This document shows, piece by piece, positions 1 through 64,000 of a stretch of DNA of 64,000 nt. Position 1 is the stretch's first letter, and each line of letters starts with the position of its first letter. The stretch is from assembly GCF_027579695.1 (NCBI RefSeq), contig NC_083587.1:39261732-39325731 (forward strand). Reading direction: 5' to 3'. The translations under genes and the position numbers were made by a program. The notes below the pieces were generated by a model, which worked only from the letters and a program-made list of their open reading frames with translations, searched no databases and had not been told where the DNA came from. The stretch is from Neoarius graeffei (taxonomy: Eukaryota > Chordata > Actinopteri > Siluriformes > Ariidae).

Positions 1-1340
1 ACTGGTCTCATCAGTCCGAGGGATATTGTTCTAGAACTTTTGCACTTTGTTAAGATGCAATTTGTGCTGCCATATTATTTTTGGAAAGAAAGGGCTTTTT
101 CCTCACCACCCTTCCATGAATGCCATACTTGTGATGTCATGAATATAAACATTTAATGTGCTTACAAAGGCCTGTATGTCACATGATGTACAGTGGTGCT
201 TGAAAGTTTGTGAACCCTTTAGAATGTTCTATATTTCTGCATAAATATGACCTAAAACATCATCAGATTTTCACAAAAGTCCTAAAAGTATATAAAGAGA
301 ACCCAGTTAAACAAACGAGACAAAAATATTATACTTGGTCACTTATTTATTGAGGAAAATGATCCAAAAGTATGTGAACCTCTAGGATTAGCAGTTAATT
401 TGAAGGTGAAATGAGAGTCAGGTGTTTTCAATCAATGGGATGACAATCAGGTGTGAGTGGGCACCCTGTTTTATTTAAAGAACAGGGATCTATCAAAGTC
501 TGATCTTCACAACATATGTTTGTGGAAGCGTATCATGGCAAGAAAAAAGGAGCTTTCTGAGGACCTCAGAAAAAGCGCTGTTGATGCTCATCCGGCTGAA
601 AAAGGTTACAAAACCATCTCTAAAGAGTTTGGACTCCACCAATCCACAGTCAGACAGATTGTGTACAAATGGAGGAAATTCAAGACCATTGCTACCCTCC
701 CCAGAAGTGGTTGACCAACAAAGATCACTCCAAGAGCATGGCGTGTAATAGTCGGTGAGGTCACAAAGGACCCCAGAGTAACTTCTAAGCAACTGAAGGC
801 CTCTCTCACATTGGCTAATGTTCATGAGTCCACCATCAGGATAACACTGAACAACAATGGTGTGCATGGCAGGGTTGCAAGGAGAAAGCCACTGCTCTCC
901 AAAAAGAACATTGCTGCTCGTCTGCAGTTTGCTCTAAAGATCATGTGGACAAGCCAGAAGGCTATTGGAAAAATGTTTTGTGGACTGATGAGACCAAAAT
1001 AGCACTTTTTGGTTTAAATGTAAAGTGTTATGTTTGGAGAAAGGAAAACACTGCATTCCAGCATAAGAACCTTATCCTGTCTGTGAAACATGGTGGTGGT
1101 AGTATCATGGTTTGGGCCCGTTTTGCTGCATCTGGGCCAGGACAGCTTGCCATCATTGATGGAACAATGAATTCTGAATTATACCAGCGAATTCTAAAGG
1201 AAAATGTCAGGACATCTGTCCATGAACTGAATCTCAAGAGAAGGTGGGTCATGCAGCAAGACAACAACCCGAAGCCAGATACTGAAAGCAAAGGTTCACA
1301 TACTTTTGCCACTCACAGATATGTAATATTGGATCATTTT

Positions 1341-4031
1341 CACTTTTGCATTGCACACCAGTTTGAGGTCACGTTGCATGACCAGGATGTAATCCACTTG
1401 ACTACAATTGCCCCCAGACTTGTACGTCACCAGATGATTATCTCTCGTCATGAAATGGGAGTTGGCTACAACTAGATTGTTGGCAACAGCAAACTCAAGT
1501 AACCTTTCACCCTCTGTGTTTCGAGTGCCATAACCCTTTCCTCCATGAACACCATCATATCCAGCAGCCATCATTCCAATGTGTCCACTGAAGTCACCAC
1601 ATTGGAAGAGGATCTCCAAAGCACCTATATTGGCTACAGTTGCTAGTAGATCTTGGTAGAAAGAGTCTTTCTCATCATCGCTGAGGCCAGCTTGTGGAGC
1701 ATAGGCTGATAGCACAGTCACAATACGTTTTCCAACAATGAGTTTGATGAGCATGATTTGACACGCTTCCCATCATAGACATTTTCCACCCACTTTTCAG
1801 CAAGCAAAATCCCAACACCTCCAATGCCCTTCTCATTACCAATCCAAAATAACTTATACCTTGAATCTTTCCCTGTGATCATTCTAATGGATGCTCCTCT
1901 CCACCAGACTTCCTAAATGCCGCAGATGTCAATGTTCCGCCGGGACAACACTTCCACTACTTCACCTGATCTCCCTCTCATTGTTCCGACATTCCATGTG
2001 CTAACTCTAAAATTCTGACGTGGTCGCTGACTATCGATCTGACTGGGCCCACATCTAACACCAGTCCTACCGGGAGTGACACCTTCAGCCATATGGTTTC
2101 CAGTACCTCTCTTATGAACTTTACTTATAACTGCCATAAGAGAAAAATTGAAGCAATATTTTATGATTGGATGCCCTTCCTACCACCAACCCCCAACCTG
2201 GAGGACCAGGAGATCCTACTTAGTCTGGCCTCTACCCTTTGACCTGTATGGCATGGGTGACCCTACCAGGAGTTTAATACTCCAGCCGATGTAGCTCTAG
2301 GGGTCACTGAAGCACACAACCTACCCCACCTGCAAAGCTGTCTCACTTCATACCCGTGGCCAACTATACAGTAGTTGTGTGCGTACCACCATGTTATATG
2401 GTTCTGAATGTTGGGTACTCCGAAGAGATGACCAAAAACGGCTTGAGCGTAATGAAAGAGCCATGCTTTTATGGATGTGCAATGTCAAAAGAGGAACACG
2501 AATTAGCACGTCTTCTCTTCTGCGGATGCTGAACCTCCGTCGCCTTGACACTGTCCTCAGATGCAATCGTCTACATTGGTTTGGACACGTCCAATGCAGC
2601 AATTCTTGGATCAAGAGACGTACTACCTTGGAAGTTGAAGGAGCGAACCACCGTGGCCGACCTCGAAAAAGCTGGAAAGAATCTGTCCGTGCTGACTTGG
2701 ACTAAGTTCAGACTGCACCCTGAAACGACCCATATCCGATTTTTTTGCCCATATGCGACCTGTATCCGATTTGTTATTGACAATCTGAACGACACAGATC
2801 CGATTTTTTCACATGCGACCCAGGCCGCTTGGATATGTGGTCCTAAATCCGATGCATATCCGATATTTTCACATGCGACTGCAGTCTGACCAGACAGGTC
2901 GCATTCATGTGACCTACACGTCATCAACAAGAGACAAACGTCACTATTCTGCGTTGGCTAATCCCACCTCTTTGGTGGAAAACAACAACATTTGTACAGG
3001 TTTCAGAATTTAAATAGACTTTTATAGAATTGATCAAGCTAATGGTGGATTTGGTAGGGACCTGGATGTTTATCTGTTAGCCTGATTAAATAAAACAGTT
3101 TCTATAACTGATTTATAACTTAAACCATCCTGTATTACAAGATTATAAGATTGTTCTGGAAATTTCCAGTAATTTGACACCTTCGGTCTCATTAGTCTGC
3201 TGCCCACATTAATCAGATTATTGTGTGAGTTCCGCCGCCGCCACAAAAACCACATCGCCAGGTCTCGCTTCATCTCCATAGCAAACTGCACTGGTGTTTA
3301 TGCACCTTGAGCCAGCGCTGAGAGAACTTGCAGAATTCAGCTGGCTATAAACAATCTAAATAAATATTTATAAAAATGTAGAAAAAGTTTATTAATATGA
3401 TGAAATAAATATGTGCAAATTATTAAGCCTGAATTAAGAGTTTGGTAATACAGCGGCCGTATCCCAAATGACTGCCTACTGAAGCTCGAGTGCACTATAT
3501 AGAGTTTAAAAATCCATTACTTCCTAGTAACATGTAGTGCACTTATATAGAAATTAGAGAGACATTAAGTCAACCCTCGTTACCAGGCTACACGTTTTCA
3601 TTTCAGTTCAGAAACAAAAACACACACGAGACCTCACACTTTAACACTAACCAGATAATTAAACAAATAAACAAAAAAAAGAAATCATTAAACATGAAGA
3701 GTGCGCTTTTTTTTGGTTTACGTATTACGTAGATGTGCTTATTACGTGTCAATTTGCGCATGCGGGACACTTTTGGGTCGTTTTCCGTTCATATTGGAGA
3801 TCGCATACAAGTCTCATATAATTGGTAATGTGAACGGCCTAACAAAAAAATCGGATTTCACAACAAATCAGATATGGGTCGTTTCAGGTTGCAGTCTGAA
3901 TGTAGTGTTGAAGTTATGGAATATCGCAGAGGAGGCAACTCAAGACTGTGCTGAATGGAGAGCTCTGCTGAAGACTGCTAGTCATACACACGTCTGACGT
4001 GTCAACTGACTCAAAACGGATAATGAGCGAG
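1341..4031. mobile_element. RTE-type LINE with inverted 5' part, inserted in T1
   Basis: Two parts of an RTE-like (craniofacial-development-protein-2-like) LINE lie in opposite orientation. From about 2140 down to 1345 the minus strand encodes an APE-type endonuclease (STWNVGTMRGRSGEVVEVLS near the start, then SAYAPQAG and QCGDFSGHIG). From about 2379 the plus strand encodes the end of the reverse transcriptase ORF (YGSECWVLRRDD, RLHWFGHVQ, GRPRKSWKESVRADLD) and resumes after a nested element as LKLWNIAEEATQDCAEWRAL, ending at 3997. Segment 2160-2340 looks like non-coding LINE sequence. The T1 sequence on both sides joins cleanly if this block is removed. An inverted upstream part next to a forward 3' part is the form left by twin priming. 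Confidence 0.75.
2707..3900. mobile_element. Non-autonomous terminal-inverted-repeat DNA transposon in the LINE
   Basis: The left end reads ttcagactgcaccctgaaac and the right end is the near-perfect complement; about 30 bases match, both containing a gacccatatc motif. Inside, subterminal atccgat motifs recur at each end and no protein of note is seen. The LINE reading frame runs up to the left end and continues just after the right end, so this is an insertion. The exact target duplication is not clear, so I do not assign a superfamily; hAT or a relative is possible. Confidence 0.65.
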
Positions 4032-4199
4032 TTTCCTCAATAAATAAATGACCAAGTATAATATTTTTGTCTCGTTTGTTTAACTGGGTTCTCTTTATCT
4101 ACTTTTAGGACTTGTGTGAAAATCCGATGATGTTTTAGGTCATATTTATGCAGAAATATAGAAAATTCTAAAGGGTTCACAAACTTTCAAGCACCACTG

Positions 4200-4847
4200 T
4201 TGAATTTTTCTTGATATCTCTGAGCTTTCAGGAGTCTGACCTGAGAATGTACTTGCTGGGATGCCTACACCTGAGATGATGGTAAACAATCCTTCTCACT
4301 GAAGAATGATGAATTTCAATTTGTTGTGAAGAAAGTAAGTAAATAAAGGTAAGAATATAATATAATGATGGTCAGTGTCCTTGTCCTACTGTTCAGGGAC
4401 AATCGGAAAATTAATCCCAGAGGGATCCGTTAGGAATAGATCTGATTGATCAAAATGTGTTTGTCAAAAAGGTAGGTTGTATCCTAGGCTCAGGCATTAT
4501 GTACTCCAAGCCGTCTTGTTTGTAACATGCAAAGCATTCAAGCTAATGTAAGGGCGTTCTCTTCAAAAGCACCTGCAACACAATCTCAAGCATGCCTCAT
4601 CCTATTGCTGCATTGTTTCGTTGTTGCCATTCTCCAACACAGCAATAAAAGTTGGTTTTATTTTTATGCTCCTATAAATCCTGGCCTTTGCTTTCTGTGC
4701 ATGTTTGTCCATCCCACAGCACCCAAATGCCTTATGTGTCATTTTCCTGTTTTTCACAGGCTTGTGGTTGTCTGGGTGTATTTTCTGCTGAAAAGGAAAT
4801 GGTGGTTTTAGCTGAGACAAGTCGAGATACATGTGCATGTATGTATG

Positions 4848-4881
<34 letters not shown>

Positions 4882-5297
4882 TACGCTTGTCTTAGTTAAA
4901 ACCACTGTATGAATGAAGTTTTTCAAGTGTGAACATATTCATGAATGAGTGAAACAAATGGGTGAAAATATTTTCAACACAAGAAGATGAACTTTATATC
5001 TTCATGCCACCATGTAATATTCTTTATATTACATGGACACATCTAAAAACAACAAACAAAAAAATGCAAGTCAATCAAAATAATTTTTATTTTGAAGCGG
5101 TTCGCCATTTTGACAACACGCGTCTAGTCAGCAAGAAAACACTGGGAGTGACATCATCAGAGTGAAATATCAAGAATTATTATCCATACAGGACACTTTT
5201 TTGATGGAATAAAAACGTGTTCTATTCCCTTCTAGCAGGTTTCATTCATTTGGTTGGATAGCATGCAATATCGTTATCATATCGCTTATCCTGCATG
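4200..5297. other. No gene; hairpin around an ATGT microsatellite and a repeat fragment
   Basis: At 4845-4881 there is an (ATGT)n microsatellite. It is flanked by inverted 20-mers at 4802-4821 and 4886-4905 that match at 18 of 20 positions. At 5010-5036 an 11-bp stem with a 5-base loop occurs. Positions 4975-5110 resemble 7695-7790, so both belong to one dispersed repeat family. No coding region is supported. Confidence 0.5.
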
Positions 5298-5305
5298 CAT
5301 TAAGT

Positions 5306-6820
5306 CAGTGGTTTTCAAAGTGGGGGCTGCAGTCCCCTGGGGGGCCGCCAGGGGGCGCTAGGGGGGCCTCAGAAAGTTGGAGGGACGATAACAAAAAAAT
5401 TGCGAAAAATATATATACTTTTTTAAAATAATTATTATTAAATATATTGTAATTAGTTTTTTAATCATTATTATAAAATATAATTATTAATAATAATACA
5501 TCATATCAAAACATTGTTTGCCATGCTCATCTCTCCGATTGCCTGTGACGTTGCAGTTTGCGCCATTTATCAAGCTGCTTTGCTCCTCAAGCTAGCGTAT
5601 TGCTAGCGCGAAATGGACAGGTTTTTGAAGAAGAGACCGAAGGAACAAACCAACAGCCCTGCTGTGGAGGACACTGCTGTGAAAAAAACTAAGAAGTCCT
5701 GGCCAACTAAAATCCGAAAATATGAGGCAGCATACATTGTATGGCTGTAAAGCCATACTTAGAAAAATGGCCATGATTGCCCGAAATGGGTCCTCTGTCT
5801 GGAGACCCTGTCAAATGAGTGCTTAAAACCTTTGAAACTTCAGCGTCACTTGGTACAAAAACATCCGACAGATGCCGAAAAAACAGTAGATTTCTTCAGA
5901 TGCAAAGAAGAGCATTTGGTCAGGCAATCTGCTGCATTCACCCAGCAAGCTACTGTCCCCGAGTGGGCCCTGAAGGCATCATTTTTAGCCTCGTACCACA
6001 TTGCTCGTGCTAAAAAACCTCACACAATTGGAGAAGATTTGATTTTACCAGCCACCAAAGACATTGTCCGAGAATTGCTTGGTGAGGATGCTGCCAAAAA
6101 AATCGATGCTGTCCCACTCTCTGATAACACCGTGAGCCGACGGATTGGTGACATGGCTCAAGACGTATCTGCTCAGCTGTTGGAGCAGGTGAGAGCCAGC
6201 GAATACATCGCACTTCAGCTGGATGAGAGCACAGATTTATCCAATGAGGCCCAACTGCTTGTGTACATCAGATTTATTTCACAGGAAAGATTTGTGGAGG
6301 AAATACTATTTTGTAAAGCACTTGAAAGAAGAACTATTGGGAAAGACATTTTTCAAGTTTTGGATGATTACATCAAGTCTAACGGATTGGACTGGACCCG
6401 TTGTGTGTGTGGGGGTGTTTGGACAGAGCCGCGGCAATGACCAGGAAGATCACTGGAGTGACCGCTCTCATTAAGCAGAAGGCCCCGCATGTAGTGGCCA
6501 CACACTGCATGCTCCATCGCAAGGCACTGGTCGCAAAAAGGATGGATAACGAGTTGAATCAGGTACTACAGGAGGTTATACAGTTTATTGTTCAGTGCGA
6601 AAATATTTGTGTTGAAAACATGTTAGTTAATAATATTCTTATGCTAAACAAATGTAACAATTATTGACTATTGAATAAAAGTAAGAGAAAACATTCTGAA
6701 AGTTGATGTTTCTTTACATATTTTGTAGCATTGTCTGTGGGTTTGCAAAGGGGGTCCCCGGCCAGAAGCTAATACTGTTTGGGGGGCCTTGGCATGGAAA
6801 AGTTTGTTTGGGAACCCCTG
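5306..6820 (+). mobile_element. hAT transposon with BED-finger transposase, decayed (ZBED5/SCAND3-like)
   Basis: The ends read cagtggttttcaaagt and the complement of caggggttcccaaac, flanked by 8-bp target copies cattaagt (5298-5305) and cattaggt (6821-6828), as for hAT. The protein begins at 5613 (MDRFLKKRPKEQTN). A BED-type zinc finger follows (CPKWVLCLETLSNE then LQRHLVQKHP) and then a transposase core containing IALQLDESTDLSNEAQL and later HVVATHCMLHRKAL. Two in-frame stops lie near 5745 and 5760, there is a one-base frame change near 6410, and the frame is lost after about 6570. The C-terminal dimerisation region is missing, so it cannot be autonomous. Confidence 0.88.
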
Positions 6821-6828
6821 CATTAGGT

Positions 6829-7164
6829 CACTCTACCCAATGGAGAATGAGCGTTGAATATGGTTTACGATATTGCTTGGTTGTCAAGACAACATGAAAT
6901 CACATGTCAGAGCTGATGCAAATATTCAGTGAGAAAGTTTTCTGGTGCACATGGGCTGAAGCATTTCTGTATTCACTGGCGGCGTCCGCAGTAAACTGTT
7001 GCAGTGAATTGAAAATTCCATAAGTATTACATGTAAAACTTCCGCGCTAGCGAGCGACTGTGACAATTTGTAAACAAACATGGTCGCCAGGTTTGCTTTG
7101 TTAAATATGGAAGATTTTGAGAGAATTTTGAAAGAGAAAGACGCGTTGAACACCCGAAAGGAAT
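6829..7164. other. No gene seen
   Basis: This stretch follows the hAT target copy. Nothing coding or structured was recognised on either strand. Confidence 0.4.
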
Positions 7165-7176
7165 GTGTATAATAAT

Positions 7177-7543
7177 CTCATCTCATTATCTCTAGCCGCT
7201 TTATCCTTCTACAGGGTCGCAGGCAAGCTGGAGCCTATCCCAGCTGACTACGGGCGAAAGGCGGGGTACACCCTGGACAAGTCGCCAGGTCATCACAGGG
7301 CTGACACATAGACACAGACAACCATTCACACTCACACCTACGGTCAATTTAGAGTCACCAGTTAACCTAACCTGCATGTCTTTGGACTGTGGGGGAAACC
7401 GGAGCACCCGGAGGAAACCCACGCGGACACGGGGAGAACATGCAAACTCCGCACAGAAAGGCCCTCGCCGGCCCCGGGGCTTGAACCCAGGACCTTCTTG
7501 CTGTGAGGCGACAGCGCCAACCACTACACCACCGCGCCGCCCC
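7177..7543 (-). mobile_element. tRNA-headed SINE, subfamily A, minus strand
   Basis: Full length, about 367 bases. The tRNA-like head with A and B boxes is at the right end, and the tail (ATGAG-rich in sense orientation) is at the left. Target copies gtgtataataat lie at 7165-7176 and 7544-7555. A (TAA)n run follows. Confidence 0.9.
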
Positions 7544-7576
7544 GTGTATAATAATAATAATAATAATAATAGCTGG

Positions 7577-8275
7577 CTTTTCTTTGTGGTATATCAGATA
7601 TGGTATATATCTGATATACCACTCAAATACAGCCAATATTATTTAAATATGTCGCTCAGATCCACGATGTATTTTGTATTAAAAAACATGCGTGTTTTTC
7701 AACATGAGAAGATAAACTTCATATCTTCAAGCCAACATGTGATTTTCTTTTTATTATATAGATACATTCACAGGCGGCACGGTGGTGTAGTGGTTAGCGC
7801 TGTCGCCTCACAGCAAGAAGGTCCTGGGTTCGAGCCCCGGGGTCGGCGAGGGCCTTTCTGTGCGGAGTTTGCATGTTCTCCCCGTGTCCGCGTGGGTTTC
7901 CTCCGGGTGCTCCGGTTTCCCCCACAGTCCAAAGACATGCAGGTTAGGTTAACTGGTGACTCTAAATTGACTGTAGGTGTGAGTGTGAATGGTTGTCTGT
8001 GTCTATGTGTCAGCCCTGTGATGACCTGGCGACTTGTCCAGGGTGTACCCCGCCTTTCGCCCGTAGTCAGCTGGGATAGGCTCCAGCTTGCCTGCGACCC
8101 TGTAGAAGGATAAAGCGGCTAGAGATAATGAGAGATGAGAGAGATACATTCACAAACAAAAAGGACCCAAATTTATCAAAACAATTCATCGACTTCCTCA
8201 CGAGTGACATATAGAGATTTAAGTCACAGTTTTGGTTCTCCATGTCTCAGATGTAGCTCGCATGAAAAATAGGAG
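7577..8275. repeat. Dispersed AT-rich repeat hosting a SINE
   Basis: A palindromic segment with tatcagatatgg and its near complement lies at 7590-7622. It is followed by sequence resembling 4975-5110. The repeat is interrupted by a SINE at 7773-8141. Confidence 0.45.
7773..8141 (+). mobile_element. tRNA-headed SINE, subfamily A, plus strand
   Basis: Full length, starting ggcggcacggtggtgtagtg and ending in the ATGAG-type tail. Perfect 13-bp target copies agatacattcaca lie at 7760-7772 and 8142-8154, so the whole unit moved as one element. Confidence 0.93.
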
Positions 8276-8290
8276 TGGTGTATTTCATAT

Positions 8291-11200
8291 TTTAACAACT
8301 TTATTTATGTCCGCAATTCATAATAATATTACATAAGGACATAAATATTGCAGATACAAATGCTCAGGCACAATCCAGACATGTGGGTCTGATAACACTA
8401 CAAACAGCTGGTTTAAGGATACACACAACACCTTCTCCTCCATATATGGCGACTTCCAATGATGCATGATATTGAACAGTATTTGGCTATTTGTTTTGCC
8501 CTAGCTTTGGTAAAGCCAACCATCATTAGACCCCTAATGGCAAGCCTATGAACATGGCCCAGGCTGCCAAAAATGAGCACCAGATATTGGCATTTATAGC
8601 CAAGGTCAGTTATCTGCTGGACCAGAGGGCGATATTTAACAAGCTTTGTTAAGAAAGCCTCCTCTAGAGTAGAATCAAAACAGCATCCTACTTCTATAAT
8701 ATGTACTTTCATGCTGCTCTCATCAATGATAACAATATCAGGCCTGTTGGCATTCAGGTCAGAAAACACAGACATTTCTTCAGGCCACCTAGAAAACATT
8801 TCCTGTCTAACAACACAGTTTATGTGAATGGACACATCTGGAGAAAATAATGAAGGTAAATTTTCTGATATAATGTCCACAACCCTATCATGCCTGGATA
8901 CATAAAGACCTTTGTAAAAGTGACAAACGTTCAGTATGTGCGACATGGATTCGATGACTTGCTGTTCTTCATGATGTATACATAAAGGTGAATGGGAACG
9001 GGGATACCAGATAGACAGATTTAATTTTGTTGGGTATACCTGAAGCCTCGCTTTGACTGTAAAAATGATTATATCTTCATCAATAGATGAATTATAAAAT
9101 ATTGTGTGTGAAATGGAGTGATCTGCAAAAAGGACACAAGCCAGTTTTCCTTGGAGTTTGAGTCCCCTCCAATGTCTCTGACGCTGCTGGTGTTTAACTG
9201 ACAGCAGAGACGCGCGGCTATTTTTAGATGGAAGTGAATAGCGCAATCTGTCTTGCAACACTGTTGCAGTCACGCTAATGTTTTTATCTTTAATTATTTC
9301 TTCAGTAGTTATATTTGCGATGTCGGCTCCAGACCACTGCAAGTCAACTCCAATCCAGTGACATAGATCATTGAGATCAGGCCAGTCCGATCTAACCCCG
9401 AAACCAGGAGCGTGAGTCTCAAGTCTTCCATTCGCTTTCTTGCGGAATCCTAGAAAGCTGGGCTCCGCTTCTTGGGCGAGGGGGACTTTGCGCTTCCCAA
9501 GGTCGAGAAAAAGAGAAGCACGGGCCATTTCTCTTACGGTGTCATCATCATTATTTAGCATGCAAAGTAAATGTGAAAGCCTAGTAGAGAAGTAAGTCCA
9601 CTCAAAGTCAGGAACACCTAGGCCCCCTTCATGTCTACTGTGATGGATAACATCGCGGGTCGTGTGACTGTTCATACCAAGCCATCCTCTGTCTTAACAG
9701 TTGTGTTGTTTAAGTCCTGCAAAACCTTTCTTGGAACATGAACATTGGCGAAGAAGTGTTGCACTTTAAATAGAGCTATCTGTCTGATAGCATCTATTTT
9801 CATAAGCAGGGGCAAGGGAGATGCGTCGATTTTTTGCAACCGTATGGTGTACTCCGTAATTATTTCTTGTATTTGTTGGTCCCAATCACCGGCAACGTTA
9901 ATTCTGTGTCCAAGATAAGTGTATGATTCATGTCAGGAATATACTCTTATTGTTTTTCGGATTTTGAACTGTGGATCATGGTCAGATTTTGACCGGTACC
10001 ACCTGTTTCCCCCACTTCTCCTCTCATACAGCACTGCGCATTTGGACTCCTTTACTTCGAGACCCGACCACTTGAGGAAAGCGTCCGTCTTATGGAGCAT
10101 ATTATGTATGATGATCTCCTGACGTGACGAAATTTGCACATCGTCAGCGAATGCTTGTACAGGGTTTGGAGAGATGGTTTCAAGTGGAGCGTACTGACAC
10201 ATCCACTCCAGCCACTGGTTAATGGCTAGAATGAAATTCACTGCGCTCCATGGACATCCAGTTTTAATGCCAAGGCACAAAGGTATTTGTTCTGTGAGTT
10301 GGACTCCGCAAATGACCTGGATGTAAGAGCTTTTGTACACGTCTTTAATTAGATCCGTGTACACTTGGGGCAGGTGTATTTCTTCCAAAGCTTTGATCAT
10401 AATGTTATGTGGGAGTGTCCCAAACGCGTCGCGGAAGTCCAAAAACACTGAATTTCGTACTCTCATGTTTGAAATCATCTATGGCCGTTTTTAAACAGAA
10501 CACATGTTCATTCATCCCTTGCCTCTCAGTATATGCCTTTTGCTTAATGGACAAGATGTTAGCATCCACCAGCCAGGGAAGGATGCGGCTTAGAACACAT
10601 TTCATGAACACTTTGTAAATTGTTGGCAGGAGAGAAATATCCCTCCAGTTGCTGGGGTCATTCGGCACATTATCTTTCTTCGGGATTCTATATATAAGTG
10701 CTCCTTTCCATGATTCAGGAACACGTCTATTAGCCAGACAAGTGTTAAAGATCGGCAAAAGTGTTTTTATCAACCCTGTGGATTTCAATGTCTCATACAC
10801 GACCCCATCACAACCACTGGACTTATTGTTAGGCAAACTGTCCAAGACGCTTCTCAGCTCGCTCTCTGTAAAAGGAGAGGACGTCGGTAGAAACTCCGGT
10901 TCGGGCAACTGTAACGAATCCCCCCATGGTGGAGGTAGGGGCACGTCATCAATTAAAGTGATGCCTTGGCATTTATCGAAGTAATATGACTGAACTTCAT
11001 TGATGTTGTTGGGACATGGAGGTGTTTCCAGGTACTCACTGTTATTCAGAATAATTTGTATGGCTCTCTTTCTACGATGTTGCCATAAATAGGCCAATTT
11101 ATCTCGCTGCACCTTTCTTGCACGGGAGACCTGCGGTCTTAGTTGCGGTTGAATTACATCTCTGACAAAGCGCAATTGCGCTTCAATCCATGCAATTAAG

Positions 11201-12405
11201 GCCGCAGCAGTGGCATCAGCTGGGTAGCGTCTAACCCGCGGGAGCTTTTTTAAGATTCTACCCGTATATTTTAAAAGTGGAAGTCCAACAGGCCTCTGAC
11301 CGTGTCTTTCGACAGAGAAACTCCCATTTTTGAAATATACACCATTTAAAAGTGAAATGAGTTTAAACCACTTAGCTGGGTCTGACGAACAGGTGTACTG
11401 TTTTTTCTCATGCAGTCTCTTATGGCCCTTTTCCACTACCCTTTTTCAGCTCGCTTCAGCTCACTTCAGCCCGACATGGCTCGCGTTTCGACTACCTTAG
11501 AGCAGCACGACTCAGCTCGCTTCAGCCCTGCTTAGCACCCAAAACTCGCACGGTTTTGGAGTGGGGCTGAAGCGAGCCAAACCGAGCCGAGTGGGGCTAG
11601 GGGCGTGAGGAGACACTCCCCTGTGCACTGATTGGTGAGGAGGAGTGTCCTCACGTGCCCACACACGCCCCGCGAGCGCGCTGGGATCTGTAAACACCGT
11701 AAACCTGGAAGAATAATAATTACGAATTACGAGAATTTCTGAAGCCTTATGCGCCTCTCCTCATCTATACGCTCTTGCCAGTATCTGTTGGCGTTGTCGG
11801 TGACAACAAGCCACAGCACCAAGACCAGCAACACTAACGACTCCATGTTTATTGTTTACTATCTGGGTCGTGAGACTACCGCTTAAAAGATCACTGATGT
11901 CACTGTTTGCGCCGCCTAACGACATCACGTGACGTCCACCCACTTTCGCTAACTCCACCCAATGTGTCCACCCACTTCCAGCCAGCACGGTTCAGCGCGG
12001 TTGTAGTCGAAATGCAACTCCAACAGCCCCGCTCAGCTCGACTCAGCCCAACTCAGCACGGCACGGCTCAGCCCAACTCAGCCGCGTTGGTAGTGGAAAA
12101 GCCACCTTAGTGTCCAATGTTGCCCTGAAAGCTCTTTCGGGAAAGTAGTCCACTGTTCTTCTGTAAGTTTAATGTTGTAGGAAGTAAAATCCACAAATCG
12201 GAGATCTTCCCCCGTCAGGTCTTGTACAGGTGTCGGGTCGTAGCCACGCCACTTTTGTTTGTAAATCCTACCGCTTGATAAGGCTTGTTTGTGCGCTGTT
12301 TTGATGGTCGTCAGCAAACACATAATCAGGAAAGCTTTCCAAAGCATTACGCATCTATTTGCTTTAATGCTGGCAATTACAACGGGTTTGCTTTAACGCT
12401 GGCAA
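8291..12405 (-). mobile_element. R2/Hero/NeSL-like LINE with restriction-like endonuclease, near complete but broken
   Basis: Minus-strand non-LTR retrotransposon. In coding order: an N-terminal part (12347-12110), the RT domain (11436-10405, then 10478-9933 in another frame) and the C-terminal part (9675-8413). RT motifs include SGCDGV, FLDFRDAF and FADDVQ with the Asp pair. The C-terminal part has a Cys/His knuckle (CIHHEEQ, then HILNVC) and a PD-(D/E)XK endonuclease signature (RPDIVII, IIEVGC, TKLVKYRP). Site-specific R2 relatives share this layout. Frame changes lie near 10440 and at 9930-9680, and a MITE interrupts it at 11423-12106. Target copies tggtgtatttcatat at 8276-8290 and 12406-12420 bound it. 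Without the MITE there is room for about 1080 codons, so only the extreme N-terminus may be missing. Confidence 0.88.
11423..12106. mobile_element. MITE of PIF/Harbinger type (TTA target), inserted in the R2-like LINE
   Basis: The ends carry cttttccactacc and its complement. TTA occurs on both sides (11420-11422 and 12107-12109) at equal distance from the matching part. Subterminal tandem motifs of the agctcgcttcagctc type fill both ends. No protein is encoded. The 684-base unit interrupts the LINE frame. Confidence 0.75.
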
Positions 12406-12410
12406 TGGTG

Positions 12411-12414
<4 letters not shown>

Positions 12415-12480
<66 letters not shown>
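12415..12480. repeat. AT/AC microsatellite
   Basis: An (AT)n run followed by (AC)n sits between the right target copy of the R2-like LINE and the left end of the fold-back Tc1. Confidence 0.9.
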
Positions 12481-12481
<1 letters not shown>

Positions 12482-12773
12482 GCTCAGCGTAAATGAGTAC
12501 ACCCCCTTTGAAAAGTAACATTTTAAACAATCTCAATGAACACAATTTCCAAAATGTTGACAAGACAAAGTTTATATAACATCTGTTTAACTTATAACGT
12601 GAAAGTAAGGTTAATAATATCAACTTAGATTACACATTTTTTCAGTTTTACTCAAATTAGGGTGGTGCAAAAATGAGTACACCCCACAACAAAAACTACT
12701 ACCGGTACATCTAGTACTTTGTATGGCCTCCATGATTTCTAAGGACAGCACCAAGTCTTCTAGGCATGGAATG

Positions 12774-13455
12774 TGTCACGAAACAGACAGGAGAGGAGAT
12801 CAAATGCGCTCAAACCACAGTTTATTAATAATAGGGAGTTGGGAGAATGTGTGTGAAGTCCAGAGGCAGGAGAACTGAGAGGCAGGGAGGGCTGGTGGTG
12901 ACATCTGAGGTCTCCCATCCAAGTACTGGCCAGGCCTGACCCTGTTCAGCTTCTAAGATCTGACAGGATCTGGCATAGTCAGAGAGCTGTGGCTGTAGGC
13001 TGATAGAACATGGGTTTCAGGCAGTCTCCAAGCAAGCAGTCCCTCAGGAGGCAGGAGTTAGAGAGCAAACTGGAACACAGAGTCACAAATCAGGTAGCAA
13101 GATAGGGGACAGAAGGCAGATTAGGTTACCGGGGCTGGAGAGCAGACAGAATCAAATGGAACAGAAGGCAGGTCAGGGTACCGGGGCTGGAGAGCAGACA
13201 GAGTCAAACGGAACAGAACAATTTCAGGAGTCAGAGTAGTAGGAACACAGAGCAGGTTATCAGGCTGAGAGTTGCAGACGATCTGACACAGAAGCTTGAG
13301 AGGACTGCAGCTTAAATACACACAGGGGGAAAGCAGGTGATCGGCAACAGCCAATGACAGTCACTGAAAGATAATAAGAGGAAGTGTGGGCGTGGCCGGT
13401 AATGCTGAGTGGAGATGTTACCTGAAGAGAGAAGCCCACAGGTAGGACCATGACA
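12774..13455 (-). mobile_element. Solo LTR (fossil) with a 5S-rRNA-like segment
   Basis: A 682-base unit with TG...CA ends, flanked by ggaatg on both sides (12768-12773 and 13456-13461); the Tc1 arm sequence is restored when it is removed. On the minus strand it has a TATA-like motif near 13313 and an AATAAA near 12823, as expected for an LTR read right to left. Between them lies a 5S-like stretch (12908-13000) in the same sense. A roughly 50-base direct duplication occupies about 13116-13220. No internal retroelement coding region is present. The family is probably Gypsy-like from its general form, but this is not certain. Confidence 0.75.
12908..13000 (-). repeat. 5S rRNA-derived segment inside the solo LTR
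   Basis: Read on the minus strand this follows vertebrate 5S rRNA from its 5' end to the box C region. It keeps tacttggatgggagacc (box C) and a close match to the box A region (agctgaacagggtc). The last part of 5S is absent and the match is clearly diverged, so it is not a functional 5S gene. Confidence 0.8.
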
Positions 13456-14679
13456 GGAATGAACAAGTTGGTGACATTTTGCAACATCAATCTTTTTCCA
13501 TTCTTCAACAATGACCTCTTTTAGTGACTGGATGGAGAGTGATGCTCAACTTGTCTCTTCAGAATTCCCCATAGGTGTTCGATTGGGTTCAGATCAGGAG
13601 ACATACTTGGCCACTGAATCACTTTCACCCCGTTCTTCTTCAGAAATCCAACAGTGGCCTTAGATGTGTGTTTAGTCATGTTGGAAAAGTGCACGACGAC
13701 CAAGGGCATGGAGTGATGGTAGCATCTTCTCTTTCAGTATAGAGCAACACATCTGTGAATTCATGATGCCATCAATGAAATGCAGCTCCCCGACACCAGC
13801 AGCACTCATGCAGCCCCACATAAGGACACTGCCACCACCATGTTTCACTGTAGGCACCATGCATTTTTCTTAGTATTCCTCACCTTTGCGATGCCATACA
13901 GTTTTGAAGCCATCAGTTCCAAAAACATTTATCTTGGTCTCATCACTCCAGAGTATAGAGTCCCAGTAGTCTTCATCTTTGTCAGCATGAGCCCTGGCAA
14001 ACTCTAGGCGGGCTTTTTTGTGCCTGGGCTTTAGGAGAGGCTTCTTTCGTGGACGGCATTCATGCATGCCATTCCTCTGCAGTGTACGCTGTATTGTGTC
14101 ACGGGAAATAGTCACCCCAGTTTGGCTTTCTACTTCTTTAGATAACTGCAGTGAACTTGCATGCCGATTTTCTTCAACCCTTCTCATCAGAAGACGCTCC
14201 TGTCGAGGTGTTAACTTCCGTGGACAACCTGGACGTCTCTGTGAGATGGTTGCAGTTCCATCTTTCTTAAATTTTTGTACCACTTTTGCTACAGTATTCT
14301 GACTGATAAGTAAAGCTTTGCTGATTTTCTTGTAGCCTTCACCTTTGTGGTGTAAAGAAATTATTTTCTTTGGGGAATTCTGAAGAGACAAGTTGAGCAT
14401 CACTCTCCATCCAGCATCCAGTCACTAAAAGGGGTCATTGTTGAAGAATGGAAAAAGATTGATGTTGCAAAATGTCACCAACTTGTTCATTCCATGCCTA
14501 GAAGACTTGGTGCTGTCATTAAAAATCATGGAGACCATACAAAGTACTAGATGTAGTAGTTTTTGTTGTGGGGTGTACTCATTTTTGCCCCACCCTAATT
14601 TGAGTAAAACTGAAAAAATGTGCAATCTAAGTTTATATTATTAACCTTACTTTTCCGTTATAAGTTAAACAGATGTTAT

Positions 14680-15024
14680 CTCATCTCATTATCTCTAGCC
14701 GCTTTATCCTGTTCTACAGGGTCACAGGAGCCTATCTCAGCTGACTACGGGCAAAAGACGGGGTACACCCTGGACAAGTCACCAGGTCATCACAGGGCTG
14801 ACACATAGACACAGACAACCATTCACACCTACAGTCAATTTAGAGTCACCAATTAACCTAACCTGCATGTCTTTGGATTGTGGGGGAAACCGAAGCACCC
14901 AAAGGAAACCCACACAGAGAACATACAAACTCTGCACAGAAAGGCCCTCGCCAGCCACAGGGCACGAACCCGGACCTTCTTGCTGTGAGGCGACAGTGCT
15001 AACCACTACACCACCATGCCGCCC
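14680..15024 (-). mobile_element. tRNA-headed SINE, subfamily A, in the right arm of T2
   Basis: Minus strand, with the head at the right end. Target copies taaacagatgttat (14666-14679) and taaacagatgctat (15025-15038) differ at one base. It is slightly shorter than neighbouring copies. Confidence 0.9.
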
Positions 15025-15138
15025 TAAACAGATGCTATATTAAACTTTGTCTTGCCAACATTTTGGAAATTGTTTGTGTTCACTGAGATAGTGTTTAAAA
15101 TGTTACTTTTCAAAGGGGGTGTACTCATTTACGCTGAG

Positions 15139-15140
<2 letters not shown>

Positions 15141-15234
<94 letters not shown>
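15141..15234. repeat. (AT)n(AG)n compound microsatellite
   Basis: A pure AT run is followed by a pure AG run directly beside the right end of T2. The matching AT run on the left suggests T2 entered a TA-rich microsatellite. Confidence 0.95.
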
Positions 15235-15236
<2 letters not shown>

Positions 15237-15904
15237 ATTAACAACAGGCACAGCTGAGGCAGAAAGTTACCACAATGGCCTATGAGAGAAAAAGACTAGA
15301 AGCAATAAAGAAATGAAAAAAAGGGCTCAAGCAAAAGATAGCAGTAAAAAGCAGATAAAATGAAGATGAGGGGGAAAGAGGGAATGAAAGAAAAAAGAAA
15401 AAGGGGAGAAAATACTGAAAACGATCTAGCGAGGGAAAGAAGAGGGCCAGTGTGTACCTGCTGTGTAATTGACTGTATAGCTCAGTTATAAATGGAAAAA
15501 CATTCTACAAATGTACAATACTTTAATGGTGAAATCTATAACTTAACCTTCAATATCTAAAAAAGAAATAAAATAATGTTTCCTGAATTCTCACTTGAAA
15601 GGTCTCTAAATGCAAATTTAATAGTATCTGTACATCAGACCTTCTCAAGTTTTGTTTCAGGGCCCAACGCATGGCATATTAAGCATTTTTAAACACTTAA
15701 GCACTTGATGTCAGGAATTATTTCTCTAACAACTTAACAGACTTAAAAGCCTGAATGTGCCATACATCATAGATTCCGCATGTGGCTAACTTAAAGTGCT
15801 GCAGTAAGTGACATCCTTGAGTGGGCTGCATATGGAGTCTGTACACCATCCATAAACCTCAGCTCTCAGCTGGCTGATGAACAGAGATCAACAATGGGCA
15901 CATT

Positions 15905-15940
<36 letters not shown>

Positions 15941-16143
15941 TATAGATGCCCATTAACAATACAAGCTGAAATAGCTCATGAAGTTAGAAGCCTGCTATTG
16001 ATTTGGAAATATACGCAGCGCTCACAAAAACCTTGCTGTTTGGGTGTAGAATTGTAAACAGGATTCTTCAACTGGTTTTAAAAAGTTGGCTCAGAAATAT
16101 GCATGTATGAGCGCGAATACACGGGACAGAGGTTATATCTTGC
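15235..16143. other. No gene; purine-rich stretch and a CA microsatellite
   Basis: Positions 15280-15430 are rich in A and G. A (CA)n run lies at 15907-15938. Nothing coding was recognised. Confidence 0.5.
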
Positions 16144-16151
16144 AATATAAC

Positions 16152-16458
16152 GGCATGGTGGTGTCGTGGTTAGCACGGTCGCCTCACAGCAAGAAGGTCT
16201 GGGTTTGAACCCCGTGGCTGGCGAGGGCCTTTCTGTGCAGAGTTTGCATGTTCTCCCTGTGTCTGCGTGGGTTTCCTCCGGGTGCTCCGGTTTCCCCCAC
16301 AGTCCAAAGACATGCAGGTTAGGTTAACATACTGTAGGACGGCCTTGGGCTGAAGTGCCCAAGAGTGGCGGTGTGTACATATGCAGCGGCTTTGCTCTCC
16401 TGCGATGAACTAAATTTCATTATACATTTGTGCAGTGACAATAAAGGCATTCTATTCA
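16152..16458 (+). mobile_element. tRNA-headed SINE, divergent 3' end
   Basis: The head and middle match the other SINEs, but after the gttaggttaac segment the tail differs and ends in an aataaaggcattc stretch. Target copies aatataac lie at 16144-16151 and 16459-16466. Confidence 0.85.
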
Positions 16459-16584
16459 AATATAACATTTCGTCATACCCAAGCTTAAGTCTTACATCCT
16501 TTAAATGGCTTTTATGGAAAGCCTTTTAAATGGTTTCAATAGCTGTATGATTCCATAAGTGTCTTTATGATATTATAATACATA

Positions 16585-18507
16585 CAGTTGCGGTGAGAAG
16601 TTTACATACAGTGACATGAATGCCATCTTGGATATGAATGTCATGGCAGTATTTGGGCTTTCAGTGATTTCTCTGAACTGTTCTTTTTCTGTTGCAGAAT
16701 GATTGTACAGCATACATCTTTTAAAAAAACAAAACAAACAAGCAAAAAAAAACCCCTAGAATTCGGTGCACAATTTGTGTTTTTTCTGAAATCAACACAG
16801 GGTCAAAAGTATACATGCATGGTCAAAAATTTACATACAGCACACCTAATATTTGGGTAAAATGTCTCTTCGCAAGATTCACCTTGACCAAACATTTTTT
16901 GTTTCCCATGAACAAGCTTCTGGCAGAATTCTGGTTGGATATTTCACGACTCTTCATGGTAGAATTCAATTCAATTTTTTTTGTTTTCTTGGTATGGACT
17001 CGGCTTATAAGCACGGTCCATATTATTTTCAATAGGGTTGAAGTCAGGGCTTGTTTTAAGCTTAATGTTAGCCTGCTTTATCCTCCACAACCAGCTCTGA
17101 TGCATGTTTGGGTTCACTGTCCTGTTGTAAAGCCTCGGTCACAACTGGACGTACGTGCTCCTACGGCCGGTCTACGTACAAAAAATGCAAGAAACGCACG
17201 GAGGGCGTGCGTGTGACATGCTGATTTTCGAGCCGCAGACTGGCCGCAGACCGGCCGCAGAGGTTCTTTGTCATGTCAAACAAACTCTACGGGCGCTTAC
17301 GTTTTTTTCAGGTTGCAAGACAAACTTATGGCCAACGCGCGTCTTTCTCCATGAACAAAAAAAACGCAGCGATTTGGGAAACGCCAAAAATCACACGGCC
17401 AAAAAATTGTACGTCCGGTTGTGACCTAGGCTTAACTCCCAATCATGTTAAAGTTTTCAATGGTTTGAGGTTATGCTGAAGAATTCTGAGGTAGTCTTCC
17501 TTCTTCATTATTCCATCCACTTTGTGCAATGGACCAGTTCCACTGGCAGTAAAACAGCCCCAGAGCATGATGATCCTACCACCACCACCAGCCCGTACAG
17601 TGTCCCTCTGTACATCGTGGTCATTGTGGCCAAATAACAATCTTTGTCTCATGTGACCATACAGCTTTCCTCCAGAAGGCTTTTTCTTTGTCCGTGTGGT
17701 CAGCTGCAAACTTTAGTTAAGCGTGAAGGTGTCAATTTTGGAGCAGGGAATTATTTCTTGGATAGCAGTCTCTTAGTCCATGGTGATATAAAACTCACTG
17801 AACTGTAGACAGTGATCCATCACCTTCCAGTTCACGGCAGGGCTGTGCCATGGTGGTTCCTGGGTTGTTCCTGACCATCCAAACCAATTTCCTTTCAGCC
17901 GAGGGTGACCGTTTAGGTTTTCTTGAAGCAAAGTGGCTTGACAAAGTGACTACACCTCACAATAACTTGCATACAATTGTTTGAACTGATCTTGGGATCT
18001 GCAGTTGTTTAGAAATGGCTCTAAGAGACATTCTTGAGTTGTATACATCTGCGATCCTCTTTCTCAGATCTGCATTGAGCTCCTTGGACTTTCCCATTTT
18101 ACTGTGTTGGTCAATTCAATGAGGGCTGTAAACAAACCCTTTTTATGAAGGCAAAGAGAAGCTACCAGCTGTAGTCAATCATGATCACTAACAGGAAGTT
18201 AAGAGACTTTGGCAAGATGATAGACATTTTGGAACTCTCAGCACCTTTGAATTAATAATCTGAGTCTATGTACATATTTGACCCTGTATGTATAATTTTG
18301 ACCCTGTTTTGTTTTCAGAAAACCCAAAATAAATGAAAACTTCTGCACCAAATTCATGTTTTTTTTCTATTAAAGAAATATGTTGTACAATCATTTCGCT
18401 ACAGAAAACGAACAGTTCAGAGAAACCATCGAAAGCCCAATATTGCCATGACATTCATATCCAGCATGACATTCATGTCACTGTATGGAAACTACTGACC
18501 ACAACTG
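16585..18507 (-). mobile_element. Tc1-like transposon T3, strongly decayed
   Basis: Long inverted ends: cagttgcggtgagaag on the left, with a matching but diverged right end finishing caactg at 18507, and TA on both sides. A transposase fragment at 17443-17709 on the minus strand keeps GGGGRIIMLWGCFTASG. Other parts survive only as short pieces. A MITE interrupts it at 17131-17432. The many differences between its ends suggest an old copy. Confidence 0.8.
17131..17432. mobile_element. MITE with TAA target inside T3
   Basis: The ends read agcctcggtcacaac and the complement of agcctaggtcacaac. TAA flanks both sides (17128-17130 and 17433-17435), as for PIF/Harbinger elements. It is 302 bases long and has no coding region. 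Removing it rejoins the T3 sequence. Confidence 0.8.
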
Positions 18508-18815
18508 TATATAATAATTTGCGAATTCTGCTGTGTGCATGTCTTGTGTAGCCTGTGCTCTTTATTTGCCTGTACCCAATGAAAGACACAACCAAATTAA
18601 ATTGAACTTCAGGTTATGAAGAGTCTTGAAACTGAGAAGCAGAATCTTGAAATTAATACACTGTTTACCAGGGAACCAATGAAGCTGCTGGAGGACAGGA
18701 GTAATATGTTCTATAGAAGGGATTCTGGTAATGAGACAAGCAACTGAATTCTGAACCAGTTGAAGTTTATAAGGAATACCAGAGAGGATAGAGTTGCAAT
18801 AATCAATATGAGATG

Positions 18816-21025
18816 CGTTAGGGTTTTGCTGGGAATCGAACCCGGGTTGCTGTGGTAATGATCCAGCAAACCCCCCACTAGGCCACCAGTGGAATGACGC
18901 AAATGCAGAGGAGTGAGGCGAAAGTAGTGTATAAAAAACAGCTTATTTACAATGCTGAAAAACCCAAGGCAAAAAACAAAGGTAATAATCCAAACGCTCA
19001 GAAGATAAACGGGAAAAACCCAGAAGTTCAAAGTCAAAACAAAAGAGCCAAAAATCAGAAAATAAGAGGCAAAAATTCAAATGCTCAGAAGATCCAAAAT
19101 GGTAAATACAAAGTCCAAAAAAAAAGCAAAGTACAAAAAACCACAAAGACATAGGCAAAGAACACGGAACAGAGGTTACTGGAGCTAAGCATCACAGCAC
19201 AAAGACTCCGTGACTAGGGACCAAATTGAGGAAGTATTTATATACAAACGAAAATACAGTGGTGCTTGAAAGTTTGTGAACCCTTTAGAATTTTCTATAT
19301 TCCTGCATAAATATGACCTAAAACATCATCGGATTTTCACACAAGTCCTAAAAGTAGAGAAAGAGAACCCAGTTAAACAAATGAGACAAAAATATTATAC
19401 TTGGTCATTTATTTATTGAGGAAAATGATCCAATATTACATATCTGTGAGTGGCAAAAGTATGTGAACCTTTGCTTTCAGTATCTGGTGTGACCCCCTTG
19501 TGCAGCAATAACTGCAACTAAACGTTTCCGGTAACTGTTGATCAGTCCTGCACACCGGCTTGGAGGAATTTTAGCCCATTCCTCCATACAGAACAGCTTC
19601 AACTCTGGGATGTTGGTGGGTTTCCTCATATGAACTACTCACTTCAGGTCCTTCCACAACATTTCGATTGGATTAAGGTCAGGACTTTGACTTGGCCATT
19701 CCAAAACATTAACTTTATTCTTCTTTAACCATTCTTTGGTAGAACAACTTGTGTGCTTAGGGTCGTTGTCTTGCTGCATGACCCACCTTCTCTTGAGATT
19801 CAGTTCATGGACAGATGTCCTGACATTTTCCTTTAGAATTCGCTGGTATAATTCAGAATTCATTGTTCCATCAACGATGGCAAGCCATCCTGGCCCAGAT
19901 GCAGCAAAACAGTCCCAAACCATGATACTACCACCACCATGTTTCACAGATGGGATAAGGTTCTTATGCTGGAATGCAGTGTTTTCCTTTCTCCAAACAT
20001 AACGCTTCTCATTTAAACCAAAAATTCTATTTTGGTCTTATCCGTCGACAAAACATTTGTCCAATAGCCTTCTGGCTTGTCCACATGATCTTTAGCAGAC
20101 TGTAGACAAGCAGCAATGTTCTTTTTGGAGAGCAGTGGCTTTCTCCTTGCAACCCTGCCATGCACACCATTGTTGTTCAGTGTTTTCCTGATGGTGGACT
20201 CATGAACATTAACATTAGCCAATGTGAGAGAGGCCTTCAGTTGCTCATAAGTTACCCTGGGGTCCTTTGTGACCTCGCTGACTATTACACGCCTTGCTCT
20301 TGGAGTGATCTTTGTTGGTCGCCCACTCCTGGGGAGGGTAACAATGGTCTTGAGTTTCCTCCATTTGTACACAGTCTGTCTGTCTGTGGATTGGTGGAGT
20401 CCAAACTCTTTAGAGATGGTTTTGTAACGTTTTCCAGCCTGATGAGCATCAGCAACACTTTTTCTGAGGTCCTCAGAAATCTTTGTTCGTGCCATGATAC
20501 ACTTCCACAAACATGTGTTGTGAAGATCAGACTTTGATAGATCCCTGTTCTTTAAATAAAACAGGGTGCTCACTCACACCTGATTGTCATCCCATTGATT
20601 GAAAACACCTGACTCTAATTTCACCTTCAAATTAACTGCTAATCCTAGAGGTTCACATACTTTTGCCACTCACAGATATGTAATATTGGATCATTTTCCT
20701 CAATAAATAAATGACCAAGTATGATATTTTTGTCTCATTTGTTTAACTGGGTTCTCTTTATCTACCTTTAGGACTTGTGTGAAAATCCGATGATGTTTTA
20801 GGTCATATTTATGCAGAAATATAGAAAATTCTAAAGGGTTCACAAACTTTCAAGCACCACTGTATAACACGGGTGGCAATAATGAGGACTAGGCGGGGCA
20901 CAAGGCACATGGAAAAACAAAACACAACACACAGAAACAATAGTGGCCTCTAGCAGTCAAAACAAACATGACAACAACAGAAATAATAGTGGCCTCTAGA
21001 GGCCGAGATAGTCCAAGTCCTAACA
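18816..21025 (-). mobile_element. Solo LTR (fossil) with a tRNA-like 3' end, split by Tc1 copy T4
   Basis: It is bounded by agatg at 18811-18815 and 21026-21030. The ends form the short inverted pair cctaaca/tgttagg, with one base changed at the left. Without T4 it is about 600 bases. On the minus strand it has a TATA-like motif (gtatataaatac). At its 3' end lies a tRNA-like stretch with an A box (tggcctagtgg) and a perfect B box (gggttcgattccc). No internal coding region remains. The L2 LINE frame is continuous across the site once the unit is removed. Confidence 0.72.
19257..20862 (-). mobile_element. Tc1-like transposon T4, full length, two coding breaks seen
   Basis: Terminal repeats cagtggtgcttgaaag are at both ends with TA on both sides; length 1606 bases. 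The transposase starts at 20495 (MARTKISEDLRKS). A paired-type DNA-binding part (HQSTDRQTVYKWRKL) is followed by TDKTK, the first catalytic region with its Asp kept, then a frame change near 20035. The second frame carries QQDNDPKHTS and [11 protein letters not shown], and a TGA stops it at 19636. This is the best preserved of the four copies of its family here (T1, T4, T5, T6). Confidence 0.92.
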
Positions 21026-21090
21026 AGATGTAATCAGAGCAAAAGTGCTGTTAGAGCTAAGAGATCGGCGTAGACAACTGATATTGCATA

Positions 21091-22629
21091 CAGTGGTGCT
21101 TGAAAGTTTGTGAACCCTTTAGAATTTTCTATATGAAGAAATATGACCTAAAACATCATCAGATTTTCACACAAGTCCTAAAAGTAGATAAAGAGAATCC
21201 AGTTAAACAAATGAAACAAAATTATACTTGGTCATTTATTTATTGAGGAAAATGATCCAATATTACATATCTGTGAGTGGCAAAAGTATGTGAACCTCTA
21301 GGATTAGCAGTTAATTTGAAGGTGAAATTAGAGTCAGGTGTTTTCAATCAATGGGATGACAATCAGGTGTGAGTGGGCACCCTGTTTTATTTCAAGAACA
21401 GGGATCTATCAAAGTCTGATCTTCACAACACATGTTTGTGGAAGTGTATCATGGCACGAACAAAGGAGATTTCTGAGAACCTCATGAAAAGCGTTGTAGA
21501 TGCTCATCAGGCTGGAAAAGGTTACAAAACCATCTCTAAAGAATTTGGACTCCACCAATCCACAGTCAGACAGATTGTGTACAAATGAAGGAAATTCAAG
21601 ACCATTGTTACCCTCCCCAGGAGTGGTCGACCAACAAAGATCACTCCAATAGTCGGCGAAGTCACAAAGGACCCCAGGGTAACTTCTAAGCAACTGAAGG
21701 CCGCTCTCACATTGGCTAATGTTAATGTTCATGAGTCCACCATCAGGAGAACACTGAACAACAATGGTGTGCATGGCAGGCTTGCAAGGAGAAAGCCACT
21801 GCTCTTCAAAAAGAACATTGCTGCTCGTCTGCAGTTTGTCAAAGATCACATGGACAAGCCAGAAGGCTATTGGAAAAATGTTTTGTGGACAGACGAGACC
21901 AAAATAGAACTTTTTGGTTTAAATGAAAAGCATCATGTTTGGAGAAAGGAAAACACTACATTCCAGCATAAGAACCTTATCCCATCTGTGAAACGTGGTG
22001 TTGGTAGTATTGTGGTTTGGGCCCGTTTTGCTGCATCTGGGCCTGAATGGCTTGCCATCATTGATGTCCATCTGTCTATGAACTGAATCTCAAGAGAAGG
22101 TGGGTCATGCAGCAAGGCAACGACCTGAAGCACACAAGTCGTTCTACCAAAGAATGGTTATAGAAGAATAAAGTTAATGTTTTGGAATGGCCAAGTCAAA
22201 GTCCTGACCTTAATCCAATCGAAATGTTGTGGAAGGACCTGAAGCGAGCAGTTCATGTGAGGAAACCCACCAACATCCCAGAGTTGAAGCTGTTCTGTAT
22301 GGAGGAATGGGCTAAAATTCCTCCAAGCCGGTGTGCAGGACTGATCAACAGTTACCGCAAACGTTTAGTTGCAGTTATTGCTGCACAAGGGGGTCACACC
22401 AGATACTGAAAGCAAAGGTTCACATACTTTTGCCACTCACAGATATTTAATATTGGATCATTTTCTTCAATAAATAAATGACCAAGTACAATATTTTTGT
22501 CTCACTTGTTTAACTGGGTTCTCTTTATCTACTTTTAGGACTTGTGTGAAAATCTGATGTTGTTTTCACTCATATTTATGCAGAAATATAGAAAATTCTA
22601 AAGGGTTCACAAACTTTCAAGCACCACTG
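21091..22629 (+). mobile_element. Tc1-like transposon T5, broken
   Basis: Same family as T4, with matching ends and TA target copies. The transposase begins at 21451 (MARTKEISEN), has a TGA in place of Trp near 21586, later a frame with WTDETKIELFG, and a deletion near 22066 that removes the GTMNSELYQRIL segment. The C-terminal part resumes with [11 protein letters not shown] and ends GGHTRY at 22409. It is inserted in the L2 LINE. Confidence 0.92.
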
Positions 22630-22865
22630 TAAATATAAATATGCAGACAGACAGAGTAATATTAGTGATATGTCAAGGATGACACCCAGACTCTTAACCT
22701 GAGGAAATGGAGGAGCTATGTTATTGTCAATAGTCAGAGAAAAACAATCAAGTTTGGCCAGAGTACTTTTAGTATCTACAAGGAGAACCTCAGTTTTATG
22801 AATATTAAGTTTGAAAAAGTTACAGGACAACCAAGATTTATTTTCCAGTACGCAATCAGGGAGTG

Positions 22866-23139
22866 GCCTAGTGGTTAGCGTGTCCGCCTCTCGATCGGGA
22901 GATCACGAGTTCTACTCACGGTCGGGTCATACCAAAGACCATCATAAAAATGTTGCCCACTGCCATCTGGCAAGGCACGCTATAATACAGATGTAAGTGG
23001 GGAGTCAAACTCTCACGGTTACCAGAGGACTAGCCCCCCACTGTAACCCTAGCTATGTAATATAGGCGAGAGACCGAGGGCTACGAAACAGAGATCAGTG
23101 CCACCAAACGCGCCATTGAATGGTGTGGGAAGGACTTTG
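22866..23139 (+). mobile_element. tRNA-derived SINE of a second family, in the L2 LINE
   Basis: Starts gcctagtggttagcgtgtcc, an A-box region different from the main SINE family; the B box is degraded. Perfect target copies aatcagggagtg lie at 22854-22865 and 23140-23151. Only one copy is in the window. Confidence 0.85.
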
Positions 23140-23544
23140 AATCAGGGAGTGAAGAGGGTGGAAGAATGGAAATACCAAATATCCTGAAAATATAGCCAAG
23201 AGGCAGAAGGTAAATAATAAATAGGACCAGAAGACAGAGTCCTGTGGAACACTGCTAATAACTGGGCAGGACTGTGATCTGAAATTCTTTTGTTGGACAA
23301 ACGGAGGGTGACTAGAAAGACATGGTTTAAACCAAGTAAGAGGGGGGCCGCCGATGATTCCAGTGGATGCTAAACTCTTGGGGAGAATTATGAGAGATTG
23401 ATGCTAAACTCTTGAGGAGAATTATGAGAGACTGTGTCAAAGGCTGAGCTGAGATCAAGGTGCACAACCACACCAGGGTGAGTGAAGTTGCCAGTTGCAT
23501 GGGTTGTGTGTCTCCACCCATCTGCTGCACATAGATATCACTAT

Positions 23545-24463
23545 TAAATAAACATACAGTAGTTAGTTGTTAAACATATTTTAAAAAAATCTTAAATATG
23601 AAGTCAGTTTTAATTAACGGTTCATAAAGAAAAAATCCTCATGAGCTATGTGCTTTCGCATAATTTAGTAATTGAAATAAAGATCAGTAATGAATAAAAT
23701 GAGGGAAGTTGGTTGAAAAAGGTCTGTAATTCAGTGCCCTTTATTCAATATAAAAGTACATTGAATCTTAAATTAGTTCTTGTTTTGAATTAAACTGGAT
23801 TTTGGGTCCACATTATGTGCTATGGGAAGATGATATTTTCCAGTTGGGAAGTGGTATTTACCAGTGTGTTGTGTTCACATGCTTTTGTTGTTGTTGACAA
23901 ATTAAAGATGGTGGACCAGATTCAGAATCAGGCCTGTTATTTGGCTAAAACAATTATAGATTGCCTTGTTCATCAGCTGCAGCAGGAATATGAGTTATCA
24001 AAAGTCAAAAAATGCTGAATATTTCCTGATCATGACAAGTAGAGATTTTCTTAACACACTGAATGCCACGCAGTTTTTGGAAATTTGGCTGTAGCCACAA
24101 TGAGAGTAGCCAGTATCTAGATCATTGTTGGCGTTCTTTGGACAGCCACAGAATATTTTGTATTAGGCTATAATATACGTATTATAATAATATAATATAC
24201 ATAACATGACTCGTTTAAAAGGTGAGAGTCAGCTTTCCGTAGGTGAAAACCACTTCTTTCTTGGTTCATAAGCTAGTCTTGTACCGCTCGCCGCCATGTT
24301 GAAAAGGTTAAAGTTCATCTCATCTCGGCAACTCGTGTATCAAAATTTTCTACGAGTTGCCCAGTGGAAAATACCACAAGAGGGGGCGTTCATGTGTGCT
24401 TTCCATGTCGGCGTTTGGTATTTACCATAATTCCCATAGCACATGAACGCACCATATATCTTA
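23545..24463. other. No gene; possible inverted-repeat element
   Basis: Near 23812 tgtgctatgggaa and near 24438 its complement (ttcccatagcaca) face each other about 640 bases apart, suggesting a MITE. No target copy was identified, so this is only a possibility. No coding region was found. Confidence 0.35.
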
Positions 24464-24476
24464 TAATGTGTATAAT

Positions 24477-24843
24477 CTCATCTCATCTCATTATCTCTAG
24501 CCGCTTTATCCTTCTACAGGGTCGCAGGCAAGCTGGAGCCTATCCCAGCTGACTACGGGCGAAAGGCGGGGTACACCCTGGACAAGTCGCCAGGTCATCA
24601 CAGGGCTGACACATAGACACAGACAACCATTCACACCTACGGTCAATTTAGAGTCACCAGTTAACCTAACCTGCATGTCTTTGGACTGTGGGGGAAACCG
24701 GAGCACCCGGAGGAAACCCACGCGGACACGGGGAGAACATGCAAACTCCACACAGAAAGGCCCTCGCCGGCCCCGGGGCTCGAACCCAGGACCTTCTTGC
24801 TGTGAGGCGACAGCACTAACCACTACACCACCGTGCCGCCCCT
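24477..24843 (-). mobile_element. tRNA-headed SINE, subfamily A, minus strand
   Basis: Full length with perfect target copies taatgtgtataat at 24464-24476 and 24844-24856. Confidence 0.93.
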
Positions 24844-24877
24844 TAATGTGTATAATGTTTCTTAAAAAAAAAAAAAA

Positions 24878-25255
24878 GGGCGGCACGGTGGTGTAGTGGT
24901 TAGCATGGTCACCTCACAGCAAGAAGGTTCCGGGTTCGAGCCCAGTGGCCGGCGAGGGCCTTTCTGTGTGGAGTTTGCATGTTCTCCCCGTGTCTGCGTG
25001 GGTTTCCTCTGGGTGCTCTGGTTTCCCCCACAGTCCAAAGACATGCAGTTAGGTTGATGTGGGGTGGCCTTGGGCTGACGTACCTTTGAGCAAGGTACCT
25101 AACCCCTGACTGCTCCCCAGGCACTCTGGTGTGGCTGCCCACTGCTCTGAGTGCGTGTGTGCGCACGCACGTGTGTTCACTGCTTCAGATGGGTTAAATG
25201 CAGAGGATGAATTTCACTGTGCTTGAAAGTGTGCATGTGATAAATAAAAATAAAG
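24878..25255 (+). mobile_element. tRNA-headed SINE, subfamily C (alternative 3' half)
   Basis: The head matches subfamily A, but after the attaggtt region the 3' half is different: ggccttgggctgacgtacc, gggttaaatgcagagg and an AT-rich aataaa tail. The target copy is not clear because both sides are homopolymers. Confidence 0.85.
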
Positions 25256-25291
25256 GTTTTTTTTTTTCTTAGTGGCTTTCAAATGTGTTAA

Positions 25292-25972
25292 AGGGCATAT
25301 TCTGGACCAATTTAGTGGGTTTTTTTATATGAAAGAATGTCCCTTTACACACTCCTCCAGAAGGGTAATTTTGCACAAGGCCATCTGTCTACAGCAGAAA
25401 AAAATAAAATAACAAAACGCGTCTGGAAAAATCCCAAGGGAGTTGGGAGCCAGATTTGTGACGTTACCTGCGGAAGCGCCAGCAGGCTGCGAGAACTTGC
25501 ACGGTTTCAGTGCACAGTCTGTGTAGACCAAGCGCTCCCATTTCTCTCTCTCATTGTCCGGTCTTTTGGGAAACGATGAGTACTAATCCCATCATGATTG
25601 GTGTTGCTACACCCTCCTATGATACATCTGTTAACCATTTTAATAATTACGCGATAATGAAGAAATTTGCAGAAAACCACCAGGTCGTTTTCTCATAAAC
25701 AAACCAGTGCTGATGTAGGATTCAGAGGGAGGCGTCCTGCACGCGACGTCACGAAAATCAGTGTTTCCCGGGAAATCCAAATGCAAAGTTTTTTTCAGAG
25801 GCGGACCAATTCGCCTCAAATGGCTTGATTTTCAACTGAATTTTTCTGGTATTGCGCAACGTAAAAAAAAAATTGCAGAGAATGCAGAATGTTACAGATA
25901 TTTGACCAAAGTTTAATATAAAATAGGAGAATTACATTGATCTTGCTCCTGAATTTACCTGTGATATGCACT
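25292..25972 (-). mobile_element. Kolobok-type element K1 with partial THAP exon, internally deleted
   Basis: Ends agggcatattctgg and the complement of agtgcatatcacagg, flanked by TTAA at 25288-25291 and 25973-25976. The minus strand from 25637 encodes the start of a THAP finger (MVNRCI, then NHDGISTHRFPKDR), which is cut off by an internal deletion at 25540. The same junction occurs in K3. TTAA targets together with a THAP finger are the marks of the Kolobok superfamily. It cannot be autonomous. Confidence 0.75.
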
Positions 25973-25976
25973 TTAA

Positions 25977-26540
25977 AAAGGAGCACAACAAACAAGAGGA
26001 GACACTGGATTAGATCACAGTTTCTTTTAATCATAATAAAATTTCTATTGATTACAAAAGTACAGCACACAAAGATATGCAATGTAACCTGTTTCAACAG
26101 GTTTTAACTCATTTATATATGAAGAGACATATGTGACTCCAAATGGAACCCACTTTCATCAACTCTTATGGAAGCGCACTTATTGTTTATTGCCATGGAT
26201 GTGATGACTCAATTTTTTTTGTGCTCAGTCAAATATAACTCACAGTATTACAGTATTATTGCTGCCTTGAAAACAAATAATGTTCTAGTTCGAACAAAAC
26301 TTTGTAGTTTGTTGTTTCACTGCATGTCTTGATGCAAGCTTGCCCATAATCCAGTTTGACATTCTGTTGAATATTTATATTTTGGTGCAATTAAAAGATC
26401 CACTTAAGATAAAGGTTAAAAGTTAAATGTGTCTTCTGAAATACAGCAATCAAAGAAAAATGTGTGTCTAGTCCATTTTAGAACGCTCCTCAAAAACACA
26501 TTTTAACATCCAGTAATAAAAAGGGCATGTATTCAGTGAC

Positions 26541-26544
<4 letters not shown>
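25977..26544. other. No gene seen; AT-rich
   Basis: AT-rich sequence without a recognisable element, ending in a (CA)n run at 26545-26594. Confidence 0.4.
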
Positions 26545-26596
<52 letters not shown>

Positions 26597-26597
26597 G

Positions 26598-28204
26598 AGC
26601 TCTGGAAAAAATTAAGATACCACATCATTTTTTTCTTTAATCAGCATCTGTATGTACGGCAGCCATTTCATTCCAGTGTCTATCCTGGAATTCCAACATA
26701 AATGCCTCATTTTACTTAATGAGGTACTGATTAGGTGATCATCTGAACCAAATCTTATTTAAATGAGGAAAAGTATAAAAACCTCTGCTGTGGGCATCAC
26801 TATCCTCTTGCAGTAAGACCAGTTTGGATGGCAAAAAGAGCGCTAGTAGTACCTTAAATTTAATTAGAATACAATATGTTCATCATGTGAGAAATAAGTT
26901 TAAAAGAAAAAGTTTTGAGAGAAAAATAATGATTCGATTCTGGCTTTACTGGCAGAAGGATAGCGTGAGCATCAGTTTGCTTCCATCCTCAAAATTTCAA
27001 AGACGGCAGTTCATAAGAACAAGGTCAAGAAGCAGACTTTGGGGACAACAAAAGTTACAGACTGGTAGAGGGTGAAGACTACACTCCACTGACTGGGATG
27101 ATCATCAACTCCTTCGAATGTCACTCAAAACCATAGGATGACATCAAGTGACCTACAAAAAGAATGGCAAATTGCAGCTGTGGTTAAGTCCATGGCAAGG
27201 ACGGTTTGAAACAGGCTCCTCCAGGTGGGGCTGAACTCATGAAAAGCTTGAAAAAAGCCCTTCATCAATGAGAAGCAAAGAAGAGTCAGGCTGAGGTTTG
27301 CTAAAGACCATAAGGATTAGACTGTAGGGGACTGGAGTAAGGTTATCTTCTCTGATGAGTCCAATTTTCAGCCCCCCCCCCCAATCACCTGGTCGTCTAA
27401 TGGAGACCTGGAGAGGCCTACAAGCCACACTGTCTCACACCCACTGTGAAATGTGGTGGAGGATCGGTGATGATCTGCAGGTGCTTCAGCAAGGCTGGAA
27501 TGGGGCAGATTTTTGTTTGTGAAGGACACATGAATCAAGTCATGTACAAGTTATCCTGGAAGAAAACTTGCTTCCTTCTGCTCTGACAATGTTCCTGAAC
27601 TCTGAGGACTGGGTTTTCCAGCAGGACAATGCTCCAGGCCACACAGCCAAGTCAATCAAGGTGTGGATGGATAATCACAAGATCAAGACCCTGTCATGGC
27701 CAGCCCAATCTCTAGACCTAAACGCCATTGGAAACTTCTGGAATGTGATCCAGAGGAAGATGGATGGTCAACAAACAAAGCTGAGCTGATTGAATTTTTT
27801 TGCACCAGAAGTGGCATAAAGTCACCCAAGAGGAACGTGAAAGACTGGTGGAGAGCATGCCAAGACGCATGAAAGCTGTGATTAAAATGTCAAGGTTATT
27901 CCACCAAATATGGATTTCTGAACTCATCCCAGGTTCAAACATTAGTATTGTGTTGTTTACACTGAATATGAGCTTGATTTCTATGCATTATTCAAGGTCT
28001 GAAAACAATTCAGTTTTTTATTTTGACCAGTTGTCGGTTTCTGCAATTAGATGTTCTAAGTGACAATATTGTTATGTGGAATTGTTAGTAGTTTATGGAA
28101 TAAAACAAAACAAAAATGTTCATGTTCCTCAAGCACATATCTATAAATAATAAAACCAGAGAAACTGATAATTTTGCAGTGGGCTCTTAATTTTTTCCAG
28201 AGCT
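26598..28204 (+). mobile_element. Tc1/mariner-like transposon T7, decayed, catalytic Glu lost
   Basis: Inverted ends share agctctggaaaaaattaaga, beside a (CA)n microsatellite on the left and TA on the right. A transposase is traceable on the plus strand: SDES near 27350, GHTAKSIKVWMDNHKIKT near 27635 after QQDNA, and SLDLNAIGNFW near 27715, where family members have PIEN, so Gly replaces the catalytic Glu. Several frame changes occur. Length is close to the usual 1.6 kb. Confidence 0.8.
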
Positions 28205-30749
28205 ATATGGCTAGCTATATATGATATTTTGCGAAACAAACTTGATTGGTAATAATTGCTGAATTGAGTCAAGGCACAAGTGTCTTGGTTTAATTGTTTA
28301 AAACAAAGTGAGCAATAAAATATTGGGTTTTGTATCTACTGTAGGTTATAAAATGTCCAATAGCAACATTCATTCTAAATTTTGATATGACACTGGTTTA
28401 GTAATACACAAGACAGTAACAGTAAAAACAATGCGTTATTATAACAAGTAGCTGTCATGACTTTATTAGTGCAAATGAGTTGATTGGGGAGGTCTCATTT
28501 TTCCCCCCATTTAAAGATATACAGCACATCCAATATATAAAATAAAGACAAAATCACCTTGTTTTTCGTTAAATAAAAACAGGTCAGTCAATTTCTGTAC
28601 CTGCAGATGTTCATCAAATTACATCAGATCAAGGAATGCAATCCAGCAATATTAATTCACTCTCTGGTCCCTGTCCTTCAATCAGACACTTCTTCCATCA
28701 AATCTGGAGAAAAATCAGACAGAAGAAGAAAGATTGAAAAATTTGAATGATTTTATGGCGAGTGAAAAAAATCCAGAAGGTTGAGAAATAATAGATTTTA
28801 TCATAGCAACTATTTACTGATTCTTCAATGGTGCAAGTGGAGTGAAAACTGAAACAATACGTTCAAGTGAATATCAGGCTAAATACACTATTCACCTTGA
28901 TAAGCGTATTCATTAACTCCGGTGCATTTGAAAAGACATACATGGCTAAAGCACAGTAACTAAATAAATACAAATGCTGCAGAATAACAATACTTTTTCA
29001 GTTTAAACGTTCAATGCTAAGCATAAAGAAAGCTAAATGTATGATGAGTAAAGCTAACTCACTATTATAGCAAAAAAGGTACATAACTACAGCGAAACAT
29101 TCCTGCGCAACACAGTAAGCAACTTGTGCATGGGGACTTATTGAGGAAACAACAGAAAACACCTAGGTTGTCAAAACGATCGCAGGGAAGTGCATTACTT
29201 GCACGTTTGCTCTGGACGTTTCTCCTCATCTTCTCTTTGAAGATGGGCTTGGGGCACAAGTGGTCGAAATTATTCGGATAGCTGGAGTGTGTTAAAGTCT
29301 TCTTGAGGATTTAAGAGTCCTGTGGGTCTCGTGGATAAAGTGTCTTGAAGAGTGAATCATTGTGTTGCGTTTTTGCAGAGCGGTGATTCGTATTGATGGA
29401 AACCAACAAAGAGTTCAAAAGTTCCTTGAATCAGTGTGTTCGCAGAGCGGAGCTTTGTAGAACAGATCAGCAAGGCTTCCATTAAATGAAGAGCTCAAAG
29501 TTTTGGCTATGCATAACGGTTTTGTTGTGAGCTAGTCATGCATATTTTATTATGCGAAATAGCGATTGGGCTAATGGGCTATCGACATCGCCCCTTGGTA
29601 GATGTTCTGGGGAAATTTGATGCCAGACATTCCAAAGGCACAATTTTTAAATTATTTTTTTACTTTATTACAAAACTCATGGATAAACACACATGAATGC
29701 AAACTGGGAAGCCAGAGCCTCACAAGATCAAACATTTAAATCATTTCTATCCACTCACAAATTATTAGTTATTTGGCATAAGCATACTCATTAGATTAGA
29801 AGTAGGCAGGATACATTCACATGGATAAAAATGTTGATTGTTATAACCTTTAGACAAACACCCAGATGTATAAAACACATTGGACTGGCAATAAGTCCAT
29901 TCTTTAACAATTTTCTCTGACTAAAGAACATCTACCTTTGTCCTGAGCATGTGTATGTGCGTATGCATTTCCTGAACGTTTCATTTTTTCAGTTCGGCTA
30001 AATGTTCATTTTGAATACAAGATCCTTCAGAAAGTCCATCAAAATGCTGAGTTAGGCAGAAAAGTCTGTTGAATCGATCGGGTGGCTATTTCATAAAACC
30101 GTCACTGTTCTTAGTTCCATGGGGGACTCGTTTCCTTGGGAGCCAGTTTGAGGTCAGTAGGGGTTGTAAACCATCATGTCCTAGAGGCCATCTGCTCAGC
30201 AAAGCGCCATTCAGATTGGGTTTAACATAAAGCATCTTCCCATGGTTGTAAATTGCCTTGGTATAGATAATGAGACAGCAGAAATCTGTATGGTGTTTGA
30301 AACAAAGGAGTTCTTCGATTCACCAATCATCTTTGTCTGAATAGGTCTTGAAATAAAAAGAATCTGTAGCTTTAAGAGTGGCTGTTGATAAAATAAACAT
30401 TTCTGATGAACATTTCGCCATGGACTGGGTTTGATCCAACAACACATGGGGGAAACAGAACCATAACCCAAAAAGCATGTGTCAAAATAAAGGCACACGC
30501 AACACTCACCACACTGGGACACGAGCTGTGCAGTCAGGGGGGGAATTTGTGACGTAAAGGGGTTGTATGATCATTAACGAATATCAAATAATGGTAATGA
30601 CAATCTAAGTTTTCATTTGTATAGATCAGTAAAAGAAAAATAACACCTTATCTACACTCTTAGAAAAAAAATCCCTCGAGAGTTTTCCCTATAACATTAA
30701 CTAACAGTATTTACAGTACAGTACCAAACTGTGAAAGGCATGAACTTAC
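28205..30749. other. 3' region and intron 2 of the GIMAP-like gene; no other gene seen
   Basis: Contains the candidate last exon (28678-28703) and, on the minus strand, an AATAAA near 28462 that could end the transcript. Between 29300 and 29450 a gcagagcgg motif follows a gaatca-tgtgtt motif twice. Nothing else was recognised. Confidence 0.4.
28678..28703 (-). CDS. Candidate last coding exon of the GIMAP-like gene
   Basis: On the minus strand a good acceptor (ttttctccag) is followed by a short open stretch ending in TGA. Joined to the donor at 30750 it keeps frame and adds NLMEEVSD before the stop. This is inference from splice signals and phase; another exon choice is possible. The tail is not a recognised GIMAP feature. 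Confidence 0.35.
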
Positions 30750-31529
30750 TGTGTGGACTCTTCACATCGACCATCCGTATTGAGCTGAAGGAACCGTTCT
30801 GTTTGGGCCGAGCTCCGAGCTCACGCGTCTCTTTCACCTCTTTTGAGTTTGAGTTCTCATCAGTAGCTTCAGCTGTAACCGGATTCTGCGCTTTCTCCTC
30901 CTGCACCATGGAACTGAAGTGCCCTCCCTCCTCAGCCACCATCTTCTCCACCTTCTCAATCAGCTCTGGGACCTGCGTGCGCTCTCCAAAGGCATCATTG
31001 TTGACGACATGGTATCTCTTCTTGCACTTGTCCAGCACCCACTGCAGTGCACTACCTTGGCGCCGGATATATCTCTCGATTGACATGTTCTTCAGCACCT
31101 CTGCCCATGTAAACACCACAATGGTATGTCTCCACACAGCCTCACCAAATGGCACCAAGTTCTCCTCGATTCTCGCCCGGTCCGTGTCTGTGAACATGCC
31201 TACAGGCACAACGAGCAGGAAAGCATGCGGCCCTGGTGGGCACATAGCCAGACTACGAGCCAGCTCTTGTTGATAAGCAGCTGGAGTGGTCTGAGCTGAA
31301 AACCAGCCCGGCGTATCCACAACGGTCAGCTTGCGGCCGTAGCGCTCTGCATCCCGCTTCACTGAAAATTCAGCTGCTCGTTCCAGCCGAAACTCTTCAT
31401 ACCCCAGGATAGTATTTCCAGTCAGGCTTTTCCCAGGCCATCGCCAGCCCAGAAGGATAAGGCGCAGCTCAGAGAGATGGTTCGAAGCAGCTAATTTTTT
31501 CTTCTCTTCAAGATCAAAATGATAATTTC
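30750..31529 (-). CDS. GIMAP/AIG1-family GTPase, main exon
   Basis: This exon encodes an AIG1-type guanine-nucleotide-binding domain, the core of GIMAP proteins, which are GTPases of immune cells that assemble on membranes. It is bounded on the minus strand by an acceptor (tttttccttacag) and a donor (gtaagt), giving a phase-1 exon of 780 bases. In the predicted protein of about 276 residues, GWRWPGKS (residues 36-43) is the P-loop, followed by the GIMAP-typical SLTGNTILG; DTPGW (80-84) is G3; FTWAE (148-152) sits at G4; VNNDAF (185-190) fits G5. The C-terminal part is polar without a membrane segment. The P-loop is unusual: most family members have a TGAGKS-like loop, so Trp, Arg and Trp here are odd, and G4 has Glu where Asp is usual. 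The exon is free of stops, so a functional or recent gene is likely. The exact GIMAP member is not known. Confidence 0.85.
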
Positions 31530-31676
31530 CTGTAAGGAAAAAAACTGATGCTGAGTGCAAATATGAAGGTTTTTAAACCATCCAGTTCTTTTTGAAAATC
31601 TAACAGTAGCAAGCAAAAAATGATGGGGTTGTTTCATGATTACATAGAACAATAATTATGATTACATACTGTAGAA

Positions 31677-32874
31677 CAGGGCTCGAAATTAACTTTTTTT
31701 CTGTGTGTCCCCCAGTGGTCCCGAATTCTGTGTTGTATTGTCCCGAATGGAAGCAATAGTGTCCCCATTTTTTTTCCTCTCTGAAATAACCAGTGGTTAA
31801 TATTATCATATGAAGTTACTATTATATTTGTAACTATGCGATTTTGAACCCTTTATATCATTTTTACAATAAGTCACAAGACACAAGCGACATGTCCTAT
31901 ACGTCATCTACTTCAAAATTACAGTTATTGCATTTTCAGTTTATTAAACTTTGGCGATCTCACTGTATGAATAGATACTCGTTTATTTAAAGGGACCAAC
32001 TAGCTCATTCAGAAAATGTTTCAACTCCCTACATCTGCAGTACACGTTAGTTGAAAATAAGACCCCTTTTATGTTCATTTCATCTACTTATACCTTGAAT
32101 ATCTGTTGGTACTTATAAGGCCAACTTATAATTTTCACCATTACCGTTATCCATTTTTATGAACTTTCCGTTATCCATTTTATGAACTTTCGCTGCCGAG
32201 TGCAAATGTTAGCAACATCAACATAGTGCCAGGTCCTAGTCCAGTTGTGCTGCTGACTGACTAAACTTTGTGAACTAGAAAGACACCAAGAAAACTCACT
32301 TATTCTGTTGAACGGTATCTTCCGTCAGTATCATCCACATCATTCCTGTTGTATTTTATAACGTGTCTAACAGTGTTCATTAAGTTCATTCAGTTGCTAG
32401 CGTTGCCTGCAGACCAGGCGATGACACTTTGGATCCTGAAGGTCCCGGAGACGTTATGTCTGGGCTTTCAGTTTCTTCCCCGCGGTCGGTTCGCTTCAAC
32501 CACTTAAGCATTTTTGTTCTGGCAAGAGTCGGCGCAGCGTGTGCGGTAGCAATTCCATTCCAAGTCCATATAATGCGGACTCCGGCCGAAGATTCTAGAA
32601 CAGAATGCGCTGCTCTGTAGCCTACGGATGCAGGTGCATCGAAAGTGTAGCTACTATGTATTTTTCGCTGTTAACGTTTTAAAATTAAAATTGACAAATT
32701 AGGTGAATGTCTACGTATGTGTTACGGCTTTGTAAATAATATTAATGTAGAACTTTTTTTCTAGATCTATTTTTTTCCATTGTCCCGGGATTGTCCCAGA
32801 TATGATAATTTTGTGTCCCGATGACATTTTTTATGGTCCCCGGGACGTCGGGACACCGTTAGTTTCGAGCGCTG
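31677..32874. mobile_element. hAT-type element with perfect 8-bp target duplication
   Basis: Ends cagggctcgaaattaac and the complement of cagcgctcgaaactaac, with ctgtagaa at 31669-31676 and 32875-32882. Subterminal gtcccga motifs recur at both ends. No long frame is present, so it is non-autonomous or decayed. It lies in intron 1 of the GIMAP-like gene. Confidence 0.88.
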
Positions 32875-32882
32875 CTGTAGAA

Positions 32883-33838
32883 CAATAATTATGAACACTT
32901 TACATTGCTGCCTGCAACTAAAAATGATACAAAATCCCTAAAACATGAACACTCAATTAGATATCATCTTTTGCACCACCACTGACCAGATGTTTCATTA
33001 GTGGTAGTAGTGCTACCTGCTGCGTCACTGTGCTTCCCTCTGGAAAAGTTGTTCTTAAAAGATATATTTTTTCTAAGAATGAAGAACAGTGCAGGGATTT
33101 GACCTTTCGGTTTCCTTTTGTTACCATTTATACAAGGACATGGAAAGGAACTTCTGGAGAGATCTTTTTTTTTTGTACTGTGTGAGTGAGTGAGAGAGAG
33201 AGAGAGGAGAGGAATCCAGAAAGTAACTGTGGTGTAGTTCAGTAATAAAAATGTTAGAGGGGGTTCCAGTGAAACAGAACATTTCAGAGAGGAAAAAAAA
33301 AAAATCCTTTGGCAGAGTGCATCTACCATAAGGCTGTCGTGAAAGCACTTGATATCTGAAATGCTTGATTATGTAATTAATAGCTGTATTCAGAACACAG
33401 TCATTCAATGGGGTTCTAAAGTTCCAGGAAGTGCAGCCGAGTCCCTTCTCTTTACACTTCCTCACTTCTTTGCTCCTATAACAAGTGGTGATGTGCACAG
33501 AGAGGTCATTAATGTTATGTCTAGTGCTGTTGAAGTATCTTGCCACTGACTGTGTGTGTGGGGGGTTTTTTTTGGTTCTCCAAGCACCTTCATACCATCA
33601 GAATGAAGATTTCTCCTTTCCAGTGGCAAGACACTTCAATAGCAACATCCTTTGCTGGTCAAAAATTAAGTTGACATTTTTAATATTTGATTACAAATCA
33701 TTTGCAGTCAATGACTTCCTGAAATTTAAACCCAGCATCACCAGATGAGAGATGGGTGTCTTCCCTGGTGATGCTCTGCCAGGCCTTGACTGCAGCTATC
33801 TTCAGTTCCTCCTTGTTCTTGGGGGAATTTTGCCTTCA
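32883..33838. other. Intron sequence; no gene recognised
   Basis: Short simple runs (T-rich at 33165, AG at 33187-33206, A-rich at 33293) and otherwise unrecognised sequence. Confidence 0.4.
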
Positions 33839-33850
33839 GTTTTGCCTCCA

Positions 33851-34220
33851 CACGGTGGTGTAGTGGTTAGCGCTGTCGCCTCACAGCAAGAAGGTCCTGG
33901 GTTCGAGCCCCGGGGCCGGCGAGGGCCTTTCTGTGTGGAGTTTGCATGTTCTCCCTGTGTCCGCGTGGGTTTCCTCCAGGTGCTCCGGTTTCCCCCACAG
34001 TCCAAAGATATGCAGGTTAGGTTAACTGGTGACTCTAAATTGAGCGTAGGTGTGAATGTGAGTGTGAATGGTTGTCTGTGTCTATGTGTCAGCCCTGTGA
34101 TGACCTGGCGACTTGTCCAGGGTGTACCCCGCCTTTCGCCCGTAGTCAGCTGGGATAGGCTCCAGCTTGCCTGCGACCCTGTAGAAGGATAAAGCGGCTA
34201 GAGATAATGAGATGAGATGA
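33851..34220 (+). mobile_element. tRNA-headed SINE, subfamily A
   Basis: Plus strand, nearly complete head, ATGAG tail. Perfect target copies gttttgcctcca at 33839-33850 and 34221-34232. Confidence 0.93.
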
Positions 34221-34639
34221 GTTTTGCCTCCAGGAAGTGAAATTCATGCTCTGTTAAAGGGAATTTACACAGCAAGCAAGACGTAGGCATGAACAAACGG
34301 TAAGTGTATGCGTTTGCCAGTTTACACTGTCTCCATTTCTGAAGCACGATTTTCAAAATTCGTGACTGAAACAGTAAGCTAGCGCCCCTCAAAAACTGCT
34401 GAAGTCACCAAAGTGACCAATCTGGAATCTGTAGGGAAGAGCAGGGAGACTTGGGACACGTTTTCAGCTTTTTTAGATTATGTGAAATTCTTTGCAAAAA
34501 GAAGTCACATTCATATTGCATTGGAGATTATTTACTATACTATAGTATATTATTTACTATATATTAATTTGATAATTATGGCCTACAGCGCAAAAAAAAA
34601 ATCATCCCAAAATATAAGAAGATTTAATTTCGAGTTTGA

Positions 34640-35830
34640 GTAAAACAGCATAAAATACTGTGCATCTCTCAGTCTACTTCAGCACACGCAACCATAATCA
34701 TGGGGAAGACTGCTGACTTGACAGTTGTCCAGAAGATGATGATCGATACCCTCCAAAAGAAGGGTAAGCCACAGAAGGTCATTGCTGAAAAGGCTGGCTG
34801 GAAAAAGGTGCACAAGCAACAGGGATGACCGCAGCCTTGAGTGGACTGTTAACAAAAGTTGACTCAAGGACTTGGGAGAACTTCGGACTGAGGCTGGTGT
34901 CCACTCAAAAGCCACCACGCACAGACGTTTTCAGGAAAGGGGCTACAACTGTCGCATTCCTAATATCAAACCACTCCTGAACCAGAGACAACGTCAGAAG
35001 CGTCTTACCTGGGCTAAGGAGAGAAAGAACTGGACTGTTGCTTAGTGGTCCAAAGTCCTCTTTTCAGATGAAAGTAAATTTTGCATTTAATTGGAACTCA
35101 AGGCCCTAGAGTCTGGAGGAAGAGTGAAGAGGCACAGAATCCAAGGTGTTCGAAGTCCAGTGTGAAGGTTCCACAATCTGTGATGATTTGGGGTGCCATG
35201 TCATCTGCTGGTGTTGGTCCACTGTGTTTTATCAAGTCCAAAGTCAACGCAGCCATTTACCAGGAGATTTTAGAGCAGTTCATCCTTCCATCTGCTGACA
35301 AGCTTTACGAAGATGCCGATTTCCTTTTCCAGCAAGACTTAGCACCTGCCCACAGTCCCAAAACTACTACAAAATGGTTTGCTGACCATGATATTACTGT
35401 GTTTGACTGGCCAGCCAACTTGCCTGACCTGAACCCCAGAGAGAATCTATGGGTTATTTTCAAGAGGAAGAAGAAACACTCGACCCAAAAATACAGACGA
35501 GCTGAAGGCCACTATCAAAGCAACCTGGGCTTCAATAACACCTCAGCAGTGCTACAGGCTGATCGCCTCCATGCCACGCCGCACTGATGCAGTAATTCGT
35601 GGAAAAGGAGCCCCAACCAAGTATTGAGTGTATAAATGAATATACTTTTCAGAAGCTGGATATTTCTGTATTGTAAATCCTTTTTTGTTTGACCTTAGGA
35701 CAATTCTAATAATTTGAGACTGGATTTCTGATTCTCATGAACTGTAAGCCATAATCATCAAAATTAAAACAAAAAAAGGATTGAAATATTTCACTTTATG
35801 TGTCATGAATATAGCATATATGAAAGTTCT
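34640..35830 (+). mobile_element. Tc1-like transposon T8, broken
   Basis: The transposase begins at 34700 (MGKTADLTVVQKMMIDTLQ). It continues in changing frames through RRFQERGYNCRIPNIKPLL, FSDESKF near 35066, VMIWGAMSSAGVGPL, FQQDLAPAHS near 35325 and NLPDLNPRENLW near 35420, so the three catalytic acids can be located. Several stops and frame changes occur, the first near 34815. The terminal repeats are not clear, and a SINE follows on the right. Confidence 0.8.
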
Positions 35831-36064
35831 ATCTCATCTCATTATCTCTAGCCATTTGATCCTGTTCTACAGGGTCGCAGCGAAGCTGGAGCCTATCCCA
35901 GCTGACTATGGGCGAAAAGCGGGGTACACCCTGGACAAGTCGCCAGGTCATCATAGGGCCGACACACAGACAACCATTCACACTCTCATTCACACCTACG
36001 GTCAATTTAGAGTCACCAGTTAACCTAACCTGCATGTCTTTGGACTGTGGGGGAAACCGGAGCA
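35831..36064 (-). mobile_element. tRNA-headed SINE, head lost
   Basis: Minus-strand copy that begins with the usual tail at the left but stops at the ggaaaccggagc segment, so the tRNA-like head is missing (5' truncation). No clear target copy. Confidence 0.85.
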
Positions 36065-36162
36065 GGTTTTCATCTTGCTTCTTGTGAAGATTTCTCATTT
36101 ATACCTCGATTATGCCACTGTGCCTGTTGATGGGGGAGATTGGGGAGACTTGGGACAGTTTC

Positions 36163-36517
36163 TCATCTCATCTTATCTCTAGCCGCTTTATCCTGTTCTA
36201 CAGGGTCGCAGGCAAGCTGGAGCCTATCCCAGCTGACTATGGGCGAGAGACGGGGTACACCCTGGACAAGTCGCCAGGTCATTGCAGGGCTGATACAAAG
36301 ACACAGACAACCATTCACACTCACACCTATGGTCAATTTAGAGCCACCTGCATGTCTTTGGACTGTGGGGGAAACCGGAGCACCCGGAGGAAACCCACAC
36401 AGACACGGGGAGAACATGCAAACTCCACACAGAAAGGCCCTCGTCGGCCACTGGGCTCGAACCCAGGACCTTCTTGCTGTGAGGCGACAGTGCTAACCAC
36501 TACACCACAGTGCCGCC
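36163..36517 (-). mobile_element. tRNA-headed SINE, subfamily A, minus strand
   Basis: Complete head at the right end and tail at the left. A deletion removes the gttaacctaa part of the middle. Target copies are not clear. Confidence 0.85.
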
Positions 36518-37048
36518 CTCAATTCTAGTCAATCTTTGTTCAATTTTAAGAAAAATCTTAAGTCTTATATGTATAATTTTATGACTTCTATTGAGAATAT
36601 TGATTTTTATTAATTTTTGTATTTTTTTTATACCTCTCTTTCATGTCACATCTTGTATTATGGGGACCACAATGGAAATAAGTTTTTAACTTTGTGTTAT
36701 CCCCGGCAATATCTACAGTATTATGTATTTTATGTATTTTTTATACTCATGTTTATTTTGGATCATCCTTATATATGTTTATCATTTTTATGTGCTGTAT
36801 TATTGCCAAATTAAAAAAAAAAAATACTTAACACACACCTTGCCATGGAACAAGGGGGATATCAAATGTATAAAGTGCTGTAATTCTGACACTTCACCTG
36901 ATTTGGATGTAAATACTCTTTGCACTTTGAATTGAAATATTGAATATGATGTCAAGTCTAATAATAGTGTAGTACACAGCTAAAATAAGTTTGTCGGTGT
37001 CCAAATAAATATTTATGGGCCTCAAATGTATATGAATTCAAAAATATC
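36518..37048. other. Intron sequence; AT-rich, no gene seen
   Basis: AT-rich with no recognised element. It ends at the left target copy of the LINE that follows. Confidence 0.4.
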
Positions 37049-37808
37049 ATTAGTGAAACTGAACAGTGTTTGTATGAGAACAGTGAAACAGCAGTGAGGT
37101 GTGCAGTTGGAACGACTGAACGGTTCAAGGTGAAGGTGGGACTCCATCAAGGATCTGCTTTGAGTCCTTTCTTGTTTGCCATAGTGATGGATAGCTTGAC
37201 GGACGAAGTGAGGCAAGAGTCACCATGGAACATGATGATTGCGGATGATATTGTGATATGTGGTGAAAGTAGAAAGGAGGTTGAGCTGGGTTTGGAGAGA
37301 TGGAGGTATGCATTGGAACGGAAGGTGAGCAGGAGCAAAACAGAATACATGTGCATCAATGAGAATGGGGATGAGAGTGTAGTGAAGATGCAAGAAGTAG
37401 ATGTAAAGAAAGTTGGTGAATTCAAGTACCTGGGGTCAAGTGTGCAGGAAAATGGGGGCTGCGATAATGAGGTGAGAAAGAAAGTGCAGGCAGGGTGGAG
37501 CAGTTAGCAAGGTCGGCTCACAGCAAGAAGGTTCTGGGTTCGAGCCCAGTGGCTGACAGGGCCTTTCTATGTGGAGTTTGCATGTTCTCCCCGTGTCTGC
37601 GTGGGTTTCCTCTGGGTGCTCCGGTTTCCCCCACAGTCCAAAGACATGCAGTTAGGTTAATATGGGACGGCCTTGGGCTGAGGTGCCCTTGAGCGAGGCA
37701 CCTAACCCCTGACTGCTCCCCGGGCGCTGTTAGCATGGTTGCCCACTGCTCTGGGTATGTGTGTGTGCTCATTGCTCACGTGTGTGTTCACTGCTTCAGA
37801 TGGGTTAA

Positions 37809-38978
37809 AGTGCATATTCTGGACCAATTTCATGTTTTTTATATGAAAGTATGTCCCTTTATACACTCATCCAGAAGGGTAATTTTGCACAAGGCCATCT
37901 GTCGACAGCAGAAAAAAATAAAATAACAAAACGCGTCTGGAAAAATCCCAAGGGAGTCTGGAGCCAGATTCGTGACGTCACGTGCGGATCCGCCAGCAGG
38001 CTGCGAGAGCTTGCATGGATTCAGTGCACAGTCTGTGTAGACCAAGTTTACCAGCTAGCGATTTTGCATTGAAATATGGAATTGTTGCCTGAGCTTCTAA
38101 ACCCATGGATTCATACATCAATGATAATCTGTCTATTGTTACATAAATCATATTTTTTCTAATTACTATTATGTATTTATATATTTCTTCATTTAGAAGA
38201 GTACTGGCTACTGTAGGGGAAAGATTTCATAAGCTACACACATGGAATCGGCTAAGCAGGGTCGTATATACATTCAATGTGTTTGACAGGTCCCAAGATC
38301 TCAAGCCCTGACACGCATATCCCTTGATACATGTGAAGTAAATGTATTATCACCCATCGCTTTCATGTTGTTTACTTTTGTGTGTCAATAAATAACATCC
38401 GTGTACCACACAAACACCTAATTTAGAGTATAGTCTCTCTTATTTCTTACCCTGGCAACAGTCAACTTGTGAATCGCCGATTTTCTTGGTCTTTTTCTCG
38501 GCTCTGCTTTGGTCCTCGGCTTCCGGGTGCCTCGCACGAAGCGCTCCCATTTCTCTTTCATTGTCCGGTCTTTTGGGAAACGATGAGTACTAATCCCACC
38601 ATGATCGGTGTTGCTACACCCTCCTACGATACGTCTGTTAACCATTTTAATGATTACATGATAACGTTGAAGAAATTTGCAGAAAACCACCAGGTAATTT
38701 TCTCATAAACAAACCAGCGCTGACGTCGGATTCAGAGGGAGGCGTCCCGCACGCGACGTCACGAAAATCAATGTTTGCCGGGAAATCCAAATGCCAAGGT
38801 TTTTCAGAGGCGGACCAATTTGCCTCAAATGGCTTGATTTCAACTGAATTTTTCTGGTATTGCGCAAGGTAAAAAAAATTGCACAAAATGCAAAATGTGA
38901 CAGATATTTGACCAAAATTTAATATAAAATAGGAGAATTACATTGATCTTGCTCCTGAATTTACCTGTGATATGCACT
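37809..38978 (-). mobile_element. Kolobok-type element K2 with a longer THAP exon and intron start
   Basis: Ends agtgcatattctgg and the complement of agtgcatatcacagg, TTAA on both sides (37805-37808 and 38979-38982). The minus strand from 38645 encodes MVNRRIVGGCSN, GISTHRFPKDR, MKEKWERFVRGTRKP and a basic stretch, ending at a donor (gtaagaa) after 38451. This is the first exon of a THAP protein plus part of its intron. The first zinc-binding Cys is Arg here but Cys in K1 and K3. The rest of the transposase is deleted. Sequence at 38046-38540 is absent from K1 and K3. Confidence 0.78.
38451..38645 (-). pseudogene. THAP-domain first exon of Kolobok K2
   Basis: An open stretch of 65 codons encodes most of a THAP zinc finger (DNA-binding, Cys-Cys-Cys-His type) and then a basic region. 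The final Cys-x2-His would lie in a later exon that is missing. One zinc ligand is replaced by Arg, so it is likely inactive. Confidence 0.7.
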
Positions 38979-39202
38979 TTAAATGCAGAGAGGAATTTCA
39001 CAAGTGTGTGATGAATAAAGTTGTACTTTCTTCAGTTGGAGAAGGATTTCGGGACTCATTTGTAATAGGAAAGTCCCAGCAAAAGTGAAACGTAAGATGT
39101 ATAAGACAGTAGTGAGACCAGCTGTGATGTATGGATTGGAAACCGTACCCTTAACGAAGAGACAGGAGGCAAAGTTGGAGGTGGCGGAGTTGAGGATGTT
39201 AA

Positions 39203-39808
39203 AGGGCATATCACGGGTAAATTCAAGAGCAAGATCAATGTAATTATCCTATTTTATATTAAACTTTGGTCAAATATCTAACATTCTGTATTGGTCCGCC
39301 TCTGAAAAAACTTGGCATTTGGATTTCCCAGGAAACATTGATTTTCGTGACGCCGCGTGCGGGACGCCTCCCTCTGAATCCGATGTCAGCGCTGGTTTGT
39401 TTATGAGAAAACGACCTGGCGGTTTTCTGCAAATTTCTTCAACGTTATCGAGTAATTATTAAAATGGTTAACAGATGTATTGTAGGAGGGTGCAGCAACA
39501 CCAATCATGATGGGATTAGTATTCATCATTTTCCAAAAGACCGGACAACGAGAGAGAAACGGGAGCGCTTGGTCTACACAGGCTGTGCACTGAAACCGTG
39601 CAAAGCCCTCGCAGCCTGCTGGTGCTTCCGCAGGTAACGTCACGAATCTGGCTCCAGACTCCTTTGGGATTTTTCCAGACGCATTTTGTTATTTTATTTT
39701 TTTCTGCTGTAGACAGACGGCCTTGTGCAAAATTACCCTTCTGGATGAGTGTGTAAAGGGACATTCTTTCATATAAAAAAAAAGCCAAAATTGGTCCAGA
39801 ATATGCCC
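39203..39808 (+). mobile_element. Kolobok-type element K3, inverted relative to K2
   Basis: Left end agggcatatcacggg after TTAA (39199-39202); right end atatgccc followed by aaaa in place of ttaa. The THAP start reads on the plus strand from 39464 (MVNRCIVGGCSNTNHDG) and is cut by the same internal junction as K1. It sits in the RTE LINE, whose frame resumes right after it. Confidence 0.78.
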
Positions 39809-40116
39809 AAAAGGTTTGCGATGGGAGGTTGGACAGGATAAGGAACGAGCACATCAGAGGGACAGCTTGGGAATTAAGCTAAGAGAGATCAGACTGAAAT
39901 GGTATGGGCACATCCTGAGAAGAGATGCAGAGCATGTTGAGGATGGAGCTGCCAGGCATACGAAAACGAGGAAGGCCAAAGAGGAGGAGATGAGAGAGGA
40001 CATGAAAGTGGTAGAGAAGAATGCGGAAGACAGGGAGCAATGGAGATGAAAGATCAGCTGTGGTGACCCCTAACCAGGAGCAGCCAAAAGAATATGATGA
40101 TGATTAGTGAAACTGA

Positions 40117-40572
40117 CCAAAGCACCTTAAAGATTCCTGGGAGAGATTAAGCATTTACAGATGGATGTAGGAAACAGTGAAGTAAAGCTGTGATGTTGAT
40201 TTAAAAATAAAGCACATGTTCAAGACTAGAAGTGAAATGTGATATCTGATCGGGCCAGAAAGGCTGTGCCACGCTGGAGATATATTTCAGAGACGTGGCT
40301 GATGGTAAATATTTAATTAGCTTAAGTTACTTCTACTGTCGAATCTAACTCCAGACTCAGAGAGGAAATATCACGTGACTGACTTATTGACATTCCCACT
40401 AAATTGTTAAAGAAATTATATTATAATACAATAAGAGTTGGTTCAGTGTAAATCTATCAGCTGAAAGTGAAATGTCAGTTTCGGTATGAAACTCATCCAG
40501 CCAAGTATAGAGTTTTAAAGAATTAACACCAAAATAAGTTAATAGTATGAAGCCAGTATCTTCAACACTTAC
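40117..40572. other. Intron 1 start of the GIMAP-like gene; nothing else seen
   Basis: Unrecognised single-copy-like sequence between the right target copy of the LINE and the donor of the proposed first exon. Confidence 0.4.
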
Positions 40573-40597
40573 CTGTTGCTTTGTCAGACGCCATCAT
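40573..40597 (-). CDS. Candidate first coding exon of the GIMAP-like gene
   Basis: On the minus strand two ATG codons open a 25-base coding stretch (MMASDKAT plus one base) that ends at a strong donor (gtaagt). Its phase 1 matches the acceptor of the GTPase exon at 31529, and joining them gives the residue run KATGNYHF without a stop. A short first exon before the GTPase exon is usual for fish GIMAP genes. It is inference from signals and phase, with a 9-kb intron between. Confidence 0.5.
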
Positions 40598-41057
40598 ACC
40601 GATTCCAAAATTAATTTCCTTCAGTTTATTGTTTCTTTATTCTCAGCAGAGGGATTTCCTGGTTCACCGGCTGGTAAAGTGCGTAAACGTGTAGGCGGGG
40701 CTTTTGCTTTCAACACAAGCACAAACTGCTGAAGGGATGTTCGAGTTCACGTAGGCTGAGTAACCACGTCATCCGCGTCCCCGCCCACTGAGGACTACGT
40801 AAAAGTCTGACGCTCTCATAACCCAGTCGAGACGATCTTTTGATTTTTTTTTTATTTGATTTTATTCGATCATAATGTAAAATGAAGTACAAAATACATT
40901 AAAATCAGGATTACACAAGAAAGCGCAAGCACTTATTTCCATTGTGGTCCCATTAAAACACGAAAAACAGCAATGGCAACGTTATGATTTGACTTAATAT
41001 TGACTCACTGTACTATGTAAATGGTGAAAAAAATAATAATAATAAAAAAGGAAAAAG

Positions 41058-41785
41058 CTATACAGACAACAGAACAGTAATAAGAATTTTGACTAGAAGA
41101 AAAAAAATTAGTAAAATAAAAAGGTGTTGCTGTCTAAGACCATTAAAAAGGTGATTCTTCACTGACAGTTTGAAACTGGACTTGTTCTGAATACTTTTAA
41201 TATTGTTGGGGAGTTGATTCCAAATTTTGATTGCTGAGTAATAAAACGATGTTTTTCCAAATGATTTTACATGTGGAACGTGCAGAGCATTGTTACTGGA
41301 TCTAGTATTGATATTGTGAACCTGGTTAATATTGATAAAATTATCATTGAGATAGTCTGGTGCCTGATGATGGATGATGCTATGGACCATATTTAACTTT
41401 AGTTGATGGACTCTTAGCTCAACTGGCAGCATACGGACCTGTTCAAATTTTTGTGCCCCAATATGGGTTCTGGCTGGTGCATTCAAAAGATACCGAATGA
41501 TTTTGTTCTGGGTACACTGCAGCCTGTTCTTGTGCTTCTGAGTGAGGCCAGTGTACCAAGATGCTCTGGCATAATCAAAATGGCTCTGGATGAGAGCAGA
41601 CACTAGGAGCTTTTTAGTTTCAAGGTTAACATTTTTGGCTTGCCTATACAGAAACTTGAGCTTAGCATTTGACCGGCCAATAATGTTCTTTACAGTCCTG
41701 TCTCCAGATAAGGATTGGTCCAGGTCAATTCCTAGGTACTTGACATGGGAAGAGCATGAGTAGAAGAGTAGAAGCCATCTGGCGG
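41058..41785 (-). mobile_element. LINE reverse transcriptase C-terminal fragment
   Basis: A continuous minus-strand frame encodes the end of a non-LTR RT ORF: VKYLGIDLDQSLSGDRTV, FDYARASWYTGLT, RLQCTQNKIIRYLLNAPART, MLPVELRVHQLKLN and FYYSAIKIWNQLP. The 5' side is truncated and the 3' side ends in a (TTA)-rich tail near 41030. The clade is uncertain. Few changes are visible, so the copy may be fairly young. It lies just upstream of the proposed GIMAP-like first exon. Confidence 0.8.
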
Positions 41786-41799
41786 CCATCTTACCACTC

Positions 41800-42786
41800 A
41801 TTCACTCACTTACTCAATGGTTATATGAGCCATTCCACCGAATTTCCGTTCCTAGAAAATTACATGTATAAATAAATGCACATAAAAATGTACTTTAAAA
41901 TACATTTCCTTATTACGCAGAATGTCCTGCACATTGATCTGATTTCAAATTTAAGATATATAATTGTAAGGATTAATAAAAACTACCTAAAACACTGAAA
42001 AATAGCATGTGTTACCTGTCCCCGCACTCTAACTTTATACTTAACTATGAAATATTATGATTAAAATCCTTCAGAAACAGTATTTCTTTTGCACTGTTGT
42101 GTGACTCTGTATCCTATCCATGGTCTAAATATATATTTTTTTCATAAGAAATCCACAATATCTTAGTTAAAATACACATTTTAGTTGTGTCCCTGGGTTT
42201 TCACTCAGTCCTGTTACCAAAACATATTACCCCATCTGACAAATTTGGAACATTCCATAAATCACATGCTCAACAGGAAGTTACATCAGTTGTGTCTTCT
42301 GAAGGTCATGGGAAGACCAAAAGTTAGTTCTCTCATTTACTTTTCTGTATATTTGATGATTTTTTAACTTTGACTGATAAGGTCAATGTCAACATACTGT
42401 CCTGTTACTTAAATTATTTCTTAGATGATATTTGTTTATTTTAAAAATACAGACTTTTGGTAAATCACGAGAATGTGCTAAGTGTGGCCATGCTATTAGT
42501 GATGACGCCATGTGGCTTAATTCCATGTATAAGCTAATCCTAGTCTAAAAACTCAGTCCTGTTACTCATATAAAGAGTATGCAGCCATCTTTGACTTTCA
42601 AACCTTGTAAAAAAAATATTAAAAAATAACGTAGCCTGAGGTTGACCAATACACATTTTGAATACTTAAATATGTGTGTTATTATAATCAGTGTTGAAAA
42701 GATATAACAAATTAAGTTTAATTTGGGAATGGTACAACAAGCAAATGGTGCAAATGGCACCCATTCGGTGGAATGTCCCATATCTG
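41800..42786. other. Probable DNA-transposon remnant; no gene
   Basis: cattccaccgaat near 41830 and attcggtggaatg near 42762 face each other, which suggests terminal inverted repeats. The motif cagtcctgttac recurs near 42207, 42401 (shorter) and 42553. No coding region or target copy was found. Confidence 0.4.
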
Positions 42787-42797
42787 ATCAAATGAAG

Positions 42798-43133
42798 GGT
42801 GGTGTAGTGGTTAGCACTGTCGCCTCACAGCAAGAAGGTCCTGGGTTCGAGTCCAGTGGCCGACGAGGGACTTTCTGTGTGGAGTTTGCATGTTCTCCCC
42901 GTGTCTGTGTGGGTTTCCTCCGGTTTCCCTGACAGTCCAAAGACATGCATGTTAGGCTAATTGGTGGCTCTAAACTGCAAGTGTGAATGGTTGTTTGTCT
43001 CTATGTGTTAGCTCTGCGATAACCTGGTGACTTGTCCAGGGTGTACCCCACCTCTCGCCCATAGTCAGCTGGGATAGGCTCCAGCTTGCCTGCGAGCCTG
43101 TAGAACAGGATAAGCGGCTACAGATAATGGATA
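42798..43133 (+). mobile_element. tRNA-headed SINE, subfamily B
   Basis: Plus strand, head slightly short, tail aggataagcggctacagataatgg cut to a short GGAT run. Target copies atcaaatgaag at 42787-42797 and 43134-43144. Confidence 0.92.
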
Positions 43134-43274
43134 ATCAAATGAAGACTTTCATCACAAAATGCTATATATCCAGTTTTGCTAATTTGAGAAAAAGCCATTT
43201 TTATTGTGCATTATTGAAAAATTAAACTGATATAATGTTATTTGAAAAGTTTATCATCAACTACTCTGAATCAT

Positions 43275-43637
43275 GGCAGCATGGTGGTGTAGTGGTTAGC
43301 ACTGTCACCTCACAGCAAGAAGGTCCTGGGTTCGAGCCCCGTGGCCGGCGAGGGCCTTTCTGTGCGGAGTTTGCATGTTCTCCCCGTGTCTGCGTGGGTT
43401 TCCTCCGGGTGCTCCGGTTTCCCCCACAGTCCAAAGACATGCAGGTTAGGCTAATTAGTGGCTCTAAATTGGCCGTAGGTGTGAATGTGAATGGTTGTTT
43501 GTCTCTGTGTCGGCCCTGCGATAACCTGGCGACTTGTCCAGGGTGTACCCCGCCTCTCGCCCATAGTCAGCTGGGATAGGCTCCAGCTTGCCTGCAACCC
43601 TGCACAGGATAAGCGGTTATGGATAATGGATGGATGG
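43275..43637 (+). mobile_element. tRNA-headed SINE, subfamily B
   Basis: Plus strand with the (TGGA)n tail. Imperfect target copies actctgaatcat (43263-43274) and actctaaaccat (43638-43649). Confidence 0.88.
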
Positions 43638-43649
43638 ACTCTAAACCAT

Positions 43650-44826
43650 ATTACATGTTCTGATAAAATCCTTAACTCATGCAAAATGAAAAAAATTATG
43701 ATTTTTTTTTCTCAAAATGCTATGAATCAATTGGACCATTTTTTCCACAAAATGCTATATATCCAAGTTAATTTAACATGACAAAAGTCTGTAAGTTTTG
43801 CTTGCAATACTTACACAACTTGTGTAAGTATTGCAAGTAATTTAAGAAACCATATTGTGACACACAAACTGTCACAATATGGTTTCTTAAATAAAAAAAA
43901 AGTCCTCCCAAGCATGATAAATGTGAAACTTTACACTTAATTGTAGCATTTACCCTTTGTGACAAGAATGCTCTGAAGAGTTATGTGGTAAAAGCACTAT
44001 GATGGTTTCACCCCATGCTCAAAATTTTTTAAAACTAGCAACAGGACTAAAATACAGACGTGCACAAATCAGTTTACAAGAAAATCCTGCATGCCTCATC
44101 TAAAATAATAGTTTGTTCTTTTAATCTTTTGTCCCATTTTATGTCCTGACCTGCTTCTCTCTGGCATTAAAAGCTAAATCATCATTGGAAAGTTTGTCTG
44201 CATGACATAGAGAACGATTGTCCCATGCATTGTGAGTACACCCAATTTGTGGCACCTTTCCACCAGCTGAATACCTTATTTGCTTCTTTATTTGACGCTC
44301 ATGATACTCTATAGTCCTCCCTCTTTTTCTTGGCTTCGGTGAAACCAGAATTTTATCCTCTAATCAGTCGAAATCATTCATTTTTAGCAGAGAATAGTTC
44401 TCGATTCAGCGTTACTTCAAACGATCATGGGTGCCGCCATGTTGGACAAATCGAGAGCACTGATTGGCTGAGTGGATATAGTGCAATTTGGAAGAAAATT
44501 AGGGTGGCGGCTATCGCAGTTTGATAAAAAAGTGGAACTTTATGCAGTAAAAGCAATGGGATGTGTCATGTTTTGACAAAAAACGATTTGAGATATGAAT
44601 AGAACTTACTATTGACGATCTCCAATGTATATTGGTTCCAAAATTTCAAATATGGCGCTTATCGTGTTTTGCGATGAAAGTCTTCAAATTTGCCCCAAGA
44701 AAAGTATCTCCTGACTTTTTTTTGCTTTCATTACCTCCTCTTATTTTCTCAACTTTACCCACATTCCTTACATATTTTTATAGCTCTCACCTTCATTATT
44801 ATTGTTTTTTTTCTTTTTCCAGTTCA
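43650..44826. other. No gene; two adjacent hairpins
   Basis: Repeat-like AT-rich sequence; the phrase aaaatgctatatatcca occurs near 43157 and 43749. Two strong inverted repeats lie at 43801-43837 and 43841-43891. A short stretch near 44430-44480 contains tgattggctgag, a CCAAT-like motif, but no gene start is evident. Confidence 0.45.
43801..43891. repeat. Twin perfect inverted repeats
   Basis: The first has 18-base arms (cttgcaatacttacacaa and its complement) around one base. The second, three bases later, has 21-base arms starting tttaagaaaccatattg around a 9-base loop. Both arms match perfectly. Confidence 0.9.
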
Positions 44827-44840
44827 GTCCTGAGCCTTGT

Positions 44841-45219
44841 CTCATCTCATCTCATTATCTGTAGCTGCTTTATCCCATTCTACAGGGTCGCAGGCAAGCT
44901 GGAATCTATCCCAGCTGACTACGGGCGAAAGGCGGGGTACACCCTGGACAAGTCGCCAGGTCATCACAGGGCTTACACATAGACACAGACAACCATTCAC
45001 ACTCACATTCACACCTACAGTCAATTTAGAGCCATCAATTAGCCTAACCTGCATGTCTTTGGACTGTGGGGGAAACCGGAGCACCCAGAGGAAACCCACC
45101 TGGACACGGGGAGAACATGCAAACTCCGCACAAAAAGGCCCTCGTCGGTCACGGGGCTCAAACCTGGACCTTCTTGCTGTGAGGCGACAGTGCTAACCAC
45201 TACACCACCATGCCGCCCC
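44841..45219 (-). mobile_element. tRNA-headed SINE, subfamily A, minus strand
   Basis: Complete, with perfect target copies gtcctgagccttgt at 44827-44840 and 45220-45233. Confidence 0.93.
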
Positions 45220-45529
45220 GTCCTGAGCCTTGTGCCTGCCGCAAATTCTCCTGGGTTAGGTGACTGAGTGTGTGAAGCTTTGCACATTGGTCAAAAATGT
45301 ATTGAATTTCGTTTTTACTGCTCGAAGGTCCCTCCTCCCAATTTTCACCGCAGCATGTACAAGATCCCCATATAATCATTTGAATGGGGGAAACCCCGTG
45401 GAGGCTTGCAGGACCTCTGGTATTGTGAATAAAAGGGGTTCCCCCCAATGCCTCCAATTACAGCCCCAATTCCCCCAATTACAGCCTGAATCTACCAACA
45501 CGTGATATGTATTGTCTTGAATACTCACC

Positions 45530-45835
45530 AGTATGCAATACACTCTGGCTCAATTGAGGGCGGTCTCTGGTGTGTCAGAGATGCGGACCGTGACCCCCAT
45601 CTCCACTGTGTGGCACTGGTCCTGGAAATGCCCAGGCTCCCTGCAGTGCCAGCGTACTGGCCCAGGTTTCACCTCTGAATCAGGGATTTGGGGATCACTC
45701 ACCTGAGGGGAAGAAGACACAGACACATAAGGGGAGGGAGGAAGGCTTGGCGAGCAGGCTTGGTGAGCAGGCTGAAGGGGGTTGGCCTATGCTTCCATGG
45801 TGCAGGAATGGGGTGGGGTTGGGAAGAGGAGGCAA

Positions 45836-45880
<45 letters not shown>

Positions 45881-46600
45881 AGAGGCAGAATGTCCGCCTG
45901 CAGCAGGAACTGCCACCAGATGGTCCTCCGCCAACTCGATCGCTTGATCCAGCGATGCCAGGTAGTGGCACTGGACCCACTCTGCTGTCCTTTCTGGCAG
46001 CCATGTGATGAACTGCTCCAGTGCCACTGCATCGATGATCCTCTTGGTGTCACAATCTTCTGCTCTCAGCCACCACCAGCAGGCATCCCAGAGCTGTTGG
46101 CCGAAAACGAACGGCTAACCAATCCCCTCCAGATTCAACGTGTGGAAGCGCTGATGATGTTGTTCCAGGGTGCAGCCAACGCACTGCAGGATGGCTTACC
46201 TCAGGTCAGAATAGTTGAGCCGGTTGTTGATGGAGAGCTGTTGGGTGACGAGCTGGGCCTCTCCAGTCAGGAACGGCAGTAGGCGAGCCATTCATTGCTT
46301 GACCAGCCACCCCTATGCCTCCGTGACTTGCTCGAACAGGACAAGGAAGGTCTCCGGGTCGTCTTGAGGCCCCATTTTCATGAGGGTTATGCGGGGGAAG
46401 TCTGCAGATGCAGCAAGCAGGTACCAGAATGTCTGTCGATCCTCCTGCTCAGCCTGCAGCAAGGCCTTGAAGTGCCGCTCCTGTTCCTTGCACAGGACAA
46501 TCAGCGTTTGGTGCTGGCTTTGTTGGGTGGCAGCAAGAGCATGGACGAGGTCTTTGAAGGGGGAGGACTCCATGAAAGTGGTTCTCTTCAGTGTTACCAG
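45530..46600 (-). mobile_element. Ty3/Gypsy-type retroelement gag remnant (fossil)
   Basis: Minus-strand pieces resemble the gag of fish Gypsy-like elements: a capsid region with a SCAN-like part (MGPQDDPETFLVLFEQVTEA, then RTAEWVQCH and LDQAIELAEDH) followed by a CCHC-type knuckle region near 45600-45640. An AG microsatellite has arisen inside (45838-45876). No LTR or pol region was identified with confidence. It is broken in several places and looks old. Confidence 0.65.
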
Positions 46601-46728
46601 GTTTCGGCACCAGTGTCGAATGTTCCTGAGAGTGGGTAGAACGCTGAAGCGCAGACAGGCTGGTAGTGATGGTGAACACAGTCTCTTTAATTTTTTATAA
46701 TAGGTTTTCAGCTCAAAGTTATGTTTTG

Positions 46729-46783
<55 letters not shown>

Positions 46784-46925
46784 CAGTAATTAATGACAGG
46801 CGTGATCACTTTGCCTCTCACCTTCCCCGGTCTCGCCCTCGCCCTCCATTCACAAACCGATGCTTGACCACGCCTCTGTTGCCACAACATATTACGTGAA
46901 AGAAAGGACCCAGAGCTTTTTATTG
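46600..46925. other. No gene; CA microsatellite
   Basis: Contains a (CA)n run at 46733-46781. The rest is unrecognised and may still belong to the retroelement remnant on the left. Confidence 0.45.
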
Positions 46926-47265
46926 ATGCTAGTCGCCTCAGTCCATCATAAAAGAGCTCAGGTCCAGAGAAGGTGGCAGTGTTTACAGATATTGTTTATA
47001 TATGGTTTTAACTTGCATTTGTGGATGCAGTAATGAATTGTTTTCACAGAAGATGGTTTTCTGAAGTGTTCCTGAGTCCAAACAGTGATTTCCACTACAG
47101 ACACGTGTCTGCTTTTAATGCAGTGTCGCCTGAGGGCCTGAAGATCACATGCATCCAGTGTCAGTTCTCAGCCTTGTCTCTTGCATACAGAGATTTCCCT
47201 ATATTCTCTGAATATTTTAATGATATTATGTGCCATAGATGATCCCCAAATTCTTTGCAATTTTA

Positions 47266-48879
47266 CAACCTCAATTCCAAAAAAATTGGGACAAAGTACA
47301 AATTGTGAATAAAAACGGATTGCAATAATTTACAAATCTCAAAAACTGATATTGTATTCACAATAGAACATAGACAACATATCAGATGTCAAAAGTGAGA
47401 CATTTTGAAATTTCATGCCAAATATTGGCTCATTTGAAATTTCATGACAGCAACACATCTCAAAAAAGTTGGGACAGGGGCAATAAGAGGCTGGAAAAGT
47501 TAAAGGTACAAAAAAGGAACAGCTGGAGGACCAAATTGTAACTCATTAGGTCAATTGGCAATTGGTCAATATGGTCATTAACATGACTGGGTGTAAAAAG
47601 AGCATCTTGGAGTGGCAGCGGCTCTCAGAAGTAAAGATGGGAAGAGGATCACCAATCCCCCTAATTCTGCGCTGACAAATAGTGGAGCAATATCAGAAAG
47701 GAGTTTGACAGTGTAAAATTGCAAAGAGTTTGAACATATCATCATCTACAGTGCATAATATCATCAAAAGATTCAGAGAATCTGGAAAAATCTCTGTGCG
47801 TAAAGGTCAAGGCCGGAAAACCATACTGGGTGCCTGTAATCTTCGGGCCCTTAGACGGCACTGCATCACATACAGGCATGCTTCTGTATTGGAAATCACA
47901 AAATGGGCTCAGGAATATTTCCAGAGAACATTATCTGTGAACACAATTCACCGTGCCATCCGCTGTTGCCAGCTAAAACTCTATAGTTCAAAGAAGAAGC
48001 CATATCTAAACATGATCCAGAAGCGCAGACGTCTTCTCTGGGCCAAGGCTCATTTAAAATGGACTGTGGCAAAGTGGAAAACTGTTCTGTGGTCAGACGA
48101 ATCAAAATTTGAAGTTCTTTATGGAAATCAGGGATGCCGTGTCATTCGGACTAAAGAGGAGAAGGACGACCCAAGTTGTTATCAGCGCTTAGTTCAGAAG
48201 CCTGCATCTCTGATGGTATGGGGTTGCATTAGTGCGTGTGGCGTGGGCAGCTTACACATCTGGAAAGACACCATCAATGCTGAAAGGTATATCCAGGTTC
48301 TAGAGCAGCATATGCTCCCATCCAAATGACGTCTCTTTCAGGGAAGACCTTGCATTTTCCAACATGACATTGCCAAACCACATACTGCATCAATTACAGC
48401 ATCATGGCTGCGTAGAAGAAGGGTCTGGGTACTGAACCGGCCAGCCTGCAGTCCAGATCTTTCACCCATAGAAAACATTTGGCACATCATAAAACAGAAG
48501 ATATGACAAAAAAGACCTAAGACAGTTGAGCAACTAGAATCCTACATTAGACAAGAATGGGTTAACATTCCTATCCCTAAACTTGAGCAACTTGTCTCCT
48601 CAGTCCCCAGACGTTTACAGACTGTTGTAAAGAGAAAAGGGGATGTCTTACAGTGGTAAACATGGCCTTGTCCCAACTTTTTTGAGATGTGTTGTTGTCA
48701 TGAAATTTTAAATCACCTAATTTTTCTCTTTAAATGATACATTTTCTCAGTTTAAACATTTGATATGTCATCTATGTTCTATTCTGAATAAAATATGGAA
48801 TTTTGAAACTTCCACATCATTGCATTCCGTTTTTATTGACAATTTGTACTTTGTCCCAACTTTTTTGGAATCGGGGTTG
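47266..48879 (+). mobile_element. Tc1-like transposon T9, full length, several stops (T12 family)
   Basis: Ends caacctcaattcc and the complement of caaccccgattcc, TA on both sides. The transposase begins at 47583 ([19 protein letters not shown]) and follows T12 closely. Stops interrupt it near 47676, 47710, 48328 and 48505. [10 protein letters not shown] and [11 protein letters not shown] are kept, while the second catalytic region reads HDIAKPHT. It inserted into T11. Confidence 0.92.
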
Positions 48880-49043
48880 TACATTGAGGAACATTATTCT
48901 TAAATTGTTGCACTGTTTGCCCATGCAGTCTTTCACAGAGCGGTGAACCCCTCCCCATCTTTACTTCTAAGAGACTCCGCCTCTCTGGGATACTCTTTTT
49001 ATACCCAATCATGTTACTGACCTGTTGCCAATGAACCAAATCA

Positions 49044-49473
49044 TCTCATCTCATCTCATCTCATCTCATCTCATCTCATTATCTGTAGCCGCTTTATCCT
49101 TTTCTACAGGGTCGCAGGCAAGCTGGAGCCTATCCCAGCTGACTACAGGCGAAAGGCCGGGTACACCCTGGACAAGTCGCCAGGTCATCACAGGGCTGAC
49201 ACATAAACCACCTCCCGAGCAGGGTTAGATTTGCACCGGTTTAAGCAGCTTTCAGGGGCTACACCGGTATAACTTTGTACCGTGTGAACGCTCTACCGGG
49301 GCAGCCCCGGTGCTACACCGGAGTAAAAGTTGCCGTGTGAACACCCCTATTGACACAGACAACCATTCACACTCACATTCACACCTACGGTCAATTTAGA
49401 GTCACCAGTTAACCTAACCTGCATGTCTTTGGACTGTGGGGGAAACCGGAGCACCCGGAGGAAACCCACACGG
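49044..49473 (-). mobile_element. tRNA-headed SINE, head lost, with an internal insertion
   Basis: Minus-strand copy lacking the tRNA-like head. Target copies tgaaccaaatca at 49032-49043 and 49474-49485. An extra block at about 49206-49350 separates gacacat from gacacagac. The left end has a long ctcat repeat tail. Confidence 0.9.
49206..49350. mobile_element. Short insertion in a SINE, MITE-like
   Basis: About 145 bases rich in caccgg and ccccgg motifs, absent from every other SINE copy here. The flanks gtgtgaac near each half suggest internal symmetry. Ends and target copies are not clear. Confidence 0.5.
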
Positions 49474-49799
49474 TGAACCAAATCAGTTTTTTTTAAACAT
49501 TACACAACTTTTTCAGTCTTTTGTTGCCCCTGTCCCAACTTTTTTGAAACATATTGCTGACATCAAATTCAAAATGAGCACATATTTTTCAAAAAGCAAT
49601 AAAATTTCTCAGTTTCAACATTTGATATATGTTGTCTTTGTACTATTTTCAGTGAAATATAGGGTTTCCATGATTTGCAAATTATCACATGCTGTTTTTA
49701 TTTACACTTATGGGACAGCATCCCAACTTTTTTGGAATTTGGGTTGTAATTGTGAGTGTACAGTCAGGACAGTTTTCTTATAAAGGCTTTTGAGACACT

Positions 49800-50566
49800 G
49801 GCTCATGGACTTTATTTCTCTGAGCTCAGTGTGAACAAAGGACAGGAACAGGTGGCTGGGACAAGACTATATTTAAAGGGCCAGTTGAGCAGTTCAGAGA
49901 GAGTATCATTATAAAGGGAAACCGTAGTATCAGAGGAGGAGAGTTTATGTAAGTCAGCCAGGGTGAGGACTGAAGAGAAACAGCAAACAGATTCAAATTG
50001 ACAGACCAAATATTGTGATAGGCAGAGATGTTCTCCAAAGGAGTAGTCGTAATGTGGAAGTTGCACTCATTAAGCTTATGATTAGAGATACCAGAAACTG
50101 AATCAGAGACAGAAATAGCATTCAAACCAGTAGAACCCAGCAAATCAAGAATATGGCCATGAGTGTGAGTTGGAAAGTCAGTATGCTGTTAAAAAGTTAA
50201 CACACTCTAATAGTGAGATGAACTCAGACGTGTAGGAATGTTTAGTGCCAACATGGAGATTAAACTCACCAAGCACAATTATGGCAGGGCAAAGACATGA
50301 GATCATTGTAAAAAGTTAATTAAATTCTGACAGGAAGCTGGCAGCAGCTTTGGAAGGATGATAAACTAACAACAGCAGCAACAGAGGGGAGGAAAAGCAA
50401 TACCACCTTCAAAGCAATGTATTCAAGAGAGGTAACATCAAATACTGAGAGATCTTTGACTTTTAAAGTAGATCAGTAAACCATAGCCAGGCCACCCCTT
50501 CTTCCTGTTAATCAGGGTTTTGATAGGTAGCTGTCTGGAGGATCTTTTGTGACACATCTTTAATCA
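49800..50566 (-). mobile_element. L2-type LINE endonuclease fragment
   Basis: On the minus strand a frame near 50190-49826 reads FPTHTHGHILDLLGSTG and then SVSDSVSGISNHKLNE, the end of the APE-type endonuclease of L2-like LINEs. Weaker matches continue to about 50560. The RT part is absent. It lies between T11 and T10. Confidence 0.65.
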
Positions 50567-50567
50567 C

Positions 50568-51785
50568 AACCCCAATTCCAAAAAATTTGGGACGCTGTGT
50601 AAATTGTAAATAAAAACAGACTGCGAAAATTTGCAAATCATGGAAACCCTATATTTAATTGAAAATAATACAAAGACAAAATATCAAATGTTGAAAATGA
50701 GAAATTTTATTGTTTTTTGAAAAAAATATATGCTCATTTTGAATTTGATGTCAGAAACACGTTTCAAAAAAGTTGGAACAGGTGCATGTTTACCACTGTG
50801 TTGCATCATCTCTACTTTGAACACCACTCTGTAAATGTTTAGGAACTGGGGAGACCAATTGCTGTAGTTTTAAAAGAGAAATGTTGTTCCATTCACGGTG
50901 GTGTAGTGGTTAGCATTGTTGCCTCACAGCAAGAAGGTCCTGGGTTCGAGCCCAGCGGTCGACGAGGGCCTTTCTGTGTGGAGTTTGCATGTTCTCCCCA
51001 TGTCTGCGTGGGTTTCCTCTGGGTGCTCCGGTTTCCCCCACAGTCCAAAGACATGCAGGTTAGGTTAATTGGTGGCTCTAAATTGACCGTAGGTGTGAAT
51101 GGTTGTTTGTCTATGTGTCAGCCCTGCGATGACCTGGTGACTTGTCCAGGGTGTACCCCACCTCTTGTCCATAGTCAGCTGGGATAGGCTCCAGCTTGCC
51201 TGTGACCCTGTAGGACAGGATAAGCAGCTGCAGATGATGGATGGATGGATGTTGTCCCATTCTTGCCTGATATACAATTTCAGTTGCACAACAGTTTAGG
51301 GTCTCCTTTGTTGTATTTTGCGCTTCATAATGTGCCAAATGTTTTAAATGGGAGACAGGTCTGGACTGCAGGCAGGCCAATTTAGCACCCAGACTCTTTT
51401 ACGACAGAGCCATGCAATTTGAATATGTGTAGAAAGTGGTTTGGCATCGTCTTGCTGAAAGAAGGAAGGCCTTCCCTGAAAAAGATTTTGTTTCTGAAAC
51501 ATATAAAAATCATTCAGCATTAATGGCGCCTTCCCAGATGTACAAGCTACCCATGTCGTGTGGACTAATGCACCCTTATACCATCACAGATGCTGGCTTT
51601 TGAACTGTGCACTGATAACAAGCCGGATGGTCCGTCTCCTCTTTAGCCTGCAGGATGTGGTGTCCATGAATTCTAAAAAGAATTTCTACTTTTGATTCGT
51701 CAGACCTCGGGACAGTTTTCCCACTTCACCTCAGTCCATTGTAAGAGAGCTCGGGCCCAGAGAACGTGGCAGTGTTTCTGGATAT
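50568..51785 (-). mobile_element. Tc1-like transposon T10, left half only, with a SINE
   Basis: The left terminal repeat caaccccaattccaaaa is followed by the C-terminal half of a transposase on the minus strand (pieces such as [16 protein letters not shown] near 51400 and FFQQDDAKP near 51460). The sequence ends near 51785, where a Penelope-like element begins. A SINE sits at 50895-51248. It belongs to the same broad group as T11. Confidence 0.75.
50895..51248 (+). mobile_element. tRNA-headed SINE, subfamily B
   Basis: Plus strand with a (GGAT)n tail. Target copies atgttgttccattc (50881-50894) and atgttgtcccattc (51249-51262) differ at one base. Confidence 0.92.
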
Positions 51786-53860
51786 TTGTCTGTGAAGATT
51801 CTCATTCATCCAGGTCATGGTAAACTGTGGGTGGTAAAAGAGAGCAACTGGACTTGCTTGAAGATTCTTGAAGACGCTTCACCTCTCATCTGAAAGGCTT
51901 CTTCAGTTCTGTTTGACTGGTAGGGAGCATCAGGTATTTATCCTCTCATGGATGAAAAGCTCATCTAAGGTGTCATTGAGTCATCCTGTTGGTGTGGGTC
52001 AACTGGGGGCTGGATGTGAACGGCCTCGAGAGTCGTTAGGGTGATCAATGGATTGCCCGTTATGGTAATCAATGGAATGCTGATTCTCTCTGTCCTCCTG
52101 TGAGTCACTGAAAACAGCTGGGTTTTGGTGTGCATTCAGTTGTCTGGGAAGTGTTCCAAGGACTGCATTGTAGGTGGCTGATAAATGATGTCTTAGACCC
52201 CCACCTCTGTTCAGTGATGGCCGTTCCAGGTTGACAAAAATGGCTTCTTTAACTCCTCGCTCATACCAACGATCCTCTCTGGCTAAAATGCGTACGTTGC
52301 AATCCTGAAATGAGTGTCCTTTGTTGTTAAGATGAAGGTAGACAGCAGAGTCCTGGCCTGAGGAACTGGCTCTCCTGTGTTGAGCCATGCGCCTGTGAAG
52401 CGGTTGCTTTGTCTCCCCAATATATGAGTCCATGCATTCCTCACTGCACTGAATGGCATACACTACGTTGTCCTGTTTGTGTCTGGGTATTCTGTCCTTA
52501 GGGTGGACCAGTTTCTGCTTCAGAGTGTTACTGGGTCTGAAATGTACTGGAATGTTGTGTTTGTAGAAGATCCTCCTGAATTTCTCAGATAGACCAGAAA
52601 TGTAGGGAATGACAATGTTCTTGCATTTGTTCCTGTTATCCTCCTTGTCCATTCTGTTCCTTTTTCTGCTCTTGAGGAAAGACCAGTTGGGATACCCACA
52701 GTTCTGAAGTGCTTTCTTGATGTGATTCTGCTCCTTCTCTTTTCCCTCTATCGTTGTAGGGATATTCTGAGCCCTGTGTTGCAAGGTCCTAATGACCCCC
52801 AATTTGTGTTCCAGTGGGTGGTGAGAGTCAAAGAGTAGGTACTGGTCTGTGTGGGTGGGTTTCCGGTAGACCTCGATGCTCAGGCTTCTGTCTTGTCTAA
52901 TGTGTACATCACAATCCAAGAAGGCTAGATTATTCCCACTGACGTCCTCCCGAGTGAAGTTGATGTTAATATCCACTGCATTGATGTGCTTAGAGAAGGC
53001 TTCCACCTCATGGGTTTTGATTTTAACCCAGGTGTCATCCACATATCTGAACCAGTGGCTGGGAGCAACTTCTGAAAAAGTGGTCAAAGCTTTATGTTCC
53101 ACTTCCTCCATGTAAAGATTGGCCACAATAGGGGATACCGGTGAGCCCATGGCACATCCATGCTTCTGTCTGTAGAAACTTTCATTAAACTGGAAATAAG
53201 TGGTAGTCAGGCAGAGGTCAAGCAGGGTGCAAACCTGGTCCGTGGTGAGGTTCGTTTTATCCAATAAGGTGCTGTCTCGAAGGAGTCGTTTCCTAACAGA
53301 TTCAACTGCTTCTGTGGTGGGAATGCAGGTGAACAGAGAAGTGAGGTCATAGGAAACCATGGTTTCATCTGCGTCTAGTTTGAGGTCTGCAACTTTAGTA
53401 GCAAAACCTTGGGAGTTTTTGACGTGATGTGGCATATTCCCAATGAGAGGAGCCAGGATGGCGGCCAGGTGTTTGGCCATGTTGTAAATAACAGAGTTTA
53501 TACTGCTGATGATAGGTCTGAGTGGAGCTCCTTCCTTGTGAATCTTGGGAAGTCCGTATATGAGAGGAACGTCTTCCCCAGGATACAATCTGTAGTACAG
53601 AGATCGGTTGATGGCTTGGTCCTTTTCTAGTTGTTGCAGGCAGCTAACAACTTTCTTTTTGTAACAACTTATGAGGTCCAGCCTCAAGGTTCCATCGGTG
53701 GTAGTGTCGCTGAGGAGACTGGTCATCCTGGAGTGGTAGTCCGCTGTGTTTAGCAACACTGTGCATCTCCCTTTGTCAGCAGGAAGGATGATGATGTTCT
53801 GGTCTCTTTGAAGCAGTGTAAGAGCCCTCCTTTCTTTTTCTGGAAGTACATGAAGCCAAC
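51786..53860 (-). mobile_element. Penelope-like retroelement, 5' truncated, coding frame open
   Basis: A single minus-strand frame of about 610 codons runs from near 53855 to a stop at 51999. It encodes a Penelope-type reverse transcriptase (LPADKGRCTVLL, YGLPKIHKEGAPLRPIIS, SYDLTSLFTCIP, GCAMGSPVSPIVANLYME, FRYVDDTWVK) and then a GIY-YIG endonuclease (NVVYAIQC, DSYIGETKQPLHRRM). The trailing region 51786-51998 holds the conserved stem-forming segment common to fish Penelope-like elements. The N-terminal part is missing. The long open frame points to a young copy. Confidence 0.9.
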
Positions 53861-54100
53861 AATAACCATAATGTTAGCAGGGCGGGGTAGTGATGTGTCA
53901 TTTGTGAACAAGTCATTCAATTTTTCCCTGGGTCATGCACGTGCGCCACTCAGGCTCAGCTTCATTCACGAACAGGTCTTTTGGGTATGAGTCTCTTGTT
54001 CACTTGTCATGTGACCACTATGGAGTTTGATTCTGATCTTTATTCAACATCATGGTCTATCAATCTAAATTTTTTTATGTCATAATGACAATGTCCCTTC
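53861..54100. other. No gene recognised
   Basis: Contains gtgaacaagtcattca and similar motifs seen in short fish repeats, but boundaries could not be set. Confidence 0.3.
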
Positions 54101-54830
54101 AAGTTTCCCCTTGACCAGACACTTTTGGTAGCCATCAACAAGGTTTTATCAGAATTCTGGTTGGATATTTGATCACTTTTCTTGGCAGAATTGTTAGAGC
54201 AATTAAATGTGTGTGTTTCTTTGCACAGACCTGATTTTTAAGCACAGTCACATACTTTTGATGGAGTTGAGGTCAGGACTTGTTTTAATCTTCATGTTAG
54301 CCTGCTTTATTCATCCCCATGTTGACATTCATGGTGAACAACAGGAACCAAACTGGGTCACTGCATCCCTGAAACAATAAGCTCTATTCCTATTTCACAG
54401 GAAAAAGTAAGAGCAATCTTTCAATCTATCCAAAACAATTCGGGCACCTTGTTAGGATGTCCTCTGGATGCCTCCCAAGGGAGGTTTTCTGGGCATACCC
54501 CACCGGGAGGAGACCCCAGGGCAGACCCAGGACACGCTGGAGAGATTACATCTCTCGGCTGGCCTGGGAACGCCTCGGTATTCCCCCGGAAGAGCTGGTG
54601 GAGGTGGCTGGGGAAAAGGAAGTCTGGGCTGCTCTGCTTAGGTAGCTACCCCCGCGACCCGGATAAGCGGTAGAAGATGGATGGATGGAAGCAAGAGCAA
54701 ATCAAGTTTCATTTTTCACAAATGCTGTCCGATTTCTTGCCCATGGTGTAATCTTATGTTAGATGTATCCCTGGCTTATATGGAAAGATTTTCACCAGTC
54801 TGTATGAATTTATTCTGATTTCAAAAAATT
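54100..54830 (-). mobile_element. Fragment of the T3 family of Tc1 elements, split by a Rex3 tail
   Basis: 54100-54330 parallels 16885-17080 of T3 (agaattctggttggatattt and gttagcctgctttat in common), in the same orientation. No terminal repeat or long frame was found. The Rex3 3' fragment at 54417-54692 separates it from 54701-54830. Confidence 0.6.
54417..54692 (+). mobile_element. Rex3 (RTE clade) LINE 3' fragment
   Basis: The plus strand encodes the typical end of the Rex3 ORF (RPRTRWRDYISRLAWERLG, then IPPEELVEVAGEKEVWAALL) and finishes with a ggataagcgg segment and (GATG)n. Target copies aagagcaa at 54409-54416 and 54693-54700. 5' truncated, as most Rex3 copies are. Confidence 0.88.
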
Positions 54831-54837
54831 CCATTTA

Positions 54838-56114
54838 CAGTGGTGCTTGAAAGTTTGTGAACCCTTTAGAATTTTCTATATTTCTGCATATATGACCTAA
54901 AACATCATCAGATTTTCACACAAGTCCTAAAAGTAGATAAAGAGAACCCAGTTAAACAAATGAGACAAAAATATTATACTTGGTCATTTATTTATTGAGG
55001 AAAATGATCCAATATTGCATATCTGTGAGTGGCAAAAGTATGTGAACCTCTAGGATTAGCAGTTAATTTGAAGGTGAAATTAGAGTCAGGTGTTTTCAAT
55101 CAATGGGATGACAATCAGGTGTGAGTGGGCACCCTGTTTTATTTAAAGAACAGGGATTTACCGTATCAAAATCTGATCTTCACAACACATGTTTGTGGAA
55201 GTGCATCATGGCACGAACAAAGGAGATTTCTGAGGACCTCACAAAAAGTGTTATTGATGCTCATCAGGCTGGAAAAGGTTACAAAACCATCTCTAAAGAG
55301 TTTGGACTCCACCAATCCACAGTCAGACAGATTGTGTACAAATGGAGGAAATTCAAGACTATTGTTACCCTCCCCAGGAGTGGTCGGCCAACAAAGATCA
55401 CTCCAAGAGCAAGGCGTGTAATAGTCAGCGAGGTCACAAAGGACCCCAGGGTAACTTCTAAGCAACTGAAGGCCTCTCTTACATTGGCTAATGTTCATGA
55501 GTCCATCATCAGGAGAACACAGAACAGCAATGGTGTGCATGGCAGGGTTGCAAGGAGAAAGCCAATGCTCTCCAAAAAGAGAAGGTGGGTCATGCAGTAA
55601 GACAACGACCCTAAGCACACAAGTCGTTCTACCAAAGAATGGTTAAAGAAGAATAAAGTTAATGTTTTGGAATGGCCAAGTCAAAGTCCTGACCTTAATC
55701 CAATGGAAATGTTGTGGAAGGACCTGAAGCGAGCAGTTCATGTGAGGAAACCCACCAACATCCCAGAGTTGAAGCTGTTCTGTACGGAGGAATGGGCTAA
55801 AATTCCTCCAAGCCAGTGTGCAGGACTGATCAACGGTTACCGGAAATGTTTAGTTGCAATTATTGCTGCACAAGGGGGTCACACCAGATACTAAAAGCAA
55901 AGGTTCACATACTTTTGCCACTCACAGATATGTAATATTGGATCATTTTCCTCAATAAATAAATGACCAAGTATAATATTTTTGTCTCATTTGTTTAACT
56001 GGGTTCTCTTTATCTACTTTTAGGACTTGTGTGAAAATCTGATGATGTTTTAGGTCATATTTATGCAGAAATATAGAACATTCTAAAGGGTTCACAAACT
56101 TTCAATCACAACTG
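54838..56114 (+). mobile_element. Tc1-like transposon T6, internal deletion derivative
   Basis: T4/T5 family, TA at both ends; the right end has small changes. The transposase starts at 55208 (MARTKEISEDLTKSV) and is open to about 55580. There a deletion of roughly 330 bases joins the end of the DNA-binding half directly to KRRWVMQ, so the first catalytic Asp is gone. A stop follows, then the frame with SPDLNPMEMLW ends GGHTRY at 55894. Confidence 0.92.
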
Positions 56115-56535
56115 TAGATGCATCATAAAGTGGGCAATCTGTAGACTCCATTTACAATCCATGATTATGAATGAATTGTTACAACACCCAGTGAGAGGCC
56201 AGGAATGCATGTTCAAAATCACTTCAAATCAAGTTGATTTCAACAGTGCTGATGAGTTAAAGTGCTGATGACACGTTTTTGACATCTTTGGCGATGTTTT
56301 ATAACATAAAAAGTAATTCCCGATGATCCATATATTAATTCACGAAGGAGCCTATTTTACAAGTTATGATAAAAAACGCGGCTATTTGGGCAAATTTGAC
56401 AGGGCTGCAGCACCCAGGAGACGAAAGAGGAGGAGGAGCTATATGACGTCAGCGAAAGAACCTTACTCCTAACTTACCAGTTTGTTGTTGATGCGACAGG
56501 TGTTCAGTTTGTCATTATTAGTATTATTATTATAC

Positions 56536-56591
<56 letters not shown>

Positions 56592-56593
<2 letters not shown>

Positions 56594-58197
56594 ACCCCGA
56601 TTCCAAAAAAGTTGGGACAAAGTACAAATTGTAAATAAAAACGGAATGCAATGATGTGGAAGTTTCAAAATTCCATATTTTATTCAGAATAGAATATAGA
56701 TGGCATATCAAATGTTTAAACTGAGAAAATGTATCATTTAAAGAGAAAAATTAGGTGATTTTTAAATTTCATGACAGCAACACATCTCAAAAAAGTTGGG
56801 ACAAGGCCACATTTACCACTGTGAGACATCCCCTTTTCTCTTTACAACAGTCTGTAAACGTCTGGGGACTGAGGAGACAAGTTGCTCAAGTTTAGGGATA
56901 GGAATGTTAACCCATTCTTGTCGAATGTAGGATTCTAGTTGCTCAACTGTCTTAGGTCTTTTTTGTCGTATCTTCCGTTTTATGATGCGCCAAATGTTTT
57001 CTATGGGTGAAAGATCTGGACTGCAGGCTGGCCAGTTCAGTACCCGGACCCTTCTTCTACGCAGCCATGATGCTGTAATTGATGCAGTATGTGGTTTGGC
57101 ATTGTCATGTTGGAAAATGCAAGGTCTTCCCTGAAAGAGACATCGTCTGGATGGGAGCATATGTTGCTCTAGAACCTGGATATACCTTTCAGCATTGATG
57201 GTGTCTTTCCAGATGTGTAAGCTGCCCACGCCACACGTACTAATGCAACCCCATACCATCAGAGATGCAGGCTTCTGAACTGAGCGCTGATAACAACTTG
57301 GGTCGTCCTTCTCTTCTTTAGTCCGAATGACACGGCGTCCCTGATTTCCATAAAGAACTTCAAATTTTGATTCGTCTGACCACAGAACAGTTTTCCACTT
57401 TGCCACAGTCCATTTTAAATGAGCCTTGGCCCAGAGAAGACGTCTGCGCTTCTGGGTCATGTGTAGATATGGCTTCTTCTTTGAACTATAGAGTTTTAGC
57501 TGGCAACGGCGGATGGCACGGTGAATTGTGTTCACAGATAATGTTCTCTGGAAATATTCCTGAGCCCATTTTGTGATTTCCAATACAGAAGCATGCCTGT
57601 ATGTGATGCAGTGCCGTCTAAGGGCCCGAAGATCACGGGCACCCAGTATGGTTTTCCGGCCTTGACCCTTACGCACAGAGATTCTTCCAGATTCTCTGAA
57701 TCTTTTGATGATATTATGCACTGTAGATGATGATATGTTCAAACTCTTTGCAATTTTACACTGTCGAACTCCTTTCTGATATTGCTCCACTATTTGTCGG
57801 CGCAGAATTAGGGGGATTGGTGATCCTCTTCCCATCTTTACTTCTGAGAGCCGCTGCCACTCCAAGATGCTCTTTTTATACCCAGTCATGTTAATGATCT
57901 ATTGCCAATTGACCTAATGAGTTGCAATTTGGTCCTCCAGCTGTTCCTTTTTTGTACCTTTAACTTTTCCAGCCTCTTATTGCCCCTGTCCCAACTTTTT
58001 TGAGATGTGTTGCTGTCATGAAATTTCAAATGAGCCAATATTTGGCATGAAATTTCAAAATGTCTCACTTTCTACATTTGATATGTTGTCTATGTTCTAT
58101 TGTGAATACAATATCAGTTTTTGAGATTTGTAAATTATTGCATTCTGTTTTTATTCACAATTTGTACTTTGTCCCAACTTTTTTGGAATCGGGGTTG
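56592..58197 (-). mobile_element. Tc1-like transposon T12, full length and apparently intact
   Basis: Both terminal repeats are present (caaccccgattccaaaaaag and its complement), about 200 bases long. Each contains an outer and an inner gttgggac motif (near 56610 and 56800, near 57990 and 58175), the IR/DR layout of Sleeping Beauty-like elements. AT runs flank it. It encloses one uninterrupted transposase gene. It sits inside Kolobok K4 and is therefore younger than it. Confidence 0.93.
56813..57889 (-). CDS. Tc1 transposase, uninterrupted 358 codons
   Basis: This enzyme would bind the element's own terminal repeats in the nucleus, cut at TA and paste the element elsewhere. The first ATG ([14 protein letters not shown]) starts a frame without breaks to a TAA or TGA-type stop. 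An N-terminal paired-like DNA-binding part includes [19 protein letters not shown] (about residues 50-68) and a GRKTI hook. The catalytic core has [23 protein letters not shown] and [11 protein letters not shown]; the second Asp and the Glu are separated by 34 residues, the DD34E pattern of Tc1. Length is normal for the family. T9 is a broken relative 8 kb to the left. Nothing in the sequence argues against activity, but activity is not shown. Confidence 0.93.
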
Positions 58198-58264
<67 letters not shown>

Positions 58265-58270
58265 GTTATT

Positions 58271-58855
58271 ATGCCTTCGCGTTGTGTTGCCGGCTTTTGC
58301 TCCAAAACCTACAAGGATGGGGTAAGTTTATTCAAGTTTCCCAGAGATCCCGAGCTGCATGCGAAGTGGGTGAAGCAAGTCAGGCGCACTCGTGACAAGT
58401 GGGAGCCCTCACCAACATCCGTCCTGTGCTCTGAACACTTCGATTTGGATTGTTTTGACACCCTTCCCAGCTTAAAAGAATCTCTTGGGTGTTCAGTTCA
58501 GCACAAACGTGTATTACTGCCATCAGCAGTGCTGCCATCAGCAGTGCCTACACAGTGTTGCCAGATTGGGAGGTTTCCCGCCCAGTTGAGCGGTTTCAAG
58601 TGCATTTTGGTGGGTTTTAAACATATTTTGGGCTGGAAAACGTCAGCAGTATCTGTTGCCAGATACTGCTGAAGTTTTCCAGCCCAAAATATGTTCAAAA
58701 CCCACCAAAATGCACTTGAAACCGCCCAAATGGGCGGGATTCCTCCCAATCTGGCAACACTGCCAGTATTCCGGAGGGGGTCTACTAGTAGCTATGCCGG
58801 ATCCAAAGACAGTCCTCCTGTCAGAACATGTGTTGTGAAACGACATAAGATAAAG
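58271..58855 (+). pseudogene. THAP-domain exon of Kolobok K4, interrupted by a MITE
   Basis: Starts MPSRCVAGFC and contains GVSLFKFPRDPELHAKW and SVLCSEHF, giving the full Cys-x4-Cys ... Cys-x2-His zinc site plus the conserved Pro and Trp of THAP fingers. After residue 90 or so the frame is interrupted by a fold-back MITE and resumes with FRRGSTSSYAGSK before a donor at 58855. THAP fingers bind the ends of Kolobok and P-type elements. Confidence 0.75.
58553..58762. mobile_element. Fold-back MITE, about 210 bases
   Basis: Begins cagtgttgccagattggg and ends in its complement; nearly the whole unit is one palindrome with its centre near 58660. No coding capacity. A target copy could not be identified. 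Confidence 0.85.
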
Positions 58856-59332
58856 GTACGTAGAGCTATAGATTCTACATGATAATCATAAATGTAATCA
58901 TAAAGTCGGCGTGATATTAGTCATGTATTTGCTTGTGAAAGCTTGCGGCTTTCATGTAACTGCCGCCTAGCAACGAGAGGCAAAGGGTAAAGAGGGTAGG
59001 CTATCATAGATTCTATTTGGAAGAGATCAACACAATTCTAGACTCCCAGAAGAGGAAGAGCTAGCACTAGAGAGTTCACCGGCGTTTTCATGCGCCATTT
59101 CCATTGAGTAGAACCAGGGTAGAACAGCCAGTGAACCGCAGCATGTTCTTCCGCTGACGTCACAACATGGCCGCGAGCCACGGACCCAGTTTTCTTGCGC
59201 TGTGCAATTAAAAGTTGGATATTTGCGTAACAACAGCTTCTTTTCACGTAATTATAACGGAAATCTAACATGTTTGCCATAGTATAGTTTATTTAAGAAA
59301 TTGCTTAGAGTCATGTTCGTGTCATCAGCCCT

Positions 59333-59804
59333 TTAAATGTCCATATATGGTGCTCATATGGTACTCCTGCTCAGTAACTGACAGGCAAAGAAGAGACACT
59401 ATTTGAAATGAGTTTTAACTGGGCTTTATTAAAATAATCAAGATAATAATCTGATCAAAATAAAATAATAAAAAATGATTTTCACACCGATTTTAGTGTC
59501 TCATTATATTTACATGTCTATGATTTATAGCCCATCACCAGATGTGCCAGTAAGGATTTTTCACTCCCGATCACTTCAGAGGTGCATTGGACCCCTCTTT
59601 ATGGTACCTCTGCCCATCATTCCTTCATTCATATGCTATTTAGAAGCTACTCTCTACAATCCTTCATTCAGCTGATACTTCAATTTTACAATAGACAATT
59701 TGTGTTGTCTAAAATGCTAGAATATGGTTATATCCTTTAACCTTAAGCTATTTGCCTTTTCATAAAACCTGGTGTCTGTGGTATATGTGTATGTTTTGTG
59801 ATAA
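59333..59804 (-). other. 3' untranslated region of chmp4c (likely)
   Basis: Follows the stop codon of the last chmp4c exon on the minus strand. An AATAAA on the minus strand near 59425 could be the polyadenylation signal. No other feature seen. Confidence 0.5.
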
Positions 59805-62048
59805 CTAAGAAGCCCAGGCTGCCAACATCTTCATGTCATCTTCATCCTCCACTCTTTTCTTTGTTGCTGTTGAATTAAAAAAAAAAAAATTCCATTGGTA
59901 ATGCTCTCAGCAATGCGTTCACCATGATCAAGTAAAGAACAGAGGTGCATACTTGTACGATGACTAGGTCTTGTGCTGGGCAGTTTGGATGTTGGTACAC
60001 TGGGTAGCCCGCCCATATTTTTCATACTTTCCTCTAGGTCTTCCTGCTCCAGCTCTGCCAGCTCGGCCAACAAGTCATCCTAAAGACAGACAGACAGACA
60101 GACAGGCGAAATGAAAAAGCAAAAATTATTCAAACCAATCCACAAACTTGAAGAAATAAACTCACAATTTCATCTCTTTCTTATGTATAACTGTATATTT
60201 TTTCTTCTGAAGTAAAATAAAGCTACACTCTGACATTTAAAACATTTAACAATTATTTGCCGAAGGCAAAGTGAATATTGCTGAATAATAACCAAGACAA
60301 AGTCGAGGTTATTATTCACCGATATTCACTGAGTCTGAGGCAGATAATAATTGTTTTAGTATAAATACACAGGTGATTATTTTAAAAAATCGTATTAAAA
60401 AATCATTTATTTCAACCTTCAGAAGCGGCGTGCACACGTATTCACGACGCAGCGCATTCTTGTGTCACTTATTTATACCGACTCACATAAAATACTTTGT
60501 TTTGAAATCGATAAAAAAAAAAAATCACAATTCCACCTTCTCTTTGAATAGTTTTCGACCAAACTTCATGACATCCTTAGTGTTTTCAGGAACAGCATTT
60601 TCTTTCATCATTTGTAATTCTTCCTCACTTACGGTGCCAAAGCGACTGCCCGCCATTTTGCCGAGCCGCTTGAGGTGATTATCGAGAAATTGTCCGCATT
60701 TCTTGACCAATCAGCGCACGCGATTTCCTATAAATCACCTCTGTATTTCTCATCTCATCTCATCTCATTATCTCTAGCCGCTTTATCCTTCTACAGGGTC
60801 GCAGGCAAGCTGGAGCCTATCCCAGCTGACTATGGGCGAAAGGCGGGGTACACCCTGGACAAGTCGCCAGGTCATCACAGGGCTGACACATAGACACAGA
60901 CAACCATTCACACTCACATTCACACCTACGGTCAATTTAGAGTCACCAGTTAACCTAACCTGCATGTCTTTGGACTGTGGGGGAAACCGGAACACCCGGA
61001 GGAAACCCACGCGGACACGGGGAGAACATGCAAACTCCACACAGAAAGGCCCTCGCCGGCCCCAGGGCTCGAACCCAGGACCTTCTTGCTGTGAGGCGAC
61101 AGCGCTAACCACTACACCACCGTGCCGCCCCCTCTGTATTTCTATGAAATAATATTCCTTGCCCCCTGCAGTAACAGACTGTACCCGTAATGGCAGGTTA
61201 TGATATTCGATAAGACAGCTAAAATATATCGATACCTCAACAATAAAATTATGAGGGTTGAGCAATGCATTATATGACAAGAAATAATGAACAGGCATTT
61301 TTTAGGTGTTTAAAATCTCTACTGCTCTGTTGGATTCATGCCCCGAATGTCATAAATGGTAAACAGAAAAGTGGTAACGATTTCATTCAAGCGCCGACAA
61401 ACAAGCAAACAGACAAACCAAACAAAAAAAGCTAAACCTCCAGCTCGTAGCCTATCCTTTTGTGTAATTTGATGAGATAATATGGTTATCTACTTTTAGC
61501 TTCTCCTCCAAAGGCATTTTGAGGAAAAAGAACGACATAATCCACCTAGTCTATACTCATGACTGTATTTTACATCTATATTTTTCTTCTAATCACTGAT
61601 CGGGCTGTTGTGCTCGTTCCCACAAAATTCAGAAATAAACCACATTCAGACACTTTGCTTGTTAACAGCAAATGTTATGTGGATTCCTAAATGTATTTTA
61701 AGTCTTGTCCTGTTGGTTTTTTGCACACTGCAATACTATAATTTTGACACCATTATGCCTTTGTCTTGTATTCTGTTCTACATCGCACCATGGTACCTAT
61801 ATTCTGTTCCTCTATGCAGGAATAGAGCGGGATGCGAAGAAAAATTGACTTGAATATCATACATCAATAAACCATTACATCAGTAAGCCACTGAGATTAG
61901 GAGCAACACATTTCATGACTGTTTCATTCATGGTGGTACCTCATCAAACTGATCACCGAAAGGCTGGGAAATAGCATCGCTGATTTCCTGAGCGATCTGC
62001 TGCTGCTCTGTGATGTCCTCCATGAGAGAGTCGATATTATCCATATCT
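59805..62048 (-). CDS. chmp4c: chmp4c, three C-terminal coding exons (partial gene)
   Basis: CHMP4 proteins are the main filament-forming subunits of ESCRT-III, which cuts membranes in endosome sorting, cytokinesis and membrane repair; CHMP4C also acts in the abscission checkpoint. Minus-strand exons: 61940-62048 (DMDNIDSLMEDITEQQQIAQ, ending FDE), 59959-60079 (DDLLAELAELEQEDLEESMK, then GGLPSVPTSKLP) and 59805-59866 (TKKRVEDEDDMKMLAAWAS, stop). All junctions have AG/GT signals and compatible phases. The ITEQQ-IAQEIS run and the LAAWA end favour CHMP4C over 4A or 4B; this terminal helix is the ALIX-binding segment in the family. The N-terminal helices are not in the window, so upstream exons lie to the right. 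No break is seen. Confidence 0.85.
60080..60536. repeat. Intron of chmp4c with an imperfect palindrome repeat
   Basis: A CAGA tetranucleotide run lies at 60085-60108. At about 60247-60358 two arms (aacaattatttgccg... and its partner ...cagataataattgttt) form an imperfect 110-base palindrome. The arms recall ends or regulatory parts of a dispersed element, with the coding fragment at 60537-60656 close by. Confidence 0.5.
60537..60656 (-). pseudogene. Short exon resembling DUF3504/KIAA1958-like (Crypton-derived) proteins
   Basis: The minus strand encodes MAGSRFGTVSEEELQMMKEN, then VPENTKDVMKFGRKLFKEK, and reaches a possible donor (gtggaa). The ENTK..MKFG..LFKE pattern is typical of the N-terminus of fish proteins related to KIAA1958 and Crypton recombinases. 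No further exon is visible. It lies in an intron of chmp4c in the same orientation, most likely as part of a mobile element. Confidence 0.45.
60751..61130 (-). mobile_element. tRNA-headed SINE, subfamily A, minus strand
   Basis: Complete copy with perfect target copies cctctgtatttct at 60738-60750 and 61131-61143. It lies in a chmp4c intron. Confidence 0.93.
61144..61939. other. chmp4c intron; nothing recognised
   Basis: Unremarkable AT-rich intron sequence between the SINE and the exon at 61940. Confidence 0.5.
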
Positions 62049-62211
62049 CTGAAAAACACAGAAAAAGGCTCGAAGTGAATGACCTGACTCTGGGACAATT
62101 TCCTTATAGCAACATTTTCATAGTTCACAGTGGTAAACGCATTTACATGTAGGACTGCACAATATGAACCCAAAAAATCCGATTGTACTTACAGTGCTAT
62201 GCATGGCAATT

Positions 62212-63057
62212 AGTGGTGTAGGGTTGTTTTTGTTTTGTTTTTTAAGTCGGGGAAAGCTGTTTTAATGACGTCGTCACAAATAATGCCACGAACTTTGCTG
62301 TGATGGCCCGCTGGCCCCGCCTGCTCCTGTGGTTTGTTTGTTTTGTGTTTCAGTGGGCGGTGCTGCAAACTGTCAGCATGATTGGAGACACCTGGGCCGG
62401 TGTTTCCTCGTGATAAAATCCCGCCCTTCCTCGGTCTGGGGAGCTCATCTCTCTGGCAGAGCATTTTATTGTTTCGTCTCATGCGACATGCAACACTACA
62501 CAGTCCATTCATCCATGCAGGCATTTCTCTATATTGACTTTCACACTCATCTCATCTCATTATCTCTAGCCGCTTTATCCTTCTACAGGGTCGCAGGCAA
62601 GCTGGAGCCTATCCCAGCTGACTACGGGCGAAAGGCGGGGTACACCCTGGACAAGTCGCCAGGTCATCACAGGGCTGACACATAGACACAGACAACCATT
62701 CACACTCACACCTACGCTCAATTTAGAGTCACCAGTTAACCTAACCTGCATGTCTTTGGACTGTGGGGGAAACCGGAGCACCCGGAGGAAACCCACGCGG
62801 ACACGGGGAGAACATGCAAACTCCACACAGAAAGGCCCTCGCCGGCCCCGGGGCTCGAACCCAGGACCTTCTTGCTGTGAGGCGACAGCGCTAACCACTA
62901 CACCACCGTGCCGCCCACTTTCACACTCCAAAGCGTTATTTTGTCCTTTTCCGTGATTAACGTGTATTTGTTGGTTAAAATAAATTTGCTATTTCCCCAA
63001 GACGACATATCCCTGCGTCTTGTGTTTTTTACATGGTTTTGAACCAAACCGTAACAG
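62212..63057 (+). mobile_element. Possible solo LTR (fossil) hosting a SINE
   Basis: The segment starts tgtagggttg, has a TATA-like gataaaatcc near 62412 and an aataaa near 62980, and ends accgtaaca, an LTR-like order on the plus strand. A SINE at 62549-62916 was inserted later. No matching target copy was found, so the call is tentative. Confidence 0.35.
62549..62916 (-). mobile_element. tRNA-headed SINE, subfamily A, minus strand
   Basis: Complete, with perfect target copies actttcacactc at 62537-62548 and 62917-62928. Confidence 0.93.
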
Positions 63058-64000
63058 CATAAGCAAAAGTAGACTTAAAATAATGGGCAGATACAGAAAC
63101 TACTTCTGCTTACTTTAGCTAATGCATTACAAAAACAAACATTATCAACAACATTGTGTTGATAATGTGTGCGGCACTCAAGCACACACACCATGCCAAG
63201 TCATAGCAGATACACAGAATGTGTGAACTAATTCATACCAAACGCACAGGCCGACAGTCAAGTAGCCAAGTTGCAGGGGGGCGTCATATCATTGCCATTG
63301 CTTATTATTTAATATCACTTATATTAGGTCACTGTAATGCGATCAGTAGGTATGGGGCTATCTCCGTGATTTGTGGCCTCCATGCTGGCTCTGCTAGCCG
63401 TGATTAGGATTTCCTCTCGCAGTTCAGGGTGTTCCCAGAAAAGTTGGAATTGTTGGCTTGTTTTGCAGAATTCCAGGGATTCTGACTGATGACAGCACAG
63501 GAAAAAAAAAAACATAACCACTACCGGTCATTTTGATTACATATATTGCAAGGTTTGAAGTTTAGATCATAATCCCTAAAACATACCAAGCACAGCAAGT
63601 GGTGCTGCCTTGATAACAATCACCAGTGTTACTCACTTTTAATTTTGACTGCAGGACTTCCTGCTCAAAAATATAGTCAGAGGAATTGCAACAGTTACCC
63701 TGCCTCTCGCCCATAGTCAGCTGGGATAGGCTCCAGCTTCCCTGCGACCCTGTAGAACAGGATAAGCGGCTACAGATAATGGATGGATGGATGGAATTGC
63801 CACAGTAGCTGAGCATCCCACCATACCTTTGTTAGAGTTAGCAATCTTAGCAGAGGAGGTAGGGGGAACACTGGTGCTAGCTGTTTGCTCAGAAAGCTGA
63901 AGAACCGATGCTGTTTTTCTTTTTCGGCTTTGTCGTCATTGAAACACGTTTCTGACTCCTGAACCATCAGCACCGGATCCCCATCAAGACTGCATCCTTT
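63058..64000 (-). other. Two weak exon candidates on the minus strand; otherwise no gene recognised
   Basis: After an acceptor (ctgtgctgtcatcag) at about 63491 the frame ESLEFCKTSQQFQLFWEHPE follows. Further right, near 63910-63830, the run SVLQLSEQTASTSVPPTSSA precedes a donor (gtatgg). They could be exons of the gene to the right or of a transposon. The phases were not reconciled and no family is recognised. Confidence 0.25.
63697..63792 (+). mobile_element. tRNA-headed SINE, subfamily B, 3' fragment
   Basis: Only the last 96 bases of the SINE, ending in (GGAT)n. Target copies ggaattgcaacagt (63683-63696) and ggaattgccacagt (63793-63806) show that the truncation happened at insertion. Confidence 0.9.

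Follow-up and report, generated by a model that had tools for sequence, protein, structure and literature searches.

The LTRs of a coding, Tf1/sushi-type retrotransposon family in the catfish Neoarius graeffei carry a 5S rRNA-derived segment

In the literature that we found, promoters of small RNA genes within long terminal repeats (LTRs) have been reported for miniature, non-coding elements, namely Cassandra, Ajax and Helenus. Structurally, the plant TRIM Cassandra holds a 5S rRNA-derived promoter within its LTR, measures less than ~1 kb, has no coding remains, uses a methionine-tRNA primer site and has had its Pol II promoter replaced, as described in PMC10853983. Among animals, PMC10886601 describes the nemertean TRIM Ajax (421–434 bp, non-coding, tRNA-Leu primer site, 5-bp target site duplications), whose LTR includes a partial 5S with box A, intermediate element and box C and a diverged upstream part, as well as Helenus (311–1263 bp, non-coding, 4-bp duplications in animals), a TRIM with a tRNA-derived promoter that also occurs in ostariophysan fish, so that Pol III-type promoters in fish LTRs are not new as such. 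According to the same paper, the autonomous partners of Ajax- and Helenus-type elements must use Pol II, and a long LTR stretch shared with them is unlikely (PMC10886601). Full-size Tf1/sushi chromoviruses, in turn, combine a chromodomain integrase with the Ty3/gypsy domain order and with a self-primer complementary to the primer-binding site (PBS), self-priming being a common feature of the group (PMC10085805).

The locus described here lies in a 64,000-nucleotide stretch of the N. graeffei genome (NC_083587.1, positions 39,261,732 to 39,325,731 of the forward strand; hereafter the window), and its relatives were sought across the 2.34 Gb assembly (38 contigs). On the minus strand at 12774..13455 sits a 682-base unit with TG...CA ends, which these ends and its genome relatives (91–95% identity in the 40 scored, window copy included, among 1823 first-look candidates) mark as a solo LTR belonging to a Ty3/gypsy family of the Tf1/sushi type. 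A TATA-like box, TATTTAA (13318-13312), and a poly(A) signal, AATAAA (12826-12821), both on the minus strand, bear out the LTR identity and the orientation given in the initial annotation of this DNA. Flanking the unit are clean 6-bp target duplications (GGAATG at 12768..12773 and 13456..13461, no strand assigned), and the flanks joined through a single GGAATG match the other arm of the Tc1-like element without a break across the junction (220/239), just as the restored Tc1 arm of that annotation would have it. The Tc1-like element that received the LTR adjoins an (AT)n run of 27.5 pure copies (12417-12471). Inside the LTR, a tandem repeat of 52 bases in 2.1 copies occupies 13109-13218, its two copies being 47/52 alike, and this stretch of R varies among subfamily LTRs.

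By Rfam and by alignment to a host gene, positions 12908..13000 of the minus strand correspond to 5S positions 1–92. Read from 13000 to 12908, in the LTR's own sense, the segment is identical to the host 5S gene used as reference (L029, found with RF00001) at 72/92 positions, with 32/46 in positions 1–46 and 40/46 in positions 47–92; the earlier reading of a 5S-like stretch in LTR sense between the TATA-like and AATAAA motifs is thereby upheld. In the window copy alone the likeness is weak, an Rfam scan of the whole window giving no hit at the curated cut-off and a search confined to 1 kb scoring 21.5 bits (E 0.11; cut-off 38); it is the related copies that, compared by sequence, confirm the 5S identity. 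RF00001 matched 19/20 scanned loci (16 of 20 subfamily loci, the other 4 left out, plus 4 picked others) at E<1, with 10/20 reaching the cut-off and a top score of 47.9 bits, and the best family copies agree with the host 5S at 44/46 of positions 47–92. LTR copies of this kind can mislead 5S gene annotation.

Functionally, the part of 5S that matters for transcription is its internal promoter, the limits of which we take to be 50–64 for box A, 67–72 for the intermediate element and 80–97 for box C. With these limits, copy alignment places box A at 12937..12951 and the intermediate element at 12929..12934, while the kept region of box C (5S 80–92) occupies 12909..12921, all on the minus strand. 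The stretch 80–92 is identical to the host 5S in the window copy and in 81/100 copies, whereas positions 93–97, the final ~5 of box C, are not recognisable in the window LTR, and box A has at least two mismatches to the host 5S in 56/100 copies. The initial annotation, which had both boxes kept, was thus right for box C up to about 5S position 92, where the box breaks off. In several copies 10-base deletions recur near two CAGATC direct repeats (window 12961-12975), probably through slippage.

The 5S part is a fixed component of the family's LTRs. Of the two ranges of spacing searched with exact anchors flanking it, 125–155 bases occurs at 128 places in the genome (window copy included) and 20–50 bases, the spacing expected without the 5S part, at none; backward controls gave 0. 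When LTRs were picked by the junction of LTR end and PBS only, the 5S part was present in 20/20 and 19/20 cases in two sets, the single exception (L127) being a place where only the last 54 LTR bases show, and of 20 guessed places for 3' LTRs, six held an LTR, in each case with the 5S part (the other 14/20 gave no LTR match). It was also present in 28/28 LTRs of the first set (the window copy, the two LTRs of each of seven paired elements, 14 in all, and 13 others), although these had been retrieved with the whole LTR as query and are not an independent test of its presence. One promoter variant of the 5S part occurs at 576 genome places within 2 mismatches, with 30/30 of those fetched lying in this LTR, whose copies scatter TFIIIA-like sites over the genome in this way. 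Target copies of 5 or 6 bases were exact in 7/7 paired elements and in 8/14 singly fetched LTRs; the remaining six comprised two with one mismatch in 5 and four that were unscorable, with element interior on one side. The proposal that the 5S part moved with the LTR rather than alone is supported by the anchor counts and by the PBS-picked LTRs, and duplications of 5–6 bp are a repeated feature of the copies in this genome.

With respect to coding capacity, the seven paired copies are each 4.4–7.6 kb long overall, four of them 5.9–6.0 kb. One copy (L010) scored above Pfam cut-offs for Retrotrans_gag, RVT_1, RNase H, H2C2, rve, SH3_Tf2-1 and Chromo (PF00385), with the domains spread over three stop-bounded pieces, a protease match below cut-off and a CCHC motif seen by eye in gag. 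None of the seven paired copies holds a single unbroken gag-pol frame (the longest stop-to-stop stretch has 829 residues), so that an active coding source copy is something we infer. Directly inside the 5' LTR lies GAACGATCTGAC, and the junction of LTR end and PBS recurs at 345 places within 2 mismatches. The predicted self-primer, GTCAGATCGT (13278..13287, minus strand), coincides with the inferred RNA start, 31 bases past the start of TATTTAA, and is complementary to ACGATCTGAC in the PBS of full copies; the sequence adjoining the LTR is compatible with a self-primer. With the RNA starting at the predicted self-primer and ending by the poly(A) signal, the 5S part would fall in R, downstream of both TATA box and self-primer and ~287 bases into the predicted RNA. 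Judged by the chromodomain at the integrase end of one copy and by the self-primer complementarity, the family is a Tf1/sushi-type chromovirus of the Ty3/gypsy group. A genome-wide first look for SH3_Tf2-1 gave 25150 candidates, of which 150 were scored, and several of these had long open frames. In two other sushi families of this genome, the 2.1 kb that follow the SH3 domain showed no 5S part.

Compared with the described systems, the parallel to Cassandra that had been drawn for this LTR holds for the 5S module and fails for the type of element. By its sequence, the family has the hallmark of Cassandra and TRIMp3, a Pol III-type promoter derived from a small RNA within the LTR; it lacks their shortness and absence of coding sequence, its 4.4–7.6 kb copies having pol domains, and it also differs from Cassandra in its predicted self-primer and its retained TATA box. 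Like Ajax, it has a partial 5S with the three promoter regions in an animal LTR, a diverged upstream 5S part and short target duplications (5 bp in Ajax, 5–6 here), and like Helenus it has a Pol III-type promoter in an animal LTR. It is nonetheless a member of neither Cassandra nor Ajax, both of them TRIMs that have no coding sequence and use a tRNA primer site. Unlike the Tf1/sushi group, with which it shares the chromodomain integrase, the Ty3/gypsy order and the self-primer, it has a 5S part in R. Our literature search, in which repeat libraries and most subscription papers were outside the scope, brought up no 5S-bearing LTR element from a vertebrate among the matches listed, and a search of viral contigs for the 5S/LTR junction gave 0 matches.

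Evolutionarily, the two halves of the segment differ in how much they retain of 5S. Majority bases from 100/102 copies (2 duplicates out, 30 fetched by the 5S-variant pattern) differ from the host 5S at 13/46 positions in the 5' half and at 2/46 in the promoter half (Fisher p=0.0036, a value that overstates independence, the copies being related by shared ancestry). Copy by copy, identity to the host 5S is 89.7% in the promoter half versus 72.7% in the 5' half (69 of 78 copies, with 8 lacking the search core and 1 duplicate left out, a choice biased towards copies that retain box C).

The segment also diverges fast after insertion. Between the two LTRs of one element, 85/1062 positions differ in the 5S part versus 171/6585 elsewhere, in the same direction in 12/12 scored pairs (12 of 13, one being without an anchor), and with CpG columns and the variable AA/CT site (5S 49/50) removed the counts are 27/512 versus 52/3724 (seven pairs, p=2e-7); overall, post-insertion divergence of the segment is three to four times that of the remaining LTR. 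CpG decay as the whole cause is rejected by the excess that persists after CpG removal. Non-CpG variants that are shared are enriched in the 5S part (26/611 versus 21/4140 elsewhere, Fisher p 4e-12), and private ones are raised too (15/611 versus 42/4140, Fisher p 0.005), which rejects gene conversion among LTRs as the sole cause and leaves it a possible partial role. Along the LTR, the 12-pair profile goes up at the 5S start, stays high until ~60 bases past box C and then goes down; a second rise near the LTR end weakens the fit to a Pol III unit.

A fast-mutating segment that nevertheless keeps its promoter positions may reflect selection in source copies for a TFIIIA/Pol III-type module, and selection in source lineages appears to be the best explanation for fast mutation combined with kept promoter positions. 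We posit, with a probability of roughly 0.55, that source copies retain the 5S part as a TFIIIA/TFIIIC module acting at the DNA level (a type 1 Pol III promoter), with Pol II making the genomic RNA. Mechanistically, Pol II would start at the TATA/self-primer site to give the genomic RNA, the 5S module may open LTR chromatin, and short Pol III transcripts of ~150–165 bases would probably run to the TTTT before AATAAA in copies having one, with the Pol III start working alongside the Pol II start and not replacing it. Such a transcript, beginning at the 5S start without the 5' self-primer, would be an unlikely template for transposition. A TTTT follows the 5S part within the LTR in 23/28 and 12/18 copies, mostly just before AATAAA, and would stop a Pol III transcript after 151–166 bases in five of seven paired elements; none follows it in the 5' LTRs of two of the seven or in the window copy. 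As evidence for Pol III this terminator was discarded, TTTT runs per LTR not exceeding those in shuffles (four copies tested).

A more specific proposal, which we regard as tentative and on balance unlikely, is a two-polymerase LTR in a coding vertebrate retrotransposon, in which Pol II would make the self-priming RNA, Pol III would be active in the germline at the captured 5S promoter, and the divergence over the 5S part plus ~60 bases would be the footprint of its transcription-associated mutation. At tRNA genes, such mutation is reported to hit the immediate flanks while gene bodies are conserved (PMC8113476); the raised divergence resembles this and may serve as a lead, yet here the segment itself is affected.

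The main rival to selection in source lineages is inheritance from a 5S-headed SINE, whereby a 5S copy or such a SINE would have entered an ancestral LTR and spread as a passive passenger without a role, its promoter half already kept in the source. OS-SINE1 is a 5S-headed SINE, and the candidate source would presumably be of the SINE3/OS-SINE1 type. Elements of this type have a 5S-derived head with an internal promoter (for SINE3, PMC10886601), which could supply a conserved promoter together with a diverged 5' half, and they differ from the present family in having no LTR and in their LINE-driven mobility; moreover, SINE3 insertion is the origin proposed there for Cassandra and Ajax. That the segment's 3' end stops directly past the promoter, and that single copies decay quickly, as LTR-pair divergence indicates, would suit a passenger as well. 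Its promoter half, however, has remained close to the host 5S in subfamilies that differ in the middle of R, despite high mutation, and no SINE tail was recognised beside the 5S part by inspection. LTR copies free of the segment, which a SINE3 insertion would lead one to expect, were absent at the 20–50 spacing against 128 places at 125–155. We hold the passenger to be possible and a real competitor, if the less probable reading. That a 5S sequence or a SINE inserted separately into this one LTR, or that the likeness is due to chance, could appeal to the window copy's score below the Rfam cut-off and is barely conceivable given the same placement of the 5S part in the copies inspected, the 0 short-spaced (20–50) versus 128 long-spaced (125–155) places and the up to 44/46 matches of other copies in the promoter half; a single-copy insertion or a chance match is ruled out, over the spacings searched, by the Rfam matches in copies and the anchor counts.

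Two further readings assign the 5S part a role other than that of a DNA-level module beside a Pol II promoter. If Pol III itself produced the RNA that is reverse-transcribed, as in Cassandra, the LTR would be expected to contain a 5S promoter in its own sense, as it does; but the elements are mostly ~5.9 kb with 10–30 TTTT runs each, an RNA from the 5S start, ~287 bases past the self-primer, would lack that self-primer, and TATA and AATAAA are present, all of which makes this use highly improbable. Only marginally better are the prospects of an RNA mimic, in which the transcribed 5S part would fold like 5S rRNA and recruit 5S-binding proteins for export or packaging: its predicted place in R and the scores of up to 47.9 bits that some copies reach with the structure model of Rfam speak for it, whereas helix I has lost its 3' strand and conservation falls on the DNA promoter half. 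Folded as a single strand, the window segment (one copy) likewise does not take the closed 5S shape, and a DNA-level role fits this better than a mimic does.

From a broader perspective, the family shows in one LTR both features that the reasoning in PMC10886601 sets apart, and, having full-size copies with coding sequence as well as a 5S promoter in the LTR, it could represent an intermediate or partner type of the miniature elements. It also provides a naturally occurring case in which Pol II and Pol III promoters can be tested within a single LTR.

A repeated array at C21:38.91-39.29 Mb contains the host 5S genes themselves, some in one orientation and some in the other. At 5S 49/50, a change from AA to CT is discordant between the two LTRs in 5/13 pairs (L009-L015, L099/L100, L111/L112, L117-L120 and L123-L126), with one more pair AA/AT, which is far above expectation for LTRs identical at insertion. 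The CT completes a palindrome, CTGCT-A-AGCAG, and the change may have had a hairpin-templated origin.
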